Program-made: the position numbers and the translations under genes
In this document: positions 1-42,362 of the stretch, piece by piece
Layout: the number at the start of each line of letters is the position of its first letter
Numbering within the stretch: the first letter of the stretch is position 1
Assembly (NCBI GenBank): GCA_022822275.1
Contig: JAJEBZ010000145.1
Coordinates: 1 to 42,362 of the forward strand
Direction: 5' to 3'
DNA length: 42,362 bases
Source of the DNA: Candidatus Poribacteria bacterium
GTDB taxonomy: Bacteria > Poribacteria > WGA-4E > WGA-3G
The notes under the pieces: generated by a model
Told to the model about the DNA's origin: nothing
Seen by the model: only the letters and a program-made list of their open reading frames with translations
Databases searched by the model: none

Positions 1-1
1 C

Positions 2-553
2 TCTGTTGACTGTGCCGACCAAAACGCGACAGCTCTGCTCCGCAAGGCGGGTTTCAGAATCCAGGAACCCAAAAAATCCAAAGTCGCACAAATTGACATC
101 ATCAAACAACGTCTCAAGATAGACAGCACAGGCAAACCCTCGATCTCCTTCTTCCGCGACAGATTAGTCCACGACCCCGACCCAAGCTTACAGGAAACGT
201 ATCGCCCAACAGATGTCGTTGATGAGTTCCTTACCTGCACCTATGACGAAAAAATCACAGGCACTGGCAAAGACGACGAAGCCATCAAAGGCGATCATCA
301 CGGCATAGACAGCACAGCATACCTGCTGCTTAGCCAAAAGGAAAACAGCACCGTCGGCACCGGCAAAAACATGTTCTTCGCCATGGGCATCCCCAAAGAG
401 CAGTGGGACCCCGAAAAGCACATCGGCGGCGTCGACCCCGAAAAATTCATGAAAGAATACAACGAAAAGAAAAAAGACGAAAAGCAAGATGAAGAGCAAA
501 AAACAAAGAAAAAACCCAAATTTACAAAAGTCCCAGGAATACCATCAAGATAA
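2..553 (+). CDS. 5'-truncated C-terminal part of a phage terminase large subunit-like protein (nuclease domain)
   Basis: Frame 2 is open from the window edge to 553: SVDCADQNATALLRKAGFRIQEPKKSKVAQIDIIKQRLKID...VVDEFLTCTYDEKITGTGKDDEAIKGDHHGIDSTAYLLLS. The E...Y + GDHHGIDSTAYLL layout resembles terminase nuclease domains; low-complexity K/E tail. Confidence 0.55.
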   Translation, partial: SVDCADQNATALLRKAGFRIQEPKKSKVAQIDIIKQRLKIDSTGKPSISFFRDRLVHDPDPSLQETYRPTDVVDEFLTCTYDEKITGTGKDDEAIKGDHHGIDSTAYLLLSQKENSTVGTGKNMFFAMGIPKEQWDPEKHIGGVDPEKFMKEYNEKKKDEKQDEEQKTKKKPKFTKVPGIPSR

Positions 554-637
554 CCCTGGTTCAGAAAAACCGTAACAAAAAAATAACCCATATCCCAAAC
601 AAAACGATCTAATGCAAATGTCTTATCCGCGTATTCC

Positions 638-775
638 GCGAAATCCGTGTAATCCGCGATTCAGAAAACAACCTGCGAAATCCGTGTAATCCGCGATTCA
701 GAAAACAACCTGCGAAATCCGTGTAATCCGCGATTCAGAAAACAAACCCGCGAAATCCGAGATTCAGAAAAACCG
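638..775. repeat. Tandem repeat, ~37-bp unit GCGAAATCCGTGTAATCCGCGATTCAGAAAACAACCT, three near-identical units plus a degenerate fourth
   Basis: Unit starts at 638, 675, 712 and (degenerate) 750; core resembles the right arm of the foldback elements at 9509-9824 and 38948-39185. Confidence 0.9.
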
Positions 776-889
776 CAAATCAAACAAAAAACCTTATGCA
801 CACCATAATTCTTTGACACATCACCTAATTAGAAAGTATAATTACTAATGAAAACAAACATAAAAAATCACACATTATCGGAGGGAAAA

Positions 890-1126
890 ATGTTTGACGA
901 AATCGGAAAAACTGCCGGAGAAATATGGCAGTACCTTGAACAAAACAATGAAGCATCAGTCGGAAAATTAACAAAAGAACTGAAAAAAACCGAACGCCTG
1001 ATCCTCCTCGGCATCGGATGGTTAGCACGAGAAGGAAAACTCAGCATAGAAAAACGCCAAAGAGCAACATATTTCATGCTAAATAAAATGGTAACCCCCG
1101 AAAACGAGGAGAACGCACAAGAATGA
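890..1126 (+). CDS. Small winged helix-turn-helix protein (DUF2582-like)
   Basis: MFDEIGKTAGEIWQYLEQNNEASVGKLTKELKKTERLILLGIGWLAREGKLSIEKR; start at 890 preferred over 848 because of the GGAGGG upstream; stop overlaps next start (ATGA). Confidence 0.75.
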   Translation: MFDEIGKTAGEIWQYLEQNNEASVGKLTKELKKTERLILLGIGWLAREGKLSIEKRQRATYFMLNKMVTPENEENAQE

Positions 1127-3735
1127 AGCCAATTCGCCAATTATCAGTCGTGCCAACACTTCCACAGAACCTTGAACCATTACGGGAATTGGCACTAAAC
1201 TTGTGGTGGACATGGGACAATGACGCACTCAGCCTCTTTCGACACCTGGATGCTGAACTCTGGGAAGAAACATACCACAATCCCATCGCAATGCTCGGAA
1301 AAATCTCACAGGAAAAACTACAAACCGCAGCAAAAAACGAAGTCTTTTTAGCGCACCTCGACGTCATCCACAACAAGTTTAAAGCATATCTCTCTTCACC
1401 ATCATGGTTCGAAAATTATTCACAAGAAAATTCGCTGGAGAACCTAAAAATCGCATACTTTTCAATGGAATTCGGATTGACGGAGTGTATGCCACTCTAC
1501 TCAGGCGGACTGGGTGTCTTAGCAGGTGACCACCTAAAATCTACCAGTTATCTCGGACTGCCCTTTGTCGGTGTCGGCCTCCTCTATCAACACGGATATT
1601 TCCGACAAACGCTAACAGCAGACGGATGGCAAATGGCAGATTACCCAACAAATGACTTTTACAACATGCCAATTAAGCCTGAACTGAAACCAGACGGCAG
1701 CCAACTCCTAATTGAAGTAGAGTACCCAGAAGGAAAGGCAGTCGCAAAGGTCTGGCGCGCACAAGTCGGACGCATCTCGCTATACCTATTGGACACAAAT
1801 ATACCTGAAAATCAAGATACCGGACTGCGCGACATCACAGATTATCTTTACGGCGGCGATGAACGCATGCGAATCAAACAAGAAATACTACTCGGAATCG
1901 GAGGCTACAGAGCTTTAGCAGCACTCAAAATCAAACCAACCGTCTGCCACATGAACGAAGGACACGCCGCATTCCTCGCACTCGAACGCATACGACAACT
2001 GATGGAAAATACTGACATAGGGTTCGACGAAGCACGAGAAGCTACAACAGCAGGAAATATATTCACTACACATACGCCTGTCCCCGCAGGTATAGACTGG
2101 TTTCCACCCGACTTAGTCATGCAGTATTTTAAAAACTATTTGAGCGGACTCGGAATCTCCGAAGAAAAATTCCTCGGATTAGGAAGAAAAAATCCTGATG
2201 ATAATACCAGCGAATTCAGTCCCGCATTAGTCGCACTAAGACTCTCAACAATGTCAAACGCAGTCAGTCAATTACACGGAAAAGTCTCACGAAAAATGTG
2301 GAACGCACTTTGGAACAATCTGCCTGTCCATGAAGTCCCCATCAAAGCTATCACAAACGGAATACATACACGCTCTTGGGTCTCTGAAGATATGCAAAGC
2401 CTATTTAACAGATACCTCGGACCAAAATGGATCGTTGACCTCACAAACCAAGATGTCTGGACACAAATCTCACATATCCCAGATACCGAATTGTGGAGAA
2501 CCCATGAACGCCGACGCGAACGACTCATCGCTTTCGCTTTGCATAGACAAAGCCAAAAACGCCGAAAACAATCAGAACAAAACATCACAACACTGGAAAC
2601 ACACCAAGAAACAGGTGCAACCGCAAAAATACTAAACCCAGAAGCACTCACAATCGGTTTCGCAAGACGATTCGCTACATATAAACGCGCAACGCTGCTC
2701 TTCAACGACCTTGACCGACTCGCAAAAATACTCAACGACCCAGAAAGACCCGTACAACTCATCTTCGCTGGAAAAGCACACCCACACGACTATGAGGGAA
2801 AAGTCCTAATACAACATATACACCGTATCGCCGCAGAAACACGCTTCCGTCATAAAATCCTATTCATCGAAAACTACGACATCTGTGTCGGACGCTACCT
2901 CGTTGAAGGCGTTGACGTATGGCTAAACACCCCAATGCCACCCAACGAAGCAAGCGGCACAAGCGGAATGAAAGCCGCAGCAAACGGGGCTCTCAATCTC
3001 AGCATGGCTGACGGATGGTGGACTGAAGCCGAAAAACTCGGCGGCGGATGGACCATCGACGCAACACCAAAAGCAGATGACCAAAAATCAATAAATAAAG
3101 CACATGCAAACGCCATCTATGACCTGCTCGAAAACGAAATCGTCCCACTATTCTATGACCGACACCCAGTGGATGATATACCCTACGGATGGGTCGCAAA
3201 AATGAAAGCCGCCATGCAACTGCTCGCACCCGTCTTCAACACAAAACGAATGGTCGCTGAATATGCACAACGCCTATACTTTCCCGCACATAAAAGATGG
3301 ACAAAGCTAAACAACGATAACGCACAACGCAGTATCGCACTCGCAAACTGGAAAGCAAATATACGAAAACATTGGACTAACTTGAAAATTGAAGAACGAA
3401 TAACTAACGCCAAAAGAGAGACACCACAAAAAAGTAGCACAGCACATGTTGTCGGGGAATCGGTTACAATCCAAGCGATTATTCACACCGATACTTTCTT
3501 CCCAAACGAACTTGCCGTACAAATCTATCACGGTGTCCTGCAAGCAACAGGTGAAATCCAAAACGGAAACGTAACACAGATGGAGTACAAAGAAAACATC
3601 GCCAACGGAAAATTCCTCTATGAAGCACAACTCACACTAAACCAAACAGGACTGCACGGATACACACTCCGCGTCCTACCATACCACGAGGACCTACAAT
3701 CTATCTACGATCTCGGACTCATCACATGGGCATAA
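1123..3735 (+). CDS. glgP: Alpha-glucan (maltodextrin/glycogen) phosphorylase
   Basis: 870 aa; AYFSMEFGLTECMPLYSGGLGVLAGDHLKS, GFARRFATYKRA, LNTPMPPNEASGTSGMKAAANGALNLSMADGWW. Confidence 0.95.
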   Translation: MKPIRQLSVVPTLPQNLEPLRELALNLWWTWDNDALSLFRHLDAELWEETYHNPIAMLGKISQEKLQTAAKNEVFLAHLDVIHNKFKAYLSSPSWFENYSQENSLENLKIAYFSMEFGLTECMPLYSGGLGVLAGDHLKSTSYLGLPFVGVGLLYQHGYFRQTLTADGWQMADYPTNDFYNMPIKPELKPDGSQLLIEVEYPEGKAVAKVWRAQVGRISLYLLDTNIPENQDTGLRDITDYLYGGDERMRIKQEILLGIGGYRALAALKIKPTVCHMNEGHAAFLALERIRQLMENTDIGFDEAREATTAGNIFTTHTPVPAGIDWFPPDLVMQYFKNYLSGLGISEEKFLGLGRKNPDDNTSEFSPALVALRLSTMSNAVSQLHGKVSRKMWNALWNNLPVHEVPIKAITNGIHTRSWVSEDMQSLFNRYLGPKWIVDLTNQDVWTQISHIPDTELWRTHERRRERLIAFALHRQSQKRRKQSEQNITTLETHQETGATAKILNPEALTIGFARRFATYKRATLLFNDLDRLAKILNDPERPVQLIFAGKAHPHDYEGKVLIQHIHRIAAETRFRHKILFIENYDICVGRYLVEGVDVWLNTPMPPNEASGTSGMKAAANGALNLSMADGWWTEAEKLGGGWTIDATPKADDQKSINKAHANAIYDLLENEIVPLFYDRHPVDDIPYGWVAKMKAAMQLLAPVFNTKRMVAEYAQRLYFPAHKRWTKLNNDNAQRSIALANWKANIRKHWTNLKIEERITNAKRETPQKSSTAHVVGESVTIQAIIHTDTFFPNELAVQIYHGVLQATGEIQNGNVTQMEYKENIANGKFLYEAQLTLNQTGLHGYTLRVLPYHEDLQSIYDLGLITWA

Positions 3736-3747
3736 TCAAACAATGTC

Positions 3748-3840
3748 AGGACTTACGCATTCCCCTCGCTTGCTATTCTTAGCCCCGCTTGCGGGGGGTT
3801 GGGGGGGCGGGATAAAGGGGGGTAAAGTCCTGAACGTATC
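3748..3840. repeat. G-rich intergenic repeat beginning CAGGACTTACGCATTCCCC and ending GGTAAAGTCCTGAACG
   Basis: CAGGACTT...AAGTCCTG inverted ends around CCCCGCTTGCGGGG; related to the element at 4576-4786. Confidence 0.5.
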
Positions 3841-3949
3841 AAATTTATACTCTGCCGTTCCGAAAACACCTATTACTAACGTATAATTGATTAGATTGAC
3901 ACCAAATTGAAATCACACAAACGGGAACAACAGATTTAAACCCAATAGA

Positions 3950-4570
3950 TTGGACACGAAAACTCAAATGGCAAAAACGCAAATGAAAAGAAAAGCACAA
4001 ATCTCAAGAGAAACAAGAGAAACACAAATCCAACTCAGCCTCAACCTTGATGGAAACGGAAATTCCAATATCCACACAGGCATCGGATTCTTAGACCACA
4101 TGTTAGAACTCTTCGCAAAACACGGATTCTTTGATCTGGAAGTCAAAGCAAAGGGAGACCTACATGTTGACGCACACCACACAACTGAAGATGTCGGAAT
4201 CTGTTTAGGGCAAGCATTCCATCAAGCTGTAGGTGACAAAACTGGAATGATCCGCTTCGGAAACTTCACCGTCCCTATGTACGAAGCACTCGCAAGAGTT
4301 GATCTGGACATCTGCGGACGCCCCTTTCTATACTATAAAACACCCCTTGAATTCGGAAAAGTCGGGGAATTCGACATTGAACTAACGGAAGAATTCTTTC
4401 ATGGATTCGTAAACCACAGCGGCACAACATTGCACATAAATGTACCCTACGGCACAAACCAGCATCACATCATTGAAGCAATTTTTAAGGCGGTCGCAAA
4501 GGCATTAGATATCGCAACACACATGGACAATCGCATCACGGGAGTCCTCTCCACCAAAGGAAGTCTATAG
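3950..4570 (+). CDS. hisB: Imidazoleglycerol-phosphate dehydratase
   Basis: GIGFLDHMLELFAKHGFFDLEVKAKGDLHVDAHHTTEDVGICLGQAF; exact start uncertain (3950/3968/3983). Confidence 0.95.
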   Translation: MDTKTQMAKTQMKRKAQISRETRETQIQLSLNLDGNGNSNIHTGIGFLDHMLELFAKHGFFDLEVKAKGDLHVDAHHTTEDVGICLGQAFHQAVGDKTGMIRFGNFTVPMYEALARVDLDICGRPFLYYKTPLEFGKVGEFDIELTEEFFHGFVNHSGTTLHINVPYGTNQHHIIEAIFKAVAKALDIATHMDNRITGVLSTKGSL

Positions 4571-4575
4571 AACAG

Positions 4576-4786
4576 GGCTTACGCGTTCCCCCCTTGAATG
4601 AAGTTTAAATAAATATTTCGGTAATCCAGCAGAGAAAAACGTCCGTAGGGGCGGGGTTTCCCCGCCCGAAAATTACCGAATTAATAACTTAATCTTCATA
4701 TAAGGGGGGTTAGGGGGGGTAAAAAGTCGTTATTTTAGGTATTTAACCCCCTTATCAAGGGGACTTTAAGAGGTATTGCGTAAGTC
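4576..4786. repeat. Intergenic repeat element bounded by GCTTACGC / GCGTAAGTC with nested hairpins
   Basis: CTTACGC near 4579 and GCGTAAG near 4779; nested TTCGGTAAT...ATTACCGAA and GGGCGGGG-TTT-CCCCGCCC; AGGGGGG tracts. Confidence 0.6.
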
Positions 4787-4820
4787 TATAGAATACTGAA
4801 CTCACAAACACAGGAGAATT

Positions 4821-6113
4821 ATGAGCACAGGAAACGTTATCGCAGTCATATTGGGAGGCGGGCGCGGCACACGCCTATTTCCACTCACACGCGACCGCGC
4901 AAAACCAAGCGTACCCATCGCAGGAAAATTCAGACTCGTCGACATACCCATAAGCAACTGCCTACACTCAGGAATGGACAGAATATATGTACTCACGCAA
5001 TTTAACTCTGTCTCCCTAAACAGACATATCGCACAAGCTTACCGCTTCGATAGCTACCGCAGCGGATTCGTACAAATCTTGGCAGCACAACAAACACTCA
5101 TGGGCGATGAATGGTACCAGGGAACAGCAGACGCAGTCAAACACAATCAACCTTATATCCTAAATCCAAGATTCTCAGATGAATACGTCCTGATCCTCGC
5201 TGGAGACCATCTCTATCGTATGGATTATCGCAAAATGTTCGCCGTTCACACCGATACCAACGCAGACATCACCGTTTCTGTCATTCCTGTCAAAAAAGAA
5301 ATTACAAGCGGACTCGGAATACTCCAAACTGATGCAAACGGAAAAATTACCGATTTTATAGAAAAACCACAGAATGAGGCTGAATTGCAAAAACTACGGG
5401 TTGAACCTAACGTGTTTACCTCGCGGGGAATTGATCCAAAACAGAGAGAATATATCGCATCTATGGGCATATACATCTTCAACCGTGAAGTCCTACAGAA
5501 TGTGCTACAAGACGATACCAATGTAGACTTCGGTAGAGATATTATCCCAAAGTGCATCAAGACGCGCAAAGTGTCCGCATACTTCTTTGATGGATACTGG
5601 GAAGACATAGGTACCATCCGATCCTTTTACGATGCAAATATCGCACTTACCAACGTCTCACCAGAATTCAACTTTTACGATGAACAAGCACCTATCTACA
5701 CAAACCGAAGACACCTACCCAGCACAAAAGTCAACAGCAGTAGTATACGCTCCTCTATCCTCGCAGAAGGCTCTATCATTGACGACTCGGAAATCGACAG
5801 AACTATCGTCGGTATCCGCAGCAGTATCGCAAACGGTAGTCGTATTTACCAATCTGTCCTCATGGGTGCTGATTTCTATGAGTCCGACACACTACGCGCA
5901 GAAAACAACTTAAATGGAATACCAAACGTCGGAATCGGAAAAAAATGCCTTATTCAAAACGCAATTATTGACAAAAACGCACGAATCGGGGATAATGCTG
6001 TCATCGCAAATACAAAAAACCTTGACAATTATGACGCAGACAACTATTATATCCGGGACGGGATCGTTATCGTACCAAAAGACGCTACAATCCCACCCGA
6101 TACAGTGATCTAA
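4821..6113 (+). CDS. glgC: Glucose-1-phosphate adenylyltransferase
   Basis: AVILGGGRGTRLFPLTRDRAKPSVPIAGKFRLVDIPISNCLHSGMDRIYVLTQFNSVSLNRH. Confidence 0.96.
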   Translation: MSTGNVIAVILGGGRGTRLFPLTRDRAKPSVPIAGKFRLVDIPISNCLHSGMDRIYVLTQFNSVSLNRHIAQAYRFDSYRSGFVQILAAQQTLMGDEWYQGTADAVKHNQPYILNPRFSDEYVLILAGDHLYRMDYRKMFAVHTDTNADITVSVIPVKKEITSGLGILQTDANGKITDFIEKPQNEAELQKLRVEPNVFTSRGIDPKQREYIASMGIYIFNREVLQNVLQDDTNVDFGRDIIPKCIKTRKVSAYFFDGYWEDIGTIRSFYDANIALTNVSPEFNFYDEQAPIYTNRRHLPSTKVNSSSIRSSILAEGSIIDDSEIDRTIVGIRSSIANGSRIYQSVLMGADFYESDTLRAENNLNGIPNVGIGKKCLIQNAIIDKNARIGDNAVIANTKNLDNYDADNYYIRDGIVIVPKDATIPPDTVI

Positions 6114-6170
6114 ATCCTATAAACAATTTACAACATTACTGCTTTTATCACAGAAAGGCAGATACAATAT

Positions 6171-6446
6171 ATGGTTGAATTAAGACAGCAACTTCTGGTG
6201 CTACATTTACACACACCAGACCTAAACAGCCACGTCGTCGCATGGGCAATGTACGACGGCACCGGCAAAAAACGCTATACCACCGGGGATAGTGACGCAC
6301 CACCCTACAACTCCGTTGTTGAAGCAATGCAAGATGGGTGGCGGGTTATACAATTTCCACAACAATTCCCCGCTTTTCCCGGTATGGAGTATCACACTTC
6401 CTATCTAAGATTTGAATATATCTTGGAAAAAATGGAGGAAATCTAA
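6171..6446 (+). CDS. Hypothetical protein, 91 aa, coupled to the downstream PhyH gene
   Basis: Complete ORF with upstream AGAAAGG; its stop abuts the next ATG (TAATGG). Confidence 0.65.
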   Translation: MVELRQQLLVLHLHTPDLNSHVVAWAMYDGTGKKRYTTGDSDAPPYNSVVEAMQDGWRVIQFPQQFPAFPGMEYHTSYLRFEYILEKMEEI

Positions 6447-7267
6447 TGGTTGATAAACAACATCTCCTGACAACAGAACAGATGGCGAGCTTCGTAGCTG
6501 ATGGCTACCTCCGCTTTGATGACTTTATCCCCGATGAATACAATAAAGCCGCACATGAAGAAATGGCTTCAGGGGTGTCAACGCGCGGGGGCGGCGGCAC
6601 CGTCCTAAATGATGTATGGGGTGAAAATTCCGCAGTCGGAAACGTCTTCCGCTTACCGAAAGTACAAGGGATTATCCAAAGTCTTGTCGGCGAAAATCCA
6701 TTATACGACCATCATGCCGTGCACATCGTCCGGCCAAATAGTGAAACCGGACAAATATGGCACGCAGATGCAATCATCGACTTACGCATGCACTTTGATA
6801 TACAGTTCTTCTATTTTTCACACGATACACCACGGGAAATGGGCGGCACCATGATCCTACCCGGCAGCCATTTCAGACGTGTCTGTGAAACTGATATCGC
6901 ACGCTATCAAAACTTCCTCAGTCAACACGCAGTCGTTTGTAATGCCGGCACACTCCTTGTCGTCCACCACGGGATGTGGCACTGCGCACAACCCAACCTC
7001 ACCGACCAAACACGATATATGTTCAAGTTACGCCTAAACCCAACTGTACGCCAACTCAAACTCTGGAACACAGATGACCTGAATACTGCTGGTATCCGTG
7101 GAATCTTGAGCCGGAACCACAGGTGGTACGGAAATGATGTGCGACTTGAAATCGTGAACCGAATAAAACTATGGCGGTTCCTCATCGGCGATGAGTCCTA
7201 TGATGTCGGTTACTGGTTGTCCCGTCTGGAAAACATGCCTGAAAACGTGCCAAACGTCGCCGCATAG
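6446..7267 (+). CDS. Phytanoyl-CoA dioxygenase (PhyH)-like Fe(II)/2-oxoglutarate oxygenase
   Basis: 273 aa; QIWHADAIIDLRMHFDIQFFYFSHDTPREMGGTMILPGSHFRR...GTLLVVHHGMWHCAQPN: HxD...H pattern and LPGSH motif. Confidence 0.88.
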   Translation: MVDKQHLLTTEQMASFVADGYLRFDDFIPDEYNKAAHEEMASGVSTRGGGGTVLNDVWGENSAVGNVFRLPKVQGIIQSLVGENPLYDHHAVHIVRPNSETGQIWHADAIIDLRMHFDIQFFYFSHDTPREMGGTMILPGSHFRRVCETDIARYQNFLSQHAVVCNAGTLLVVHHGMWHCAQPNLTDQTRYMFKLRLNPTVRQLKLWNTDDLNTAGIRGILSRNHRWYGNDVRLEIVNRIKLWRFLIGDESYDVGYWLSRLENMPENVPNVAA

Positions 7268-7287
7268 CACTCAGACAGCATAAAAAT

Positions 7288-7321
7288 ACCTCACAAGGAT
7301 TATCATAATCTCTTGTGAGGT
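7288..7321. terminator. Hairpin after PhyH gene
   Basis: ACCTCACAAG-GATTATCATAATC-TCTTGTGAGGT with palindromic centre, 20 bp after the stop at 7267. Confidence 0.6.
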
Positions 7322-7404
7322 AATCAATAAATCAAATCGTTAGGTGAGGTTTCCTAACCAATTCAGAATACCATACGCGTATTCTGATGAACCAAGGAAC
7401 TGCA

Positions 7405-7429
7405 CGTAGGGGCGAGGTTTCCTCGCCCG
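7405..7429. repeat. Short hairpin repeat CGTAGGGGCGAGGTTTCCTCGCCCG
   Basis: Matches 4644-4668 (CGTAGGGGCGGGGTTTCCCCGCCCG) with a paired G-C to A-T change. Confidence 0.75.
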
Positions 7430-7469
7430 TGAAAACAAGACTAATCATGTTAATTTGGTATTACAGCAC

Positions 7470-8276
7470 TTACTTATCGCTCAAAGATTTTAATCTATGT
7501 TCAAGTTCTTGATATTTTTCCTTTTCTCTCTCAATTACACGTCTGAATCGAGGAGATTGTCTTTTCGCCTGTGAAGCACTTTTCCACATTTCTTTTATCC
7601 TTCTTTCTCTATCTTTCAAAACCTGTTGTATCTTTTTCCTTTCAGCTGCAATTTCAGCCGATTTTTTGGATCTGGACTCTCTGTTGTTACTTTCGTTTCG
7701 CTGATAGGACTCTGAACGGTTTGAATCACGGCTACCGCCACCACTACGACTATCACTATTGAGGAACTGCATATTCCCACTGTTAAGCGTAAGGGTTTCA
7801 CCGTCATTGTCCAAACTGACCTGCTTCTGTCCAATATCTTTGACAACCATATCACCGACTTTTTCGCCAATGCTGACAACATAGAATTGATTACTGCCTT
7901 TTTCCAACACGAATGCTTCCGAATGGTTGCCATTCGGATCAATCGCAGTACCAATCAAGGTATACGCGGGTTCTTTATGCGGTGGTTCCCAACCGAGCGG
8001 GCGAAAAAGGTTATTGTCAATGATCACCTGATAATAATCTGAATTATCATCAGACTTACTGTTTTCTGGCTGTTCCTTTGAACGCCAATAAGATGTCTTT
8101 TGATGGGTTGAAGACTGCCCCTTATGAGGCATCGCTTCTGATTTCAGTTCTTCTGCTTTTACCTGTGTACTTTCCTTTTTATTTGAATATTTTGCTTGAA
8201 GTCCAACCCCGAAAACAAAGAGTAGACCTATTATACAAGCAATTCCAAGTACAACCAGGATTTTTGAAAAATTCAC
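7470..8276 (-). CDS. Membrane-anchored GspC/PilP-like protein with charged coiled C-terminus (paralog 1)
   Basis: N-terminal TM segment, linker, then DYYQVIIDNNLFRPLGWEPPHKEPAYTLIGTA...VGDMVVKDIGQKQVSLDNDGETLTLNSGNMQFL. Confidence 0.6.
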   Translation of the reverse strand: MNFSKILVVLGIACIIGLLFVFGVGLQAKYSNKKESTQVKAEELKSEAMPHKGQSSTHQKTSYWRSKEQPENSKSDDNSDYYQVIIDNNLFRPLGWEPPHKEPAYTLIGTAIDPNGNHSEAFVLEKGSNQFYVVSIGEKVGDMVVKDIGQKQVSLDNDGETLTLNSGNMQFLNSDSRSGGGSRDSNRSESYQRNESNNRESRSKKSAEIAAERKKIQQVLKDRERRIKEMWKSASQAKRQSPRFRRVIEREKEKYQELEHRLKSLSDK

Positions 8277-8380
8277 ATTATGCTCCTTTCAAACTATCAA
8301 CACAAAAGATTGATTTATAACACTATAGACGCAAACGATTTAATTATGTTTATATTATTTACGTCCAAAATAGGAAAACA

Positions 8381-8426
8381 ACAACAAACCCTATAAGTGA
8401 CGTGTGCCACTTATAGGGTTTGTTGT
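8381..8426. terminator. Perfect 19-bp stem hairpin between the two minus-strand paralogs
   Basis: ACAACAAACCCTATAAGTG / CACTTATAGGGTTTGTTGT, 8-nt loop. Confidence 0.75.
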
Positions 8427-8463
8427 CGTGCGAATACAAAAGGATTATGATTGTAAATACAAA

Positions 8464-9336
8464 CTACCGATCTCCTCCACGACGTCCTCTGAATCCGCCG
8501 CGGTCACCTCCACGGGAACTGCCCATGCGTTCACGGAATTGACGCATCATCTGTTCACGTTGCTCAGGAGAGGCATTTCGGTATCTACTCATACCTTCTT
8601 GCCATCTTCGTGATCGTTCTTCTCTGGCTCTTCGTTCAGCTTCTTCTTTAGCTTTTGCTTCTGCAGCTGCTTTTTCTTTATCTGAAGACCTTGATGAAGT
8701 GCGGCTATCTTCATCTCTGTTGTCGTTTCTGTTGTTTCCTCTGGACGAACCGCCCCGTGAACTGCCACCTTGGAGAAACTGCATATTTCCGGCTTTGAGG
8801 GTAATTACCTCACCATCTTTGTCTAATATGATCTGCTTCTGTTTGATGTCTGTAACAACTGCGTCTCCGATTTTATCGCCAATCACTGCGGTATAAAACT
8901 TATTTGACCGCCTCTCTAAGATGTATCCCTCTAATTTTGATCCATCAGTAGAAACAGATGTACCGATGAAAGTATATTCAGGTTCTTGTCTCGGGGGTCT
9001 CCAACCGAGAGGACGAAATATGTTGTTGTCCACAATCACGCGGTAATAATCAGTACTACTTGAGGCGTTAGAATCGTTTGAACGTTGCTGTCCACCCCAA
9101 TTCTGTTGGCGATTTTGCCCGCCCCAGTTCTGTTGGCGTCCTTGTCCGCCCCAGTTTGAACCCTGTTGGCGGTTGCGAAACTGTGCGGATCGTTGTTCCA
9201 TTTGTGATCGGTTTTCTGTCGCCGCAATCAGTTTTTCCTTGTCTTCATTCTGTGCCTGTAGACGTATGCCAAATACAAGCAATAAACCTAATACACAACC
9301 TATTCCCAATATACTGAGGATTTTCTTAAATTCCAC
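8464..9336 (-). CDS. Membrane-anchored GspC/PilP-like protein with RGG-rich C-terminus (paralog 2)
   Basis: DYYRVIVDNNIFRPLGWRPPRQEPEYTFIGTS...IGDAVVTDIKQKQIILDKDGEVITLKAGNMQFL; NWGGQ repeats near the N-terminus; SSRGGDRGGFRGRRGGDR tail. Confidence 0.6.
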   Translation of the reverse strand: MEFKKILSILGIGCVLGLLLVFGIRLQAQNEDKEKLIAATENRSQMEQRSAQFRNRQQGSNWGGQGRQQNWGGQNRQQNWGGQQRSNDSNASSSTDYYRVIVDNNIFRPLGWRPPRQEPEYTFIGTSVSTDGSKLEGYILERRSNKFYTAVIGDKIGDAVVTDIKQKQIILDKDGEVITLKAGNMQFLQGGSSRGGSSRGNNRNDNRDEDSRTSSRSSDKEKAAAEAKAKEEAERRAREERSRRWQEGMSRYRNASPEQREQMMRQFRERMGSSRGGDRGGFRGRRGGDR

Positions 9337-9508
9337 TGTTTTCTCCTTATACTCAGTGCAAGTGAAATGAATATAATTATATCATGAAGGTGTTCTTTTT
9401 TAGGTTAGACTTATTAAGTCGTAAAAGGTTCGTTTTTAATGTCAGAATATTTTCTGTTTATAATTATACCACAGTTTTTAAGTTTAAGTCAAATTATGTT
9501 CCTAAGGG

Positions 9509-9824
9509 GGGTGTGTAAAGTAATTGTCACCCTTTTTGTCAGAATCACCAAATCAAGAAATCAACGGTATGAATGCTCTATAGCATTCCCCGGGTATGAA
9601 TGCCTTATGGCATTCCCCGGATTACACGGATTTCACGGAAGGCGCGGAGAAGACCTCTGCATCTAAGTGTATTGCTTAGAGAACACTTATCCGCTGCCAT
9701 TACGATCTCAGTCTGGTATCTTATCCGCGCACTCCGTGTAATCCGCGAAATCCGCGATTCCGCACACAAAGAAAATATGAAATTCCAAAATTGACACTTA
9801 TAGTGAAAAAAACTTTACACACCC
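9509..9824. mobile_element. MITE-like foldback element, 316 bp, copy A
   Basis: Ends GGGTGTGTAAAG... and ...AAAAACTTTACACACCC; interior homologous to 38948-39185 (CACCCTTTTTGTCAGAATCAC, ATTACGAT.TCAG.CTGGT, AAATATGAAATTCC.AAATTGACACTTATAGTGA). Confidence 0.85.
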
Positions 9825-9840
9825 TGGTAAAAAAAGCAAC

Positions 9841-9870
9841 TTGACTTAGACTATGATATTGTGTCATAAT
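9841..9870 (+). promoter_or_regulatory. Candidate sigma70-type promoter (TTGACT-18-CATAAT)
   Basis: TTGACT at 9841-9846 and CATAAT at 9865-9870, 17 bp beyond the end of MITE copy A. Confidence 0.45.
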
Positions 9871-10362
9871 TAACTATATCCTTATTATGCTAATCCAAGT
9901 CGTTACCTACAAGATATTAAGCAGATAGTTACGAATTATTATCAATAAAACAACGTTTTTCAACTAATTTTGATGTTTTTTGTTGCTAAATCGGGGTTAC
10001 AAACCCCTCTTACAAGAGTATTCAAAAATAGATGACAACTTGGGTAATATTTAGACTTGAAATATTTTACAAAATCTGGTATTCTTTTAATGAAATCATT
10101 TGTGTAAATTTTGTTCTTTATCTCACTCTTATGTATCGGTTTACTTTCTCATAAAAAGGTGGCATATCATGATATATTCCTTTTCCAAAGATTTATTTAC
10201 CCTGACTACACTTAACGTATCTGGTTATGGGAATATTAGCGGTTCGATTTGTTTCCACTTACATTTATAATACGCATGTCAGAAGTACCGATCACAATGG
10301 ATTTATTTATTGCATAATGAGAGGAGACGTATTGGAATTCAATAATTCGGAACAAGGAGGCA

Positions 10363-10806
10363 GTGAAGGTGACAAATACAATTTCCAATGACTTAGTGCT
10401 CCTGACTATACCCATGCGTCGAGATATGGAGCTTGCAGCAGCACAGTTAGCTTCTGTCATCGCTGAATCTATGAGTTTTAATGAACAACAAGTAGAAGAG
10501 ATCCAATTAGCAACTATAGAATCTTGTATTAATGCGTTTGAGCATAGCAAGAGCCCAGATCAAAAGGTATTAACCGAGTTTATAATGAGAACAGATGAAT
10601 TAGAAATCAAGATTACGGATCAAGGGATCGGTTTTTCACCTGATAATCATCCTAAGAAAAGTAACAGTAAGCCAGATTTACATCCAGAAATGCGGAAACG
10701 CGGCTGGGGGTTAGAAATAGTTCATGCCCTCATGGATAAGGTGCAAATTATGAGTAACAAGAACGGCACCACTATTTCAATGGTAAAATGTAAGAATGAA
10801 ACCTAA
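10363..10806 (+). CDS. RsbW-like anti-sigma/serine kinase (HATPase_c)
   Basis: 147 aa; ESCINAFEHSKSPDQKVLTEFIMRTDELEIKITDQGIGFSP...RKRGWGLEIVHALMDKVQIMSNKNGTTISMVK (N-box and G-box). Confidence 0.9.
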   Translation: MKVTNTISNDLVLLTIPMRRDMELAAAQLASVIAESMSFNEQQVEEIQLATIESCINAFEHSKSPDQKVLTEFIMRTDELEIKITDQGIGFSPDNHPKKSNSKPDLHPEMRKRGWGLEIVHALMDKVQIMSNKNGTTISMVKCKNET

Positions 10807-10908
10807 CAACACGATTAACAGGATGTAGTTGTCAACAATTGAAATTGATTAGTGTTCGTCCTTGTAATCTTATGCATTGACCACTCTCATTTTTTAGGAG
10901 GAAAAAGT

Positions 10909-11253
10909 TTGGCAAACAAATTTGATATTCAGATTCGTGCTGAAAAACAGTACGCTATATTAGAAACAGCCGGATATTTGAACGACGCACTCGGAGAAAG
11001 ACTCTCAAAGGAAGCACAAGAACTAATTGAAAAGGGATATACACAGTTGGTAATCAATTTGGATAAAACAGCATTGATTAACAGTATTGGTATATCCATT
11101 CTTATAGAAATTATTGAGGCACTTGAGCAGCATGATGGCACATTGAACTTTTGTGGTTTGTCTGCTACTCAGGAACGGACCTTTAGAATGATGGCAATAG
11201 CAAAATACGCAGGTATTTTCCCTGACGAAAAAACTGCAATCGCCAATTTCTAA
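10909..11253 (+). CDS. STAS-domain anti-sigma factor antagonist
   Basis: MANKFDIQIRAEKQYAILETAGYL...LVINLDKTALINSIGISILIEIIEALEQHDGTLNFCGLS; TTG start after AGGAGG preferred over 10852. Confidence 0.88.
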   Translation: MANKFDIQIRAEKQYAILETAGYLNDALGERLSKEAQELIEKGYTQLVINLDKTALINSIGISILIEIIEALEQHDGTLNFCGLSATQERTFRMMAIAKYAGIFPDEKTAIANF

Positions 11254-11380
11254 TTGTATCTAAATGCAGCGAACTAATCAAGTAACCCTAAATTGCCTCA
11301 ACCCTTGTTCTTGATTCTAACGGGTTAATAGGATTGAACCCCTAACATAGTTTGAGAAGACCGATAAGGAACAATCCGAC

Positions 11381-13261
11381 ATGCAGCTAAGTACAGCAGA
11401 AGAGACTATACAAAGGTTAATATTTAGTTTATCGGAACTGGAGCATTTAGGACAGACACTAATCTCTGGTCGTAGCAATTTTAATATATCCAGTAAGACA
11501 TATCTCCGAATTACACTCGGTACACTTCAGGTGACGGGAGGAGCTATTCTTTGTTACCAATCGACAGACGATTTTTTGAACATAACCGCTTCAACGCCAG
11601 AGGTAGATGTCCCGCCGATAGAAATTGAACCTGACGAAATTACAAGTCTGTTAGAGTGTTCCTTTGTTGATTTAGATAACCCACCTGACGATCTCCAAGA
11701 ATTTATTGATAGAAACTCAGAAAGTCTAAATTGTAACTCAATACACCAACTCTGGGTGCCTTTAAAAATCCATGATGAATTCCTTGGCATTCTGAGTTTA
11801 GGTAAGTTTTTAGGTCGTTCCAAGTTAGAAGAATGGGAGCAGGAACTTCTAACCATACTTGCCCACCAAATTTCAATTGCGATTGCCTACTCACGTAATG
11901 AGGAACGTATTCAGAGTGAGAAGTTTCGGTTGTTTATGTTGGCAGAAAGTGCCCCACAGATATGTCAACTTTTGCAACCTGAAGATGCTGCCGAACAGGT
12001 CGTCCATCAAGCAGTAGCACTGTTAGACGCTAACGTTGGGGCATTGATGTTTATGCAACCAGAGGAGCAAAATCTTGAACTACGGTATGTGTTCCCTCCT
12101 GACATCATGGATCCAGATGATGAAGAAAACGAAAATACAAGGAACATATTAGTACCATTAAATGGTAGTGAAAATGATACTTCTGAGTCACAATCAATAA
12201 CGTCAGTAGATATGTTAGCTAATGTTGTCAAAGAAGGAAGGACACACCAGTGTTCTGCTAAAGCAGATAAACTTTTTGGCGGCAGAACTCTGATGGCGGG
12301 GCCTATACAGGGACGTGACGGTGATATATTAGGTGTACTTGTAGTTGGTGACAAAGAGGAACGCGGCGGTAGTATTGCTGATTTCACATTTGAAGATGAG
12401 ACCTTGCTTGACTCTTTTGCCAAGCAAGCTGGTGTTGCAATTGAAAACGCTCATCTGCATCAGGAAGCACTTGAAGCACGCCAATTGCAGGCGGAGATGG
12501 AGGAAGCGCGGAAAATTCAAGAAAATCTTATACCAGAGACACTTCCAGAAATACCTGGGTATGAGGTGGCAGGCTATTACGAACCTCGCGGTCCTGTTGG
12601 GGGTGATTATTTCGATTGCATAGAACTTGCAACAGGTGGTTGGGGGCTTGCTATTGCTGATGTTTCTGGGAAAGGTATGCAGGCAGCACTCTTGATGGCA
12701 ACACTCCGTGCAGGGCTGCTTTCTGAACTCTCAAGGGTTCGTGCTGAAAACATACCTATAGATATGAAGAATGAATTGATTGATATGGCCATGACTTTAA
12801 ATTCACTGCTCTATGTCAGCGGAACGGAAGAAAAATATGCAACATTCTTCTATTGTCATCTAAATCCTGATACAGATACAATCACTACATTGAATGGAGG
12901 TCACAACCCGCCACTGATAGTTAAAAGCAGTGGTGACATTGTGTGGCTTGGAGAAGAAGTGGGTGGGCTGCCACTTGGAATGTTTCCAAATGACATGGTT
13001 CCGCTCATCGCGAAATATGAAGCAGAACAGATTAAACTGGAGAGCGGTGATGTTATCATTTTCTATACAGATGGTGTTACAGAAACTGTGAACATTGACG
13101 ATGAATTCTATGATGAAGAACGGCTTGAACAGGTGGCAATAAATAGTGCCAAGAATGATGCAGCCTATATATGCAACTATATCCATCAATCCGTAATTGA
13201 TTTTCAAGGTGATGCAGATCAGTTTGACGATTTGACAATGCTTGTTCTGCGAAAAAAATAG
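11381..13261 (+). CDS. GAF-domain + SpoIIE (PP2C-type) phosphatase
   Basis: 626 aa; EARKIQENLIPETLPEIPGYEVAGYYEPRGPVGGDYFD...GWGLAIADVSGKGMQAALLMATLRA...DGVTETVN. Confidence 0.92.
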   Translation: MQLSTAEETIQRLIFSLSELEHLGQTLISGRSNFNISSKTYLRITLGTLQVTGGAILCYQSTDDFLNITASTPEVDVPPIEIEPDEITSLLECSFVDLDNPPDDLQEFIDRNSESLNCNSIHQLWVPLKIHDEFLGILSLGKFLGRSKLEEWEQELLTILAHQISIAIAYSRNEERIQSEKFRLFMLAESAPQICQLLQPEDAAEQVVHQAVALLDANVGALMFMQPEEQNLELRYVFPPDIMDPDDEENENTRNILVPLNGSENDTSESQSITSVDMLANVVKEGRTHQCSAKADKLFGGRTLMAGPIQGRDGDILGVLVVGDKEERGGSIADFTFEDETLLDSFAKQAGVAIENAHLHQEALEARQLQAEMEEARKIQENLIPETLPEIPGYEVAGYYEPRGPVGGDYFDCIELATGGWGLAIADVSGKGMQAALLMATLRAGLLSELSRVRAENIPIDMKNELIDMAMTLNSLLYVSGTEEKYATFFYCHLNPDTDTITTLNGGHNPPLIVKSSGDIVWLGEEVGGLPLGMFPNDMVPLIAKYEAEQIKLESGDVIIFYTDGVTETVNIDDEFYDEERLEQVAINSAKNDAAYICNYIHQSVIDFQGDADQFDDLTMLVLRKK

Positions 13262-13273
13262 GAAACCAAAAAC

Positions 13274-14230
13274 ATGCAACAGAATACAGAAGGACGCAGA
13301 TTCTTAAATCCAACAATTCTCGCTCAAATTGGTAATCTTGAACTTATTGCTAAATTTGTTGTAGAAGGATTTATCTCAGGGTTACACAAAAGCCCTTACC
13401 ACGGCTTTAGTGTTGAGTTCTCACAATACAGGCAGTATATGCCAGGTGATGATACGAAACACATTGATTGGAAAGTTTACGGTAGGACTGATCGTTATTA
13501 CATCAAACAGTTTGAGGAAGAGACGAATTTGAATTGCTATATTCTGTTGGATACCAGTGAATCTATGTCGCATCCTGCCCCCGAAGATTTAGAGGAGATA
13601 GAAGCTGCAACAGAAACAGAAAGTGTTGTTGGACCACTTTCCAAACTTCGCTATGCCAGTTTTCTAATAGCATCGCTTTCCTATTTCATGGCAAGGCAAC
13701 GGGATGCGGTTGGGTTTGCCTATTTTGATGAAAAGGTCCATCAGTATCTACCGGCTCGTAGCAGTGCTTCACACATGCATACTATATTATTGACATTGGA
13801 AAAACTTCAAACAGCAAAGGAAACGAAAATCGGTGAACCACTACATCAGATCGCTGAACGTCTGACAAAACGCGGATTAGTCATACTGATTTCTGACCTA
13901 TTTGATGAAAACCCAGACGAGGTGATTGAAGGACTTGAACACCTCCGTTACGATGGACACGAAGTGATCGTTTTTCATCTGCTTTCTCAACAGGAGGTAG
14001 ACTTTGAGTTTGAAAGACTGATACGTTTTGTGGATTCAGAAACTGATCAAGAAATCATAACTACACCGCAAGTGATCCGAGACAGTTACCTTAGTAACTT
14101 TAACGATTTTATCCACCATTATCGTACTACCCTGAACCAATCGGATATAGACTACAATTTGATTAACACATCAACCCCGATTGATAGGGCACTTTCATCA
14201 TATCTTGCTAAACGCCAGGGATTTATTTAG
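13274..14230 (+). CDS. DUF58 domain protein
   Basis: GLHKSPYHGFSVEFSQYRQYMPGDDTKHIDWKVYGRTDRYYIKQFEEETNLNCYILLDTSESM. Confidence 0.9.
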   Translation: MQQNTEGRRFLNPTILAQIGNLELIAKFVVEGFISGLHKSPYHGFSVEFSQYRQYMPGDDTKHIDWKVYGRTDRYYIKQFEEETNLNCYILLDTSESMSHPAPEDLEEIEAATETESVVGPLSKLRYASFLIASLSYFMARQRDAVGFAYFDEKVHQYLPARSSASHMHTILLTLEKLQTAKETKIGEPLHQIAERLTKRGLVILISDLFDENPDEVIEGLEHLRYDGHEVIVFHLLSQQEVDFEFERLIRFVDSETDQEIITTPQVIRDSYLSNFNDFIHHYRTTLNQSDIDYNLINTSTPIDRALSSYLAKRQGFI

Positions 14231-14280
14231 CATTTAGTTTGAAAACATCATAATTTAGAATATTAAAGGAGATTAACACG

Positions 14281-16377
14281 ATGGGTTTTTTAGCAGGAGT
14301 TTTTGCGATTGCAGGTGCTGTAGGTGCATCTATACCGCTCATTATTCACCTATTAAACCGAGAACGTGCGCGCAGACTTGTTTTCAGTACAGTGCGTTTT
14401 ATTCAGATGTCGCACCAGACCAATGTGCAACGTCATAGATTAAAACGTTGGTTGCTTCTACTGATGCGAATTTTGATGTTAATTCTCCTCGGTTTTGCAT
14501 TTGCGCGTCCATTTTTCGCTGAGGACCCAGCTACTGCACCTGAATTAGGGGGTGTCCGTAATGCAGTGATCGTCCTGGATACGTCCTATAGTATGCAATA
14601 TGAAGATGTTTTTGCTCGTGCCAAGAATGAGGCTATTGACCGGCTTGGCAGTATGGAATCTGCAGATGCAGTTGCACTTATTCTGTCAGCGGATAAAGCA
14701 CGACAAGTCTTTCCAATAGACTCAGAACATAACCACATCAGAACTGCGATTGAAAATGCTGAACCTACCAACTTTACGACAGATTACCTTGATGCAATCC
14801 AAACTGCTGATGAAATTCTAAAAACAGTTTCTGTCGGTCAAAAACAGATATTCCTTATCGGTGACTTACAGAAAAGTGGTTGGGAGAACTTCCTTGAAAC
14901 TGACAGACTGAGCTCCGATGTTGACATTGAATTCGTCAATATTGGTGAAGAACAACCTAACAATTACGCAGTCACTGATATCAATGTTCCCCCTGTTGTT
15001 CTAATCGATCAAAAAGATACAGAATTGGTTGCCCGTGTCTATAACCATAGCGGAGATCGTGTTGAAAACCTTGCTGTGAGTTTATTCATAGATGATAAAA
15101 AAGTAGAAACAACCCAATTGGATATTGAACCTGAAGACAGTGCTGATGCAGTGTTTAAAGTCAAAATAGATCTACAAAACGAATCTTCACATACGGGTTG
15201 GGTTGAAATTGATAGTGATGCATTGGATATTGACAACAAACGTTATTTTACAGTGCAAAGCATGAAATCTATCAAAGTCCACTGTGTGAATGGTGAACAG
15301 AAAAGGTCTGACATTGAAGATGAAACATTCTTCCTAACAAGGGCACTTAGAACTGTTGGTGATGAAGGAGCACCGATTGACTATACCGAATCAAATACAA
15401 TTCCTTCTGCTGATAAATTGCAACGCTACGATGTCCTCTTTCTGGCAAATGTAAGCACAATCTCTGCAAGTGAATCAGAAAGACTGAAAACTTATGTGAA
15501 TGGTGGAGGTGGACTCATCATCACACTCGGTGATCAGGTTGATACAGGTGTGTATCAACAGCGATTAGGGGGGGCAGATAATTCTTTGTTGCCATGCACT
15601 ATTATGCAAGCAGTCGGTGATCCCATTGGTAAAGATGATTTCCAAGTAATAGCAAGTGTCGATTTTCGTCATCCGATTTTCACGCCGTTTAGCAATCCAA
15701 ACCACGGAGATTTTGCGAAAGGGAGATTCTATCGCTATTATCAGACTGTTCCTACTTCAGAAGCAACAGTCTTAGCTGCTTTTGATGATGGTAACCCGAC
15801 ATTACTTGAGAAAATCTATGGTAACGGACGCGTGCTTTGCTTCACATCAACGATCGATCGGGAATGGAATGATTTGCCTATACATGGTGTTTATCTTCCG
15901 TTTCTTCATGAAACCGTAAAATATCTTGCACTAAAACAGGTAGGAAAAGTACCAGATTATTATGTTGGTGATGCTATAGAATACAGTAGTTCTCAAGAAA
16001 GTGCTGGTAAAGAGGTTGCAGTTTTCAATCCTGATCGTAAAGAAGAACGGTTCGTATTAAATGATCAGGGAGGTCTTTTCTATGAGAACACAGAAAATCC
16101 GGGTATCTATTCGGTACATCGGTCTGGTGAGAAACCGTTCTATTTTGCTATTAATGTGGATACCGCAGAGTCAGACTTAACGCCTCGCAATCCGGAAGAA
16201 TTGACCAGTATGCTTATCGGTTCTACTGAAGTTGACCGTGGTCCTGCTGAACTTACGCACGAAGTTAAACAACAGTACAGGGAAGATGTTGAGAAAAACC
16301 AGAGTATCGCAACTTATCTTTTGTTAGCCGTTTTCGCACTCGCAATAACGGAAATGTTCTTGGCAAACCGGGTGTAA
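14281..16377 (+). CDS. BatA-like N-terminal TM, VWA-domain protein
   Basis: AGAVGASIPLIIHLLNRERARRLVFSTVRFIQMSHQ...VIVLDTSYSMQYEDVFARAKNEAIDRL; C-terminal TM segment. Confidence 0.88.
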   Translation: MGFLAGVFAIAGAVGASIPLIIHLLNRERARRLVFSTVRFIQMSHQTNVQRHRLKRWLLLLMRILMLILLGFAFARPFFAEDPATAPELGGVRNAVIVLDTSYSMQYEDVFARAKNEAIDRLGSMESADAVALILSADKARQVFPIDSEHNHIRTAIENAEPTNFTTDYLDAIQTADEILKTVSVGQKQIFLIGDLQKSGWENFLETDRLSSDVDIEFVNIGEEQPNNYAVTDINVPPVVLIDQKDTELVARVYNHSGDRVENLAVSLFIDDKKVETTQLDIEPEDSADAVFKVKIDLQNESSHTGWVEIDSDALDIDNKRYFTVQSMKSIKVHCVNGEQKRSDIEDETFFLTRALRTVGDEGAPIDYTESNTIPSADKLQRYDVLFLANVSTISASESERLKTYVNGGGGLIITLGDQVDTGVYQQRLGGADNSLLPCTIMQAVGDPIGKDDFQVIASVDFRHPIFTPFSNPNHGDFAKGRFYRYYQTVPTSEATVLAAFDDGNPTLLEKIYGNGRVLCFTSTIDREWNDLPIHGVYLPFLHETVKYLALKQVGKVPDYYVGDAIEYSSSQESAGKEVAVFNPDRKEERFVLNDQGGLFYENTENPGIYSVHRSGEKPFYFAINVDTAESDLTPRNPEELTSMLIGSTEVDRGPAELTHEVKQQYREDVEKNQSIATYLLLAVFALAITEMFLANRV

Positions 16378-16421
16378 TTACTGGAATTGTATATTTTTGA
16401 ATAGGAGGATAATGTTAACAA

Positions 16422-17345
16422 ATGGGTCCTGAAACGAATGAAAGAATTGAAGTTCCTGATATTGTCTCAGAAAAGGAATGTCAATTTTTTGTAGAAAATG
16501 GTTATCTTGTCGTACCAAACCTTCTTTCCGACAGCGAAATTGAGGAACTTCGGAAAGATACAGTCAGACTTGCGCGTGGTGGATATGAAACGGATAACAT
16601 GAAACCGCTACCAGAAAGCGTTACAGACGAAGAAGCAATCGGTAGAATACTCTGCATTCATCAACCTCATTTCGTTAGTGATACAATTGAGAAATATGTC
16701 AAGCACCCAAAAATCTGTGGGATATTGAGTCAAATCACCGCTGCGCATCTACCGTTTTGGGATGGAAGTGTCAAGTGTATGCAGTCAATGTTGTTCGTCA
16801 AACCACCTAATTTTCAAGGGCAAGCTTGGCATCAAGATGAGATATATATACCAACGCGCGACCGCTCTTTAATTGGGGCATGGATTGCAATGGATGATGC
16901 CACTATAGAAAATGGGTGTTTGTGGGTATTGCCCGGTTCACATCGGCAAGGCTACCTATATCCACAACGCAGCCATGAAAATCCTGACGAATTTGACTTC
17001 ACTCCAGAGAGTTATGGTTTTGATGGAACAAAAGAGGTGCCCGTAGAGGTAACAACGGGAACACTTGTTTTCTTCAACGGTTATTTACTGCACCGTTCCC
17101 ACAAGAATCGTGGTAACACACTTAGACGTGTTCTTGTCAACCATTACTGTAATTCATGGTCTCTTCTACCTTGGTCAATTAAGGAAGGGGAACGTCCTGC
17201 CAGTGCTGACCGTCGTTGTGTTATTCCAGTTTCAGGTGTTGATCCTTATGCTTGGAAAGGATATGATGAACCACCTAAAAGCATTGGTCTGCGATCCTGT
17301 AAAGCAGTAAATGAATTACCCCCTATCACAGAGGAAGGAAAGTAA
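16422..17345 (+). CDS. Phytanoyl-CoA dioxygenase (PhyH)-like oxygenase
   Basis: FFVENGYLVVPNLLSDSEIEEL...QAWHQDEIYIPTRDRSLIGAWIAMDDATIENGCLWVLPGSHRQGYLYP. Confidence 0.92.
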   Translation: MGPETNERIEVPDIVSEKECQFFVENGYLVVPNLLSDSEIEELRKDTVRLARGGYETDNMKPLPESVTDEEAIGRILCIHQPHFVSDTIEKYVKHPKICGILSQITAAHLPFWDGSVKCMQSMLFVKPPNFQGQAWHQDEIYIPTRDRSLIGAWIAMDDATIENGCLWVLPGSHRQGYLYPQRSHENPDEFDFTPESYGFDGTKEVPVEVTTGTLVFFNGYLLHRSHKNRGNTLRRVLVNHYCNSWSLLPWSIKEGERPASADRRCVIPVSGVDPYAWKGYDEPPKSIGLRSCKAVNELPPITEEGK

Positions 17346-17350
17346 GAATT

Positions 17351-17554
17351 ATGACAACAGAACAATCAGCAGAACTACAAAACACATTAGAAGAAATGAT
17401 GAGTCGTATAAATACTGGAGAAGACATCACAGAACAGTTACTCCTAATAAAGAAAATCTCCGCTGACATTGAAGCATCTGCCCCAAAAATGCTTACACAC
17501 TACTTAGAACGAAGAAGTTATGCGAAAGCATTAGATTTTCTTAATGAGTTGTAG
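17351..17554 (+). CDS. Small hypothetical protein, 67 aa
   Basis: Complete ORF directly following the PhyH gene with RBS GAGGAAGGAAAG. Confidence 0.55.
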
Positions 17555-17588
17555 TGTCAGTGAGTTCAATAGTGAAAATGAGGATTTC

Positions 17589-18347
17589 ATGACAAGAGAA
17601 GATGGACGAAAAACAGGCGACTTGCGCCCCGTCACAATACAACGTAATTACATCAAACACGCTGAAGGGGCAGTTCTTATAGCCACTGGAGATACGAAAG
17701 TTATCTGCACAGCGTCAGTTGAAGAACGACAACCGAGTTTTATGCGTGAACAGAACCAACGTAATCGCGGGTGGGTTACTGCAGAATATTCTATGCTGCC
17801 GCGTTCCACATCCCAAAGAATGCGACGCGAGGCAACCCAAGGAAGACTTGGTGGCAGGACCCAGGAAATTCAGCGATTGATTGGTAGGTCACTTCGTGCA
17901 GCAGTTGACCTTGACACGTTAGGTGAAAGAACAATCTGGATAGATTGCGATGTAATTCAAGCGGATGGCGGTACGCGGACAGCTGCTATCACAGGGGCAT
18001 TTATTGCACTTTGGGATGCTTGTAAGACACTTAAAAACGAAAGCAAAATTGAACAACTGCCTATCACCGATAATATTGCAGCAACAAGCGTAGGAATCAT
18101 AAAAGGCACTCCGATGCTGGATCTCTGTTATTCTGAAGATTTTGCTGCAGATGTTGATATGAATGTCGTTATGACAGGTAGCGGTAAGTTCATTGAAATA
18201 CAAGGGACAGCTGAACACAACCCGTTTTCGCGGGAAGAATATGAACAATTAATTGACCTCTCTGTTAGCGGTATACAACAACTCATCCGTTTACAGAATA
18301 AGATGATGCTTGAGGACCTTGATGAAGTTAGTCTTAGCAACGCGTAA
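17589..18347 (+). CDS. rph: Ribonuclease PH
   Basis: [43 protein letters not shown]...[17 protein letters not shown]; 17589 preferred over 17544. Confidence 0.95.
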
Positions 18348-18966
18348 CCTTGGAAAAGTAAATGAGCTAACTGCAATGCTCAGTAACGAACAAAAACATA
18401 AAGACCTACAACTTTTATCATTACAGGATTTTCCTGATGCACCTGAAGTTGTTGAGGATGGTGAAACTTATGAAGAAAATGCTATAAAAAAAGCAACAGT
18501 CATTGCAGATTACACGGGGTTTCGAACACTTGCTGATGATGCAGGTTTAGAAGTAGACGCACTTGATGGAGCACCAGGGGTTCATTCAAAACGTTGGGCA
18601 GGGGAAGAGGCAACAGATGCCATTCGTATAGAGAAATTGCTTGCTGCGTTAGAGAATAAATCTAATAGGAATGCAAGATTCGTTGCAGCTATTGCCATAG
18701 CGGAACCTACAGTGTCAATAAGCAATAATGTAGTTGACGACACAACTATACATAGAGAAGTTTCAGTTACAAAAAATGTGCAGGTCGTGGTAGGGATATG
18801 TGAAGGGCAAATATCAAACACACCTGTCGGCGATAATGGTTTTGGGTATGATCCGATCTTTGTTCCTGATGGACATGAGAAATCTTTTGCTGAATTGGGA
18901 GATGCAATCAAGAACCAGATCAGTCATAGAAGTCATGCGCTCAGATCAATTCTCAGATTATTATAA
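18322..18966 (+). CDS. rdgB: XTP/dITP diphosphatase (RdgB/HAM1)
   Basis: [20 protein letters not shown]...[24 protein letters not shown]...[15 protein letters not shown]. Confidence 0.94.
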
Positions 18967-19064
18967 AATACTTCCTATTGTAGTTGTGTTTTGATATACT
19001 TTCTTGCAAACACATCATACAAAACAGACAAAGAAATTCAATTTGAAAACAGAAAGGAAAATTA

Positions 19065-19622
19065 ATGGCAGCACTAAAAGATTTACGAAACGGGTTAGTT
19101 ATCCGTCTTGATGATGTCGTCTACACCGTTGTAGATTGCCAGCATGTGAAACCCGGAAAAGGAGGCGCATTTGCTCGAACAAAAATCAAAAGAGTTCGTG
19201 ACGGTGCCGTACTTGACCGAACATTCCGGGCAAATGATACGATTGAAACCGTCAGACTCACCGACCAAGAAATGCAGTACCTTTACAGTGAAGGTGATGT
19301 CCTCTGGTTTATGGATAACGAATCTTTTGACCAAATACAACTATCAAAAACGCTCCTTGGTGAAGATGTCAAATTTCTAAAGGAAGGAGAAAACATAATA
19401 ATCAAAATGGATGGGAATACCCCACTTGCAGCAGAGTTGCCAAATTTTGTTGAACTCCAAATTATTGAAACTGATCCGGGATTACGCGGTGATACAGTGA
19501 GTGGTGGCACAAAACCCGCTAAATTAGAAACTGGTGCTGTTGTCAATGTGCCTCTCTTTGTAAAGAATGAGACCGTCATCAAAGTTGACACGCGGACAGG
19601 GAAATATGTTGAAAGGGTATAA
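19065..19622 (+). CDS. efp: Elongation factor P
   Basis: DLRNGLVIRLDDVVYTVVDCQHVKPGKGGAFARTKIKRVRDGAVLDRTFRANDTIE; C-terminal GDTVSGGTKPAKLETGAVVNVPLFV. Confidence 0.96.
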   Translation: MAALKDLRNGLVIRLDDVVYTVVDCQHVKPGKGGAFARTKIKRVRDGAVLDRTFRANDTIETVRLTDQEMQYLYSEGDVLWFMDNESFDQIQLSKTLLGEDVKFLKEGENIIIKMDGNTPLAAELPNFVELQIIETDPGLRGDTVSGGTKPAKLETGAVVNVPLFVKNETVIKVDTRTGKYVERV

Positions 19623-19625
19623 GAC

Positions 19626-20141
19626 ATGAAACAAAACAAACAGAGTAAAGAACATGATTCTTCTGACGATACGGAAGTTAATGCTGGTGAGAGTGATAAT
19701 TCTGAATTTGATACCGATCAGATGTTTGCACGCCTTCAGCAACTCATTGACATCGCTGAACGCGCTGATTTAGCATCCGCACGTATACGTGATGGTGACT
19801 TAGAGATAGAGATTTCCCGTACAACCACATATCATGTAGGAGCTGCGCCTGCCCTTGTAAATCCACCCATGCAATCCCTCGTCACTGAGAACGAAACAGG
19901 TGATGATATTATTCGTTCTCCTATGCCAGCACGTTTTTACCGCTCCCCTGCACCCGATGAACCCCCTTTTGTTGAAGTCGGTGATAGTGTATCTGCAGGA
20001 GCTTCTATAGCGACCTTGGAAGTCATGAAAACATACAATGATGTTGAAGCCCCATTCGACTGTGAAATCCTTGAAATTCTCGTTGAAGATGGACAGGCTG
20101 TTGAATTTAATCAAGAGCTATTTCGTGTGAGGCAAAGTTAA
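19626..20141 (+). CDS. accB: Biotin carboxyl carrier protein of acetyl-CoA carboxylase
   Basis: C-terminal biotinyl domain ATLEVMKTYNDVEAPFDCEILEILVEDGQAVEFNQELFRV (EVMK motif). Confidence 0.93.
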   Translation: MKQNKQSKEHDSSDDTEVNAGESDNSEFDTDQMFARLQQLIDIAERADLASARIRDGDLEIEISRTTTYHVGAAPALVNPPMQSLVTENETGDDIIRSPMPARFYRSPAPDEPPFVEVGDSVSAGASIATLEVMKTYNDVEAPFDCEILEILVEDGQAVEFNQELFRVRQS

Positions 20142-20145
20142 GAAG

Positions 20146-21504
20146 ATGTTTCAAAAAATATTGATCGCCAACCGCGGTGAGATTGCAATACGTGTCATTC
20201 GTGCATGTAAAGACATGGATATTAAAACAGTTGCTATCTTTTCCACTGCTGACAAAGACGCTCTCCACGTCAAGCTTGCTGATGAACGTTACTGTATCGG
20301 ACCGCCTCCTTCAACAGAAAGTTATCTGAAATACGCGAACATCATTGCAGTTGCGGATTTTGCTAATGTAGATGCAATACATCCCGGTGCAGGGTTCCTT
20401 TCTGAAGACGCACAGTTCGCAGAAATCTGTGAGGCACACAAAATAAAATTTATTGGACCTTCCATCAATGACCTTACGACTATGGGTGATAAAGTTCGTG
20501 CACTTGAGACCGTCGCCAAAGCAGGATTAAAGCTTGTCCCTGGAAGCCACAACAGAAAAAGAAAAAAAGATAAAAAAGGCACCGTTGAAACGGCTGAGGA
20601 AGCAGCCGAACTTGCTGAAAAAATCGGCTATCCTGTTGGAATCAAAGCATCTGCGGGTGGCGGTGGTCGTGGTATTCGCATCGCACACAATAAACCGAGT
20701 CTGTTCAATCTTTTTCACACAGCACGAGCAGAAAGTGAAGCTGCATTCGGTAATAGTGATGTCTACATAGAAAAATGGATTGAAGATGCACGGCATATAG
20801 AAGTTCAGGTCTTAGGGGATGCACACGGAAATATCGTACACTTTGGAGAACGTGAATGTTCAATTCAACGCAAACAGCAAAAACTCCTTGAAGAAGCCCC
20901 TTCCCCATCTATATCCACAAAACTACGGAACGACATCTGTAAGGCAGCAGTAAAAGCAGCAAAGTCGATTGGATATACAAATGCTGGAACAATTGAGTTC
21001 GTGGTGGACAAAGACGAAAAATACTATTTCCTTGAAATGAATACACGGATTCAAGTCGAGCATACAATAACTGAAAGTATCACGGGAGTCGATTTAATCA
21101 AGGAACAGATCCGATTAGCGATGGGAGAAGAACTCGGATACAACCAATCTGATATTAGTATCAAGGGACACGCAATTGAATGTAGAATTAATGCCGAAGA
21201 CCCAGCTAATCAATTTATGCCGTCACCAGGATTAATTACAGACTACCAGCCACCCGGTGGAATTGGTATTAGAGTTGATGGGTATGTCTACACGGGTTAT
21301 ACAGTACCTCCCCATTACGATTCTCTTGTTGCAAAACTTATCGCCTTTGGCAGAGATCGAAACGAAGCAATTGCCCGGCTAAAACGTGCCTTATCTGAAT
21401 TCAAAATTGAAGGTATTAAAACTACAATTCCACTCCATTTAAATATTCTAAATGATGAGCGATTTCTCAGTCGTAACATCTTTACTAACTTCCTCAAATC
21501 ATGA
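20146..21504 (+). CDS. accC: Acetyl-CoA carboxylase, biotin carboxylase subunit
   Basis: MFQKILIANRGEIAIRVIRACKDMDIKTVAIFSTADKDALHVKLADE...HIEVQVLGDAHGNIVHFGERECSIQRKQQK...EMNTRIQVEH. Confidence 0.96.
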   Translation: MFQKILIANRGEIAIRVIRACKDMDIKTVAIFSTADKDALHVKLADERYCIGPPPSTESYLKYANIIAVADFANVDAIHPGAGFLSEDAQFAEICEAHKIKFIGPSINDLTTMGDKVRALETVAKAGLKLVPGSHNRKRKKDKKGTVETAEEAAELAEKIGYPVGIKASAGGGGRGIRIAHNKPSLFNLFHTARAESEAAFGNSDVYIEKWIEDARHIEVQVLGDAHGNIVHFGERECSIQRKQQKLLEEAPSPSISTKLRNDICKAAVKAAKSIGYTNAGTIEFVVDKDEKYYFLEMNTRIQVEHTITESITGVDLIKEQIRLAMGEELGYNQSDISIKGHAIECRINAEDPANQFMPSPGLITDYQPPGGIGIRVDGYVYTGYTVPPHYDSLVAKLIAFGRDRNEAIARLKRALSEFKIEGIKTTIPLHLNILNDERFLSRNIFTNFLKS

Positions 21505-21526
21505 TCGCCATTTTTGGTAGCCAACT

Positions 21527-23227
21527 ATGACGCGGAATCCTATTCTATATATCCTGAGTTTCGCATTGCTCGTAATTGTCACATTTGATGGGAATACGCA
21601 ACCTCCTACTTTCGTTGATGTTACACAAGAAGCAGGAATTCGCTTTCAACATGCAAATGGAACTCGCACAAGTATGCTCCCAGAAGATATGGGATCAGGT
21701 GCAGGTTTCGCTGATATAGATAACGATGGTGACCTTGATCTATATATTGTCAATATACCTGGTGTATTTGAGAAATGGCTATCCAAAGAACTTGTAAAAT
21801 CGTCCAAAAACGTTCTTTATAGAAATAATGGAGATGGTACTTTTTCAAATATAACACGCTCTGCGAAAGTCGGTGATCTTGGATATGGCATGGGATGTGT
21901 ATTCGCGGATTATGATGGTGACGGCTACGTTGACCTATATGTAACAAACTATGGAGATAATGTGTTATATCGTAATAATGGAAACAGTACTTTTACAGAT
22001 GTAACTAAAATCGCGGGTGTTGAATGTCCACTATGGAGTACTGGTGCAGCCTTTGCAGACTATGATGGTGACGAAGATCTGGATCTGTACGTGTGTAACT
22101 ACGTAAACTACGATCTTGAGAAGTTTCAACAGAAAAAAGCTGAATCCCTACAATCAGGTAAATTAGTTCCGAATGCACTGAACCCTACAGTTTTTGAACC
22201 ACAAGATAACTTTTTGTATAGAAATAATGGAGATGGTACTTTCACTGATGTTACTGCTGAAGCAGGTGTCGCAGCTTCTGGTGGTAGGAGTATGCAAGCC
22301 ATTTTCAGTGACTTTGACCAAGACATTGATATGGACCTTTATGTTGCAAATGACACCTCCGAAAACCACATCTATCGCAATAATGGAGACGGTACTTTCT
22401 CCGATGTCAGTGCAGAGTCATGGGCAGCAGATTTTCGCGGTTCTATGGGTTTAGCTGCAGGTGATTACGATGCCGATGGAGATGTTGATATATTCATCAG
22501 TCATTGGATTGATCAAGAAAATGTCTTATACAGAAATCTATTAAAAGAGAACCCAAATGTAGACAACAACACATCAATTCCTATTCGCTTTGTTGATGAA
22601 GCCTATTCCACAATGCTGGCAGAGGTAAGCATCAAAGAGATTGGGTGGGGAACATCACTGTTTGATTACGACAACGATGGTGATTTAGATATTTTCGTTG
22701 CAAACGGTAGCACTTTTCAGAAGTTAGACGAACCAGAAACGCTTATTCCACAACATAATCAACTGTTTCAAAACAATAATGATGGGTCATTCAGTGATGT
22801 CAGCATGAGTTCTGGGATTGCTACACTACCTGCACGTGTTAGTCGTGGTACAGCATTTGCAGACTACGACAATGATGGTGATGTAGATATTTTCATCGTG
22901 AATAACTATGACCGACCAACACTATTACAGAATAACACATCTTCAAAAAATGATCCTAATAGTTGGTTGCATATAAAGTTGGTTGGAACGGATAAGAATA
23001 GGAATGCTATCGGCGCAAAAATTCTACTCAAATCGGCAAATACTACACAAGTTCAGGAAGTATACGCGGGAGAAAGTTACATGTCTGCCAATGGATTCAT
23101 AGTGGAATTCGGGTTAGGAAAAGCTACTAAGGTTGACATGATTCAGGTTATCTGGTCAAACGGCAAAACACAGACACTTCAGAATGTCTCAGCGAACCAG
23201 AAAATTCAGATTATACAAAACCCATAA
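21527..23227 (+). CDS. Secreted FG-GAP/VCBS-repeat protein with C-terminal ASPIC/UnbV-like domain
   Basis: Repeats of FADYDGDGYVDLYVTN/NVLYRNNGDGTFTDVT; C-terminal NRNAIGAKILLKS...EVYAGESYMSANGFIVEFGLG. Confidence 0.9.
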   Translation: MTRNPILYILSFALLVIVTFDGNTQPPTFVDVTQEAGIRFQHANGTRTSMLPEDMGSGAGFADIDNDGDLDLYIVNIPGVFEKWLSKELVKSSKNVLYRNNGDGTFSNITRSAKVGDLGYGMGCVFADYDGDGYVDLYVTNYGDNVLYRNNGNSTFTDVTKIAGVECPLWSTGAAFADYDGDEDLDLYVCNYVNYDLEKFQQKKAESLQSGKLVPNALNPTVFEPQDNFLYRNNGDGTFTDVTAEAGVAASGGRSMQAIFSDFDQDIDMDLYVANDTSENHIYRNNGDGTFSDVSAESWAADFRGSMGLAAGDYDADGDVDIFISHWIDQENVLYRNLLKENPNVDNNTSIPIRFVDEAYSTMLAEVSIKEIGWGTSLFDYDNDGDLDIFVANGSTFQKLDEPETLIPQHNQLFQNNNDGSFSDVSMSSGIATLPARVSRGTAFADYDNDGDVDIFIVNNYDRPTLLQNNTSSKNDPNSWLHIKLVGTDKNRNAIGAKILLKSANTTQVQEVYAGESYMSANGFIVEFGLGKATKVDMIQVIWSNGKTQTLQNVSANQKIQIIQNP

Positions 23228-23228
23228 A

Positions 23229-24650
23229 ATGCCTAACTTGTTTATGGACATCAACACCTTCACATCAGCAGAACTTACTCACTCAACTTCCCCAAAATCT
23301 GCCCTATTGACAGAAACGGAGATAGCACTTTTTGTTGATTACTATCAACTCACGATGGGACAAGCAGATTTCATTAACCGTAACGATGCTATTATCACTG
23401 CGAATTACTATGTTCGCAAAATTCCGCAAGGTGAATATCTCGTTGCGGCGGGGCTTGAACAGGTCATCCATTACATTCTGAATCTACATTTTACAGATGA
23501 CACCCTTAACTGGCTGTCTCAAAACGGTGAATTGTCCGATGATTACCTTGATTCGTTGAAAGGTTTTCGATTCAACGGTGATGTTTATGCTGTCCCCGAA
23601 GGAACTCCTGTTTTTCCCAATGAATCTATAATCAATGTTACCGGTCTATCCCGGGATGTGCAACTTTTTGAAACTTATCTGCTCTGTGTGATGAATTTCC
23701 AGACGTTGATTGCGACCAAAGCATCAAGGATCATACATTCTGCAAGAGGCAAGCAGGTGTATGATTTCGGGGCAAGACGTGCACATGGAAGAGATGCGGG
23801 TATCCTTGCAGCACGCGCCTCCTTCATCGGTGGGGCACAAGGTACATCCCTTGTGCTCGCAGGTAGGTATTTTGATATTCCTTATGTAGGCACGATGGCA
23901 CATAAGTTCGTGATGGATCGTCCCACAGAAGTTGATGCCTTCCGAGATTACGCAAATGCCTTTCCACACAACGCGACATTTCTGATTGATACCTACGATA
24001 CGATACAAGGCGCAAGAAACGCATGTATGGTTGCACAGGAAATGGAAGAACGTGGATGCCGACTGAGAGCAGTGAGATTAGACAGCGGCGATCTCTTGTC
24101 ACTTAGTAAAGCGGTACGCCGTATTCTTGACGCATCAGGTCTTGACTATGTGCAGATTATCGCCAGCCATGATCTTGATGAATTTGAGATAGACAAATTA
24201 CTGCAGAACGGCGCGCCGATTGATGGTTTTGGAGTTGGCACACGTCTTGCCACGGGGGCAAACTTCAACTCAATGACTGGTGAAGGTGGACCATCTGCCC
24301 TTGGTGGTGTCTACAAGTCAGTTGAACGCGATGGAAAACCTATAGGGAAGCCGTCTCTTGATGAACCTGCCAAAGCCACTGTCCCCGGAAGAAAACAGAT
24401 ATATCGACAAATAGATTCTCACGGAAACTATTGTAAAGACTGTGTTACACTCTGGGATAAACCGCTATCCGAGGGAGAACCGCTCTTAATTTCAATTGTC
24501 AAGGACGGAAAATTGGTGTATAATTTTCCAAATCTGACAGACATTCAGGCGCGAGCAGGGGCAGAACTCGCAAGATTAGATAAATCTCATAAAGTCTTGA
24601 CAGAGGTTAAACCTTATCCAGTTGAAATACATCTGCCATTGAGAAAGTAA
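23229..24650 (+). CDS. pncB: Nicotinate phosphoribosyltransferase
   Basis: FVDYYQLTMGQADFINRNDAIITANYYVRK...VYDFGARRAHGRDAGILAARASFIGGAQGTS; 23229 preferred because it follows the stop of the previous gene. Confidence 0.92.
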   Translation: MPNLFMDINTFTSAELTHSTSPKSALLTETEIALFVDYYQLTMGQADFINRNDAIITANYYVRKIPQGEYLVAAGLEQVIHYILNLHFTDDTLNWLSQNGELSDDYLDSLKGFRFNGDVYAVPEGTPVFPNESIINVTGLSRDVQLFETYLLCVMNFQTLIATKASRIIHSARGKQVYDFGARRAHGRDAGILAARASFIGGAQGTSLVLAGRYFDIPYVGTMAHKFVMDRPTEVDAFRDYANAFPHNATFLIDTYDTIQGARNACMVAQEMEERGCRLRAVRLDSGDLLSLSKAVRRILDASGLDYVQIIASHDLDEFEIDKLLQNGAPIDGFGVGTRLATGANFNSMTGEGGPSALGGVYKSVERDGKPIGKPSLDEPAKATVPGRKQIYRQIDSHGNYCKDCVTLWDKPLSEGEPLLISIVKDGKLVYNFPNLTDIQARAGAELARLDKSHKVLTEVKPYPVEIHLPLRK

Positions 24651-24814
24651 AACGAGTTACATTGATTCTGCTGGCGAGATGTGGTATTCTTAATCATATA
24701 TTTTACATACAAAGTGTAACGCGTCCTAAATTCTGATGCGGCACACACAATTATAATTTTGTCATAACACCATTGTTATGCTATGCAGCTATATGCTGAA
24801 GGAACACAATATTA

Positions 24815-25999
24815 GTGTCTACAGAACCAAACAATTCCCGTTCCGCCCATGCGGCGGATATTGTTCATCCTCAACCTGTGCCTTTTATACTAATTCATCT
24901 CGCATGTTTTGCCATTTTTTGGGTAGATATTCAACCCACGGATTGGATTATATGCGGAGCCCTTTACGTTATCCGTATGTTTGGTATCACCGGGGGATTT
25001 CATCGTTATTTTTCACACCGAGCATTCAAAACAAGCCGTGGTTTCCAATTCTTTTTGGCATTTCTTGGACAGTGTTCAGCACAACGCGCAACACTCTGGT
25101 GGGCCGCTAAGCATCGGGAACATCACAAGTATTCCGATACAGAAAAGGATGTTCATTCACCAGTCAAACACGGATTTTGGTATGCCCATATAGGTTGGAT
25201 TCTGTGCTCACGTGGCCTGAGTGTAGATTACAATTTGATAAAGGACTTTCGGAAATATCCGGAACTCGTCTGGCTTGGAAAATTCCATTCACTACCCGCG
25301 GTATTATTAGGTGTTTCCGTTTGGGCAATTGCAGGCTGGTCCGGCCTGGTCGTGGGTTTTATATTAAGTACTGTGCTTCTATATCACGGAACTTTTTCAA
25401 TTAATTCTCTTTCCCACATTTATGGTAAACAAGATTATGTCACCGGTGATAATTCTCGCAACAACATTTTTCTCGCCATCATCACACTCGGTGAAGGATG
25501 GCATAATAACCACCACCATTTTCCAAGTGCAGCCCCACAAGGATTTCGTTGGTGGCAAATTGATATTACATACTATATCCTAAGACTCTTGTCCGTATTT
25601 AGAATTGTATGGGACCTCCGCTTACCGCCAGCACATGTTGTTGAGGGAAAACGCAAAATGTCTCTCACTACCGTTGAAAACGCTGCACAACAACTTGCTG
25701 CGAGTTTCTCTATTGAACAGATTAGCAAAACGATTTTACAAATATGGGCACATACACCAAAATTAGAAGAACTCCGTAGACGCGCGCGTATCGGTCAAAC
25801 AGAAGTAGAGGCATTTCTCAAAGAGATGAAGATACTTGAATTACCGAAAATAGAAAATCTTAAAGATAAAGCACAAAACATGTTTACTCACATCCCATCT
25901 TTAAATCCGATTGTTGAACGGGCAAATCAAATCATCGTTCAGGCAGTTTCGGTGTGGCTACTTCAAAACGACATGAGTGAGTCAGCAGTTGGAGTTTGA
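24815..25999 (+). CDS. Acyl-CoA/fatty acid desaturase with C-terminal helical extension
   Basis: Histidine boxes HRYFSHRAF, HREHHKYSD, GEGWHNNHHHFP; GTG start at 24815. Confidence 0.93.
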   Translation: MSTEPNNSRSAHAADIVHPQPVPFILIHLACFAIFWVDIQPTDWIICGALYVIRMFGITGGFHRYFSHRAFKTSRGFQFFLAFLGQCSAQRATLWWAAKHREHHKYSDTEKDVHSPVKHGFWYAHIGWILCSRGLSVDYNLIKDFRKYPELVWLGKFHSLPAVLLGVSVWAIAGWSGLVVGFILSTVLLYHGTFSINSLSHIYGKQDYVTGDNSRNNIFLAIITLGEGWHNNHHHFPSAAPQGFRWWQIDITYYILRLLSVFRIVWDLRLPPAHVVEGKRKMSLTTVENAAQQLAASFSIEQISKTILQIWAHTPKLEELRRRARIGQTEVEAFLKEMKILELPKIENLKDKAQNMFTHIPSLNPIVERANQIIVQAVSVWLLQNDMSESAVGV

Positions 26000-26039
26000 T
26001 AAGAGACATGTCTGCCTTGATATAACCAGGGAGGAAATG

Positions 26040-26891
26040 ATGAATACTCTAACGGACTTTCAATTCAAGCAAAGAAAATATATGCCGACCTTTCCGATAG
26101 CCAACGGGAAACCGACTACATACATAGAAGGTTACCCTTACGAGGACGATGAGCCAATGCCAGCGACTGAATTTCACGGTTTGCAGATTAACATATTTTA
26201 TGACCAACTTTTCCGATATTTTAGGATTAATGATTACGTTCACATCGGTAACGACAACTTTATCTATTATGAAGAAGGTGACATCACGAAAGTAGTCGCG
26301 CCTGATATTTTCGTTGTGTTTGGTGTTAAGAAGTACCCGTTGCGGCGTTCTTTTTATACGTGGTCTGAAGGGGCGGTGCCGGTAGCAGTCTTTGAGTTTC
26401 TCTCTGATGCGACAGCGGATCAGGATCGGCATGAAAAGGTGCAAATATATCTGAAAGAGATGGGGGTTCAAGAGTTCTTTATCCATCAACCTGAGATGGA
26501 TAAACCTGCGGAGTTTTTTGGGTGGCGACGGCGCGCTTCAGGTGATATTGTTGAAATAGTACCAGATGCGGCGGGTGGCTTGTTCAGTGAAGCACTAAAA
26601 CTCTGGTTTCGGTGGGAGGAAGATCACACGACGCGCGTGAGGTTATTGCGTCCATATCTGCCTGATGGCACACCGATAAACACATCTGTGGAGGAAGAAC
26701 AGCTGCGAGAACAAGAACAGCAAATGAGAATGGAAGAACAACACCTTCGAATGGAAGAACAACACCTTCGAATGGAAGCGGAAGCGCGCGCTGAAGAAGC
26801 AGAAAAGCTGGTCCAAGAAGAAACGGAACGGCGGCAGGGATTAGAGGCAGAGATAAAACGTCTCCGCGCGCAACTTTCCAACCGCTCTTAA
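26040..26891 (+). CDS. Uma2-family (DUF820-like) restriction-endonuclease-fold protein with coiled-coil tail
   Basis: VVAPDIFVVFGV...VAVFEFLSDATADQDRHEKVQIYLKEMGVQEFFIHQPE; start after GGGAGGAA. Confidence 0.88.
   Translation: MNTLTDFQFKQRKYMPTFPIANGKPTTYIEGYPYEDDEPMPATEFHGLQINIFYDQLFRYFRINDYVHIGNDNFIYYEEGDITKVVAPDIFVVFGVKKYPLRRSFYTWSEGAVPVAVFEFLSDATADQDRHEKVQIYLKEMGVQEFFIHQPEMDKPAEFFGWRRRASGDIVEIVPDAAGGLFSEALKLWFRWEEDHTTRVRLLRPYLPDGTPINTSVEEEQLREQEQQMRMEEQHLRMEEQHLRMEAEARAEEAEKLVQEETERRQGLEAEIKRLRAQLSNRS
26729..26770 (+). repeat. 21-bp tandem duplication inside the Uma2 coiled coil
   Basis: AATGGAAGAACAACACCTTCG present twice in tandem, encoding repeated RMEEQHL. Confidence 0.85.
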
Positions 26892-26913
26892 TTTCCGTTG
26901 TAGTATTCATGCA

Positions 26914-26930
26914 AAAAACTTTACACATCC
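26914..26930. repeat. Solo TIR-like motif AAAAACTTTACACATCC
   Basis: One mismatch to the terminal repeat of the MITE-like family; second degenerate copy AAATATTTACACACCC at 27111-27126. Confidence 0.6.
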
Positions 26931-27162
26931 GTTGAAATATGTTCCTTGATTTTTCTTCACTCTTATCGTATACTGTTTACCAATTCTAATAAATACTGTT
27001 TCATAAAGGAATTCAACTGTTATTGTTTGCTGGAGGGACCTTTCTTCTGTCCGCTTGACCTCTCTATCACTCGGCCAGAATCTGTGTAGTCCCTGAACAG
27101 ATAATTGACAAAATATTTACACACCCAAGATTGTAGGAACTTGATTTTTTAAGGAGACACTC

Positions 27163-27501
27163 ATGACAACTAAAGCACCAGTGACTCGTGAAGACCACTG
27201 GAGTCGTCCGGTGGCTATGGATCCTGATGGGCAATGGTTATCTTTACGGGAAGTAGTAGAAAAAGAACCAGCACGGCTGTCATTTATCCAATTATCTCCT
27301 GAACAACAATCAGAATTAGTAGCTGAACGTATTCGGCAACGTCCTAAATTTGACGTGGGTATCTTAGGTTTAGGAATATTGGACAAAAAACGTGCTATTA
27401 ATGAAGTCCGAGCTCGAACGTCTATAGGGCGCACTTTAATTGAGATTGAACAACGAATGATTAAAATGTTGCTTGAACGGGCACGCGAAGGTAACCTCTG
27501 A
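27163..27501 (+). CDS. Hypothetical protein, 112 aa
   Basis: Complete ORF with RBS AAGGAGAC; SLREVVEKEPARLSFIQLSPEQQSELVAERI; no family recognised. Confidence 0.7.
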   Translation: MTTKAPVTREDHWSRPVAMDPDGQWLSLREVVEKEPARLSFIQLSPEQQSELVAERIRQRPKFDVGILGLGILDKKRAINEVRARTSIGRTLIEIEQRMIKMLLERAREGNL

Positions 27502-27558
27502 TCTGCAAAATAATAATGCAGCCTCGGGCAAAAGAAATGTTTTGAATCGGAACCTGAT

Positions 27559-28200
27559 TTGAAAATACTTGCTATTGATTCCAGTTACGATCAGATCACA
27601 CAGGCCTCCTATACTTACCGAAATCGGCATGTTTATCCTTATCTGGAAGCTAAAGGATTTGAACTTGTACGTTGTCAGGGCCAATCGGCGCGCCGCAACT
27701 ACGTTGAACCGGAAGCATGTCAAGAAGACATCGTCTACATAACCGGTGTAGGACACGGTACTGCTACAACATATATGGGTGAATTTTGCAACCCCATTTT
27801 TGATATAGGTAGATATAAACCCGAGGAACCAGATGGCAAAGTTATTCACTTCTTTGCCTGTCAAACAGCTGCAAAACTCGGACCCGACTTGGTGAATTAT
27901 GGATGTCTCGCTTACTTTGGGTACGATGAAGACTTTATAGTTTTGATGTATGTTTCCGACGCTTTTTTTGACTGTGATTCCGAAATAGATCGTGCGTTTG
28001 CTGACGGTTTAACAGCAGAAGAGGTGTACAAACGCGTTGTCGCATATTATAATCAGAAAATATATGAGCTGAAAGAAGGTGGACACTACGATGCGGCTGC
28101 TGCTTTAGAACATAACCGCGATCATCTTAGTGCCCCCTCAATTAATCCAAAATGGGGAAACAGAAAAGCGAAACTGACGACTTGTACCGGTTGGACTTAA
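27559..28200 (+). CDS. Putative clan CD-like (caspase/gingipain/CHAT-like) fold protein, 213 aa
   Basis: MKILAIDSSYDQ...DIVYITGVGHGTATTYMG...KVIHFFACQTAAKLGPDLVNYGCLAYFGYDED: GHG followed by a hydrophobic strand ending in AC, then a G.AYFGY helix/strand. Confidence 0.5.
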   Translation: MKILAIDSSYDQITQASYTYRNRHVYPYLEAKGFELVRCQGQSARRNYVEPEACQEDIVYITGVGHGTATTYMGEFCNPIFDIGRYKPEEPDGKVIHFFACQTAAKLGPDLVNYGCLAYFGYDEDFIVLMYVSDAFFDCDSEIDRAFADGLTAEEVYKRVVAYYNQKIYELKEGGHYDAAAALEHNRDHLSAPSINPKWGNRKAKLTTCTGWT

Positions 28201-28477
28201 TCGGAAGCAGCCAGAACTTGCGAAGTTGCATGAATCTCATAAAGCATTGACAGATGCTAAGCCTTATACGAAGGAGGCGATTTCAGATTATGATACTGCT
28301 ATTAAACTTAAAACTGATTTTGCAGATGCACACTTCAATCGCGGGTTGGCAAGGGCAAATCTCGGTCAAGCTGCGAAAGCAAAACAAGATTTTCAAACCG
28401 CGTTACAACTCGCTACTCAGACAGGAGATATAGAACTTCAAAACAAAATTCAAGACACCCTACTTAAACTCAATTAG
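28199..28477 (+). pseudogene. C-terminal remnant of a TPR protein
   Basis: Frame open from before 28199: NRKQPELAKLHESHKALTDAKPYTKEAISDYDTAIKLKTDFADAHFNRGLARANLGQAAKAKQDFQTALQLA; TPR signature but no convincing start codon or RBS. Confidence 0.5.
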
Positions 28478-28648
28478 TGTTGCCCCTATTCTGTGCAGTT
28501 AGGTATAAAGTCTGTCCTTTTTGTGGAGTTCTCTCAGGCATTCACAAAGCAGCCCATCAGGTGTATAGATTGCCTAAACAAAGATTCACAAATCAAGTTA
28601 TTTATTGGTAAAATATTAAAAATTATCATTTTGGAGGTGCTTCCCTTT

Positions 28649-29125
28649 ATGCAACAAATTGATCCAAGACAATTCCTTGAAACCGATACATTGCTCAATA
28701 AGTTCCAAGGACAAATAGTACTCATAACGTATGACGGTATTAAACAACTAAAGATTACTAAAATAGAGAAATATAAGATCCATTCCGCTGATGACTCATT
28801 GCATAAAGCAGATATCGTCTTTTGTCTAACCCCAGAAGCAGCGAATAACTTAGGGGACGCATTGCGGGTAAACAAAAAACTTGAAGCCGAAAAACTCCGA
28901 ACCGATAAAAACCCACAAAAACGACCAAAAATCATTGGGAAACGTCCTATGCGTAAGTTGGCACAGAAAAACGTCAAGGTGACACTCCGAAACGGATACA
29001 TCCTTTACGGCATAGTGATAGAATACAATGACTATAACTTTACAATGAATGTAAATAACCAGATGGTACTCGTCTATAGACACGCTGTCTATCAATTCGA
29101 AATCGTCACTGCAAAAAAGAGGTAA
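28649..29125 (+). CDS. Hfq/Sm-like domain protein (158 aa), possibly two-domain
   Basis: C-terminal NVKVTLRNGYILYGIVIEYNDYNFTMNVNNQMVLVYRHAVYQFEI matches the Hfq NG.xLxG.I...D / VYKHAI pattern; start at 28649 after TTGGAGGTGC. Confidence 0.65.
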   Translation: MQQIDPRQFLETDTLLNKFQGQIVLITYDGIKQLKITKIEKYKIHSADDSLHKADIVFCLTPEAANNLGDALRVNKKLEAEKLRTDKNPQKRPKIIGKRPMRKLAQKNVKVTLRNGYILYGIVIEYNDYNFTMNVNNQMVLVYRHAVYQFEIVTAKKR

Positions 29126-29208
29126 CTCAACAGGCACTCAAAAATAGGATATTTTTTAGGTTGATACAGAATTTGTCCTTATTATTGTCAGACGAAGGGA
29201 GATTATCA

Positions 29209-30108
29209 ATGGAAACTGAACTAACATATCGTGTTGCACCTCCCGGATTCACACCGGAACAGTGGAAAACATTTAACAAAGATGGTATCATCTTCATTGA
29301 GGACGCTATCTCTAATGAAGACGTTGAAATCTACAAGGATGCAATAGATCGGGTCGCATCAAGAAACCCGAAGTATAAACCGGGAAATTACCTTGGCATG
29401 CAGAACATTGTTGAACGCGATCCTGTCTTTACAGGTTTGATAGACAATGAACGACATGTCGGTTATGCTTATGACCTTTATGGTGAACTGCTCAAACTGC
29501 ATATCAGTCAATTTTTTCTGCGTCCACCAGGTGGCAAACAGTACAATCAATGGCATCCAGACGGCGCACGTGCTCTGCCTTATGGTGTCTTTTCTCCGAA
29601 ATTACCGCTGCAAATTAAAATCGGATATTGGTTAACGGACCTTCCGCATGAGAAGATGGGGAATCTCGTTGTGCTGCCGGGAAGCCATAGACAGCAATAT
29701 ATGGACGGTTATGATACCCACAAGAGCATTCCAGGAGAGATGATTGTTTGTCCACGTAAAGGCACAATGACAGTGATGCACTCCAGTATCTGGCATCGTG
29801 TGGAACCAAATGAGAGCACCGTAGTACGATACAACATCTTTGTAGCATATTGTCCGTCTTGGGTAACTCCTGCAGACCGTTTCCATTCTTCACCAGAGTG
29901 GCTAAAGACGCTCAACCGTGAACAACGTATTATCATGCGGAGTTATGGCAACGCTTATCATAATGCGAAACCGCCCGCATCCGAATTTCCACTCTTTTTA
30001 GATCGCGAAACTGGTTCTGAAGCAGATACAGACAAGTATTTGGATCATGTCCAACTTCACAGACGCAAGCGACAGACAATGCCCGAACGAATTGCAGCCT
30101 CCGTTTAG
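29209..30108 (+). CDS. Phytanoyl-CoA dioxygenase (PhyH)-like oxygenase
   Basis: FTPEQWKTFNKDGIIFIEDAISNEDVEIYKDAID...YNQWHPDGARALPYG...MGNLVVLPGSHRQQYMDG; 29209 start preferred over 29161. Confidence 0.9.
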   Translation: METELTYRVAPPGFTPEQWKTFNKDGIIFIEDAISNEDVEIYKDAIDRVASRNPKYKPGNYLGMQNIVERDPVFTGLIDNERHVGYAYDLYGELLKLHISQFFLRPPGGKQYNQWHPDGARALPYGVFSPKLPLQIKIGYWLTDLPHEKMGNLVVLPGSHRQQYMDGYDTHKSIPGEMIVCPRKGTMTVMHSSIWHRVEPNESTVVRYNIFVAYCPSWVTPADRFHSSPEWLKTLNREQRIIMRSYGNAYHNAKPPASEFPLFLDRETGSEADTDKYLDHVQLHRRKRQTMPERIAASV

Positions 30109-30131
30109 AAGTATTAATAAAAAGGTGTAGT

Positions 30132-30425
30132 TTGAATAAATTCAAGAACTTGCTTAGGTTAATAGCCCGTTCATCCGATATGATATTACATACCATAGTG
30201 TTTATCTGCGGTCTTTGGATTGCGATAACACCCCTTGCATTGACGGTATTCGTCCATGTCCGGGCATGGCGTCGGACAGATCATACTCTCTCAAACTTCG
30301 AACGATTCAATCAGACAATTCATTCTGCGTTTTGGGAAATGGTTCTTTTATGTGTGTTACTAATTGTTCTGCGGAAAATTGTGGTTTGGGCAATTAATTA
30401 TTATGAAGAAAAGGAAAGACAATAA
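30132..30425 (+). CDS. Small membrane protein, 97 aa, two predicted TM helices
   Basis: Hydrophobic segments TIVFICGLWIAITPLALTVFVHV and MVLLCVLLIVLRKIVVWAI; TTG start after AAAAGGTG. Confidence 0.55.
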   Translation: MNKFKNLLRLIARSSDMILHTIVFICGLWIAITPLALTVFVHVRAWRRTDHTLSNFERFNQTIHSAFWEMVLLCVLLIVLRKIVVWAINYYEEKERQ

Positions 30426-30683
30426 CGCGTATCAATTATCGAGTTTGAAAAATATAATAAAACCTATAATTAATGCGGCACTTCTGTATTGCAAACATCT
30501 TGTTTGTGTCCTTATATCGCATACTGTTAGATTGTACCTGTGAGTGCGTAACTGGAAGTGGATGCCACAACCTCTGTTGCCTGTTATGTTTCCAAAACAG
30601 GTTTATTAAAGTGTCCCAATAGTTCTAAAGTTCACTATAATTGTAGTAAAAACGTTGTTTGGTACAACTGATTAGAGAGAGAT

Positions 30684-31874
30684 ATGAAAACGTTGTTTCT
30701 CAAAGACATGCGCTACCGTCAAGCACGAGTTGTGCTGACAGCCATCGGTATCACCGTACTGATTTCACTGATCCTGTTGTTAGGTGGCATCATGAACGGG
30801 ATGCGAATCCAAGCACAGCAATATGTGAAATCTACAGGGGCAGACATCTGGATTTCTGCGGAAGGTTCTGGGGGTGCGTTCATTGGGTTTTCCCTCCTGA
30901 TAGAAGAAAATATGGCACCACTGAATTCTGGGAAAGACTTTGAGAAAGATACTGTGTCTCCGCTCATTTTTGCCCAAGCACAACCAAAAATCCGTGGAAA
31001 AAATACGAAAGCAATTGTTGTTGGATATAAAGCTGGCAAACTTGGTGGACCAAAAAACGTCGTTGGCGGTAGAATGTTCCAATCCAGCGAATTTGATGAT
31101 TATCGTCCAGAAGACCCAATTCCGCATGAAGTTGTTGTAGATGAAAAAATGGGGCTTGAAATCGGTGAACAAATTACCATCGGAACAGAAACCGTCAAGG
31201 TTGTTGGAAAAACGAGTAGTCTGATGTTTGTTTTAGATACTCCCCTACTTTTTATGGATATTCGTGTAGCACAACAAGTACTACTGGGAAACTATCCGCG
31301 TGTGAATATGATGATAGCAAAGACAAAGGCACATCAAAAACCGGAAGAAGTCGCAGCGAATTTAGATGCTCGCTATGCGATTGAAGCACGGACTGTGACG
31401 CAAACACTCAAAGATATTATCGGATATTATGTTGATGAACCGATGAAAGCAGTACAATTTCTGCGAGTCATGTTATGGTTAGCTGCCGGTTTACTCGTTG
31501 GGATGATTACTTATGTGACTATGTTGGAAAAGACACAGGAAATTGGCGTGCTAAAAGCCATCGGTGCATCCAACGGTTATGTGATGGCATTGCTGCTAAA
31601 ACAGGTTGCAATTATCTCTGTTGTGGGGGTTGTCATGGGATTCTGTCTCTCCTATATATTCGCTGCTGCTGCCCCAATCTTTGTCTCAATACACTTAGTT
31701 GAATCCATCATCGTAGCAATTATCAGCTTTATTGTCTGTTGTGGAAGTGGTTATCTTGCAGCGCGTAAAGCAATTATGGTAGATCCAATGATAGCCTTCC
31801 GCGGTGAGATCGATACCAGCACAACACGGCAAAATTTGGATATTGCTTACAGTCCTGCTAACACCGATGTTTAA
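30684..31874 (+). CDS. ABC transporter permease (FtsX/DevC-like)
   Basis: MKTLFLKDMRYRQARVVLTAIGITVLISLILLLGGIMNGM...GMITYVTMLEKTQEIGVLKAIGASNGYVMALLLKQ. Confidence 0.9.
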   Translation: MKTLFLKDMRYRQARVVLTAIGITVLISLILLLGGIMNGMRIQAQQYVKSTGADIWISAEGSGGAFIGFSLLIEENMAPLNSGKDFEKDTVSPLIFAQAQPKIRGKNTKAIVVGYKAGKLGGPKNVVGGRMFQSSEFDDYRPEDPIPHEVVVDEKMGLEIGEQITIGTETVKVVGKTSSLMFVLDTPLLFMDIRVAQQVLLGNYPRVNMMIAKTKAHQKPEEVAANLDARYAIEARTVTQTLKDIIGYYVDEPMKAVQFLRVMLWLAAGLLVGMITYVTMLEKTQEIGVLKAIGASNGYVMALLLKQVAIISVVGVVMGFCLSYIFAAAAPIFVSIHLVESIIVAIISFIVCCGSGYLAARKAIMVDPMIAFRGEIDTSTTRQNLDIAYSPANTDV

Positions 31875-31919
31875 GAAAACAACATTTCTCATCAGGATAT
31901 GCATTAAAGGAAATATAGC

Positions 31920-32594
31920 ATGGCAACCATCGTAGAAGGAATCGGTTTAAAGAAACGTTTCGGTTTCGGTGATGCTGCTGTCACTGCAATTGATTCGGTT
32001 GATATCCAAATTGAAGAGAGCGAATTGGTGATGCTCATGGGAGACAGTGGATGCGGCAAAACGACCCTGATTAGTCTGCTCGGATGCATTCTAACCCCAG
32101 ATGAAGGTGAACTACATATAGACGGTGAAGCGATTGATCCCTCTAATCAAGACTTAAGTGCCGTACGCAGAGAGAAAATCGGGTTTGTTTTTCAGATGTT
32201 TCACCTCCTACCCTATCTCACCGCGCTTGAAAATGTTATGGTTGCGATGGATATTGCAAAGATAAACAGGACTAAAGCCGAAAATCGTGGAATAGAACTG
32301 CTTGCACGTGTCGGTTTAAGTGAACGGTTACATCATCGTCCCGCCCAGTTATCAGGCGGAGAAAAACAACGTGTCTCCTTTGCGCGTGCGCTTGCAAACC
32401 GACCCAAAATCATCTTTGCTGACGAACCCACCGCGAACTTAGATAGTAGACAAAGCGATAACTTGATGAGCCTATTTCAAGAACTACGAGAGGAACATCA
32501 GACAACCATAGTCATCGTAACACACCATGAGGGTTTAAGAAAGAACGCTGACCGTATCATTCACATGAAAGATGGAAGGATTATCGCATCTTGA
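31920..32594 (+). CDS. ABC transporter ATP-binding protein (LolD/DevA-like)
   Basis: MGDSGCGKTTLISLLG (Walker A), LSGGEKQRVSFARAL, IIFADEPTANLD. Confidence 0.95.
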   Translation: MATIVEGIGLKKRFGFGDAAVTAIDSVDIQIEESELVMLMGDSGCGKTTLISLLGCILTPDEGELHIDGEAIDPSNQDLSAVRREKIGFVFQMFHLLPYLTALENVMVAMDIAKINRTKAENRGIELLARVGLSERLHHRPAQLSGGEKQRVSFARALANRPKIIFADEPTANLDSRQSDNLMSLFQELREEHQTTIVIVTHHEGLRKNADRIIHMKDGRIIAS

Positions 32595-34000
32595 AAAATA
32601 AGACGAAGTTTGAAAATAAATGCACCGATCTTCTTGCAGCTTTAGTGGTCGTTTTCATATATGTTAATCCGTTGAATGCTGAACAACTACTCACCCCAAT
32701 GAATCAACAGAACTTTCTAACAAGCGGGTTTTACGGTGGGGGGCTATCCTTTATCAACGGTGATGCTTATGTTCGCCTCCAATTGCAACCGGAAGTTCCA
32801 ATTGGCAAAGTTCGTGTGGGATTTGACCTTGTTTTACTCTACAACCCTTACACAGAAGATGGTGAAAATCTGTTCCTTGCAGAAGATGGTGAAAAATGGG
32901 AAAGTGCAAGTACGTGGTTACGGTTGATTCGTTTTATCAGTTATGGAGATCCTTACGATCCCTTTTATTTCCGTGTTGGTGAATTCGACTATCTCACGAT
33001 TGGGCACGGTTCGATTATGTCAGGATATTCCAATCATGATCGTCGTGGAATTCACCTGAACGTTAGAAAAGAGGATAACCAATACGGTGTTGAAACGATG
33101 CTCAACGACCTTGGCGATCCTACTATTTTCGGGGGACGTAGTTTTATCCGGCCTTTTCAACAACCTGAAAAGAATAACCTATTTACGCGTTTTGAAATTG
33201 GAGCTACCTATATCACCGATATTGACCCTATCCCGTTAGAAGTTGATGAAGAACCTTTCAATGTGGTGGGTGCGGATGTTGGTTTCCCCATAATTGAACG
33301 AAGTTCTTTTCGCTTGGATTTATACAACGACATTGCCTTGCAGAATCCACCATCTGATCCCGCTATACTTGCCGCGTCAGCAAATAAAACTGAAGAAAGT
33401 GCTGAATCAGATACTGAAGAGACCATGTTAGCAGGGGAACCCATATCAACAGAACTCACATGGGGGAATGCTACAGGAATTGGCTTTACTTCTACCAAAG
33501 CAATTCTAAAATTTGAATATCGCATTTTTGATGATGGATATATTCCAGCTGTATTTGACTATACGTACGAAACGGGTGAACCTGAGTTCTGGGGATATGA
33601 AAAAAGTAGTGTAGCACGTCGTGGGTTTTTCACACAACTTATCTGGCAACCCATTCCGCAACTCCATCTCTTAGGCACTTTTGAAAACTACAATAACAAC
33701 ACCTCCAAAATCTATCTCGGTGTGATAGAATCGGGATTAGTCCCACGTCTCACGTTGCGTGCATTCTACGCAAAACGGAATATCGGTGAAGATGGTGACA
33801 CAAACTTTTTTGCTGACCTCTTTGACCTTGACGAGAAGTCTGCACTCAACCTTGAAATCCGATATATGATCTTCCCACCTGTTGAAACGATTGTCGTTAA
33901 CGAATACCGATTCAGACGTGTACAAACGGATTCTGGTCTGACAGAATTTGAACCTATCCACAAAACTTCTATCATGTTTGGTATTAGTACTGATTTTTAG
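32591..34000 (+). CDS. Putative outer-membrane beta-barrel protein
   Basis: 469 aa, signal peptide-like N-terminus, alternating amphipathic strands, terminal Phe (MFGISTDF); 4-bp overlap with the ATPase gene. Confidence 0.6.
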   Translation: MKNKTKFENKCTDLLAALVVVFIYVNPLNAEQLLTPMNQQNFLTSGFYGGGLSFINGDAYVRLQLQPEVPIGKVRVGFDLVLLYNPYTEDGENLFLAEDGEKWESASTWLRLIRFISYGDPYDPFYFRVGEFDYLTIGHGSIMSGYSNHDRRGIHLNVRKEDNQYGVETMLNDLGDPTIFGGRSFIRPFQQPEKNNLFTRFEIGATYITDIDPIPLEVDEEPFNVVGADVGFPIIERSSFRLDLYNDIALQNPPSDPAILAASANKTEESAESDTEETMLAGEPISTELTWGNATGIGFTSTKAILKFEYRIFDDGYIPAVFDYTYETGEPEFWGYEKSSVARRGFFTQLIWQPIPQLHLLGTFENYNNNTSKIYLGVIESGLVPRLTLRAFYAKRNIGEDGDTNFFADLFDLDEKSALNLEIRYMIFPPVETIVVNEYRFRRVQTDSGLTEFEPIHKTSIMFGISTDF

Positions 34001-34006
34001 AATCTT

Positions 34007-35902
34007 ATGGAACAAACAGAGACAACAGATGTCGTAGATTTTACGAAGCAACGCACTGAATTAGAAGGCATTTCAAAATGGATATTTGAGATAGCATCAG
34101 TCTTTTTTGTTGGTTTCTACATCTATAGTGCGGGTTTTGGCACGGCTGCGGAACAATATCATCTCGGCATCTATCTTCTTCTTACTTTTGTTTTAATTGG
34201 CTTCCTATATAAATTCCATCAGAGTTCCCCTTCTAAACGTCCCTCTACTATTGATATATTGCTTGCAGGTTTGAGTGTAATTTCCATCGGTTATTGGATA
34301 GTAGAATATCCTAACATTGCTAACCGTGCAGGTGCATATACATCTTTAGATATTGTGATGGCTGCAATTGGTGTCATCATCAGTTTGGAAATGAGTCGGC
34401 GAACAGTGGGTTGGGGGTTACCCATCATCGCAGCGGTTGGAATATTGTACGCACTTTTTGGTCGCTATATGCCAAATGCTATTTCCCACCAAGGTTTTTC
34501 TATACAGCTAATTATTGAGCACTGCTTCTTTGCACAAGATGGGGTTTTCGGCATAATGGCAAGCGTTATGGCGACCTACGTCATTCTCTTTATCTTTTTC
34601 GGTGCGTTTTTAGAGAAATCAGGGGTTGGTCAGTTCTTCATAAACCTCCCGATGTCACTCACGGGGCGTTCAATTGGCGGTGCTGCGAAAGTTTCTGTCG
34701 TAACCTCTGGTTTCTTCGGTTCTGTTGCAGGAAGTGCCATTGCGAACACTGTCACAACCGGTGCTTTTACGATTCCATTGATGAAGCGAACAGGTTTTCG
34801 TCCGCATATTGCAGGTGCAGTTGAAGCATCTGCCTCTGTCGGTGGACAGTTCCTTCCCCCCGTGATGGGTGCGGGCGCATTCTTGATAGCGGAACGGACA
34901 GGTGTATCTTATAGCAAAATTGCCCTCATATCTATTGTCCCCGCAGTCTTATACTTTCTATCAGTTTGGGTGATGGTGCATTTTGAAGCAAAAAAACAGG
35001 GACTTGAACCGATTCCTACCGAAGAAATACCGAAACTTACCACACTCCTAAAAACAGGTTGGTATTACCTTTTACCACTCATTACACTCATTACTTCACT
35101 TATGTTGGGATATTCTCCACATAAATCTGCATTTTATTCTATTCTCGTCACTATTGTTGTAAGTTATTTCCGTCCAGAAACACGGTTAACACCGAAACGC
35201 ATCTGGGAAGCGATGGTCAACGGTTGCAAGAATTCACTTGCCATTGGTGGTGCAGTTGGAACTATTGGTGTCATCGTAGCTGTAATTGATCTGACAGGTT
35301 TAGGCACCATATTTCCAGGTTTAGTCGTTTCAATTGCAGGGAACAACAAAGCGATTGCTATTTTGTTTCTCGCTGCTGCTTCATTAGTGCTTGGTATGGG
35401 GATTCCTGTTACTGCTGCTTATCTCATTACATCCCAAATTGCTGTGCCAATTTTGATGGATCCAGAAATGGGGGTTCCGATGGTTGCAGCACATCTGATA
35501 ATATTTTGGTTGAGTCAAGATTCCAACATTACGCCCCCAGTTGCATTAGGAGCTTATGCGGGTGCTGCTATTGCAAGAGCGGATCCTTGGAAGACGGGTT
35601 GGGCATGTTTTAAATTTGCCAAACTGTTATATATCATGCCACTGTTATTTGCATATACACATATCCTATTTTTATCGGGAACTCTATTGCAACAGGTAAT
35701 GTCAGTTGTAACAGCATTGGTCGGTACAATCATCTTCTCTATTGTAACGATGGGTTTCTTTGTTAGGAAAACGCGTTGGTATGAATCTATATTGCTTGCG
35801 AGTGCTGCGTTTCTTGCATATACACATAACGTTTGGACGTTCATTATAGGCATGGCATTGTTTGCCGTAGTCTTTGTGGTTCAAAAACGGACTGCAGTGT
35901 AA
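34007..35902 (+). CDS. TRAP transporter fused permease
   Basis: 631 aa polytopic; GSVAGSAIANTVTTGAFTIPLMKRTGFRPHIAGAVEASASVGGQFLPPVMGAGAFLIAE; ASLVLGMGIPVTAAYLI; DSNITPPVALGAYAGAAIA. Confidence 0.93.
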   Translation: MEQTETTDVVDFTKQRTELEGISKWIFEIASVFFVGFYIYSAGFGTAAEQYHLGIYLLLTFVLIGFLYKFHQSSPSKRPSTIDILLAGLSVISIGYWIVEYPNIANRAGAYTSLDIVMAAIGVIISLEMSRRTVGWGLPIIAAVGILYALFGRYMPNAISHQGFSIQLIIEHCFFAQDGVFGIMASVMATYVILFIFFGAFLEKSGVGQFFINLPMSLTGRSIGGAAKVSVVTSGFFGSVAGSAIANTVTTGAFTIPLMKRTGFRPHIAGAVEASASVGGQFLPPVMGAGAFLIAERTGVSYSKIALISIVPAVLYFLSVWVMVHFEAKKQGLEPIPTEEIPKLTTLLKTGWYYLLPLITLITSLMLGYSPHKSAFYSILVTIVVSYFRPETRLTPKRIWEAMVNGCKNSLAIGGAVGTIGVIVAVIDLTGLGTIFPGLVVSIAGNNKAIAILFLAAASLVLGMGIPVTAAYLITSQIAVPILMDPEMGVPMVAAHLIIFWLSQDSNITPPVALGAYAGAAIARADPWKTGWACFKFAKLLYIMPLLFAYTHILFLSGTLLQQVMSVVTALVGTIIFSIVTMGFFVRKTRWYESILLASAAFLAYTHNVWTFIIGMALFAVVFVVQKRTAV

Positions 35903-35910
35903 GTTGTCAT

Positions 35911-36762
35911 TTAGGGATTATCTGCAATCTCTTGAAGTCTGTTCAAAATTTTCTTTGCTGCTTGATGAGATGCCTCTTCATTGAATTCCTCAACTGTTCT
36001 CCCTGCTCTGTATAAGTTTCCCCTATAATACCGTTGAAAAATGAAGTATGTCCATAATGCTGCATCAATGTAATTTGCTTCCAGTACTGTATCTACCGTA
36101 ACATATCCAAGTACTCCATTTAACAATAGAGCGTTAATCCCACTACGCCATTTTCCTGCATACATCTGCCCCGTACCTGGAACGACTGCCGATAGTACTT
36201 TAGCAAAACGTGTAGATTTTTGCGGTAGATTTGCTGCTTCTTCCAATAGTCTGTTAAGTTTTTCATCATTGGCATAGTTCTGTAATACCTCGCGTGCCTC
36301 TTCCCATCGGAACTGATAAATGTTTGCGACTGTCTGTAAAAAGAGTGAACGTTTGGTTTGGGAATCATCTGCATCTCGTAGCATCACTTTTATCAGTTCT
36401 AACCTTGCAAGATCGTAGTGCTTTGCAGCTATTAATATTACAGCGAGATCAAGTTGATATTCCGATTTCTCCTTCAACGTTGTGGCATGCAGCATAGCAT
36501 TTCGCATGGCTACAGTAGCGTCTTGCCACAATCTTTGTGCTCTAAAGGCAAGCCCGATTTTATGATAGGTTTCGGCTGTCCGTGTATCATCAGGATTAAA
36601 AAACAGAAACCGTTTGTATTCTGTTATTGCAGCATCATAATTCTCTAATGCAAAAAAATGATTGCCTATTACAAGCGGGTTATCGTTAGCAATTGCAATC
36701 ATATTGCACGTAAGAAACACAAAGATCACAGATAAAAGAATAGTAAGACGTTTTAATTTCAT
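35911..36762 (-). CDS. Secreted TPR-like protein with C-terminal TM2/DUF5683-like segment
   Basis: MKLKRLTILLSVIFVFLTCNMIAIA signal; TPR-like helices; VVPGTGQMYAGKWRSGINALLLNG. Confidence 0.7.
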   Translation of the reverse strand: MKLKRLTILLSVIFVFLTCNMIAIANDNPLVIGNHFFALENYDAAITEYKRFLFFNPDDTRTAETYHKIGLAFRAQRLWQDATVAMRNAMLHATTLKEKSEYQLDLAVILIAAKHYDLARLELIKVMLRDADDSQTKRSLFLQTVANIYQFRWEEAREVLQNYANDEKLNRLLEEAANLPQKSTRFAKVLSAVVPGTGQMYAGKWRSGINALLLNGVLGYVTVDTVLEANYIDAALWTYFIFQRYYRGNLYRAGRTVEEFNEEASHQAAKKILNRLQEIADNP

Positions 36763-36820
36763 TTCAGAATCAAATGGATTGCGAATTTTTTAGAAAAAAG
36801 GACATATCATTTATATACAA

Positions 36821-36848
36821 AGTGTAGCATAGTTCGTGTTGTTTTGCA
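36821..36848 (-). promoter_or_regulatory. Candidate promoter for the minus-strand TPR gene (TTGCAA-17-TACACT)
   Basis: On the minus strand: TTGCAAAACAACACGAACTATGCTACACTTTG. Confidence 0.45.
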
Positions 36849-36863
36849 ATCTTGTATCAGAGT

Positions 36864-36913
36864 GGGTGTGTAAAGTTTTTCGCGGTTCTGTGTGGCAAAA
36901 ACTTTACACACCC
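36864..36913. mobile_element. 50-bp minimal element: perfect 17-bp TIRs around 16 nt
   Basis: GGGTGTGTAAAGTTTTT-CGCGGTTCTGTGTGGC-AAAAACTTTACACACCC. Confidence 0.85.
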
Positions 36914-37052
36914 ATATAATTTACTATAGTTTGGACAATTTTTTTTCAGACATAAAGTTAATAAGAAATTGGTTTACCGCTTTGTGTGATTGTTATGGTT
37001 AGGAAATTGCCCTTATTTTGCGGTTAAAAATGTGTCAAATATTTTTTCAAAT

Positions 37053-37088
37053 CTTACCACGTGGTAAGAAATTTCATACCATGGTATG
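37053..37088. promoter_or_regulatory. Paired perfect palindromes (candidate operator)
   Basis: CTTACCACGTGGTAAG (37053-37068) and CATACCATGGTATG (37075-37088), centres 21 bp apart. Confidence 0.6.
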
Positions 37089-37394
37089 TTTTGAAAAAGT
37101 GGTGTTACGCCTGTCGTGGTCTGGTCTGATCGGTGTTTTTTTTGATTTTGCATAATTTTTTTATGTGTATATTGGGTTTTGCGATTTTTTTCATGTGTTT
37201 TTTTGCGTTTTTTGTATGATAATATTATATCTCATTTGATGGTGGTTTGGGAGTTTTTTCGTGGTTTGCTTATTGGGATTTCCAATAGGTATACAATAGA
37301 TATCCAAGTGGTAGTCGGTTATCAACTGATTGCTATGTTGTCTGAACAAGGATTTCTGATTTGGTGTAATCCACGATTGAGACAACCCTATACG

Positions 37395-37432
37395 AAAAAC
37401 TTTACACACCCTCAGAGATGTGTAAAGTTTTT
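37395..37432. repeat. Outward-facing TIR pair AAAAACTTTACACACCC...ATGTGTAAAGTTTTT
   Basis: Same motif as the MITE TIRs but in inverted (back-to-back) arrangement with a 6-nt spacer. Confidence 0.8.
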
Positions 37433-37433
37433 A

Positions 37434-37461
37434 TTGACATATTTTCAAAGTTTTGTATAAT
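37434..37461 (+). promoter_or_regulatory. Consensus sigma70 promoter TTGACA-16-TATAAT
   Basis: TTGACATATTTTCAAAGTTTTGTATAAT directly after the TIR pair. Confidence 0.7.
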
Positions 37462-37552
37462 AGTGATGTATAATAAATTTGTAGGAATGATTTTTCTACA
37501 AGTAAACGACTGCTTTTGTCTTTTTTGAGCAATCGCAAGTAATAAGTGTTGT

Positions 37553-37906
37553 TTGATTGGTATTGGCACAGATATTCAAACAGGACGAAGGATGGCGAAA
37601 ATGCAAGATGCTTATAGCAACCGCAATGTTGAATGGACGACTCTAATTCGTCTACACCGCTTCCACGTTTGTTCTATTCTTGGACTCTCTGTGCTTTTAT
37701 CTACTATCCGTTATATTAACTATCGGTTTACCCCCCCCTTCATAAAAATTAACAACTGTAATAACATATCAGTTGACGAACAGGCGAATATCGCTGGTGT
37801 TCATCAACTTTATTATTGTGCCCGTACGCTCTCTATTCACTTGAGTAGTTTGCTGCGGGCTATTTTGTTTGCAGAAAGGGATATCTTAACTATTATTCAG
37901 GGATAA
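37553..37906 (+). CDS. Uncertain ORF, 117 aa
   Basis: Open frame downstream of the consensus promoter; no recognisable domain, weak RBS. Confidence 0.3.
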   Translation: MIGIGTDIQTGRRMAKMQDAYSNRNVEWTTLIRLHRFHVCSILGLSVLLSTIRYINYRFTPPFIKINNCNNISVDEQANIAGVHQLYYCARTLSIHLSSLLRAILFAERDILTIIQG

Positions 37907-38072
37907 AAATATTAGAGTTTCAAATTTACTTTAGGAACTCTAACTGTAAACCTAATCAGGATTATATTAATTGGTTGACTTAATTTACTGTGTAAATCCT
38001 GATCAATAATTATAAATAGCCAAAAACTGGTATAGCAACCATTTTTGGATTTGAAAACTATAGGAGAATACA

Positions 38073-38843
38073 ATGACTTTCAAGAGTATAAAAGTGACCT
38101 GTATACTCAGTCTATTACTTACAACTATCTGGTATGTAAATGTGACTGATGCGGAGGATTTTGTAACAGATGGACTCGTAGCGATGTATACACTCAATCA
38201 ATCAGACCTTAAAGGGGACGTTGTCATGGATACGTCTGGTAACGATAACCATGCAAAATTAGTTGGCAGCCTTGATTTTGAAGAAGGTCCTATAGGAGAC
38301 GCGCTGAGCTTTAGCGGATCAGCAGGTAATTATGTGGAACTTCCCAATATGGATCCTTTTGAGTTTTCCTCTGTTGAATGTTATGCTTTAACAACAGACT
38401 TAGCTCCAACATATCAAGGCATAATTTCTACCCAAACATGGTCAGCAGGTAAGGTTCATTTCAAATTTCAAGCTAGTCAGATACAAGTTGACAAAAACGG
38501 AGGTGCTAAAATCGTTTCTGCTGCTGTTGCAAACACATGGTACCATATCATCTATACAATGAATTCTCAGGATAACGAACTCAAGTTATATGTAGACGGT
38601 GAGTTGGCTGCAGAAGGGGCTGCTGGTACTGATCCTGAAATCTGGATGAACCGTCGCATTGGTAGTGAACATGATGAAAATCGCTATCTACAAGGTATGG
38701 TTGATAACGTTCGTATCTATGATCGTGTTTTGACTAAAGAAGAGGTCATGCAGAACTTTGAGGCAAAATCCGACTCGCTACCCGTTGAACCTACAGACAA
38801 ACTTTCTACCACTTGGGGAGCACTCAAGAGTAAGAGAAACTAA
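38073..38843 (+). CDS. Secreted LamG/concanavalin-fold protein
   Basis: Signal peptide; DGLVAMYTLNQSDLKGDVVMDTSGNDNHAKLVGSLDFEEGPIGDALSFSGSAGNYVELPNMD...MVDNVRIYDRVLTKEEV. Confidence 0.9.
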   Translation: MTFKSIKVTCILSLLLTTIWYVNVTDAEDFVTDGLVAMYTLNQSDLKGDVVMDTSGNDNHAKLVGSLDFEEGPIGDALSFSGSAGNYVELPNMDPFEFSSVECYALTTDLAPTYQGIISTQTWSAGKVHFKFQASQIQVDKNGGAKIVSAAVANTWYHIIYTMNSQDNELKLYVDGELAAEGAAGTDPEIWMNRRIGSEHDENRYLQGMVDNVRIYDRVLTKEEVMQNFEAKSDSLPVEPTDKLSTTWGALKSKRN

Positions 38844-38947
38844 TACCATTTTAAGTGATAATGCCTCATTACTAATTGGAAGAAACTTCATGCCCCCATA
38901 CGTTATCGCTATGGGGGACTTCCCTTATCAGGGGGACTTTTGAAAGA

Positions 38948-39185
38948 GGGTGTGTAAAGTTTTTGGCACCCTTTTTGTCAGAATCACGGATTTCGCGGAT
39001 TACGCGGAAGACGCGGAGAAAGACCTCTGCCTCTAATCGCATTGCTGAGATAACACTTATCCGTTACCATTACGATTTCAGGCTGGTGTCTTCTCCGTGC
39101 ACTCCGTGTAATCCGCGATTCCGTACACAAGGAAAATATGAAATTCCTAAATTGACACTTATAGTGACAAAAACTTTACACACCC
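38948..39185. mobile_element. MITE-like foldback element, 238 bp, copy B
   Basis: GGGTGTGTAAAGTTTTTGGCACCC...ATAGTGACAAAAACTTTACACACCC with interior homologous to 9509-9824. Confidence 0.88.
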
Positions 39186-39237
39186 TTAAAAGACATTCTT
39201 AATGGCAATTATTTAAAAAAGTGGTATAATAGTTCTT

Positions 39238-40152
39238 ATGTCAAAGATTCAAAAGGCGATTATTCCGATCGCTGGATACGGAACACGTCTCTTCCCCGCA
39301 ACGAAAGCCGTGCCAAAAGCACTATTTCCAATTATAGACAAAGACGGTTTCGCAAAACCGATCATTCAGTTGATAATTGAGGAAGCACTATCAGCAGGCG
39401 TGGAAGAGGTGTGTCTCGTTGCACAACCCCATCAGGTTGAACCGATTACTGATTATTTTTCTGGGGATGTCCCAGAGGCAATCCGAGAAAAACCTGAATT
39501 GGCTTCACAAGCCGACATTTTGACTGAAATAGGTGAACGGTTGCAATTTGCTATTCAAGCAGATCCGCAAGGGTTCGGACATGCAATCTATTGCGCGCAG
39601 GATTTTGCGGCAGACGATCCTGTTATGATTCTGCTTGGCGACCATCTATATATATCTGAAACAGAATCCTCTTGTGCTAAACAGTTGGTAGATGTCTATG
39701 AGCAAGTTGGACAATCCGTGACGAGTCTTGATGTTTGTGATGAAAGCGAACTCTCTCTGAACGGTATTGTGCATGGCGAAGTATCTGACGAGAATCTAAG
39801 CCTATTCAAGTTAGCACGTATCTCGGAAAAGCCTTCTGTAGACTTTGCCCGAGAACACATGCAAGTTGAAGGGGTATGGGACGCGGGGAAAACACATAAA
39901 TACCTATGCCATTTCGGTATTGACCTTCTTACGCCACTTTTGTTTGATATACTGGATTACAACTACTGCAACAACATTCTGACACACGGTGAGATTCAGT
40001 TGCGGGATGCAATGGCTGAAATGGTGCGACAGGAAGGTATGTACGGTTTCCGTGTTGCTGGCAATCGTTATGATACAGGCAATCCACGAGAATTACTCAC
40101 AACTGCCCATGCCTTTGGTCTTCAAGGTCCTTATTGTGATGCCTTAATCTAA
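39238..40152 (+). CDS. galU: UTP--glucose-1-phosphate uridylyltransferase
   Basis: IQKAIIPIAGYGTRLFPATKAVPKALFPIIDKDGFAKPIIQLIIEEALSAGVEEVCLV. Confidence 0.9.
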   Translation: MSKIQKAIIPIAGYGTRLFPATKAVPKALFPIIDKDGFAKPIIQLIIEEALSAGVEEVCLVAQPHQVEPITDYFSGDVPEAIREKPELASQADILTEIGERLQFAIQADPQGFGHAIYCAQDFAADDPVMILLGDHLYISETESSCAKQLVDVYEQVGQSVTSLDVCDESELSLNGIVHGEVSDENLSLFKLARISEKPSVDFAREHMQVEGVWDAGKTHKYLCHFGIDLLTPLLFDILDYNYCNNILTHGEIQLRDAMAEMVRQEGMYGFRVAGNRYDTGNPRELLTTAHAFGLQGPYCDALI

Positions 40153-40854
40153 TGTTCCTCCCACCTCTAATTCTACTATCTCTACATCCTGATTAGCAGT
40201 TAATTGACGGTATTCTTCAACTGTACCGGTCAAAAGTGGAAAAGTGCCGTAGTGCATTGGGAGAACTGTGGGAACATTCAGTAGTTCTGTCGCATAAGCG
40301 GCTTCACGCGGTCCCATCGTGAAATGGTCACCTATAGGAATGATCGCTAAATCAGGTTGATATATTTCACCAATGATTTTCATGTCACCAAAAACACATG
40401 TGTCCCCAGCATAATATATTTTATATCCGTTTGCGAATTCAAGTACAAAACCTGCAGGTTCTCCTAAATAAACTATTGTTCCATCTTCTTCTACGCAGCT
40501 GCTGCTATGGTTGGCTGTAACCATTGTTGCTTTCACACCATCAACTGACACAGTGCCGCCTTTGTTCATTCCTATAGTGTTTTCAACCCCTTTACTTTCA
40601 AGGTATTTTGCTACTTCTATCATAGCCACGACAGTTGGTGAGTGCTTTTTTGCTATTGGGACAGCATCTTCCATGTGATCCCAATGTCCGTGTGTTATCA
40701 GCATAACGTCAAGGTTTTCAAAGGTTTTGAGTTCATCTGGACAAACAGGGTTGCTATCAACCCACGGATCTATTAAGTAGGTTTTACCACCGTTTTCAAT
40801 CTTACATGTCGCATGACCTAACCACGTTAGGTTTATTCCGTTATTTAGTTTCAT
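40144..40854 (-). CDS. UPF0173-like metal-dependent hydrolase (MBL fold)
   Basis: NLTWLGHATCKIENGGKTYLIDPWVDSNP...VMLITHGHWDHMEDAV...IIPIGDHFTMGPREAAYATELL. Confidence 0.93.
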   Translation of the reverse strand: MKLNNGINLTWLGHATCKIENGGKTYLIDPWVDSNPVCPDELKTFENLDVMLITHGHWDHMEDAVPIAKKHSPTVVAMIEVAKYLESKGVENTIGMNKGGTVSVDGVKATMVTANHSSSCVEEDGTIVYLGEPAGFVLEFANGYKIYYAGDTCVFGDMKIIGEIYQPDLAIIPIGDHFTMGPREAAYATELLNVPTVLPMHYGTFPLLTGTVEEYRQLTANQDVEIVELEVGGTLD

Positions 40855-41023
40855 TTAATCTTCCTATTCTTATCAAACTAATTAGATTGTAATTATATCA
40901 CAATCCAGTTTTTAATAGTGGTCTAAATTTTCCAGGGTTATTTAGTTTTAGGTATTTTGGTCGTTTTTTATCACAATCGTCGATCCTTCGGTTTGCTTAT
41001 TTTGACGAGTTAATTCATTCTTT

Positions 41024-41168
41024 GTCTGAACCAGGATTTTCAGGATTACCAGATTACCAGGATTTTTCTCATCAGATCCTATTCTAAAAGAGAACATAAA
41101 CGCGTATCAAAAATCCTTGATGAGGTAAATCCTGGTAATCTGGTAATCCTGAAAATCCTGGTTCAGAC
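41024..41168. repeat. Long inverted repeat: 51-bp arms, 43-nt loop
   Basis: GTCTGAACCAGGATTTTCAGGATTACCAGATTACCAGGATTTTTCTCATCA (41024-41074) versus reverse complement at 41118-41168, 2 mismatches. Confidence 0.9.
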
Positions 41169-41517
41169 AAAAACTTTACATCCTATTGTGTTTTTTTCTT
41201 GCATTTAATAATCAAAAATGCTATAATTTCATAAGAATTTGTTAATTTGACCTAAAAATAAACGTATTATAATCGTAACAAAGGATAATTTAATTGTAAA
41301 GTTGGCAATATCGGTATCATTTTGCTGGGTTCAGCTGCACTTTATTGCTTGGTTAATGTCAAATTCTGTAATTTACATAACAAGAACTATTTCGGTACAG
41401 CTAGCAAATCGAAATAGAATTAAGATTTATATAACATAATTATGATATTTTGGTAAGCGCGCTTTTTGCCAAGATACCATAAGAATGTGATTGAACGAAA
41501 AGGAGAATTCATAGCTA

Positions 41518-42239
41518 TGAAAAGAACAGCAATTTTATTAATAATAATTGCTTTTATTGCCATCACACCTTCAGTTTTTGCACAAGAGTGGCAACCTGCT
41601 GGTGATACATGGATTGAAAAATGGTGGGGTCTTGATTTAGTGCGTAACACCGGTGAACATGCTGATGCTGCTGCACGCGACTTTCTTGATGAAGGCACGG
41701 GTGGTGAAATTAATAATTATAAGGTCTCCACTCGCTGGGGCGCAGGTCTAACCGGGCAACTCACAGTTAACCTTCCTGACAATGGCGGTGCCCTTGGATG
41801 GTCCGTAATTACACTTGAAACGGGAAGTGATCGGAACATATCCAGGAGTCACGGTTTTGAAGATGAGAGTAATGTTGCATGGCACGGGATTATTCTTGTA
41901 TTGTCTCCAGATGACAGGACAACGACAATTTACCCCACGCATGATGATAATGCTCAAATCTGGCTAAACGGAGTACAAGTCTATAATAACCCATCATGGA
42001 CAAATGGAGTACATAATTCCCCTTCACCCACAGAAGTTGAACTTATTAAGGGTGAAAACTTCATACACTACAAGGTCAGTGAAGGTGTTGGCGGAGATTA
42101 CGTAAATCTGCGCTTTGATGAGGCAGATACTGATCTCAAGATCGCTCCAACCGTTGATGAACGTTTTCTTGATGTGCTTACGCCAGTTGAACCGAAAGGT
42201 AAACTGACAACTATATGGGCAGACATCAAACGTAAGTAA
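41518..42239 (+). CDS. Secreted hypothetical protein with beta-rich domain
   Basis: MKRTAILLIIIAFIAITPSVFAQEWQPAGDTW signal; ...AQIWLNGVQVYNN...GENFIHYKVSEGVGGDYVNLRF; tail PVEPKGKLTTIWADIKRK. 41518 start preferred over 41466. Confidence 0.8.
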
Positions 42240-42260
42240 TTCACAAGAAGTGAAAAATGA

Positions 42261-42297
42261 GCAAAAAACCGTTTCCTCTATGGAAGCGGTTTTTGCC
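42261..42297 (+). terminator. Rho-independent terminator
   Basis: GCAAAAAACCGTTTCC-TCTA-TGGAAGCGGTTTTTGC just after the stop at 42239. Confidence 0.8.
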
Positions 42298-42362
42298 TTT
42301 AAATTAAAATATAATACCATTTCTACTATATAACATACCTTTTTTCGTAGGTCGGGTTGAGG

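Follow-up and report, generated by a model that had tools for sequence, protein, structure and literature searches.

MITEs with ISKra4-type ends lie upstream of predicted promoters in a Candidatus Poribacteria genome

The stretch of DNA analysed here (the window; 42,362 nt) belongs to a Candidatus Poribacteria assembly of ~4.5 Mb (4.53 Mb in 320 contigs, 96.4% complete) and carries, at 9509-9824, a short repeat with inverted ends; the locus raises the question of what this repeat is, what could have moved it, and how a genome comes to hold so many sequences of its kind. The reading in which we have high confidence is that this repeat (copy A) and a second one in the window (copy B) belong to a set of MITEs bearing the TIRs of ISKra4-family insertion sequences (ISs), and that such elements would have been mobilised in trans and inserted upstream of promoters.

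The first-pass annotation of this DNA proposed a non-autonomous, MITE-like family and suggested a whole-genome search with its 17-bp TIR. That sequence, GGGTGTGTAAAGTTTTT, within which sits an A-rich AAAAACTTT stretch, has 189 exact matches in the assembly, compared with 0 for a reversed-pattern control, and by TIR count this genome tops the 60 that were compared. The window alone holds 10 matches at up to 3 mismatches (0.22 expected from shuffles), in keeping with the earlier estimate of about ten. An extended 21-base TIR is found at no fewer than 80 public loci, all of them Poribacteria among the matches listed. The element has spread to more than 100 sites in one genome of an uncultured Poribacteria lineage, of which 60 stretches (~0.87 Mb including the window, mostly from contigs 1-128) were read base by base. 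The two copies that define the repeat in the window are laid out as follows.

9509-9824, + strand: copy A, MITE of the CGG-foldback type, 316 bp
9509-9525, + strand: left TIR of copy A, GGGTGTGTAAAGTAATT, 2 mismatches
9808-9824, - strand: right TIR of copy A, exact
38948-39185, + strand: copy B, MITE, 238 bp, perfect 17-bp TIRs
38948-38964, + strand: left TIR of copy B, exact
39169-39185, - strand: right TIR of copy B, exact

Copies A and B had been described as sharing inverted ends and a homologous, self-pairing interior, and both parts of that description hold. In the same orientation, the two align at 93% over B positions 1-40 and at 85% over positions 40-238, so the homology runs well past the TIRs into the interiors. 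As single-stranded DNA, copy B folds at -62.1 kcal/mol (shuffles -23.5, sd 3.7; z -10.4) and copy A at -62.5 kcal/mol (z -9.5 versus shuffles), and the interior of copy B folded as RNA gives a z of -9.65. Such a very strong foldback is what might be expected if the repeat were a host regulatory or structural sequence (an operator pair, an attenuator or a REP-like hairpin) kept near promoters without any transposon being involved. Against that explanation, the hairpin shows no compensatory base changes among 20 copies and no double change in any pair, and covariation as a sign of RNA function was rejected on this ground. The foldback arms consist, in alignment, of ~9-bp CGGATTACG-like units that vary in number between copies; together with the lack of compensatory changes, this makes the hairpin look like a by-product of the repeat structure and not like a selected RNA. 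At three loci (L038 1501-1746, L062 12381-12626 and L067 562-798) the central foldback module has the opposite orientation with respect to the TIRs, as though its two arms had recombined and turned it round.

Across the genome, TIR pairs bound dozens of elements of 150-600 bp without coding capacity, foldback interiors being frequent among them, and 67 distinct elements have facing TIRs and a length of 50-599 bp. Their interiors include the CGG-foldback type seen in A and B (some 157-320 bp long), a type of 183-186 bp, types of ~250-480 bp that start GCACAGAAG, GTACAAAAG or GTACAATAC, and one of 533-548 bp that is represented in the window at 36864-37411. Sequence clustering returned one group of 59, one of 6 and two 50-bp palindromes; the group of 59 is chained through mosaic elements, so these 'types' are not clean families. 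The earlier reading of a single family needs correction, since at least four interior types share the TIR, while its view of the elements as non-autonomous and MITE-like stands, with homologous interiors, target duplications (TSDs), empty sites and an autonomous relative with the same ends. Further TIR-bearing features of the window are listed here.

36864-37411, - strand: MITE of the longer type, ~548 bp
36864-36913, no strand: 50-bp near-palindrome of two facing TIRs, forming one end of the ~548-bp element
37416-37432, + strand: degenerate lone TIR that continues directly into a TTGACA-N16-TATAAT promoter
26914-26930, - strand: lone TIR, 1 mismatch
27110-27126, - strand: lone TIR, 2 mismatches

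A 533-bp element of the same type as that at 36864-37411 lies at L087 6528-7060 within an exact 9-bp TSD, and the near-palindrome recurs there at 7011-7060. The window also contains, at 41020-41190, a further foldback repeat built of CAGGATTACCAGG units with TTTGTCTGAACC ends and one degenerate TIR-like end, CAAAAACTTTACATCC; relatives of this repeat with full TIRs occur in a related genome, G007 (L290 1339-1513).

The flanks of these elements carry the signature of insertion. For 53 TIR pairs, 9-bp flank identity was 0.453, compared with 0.271 expected (sd 0.022), and the check for target duplications that had been suggested earlier found exact ones of 9 bp in nine cases and of 8 bp in four, and none of 10-12 bp. 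These statistics indicate that the elements are transposon insertions, and the elements with GGGTGTGTAAAGTTTTT ends are MITEs: short, dispersed in many copies, bounded by TIRs and TSDs, and without a transposase inside. Their origin as internally deleted copies of an IS was ruled out, since MITE interiors are unlike ISKra4-family ISs beyond the ends, where the match covers 17-25 bp (45 bp in one case). Another candidate IS, a TIR pair spaced by 1.7 kb with a gene inside (L049 12744-14438), was set aside, as the pair has no TSD and the gene is one that, from its sequence, we take to be a HEAT-repeat-like host gene.

Copy B illustrates such an insertion, and its surroundings are as follows.

38940-38947, no strand: TSD left of copy B, ttgaaaga
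39186-39193, no strand: TSD right of copy B, ttaaaaga, 7/8 identical to the left one
39202-39230, + strand: promoter-like atggca-N17-TATAAT, -35 box 16 bp outside the right end of B
39238-40152, + strand: NTP_transferase (galU-like) gene, directly behind the targeted promoter-like site

Orthologous loci do not always carry the repeat: no TIR was found within 330 bp upstream of the galU-like gene at 15 of 17 same-genus loci (L271-L285), a set that includes this genome, with G007 as the other TIR-bearing member, and to which the same-genus genome G006 contributed no locus. In three of the genomes (G001, G003 and G017) only 4-17 bp separate the end of the preceding gene from the aligned part of the galU-like gene. 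Copy B is a clean insertion upstream of this gene, and the TSDs and empty sites refute a host repeat as the sole origin of these elements, although later co-option of MITEs as host elements may have occurred. The G007 locus lacks the preceding gene and carries another MITE, a mosaic one, whose end lies 3 bp farther from that promoter on its upstream side; probably the promoter was hit independently there and a deletion ensued. Compared with window 36764-39185, G007 (L270 1070-1523) lacks ~2.2 kb, among it the gene at 38073-38843, and has a MITE at the junction, a gap that reads as a MITE-associated deletion.

The position of copy B relative to a promoter-like site turned out to be general, and insertion ~16 bp upstream of predicted σ70 promoters, of which the first-pass annotation made no mention, appears to be the main feature of the family. 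Promoters were scored by the two-hexamer E. coli consensus only. Reading outward from 414 unique flanks, TTGACA-like hexamers numbered 28, 59 and 25 at offsets 15, 16 and 17 (background ~4) and TATAAT-like hexamers numbered 69 at offset 39 (typically ~7), with no such peak on the same flanks in the opposite reading direction. In this genome 65 of 173 flanks scored at least 9/12 with the -35 box at 14-18 bp, as opposed to 5.2 on average and 12 at most in shuffles, and other 5-bp offset classes gave 4-15 flanks, the overlapping 15-19 class excepted; 40 of 64 complete elements have a promoter on at least one side, and for about one-third none could be recognised where the spacing predicts one. 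The same peak was obtained independently from G010 alone (29/68 flanks) and from other Poribacteria (39/108).

The gene context agrees with this placement. With ORFs called mechanically and covering 84%, none of 54 elements lay inside an ORF, the neighbouring gene pairs were divergent in 28 cases, tandem in 15 and convergent in 0, and beyond 53 promoter-bearing ends the first ORF was oriented outward from the element 50 times. Avoidance of gene disruption would explain an intergenic site but not a fixed 16-bp spacing, so the narrow offset peak serves as its own control. Published work reports that ISKra4-group ISs insert 13-17 bp upstream of σA promoters, on both sides if their IRs are symmetric, and that TnGBS and ISLre2 insert 15-17 bp upstream of the -35 box (PMC3942029); as judged from spacing, the MITEs appear to inherit this promoter-upstream specificity of ISKra4-group ISs, TnGBS and ISLre2.

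A strict position relative to promoters would also suit a host-maintained repeat, as would the lone TIRs that lead directly into promoters. Yet an element upstream of the -35 box is not transcribed by the promoter that it adjoins, which argues against a host role of that kind, and the exact 8-9 bp TSDs, the empty orthologous sites and a transposase-bearing element with the same ends (described below) all speak for transposition; on balance, a host repeat with no transposon behind it is very improbable. Lone TIR-like ends that run inward into a TTGACA-N16/17-TATAAT-type promoter were seen at window 37416-37470, L062 3503 and L070 11891, and it is possible that these promoters were made from element remnants. 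As a general feature, TIR-derived inward promoters were rejected, since they occur at only 4 of 425 ends and are probably chance or isolated cases.

If the elements are passengers, an autonomous relative with the same ends should exist, and the search for one that had been proposed earlier was successful among relatives. G010, a closed genome of the same genus, has a conspicuous class of TIR pairs spaced by 1.45-1.47 kb, which enclose a 445-codon frame for an ISKra4-family transposase (NF033572, 238.7 bits). Intact ISKra4-family ISs of 1430-1480 bp with transposases of 427-460 aa and the same TIR are present in same-genus and same-family genomes, and the 17-bp TIR is identical in G009, G010, G014 and G035. 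Transposases from relatives score 238.7 and 225.6 bits against the NF033572 profile (curated cut-off 205), whereas the same proteins reach 63-78 bits against the ISLre2 model, far under its cut-off of 200; DG, GDGA and GSGxIESACKHV-like motifs are conserved in six transposases and may hold Mutator-like DDE residues. One such IS (L119 1000-2465) has an exact 9-bp TSD, and those at L117, L118 and L119 show the promoter spacing of the MITEs beside them. At L118 1061-3990 two different ISKra4 elements stand head to tail, with the 8-bp AAAATAAA between them and after the second.

In this genome, the absence of a transposase noted earlier for the window extends to the whole assembly, in which neither NF033572 nor PF00872 (IS256-type) has a match, and the TIR-rich genomes G007, G017 and G011 likewise gave no ISKra4 match. 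Therefore, the earlier description of the family as active or recently active is not borne out here, and the elements may at present be inactive in this genome. A high-copy IS may, however, drop out in binning as a short, deep contig, so it was not concluded that the cell lacks one. An ISKra4-family IS is the likely mobiliser of these MITEs.

Mobilisation by an IS256-family (Mutator) transposase was weighed as well, because IS256 also makes 8-9 bp duplications and five of 60 relatives have PF00872 matches, most of them incomplete. It was rejected: PF00872 is missing from this genome and from the same-genus genomes except G011, the exact TIR was found on ISKra4 elements instead, and no IS256 element with GGGTGTGTAAAG ends was seen in this genome or its relatives. 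In addition, IS256 insertions are reported to be random, without promoter preference (PMC3942029), and an IS256-type partner is, by our estimate, very improbable.

We propose that an ISKra4 transposase, putatively a Mutator-like DDE enzyme, would act in trans: it would recognise GGGTGTGTAAAGTTTTT-type ends, excise or circularise the element and insert it, with an 8-9 bp target duplication, at a point that precedes the -35 box of a σ70 promoter by ~16 bp, the target probably being chosen through contact with promoter-bound RNA polymerase. Because such an insertion leaves the core promoter intact and displaces only sequence upstream of ~-51, it would be cheap for the host, and copies could accumulate. 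Copy A would later have been joined to a second locus, either by MITE-MITE recombination or by assembly through the repeat, as its flanks suggest.

9500-9508, no strand: left flank of copy A, tcctaaggg, with its partner at L046 142-150 and not at the right end of A
9463-9492, - strand: promoter-like TTGACT-N18-TATAAT, -35 box 16 bp outside the left end of A, toward ORF 8464-9336
9841-9870, + strand: promoter-like TTGACT-N18-CATAAT, -35 box 16 bp outside the right end of A

The TIRs and interior of copy A confirm it as a copy of the repeat, but no target duplication is present at its two ends and the idea of a clean insertion fails. The left-flank sequence tcctaaggg recurs directly right of a MITE that opens contig C22 (L046 142-150). 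In G007 a single MITE is bordered by the C22 flank and the left flank of A; the right flank of A is MITE-free there and belongs to a different contig, and the gene preceding it in G007 is found on contig C44 of the present assembly. This comparison of flanks indicates that a MITE in the window now connects two loci that used to be apart. A separate foldback repeat, TTTAGTCCCGTG...CACGGGACTGAAA, lies on C44 (L057 ~8740-8850) near another breakpoint between this species and G007.

Two accounts of the junction are about equally likely. In the first, to which we give slightly less than an even chance, the rearrangement is real and MITE-MITE recombination joined the left of one insertion to the right of another. 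It would account for promoter-like sites 16 bp from both ends without a TSD, for the recurrence of tcctaaggg beside the MITE of C22, and for the arrangement in G007; moreover, all nine elements of this genome with promoters at both ends are without a TSD, compared with 11 of 31 one-promoter elements that have one, a difference expected by chance in ~4% of cases and offering a weak fit to joined halves. On the other hand, a search of the assembly for the reciprocal junction that such an event should leave, TGGTAAAAA followed by a TIR, gave no match, and C22 opens inside the same repeat, identical to copy A over about its first 90 bases, which also resembles a wrong join by a short-read assembler. 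In the second account, which we put at an even chance, the window is chimeric at copy A and 1-9508 and 9825-42362 are not true chromosomal neighbours. The same flank, promoter and G007 observations fit it, as does a 320-contig assembly in which many contigs end inside these repeats; against it, the part common to copy A and the C22 copy contains two base differences, by which reads could have separated them. Short-read Poribacteria assemblies may carry wrong joins at these repeats.

Promoter-upstream insertion would explain why genes remain unbroken in a genome so rich in insertions. In practice, the inserted ends pinpoint predicted promoters to a couple of bases and so yield, without any experiment, a promoter map of an uncultured phylum; the sites so marked suggest that Poribacteria housekeeping promoters follow a TTGACA-N17-TATAAT plan. 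It is conceivable, though rather unlikely, that the 17-bp ends at ~-51 serve many Poribacteria genes as a common upstream element by which their transcription is set or insulated; if so, by placing one identical end upstream of promoters, a transposon family would have partly rewired a regulon.

Nothing relevant on ISKra4-type or Poribacteria MITEs was present among open-licence papers, and the nearest systems are found in other hosts. For a MITE of Porphyromonas gingivalis, we know of no promoter-proximal targeting. Like the present elements, whose interior contains short repeats (~9-bp CGGATTACG-like units), that MITE, from a different host, has an internal minisatellite, a likeness in general description (PMC4596501). 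MITEAba12, also from a different host, is by general description similarly non-autonomous, IS-derived and present in multiple copies (PMC6382973). The TnGBS ICEs and ISLre2 (p-MULT 3) share insertion 15-17 bp upstream of the -35 box and, unlike these MITEs, are large ICEs or full ISs, mostly in one fixed orientation (PMC3942029). Close too are the ISKra4-group ISs (p-MULT 4; Guerillot et al. 2014, PMC3942029), with which the present system shares the transposase family, above cut-off, near-perfect IRs and a 13-17 bp promoter spacing on either side. Unlike those ISs, the present copies are short and transposase-less, differ from the autonomous element in their interiors and are far more numerous than it, and their host, Candidatus Poribacteria, lies outside the phyla given for p-MULT 4 (PMC3942029). 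In this way, promoter-targeted transposition would extend from full ISs and ICEs to non-autonomous passengers present in more than 100 copies per genome.
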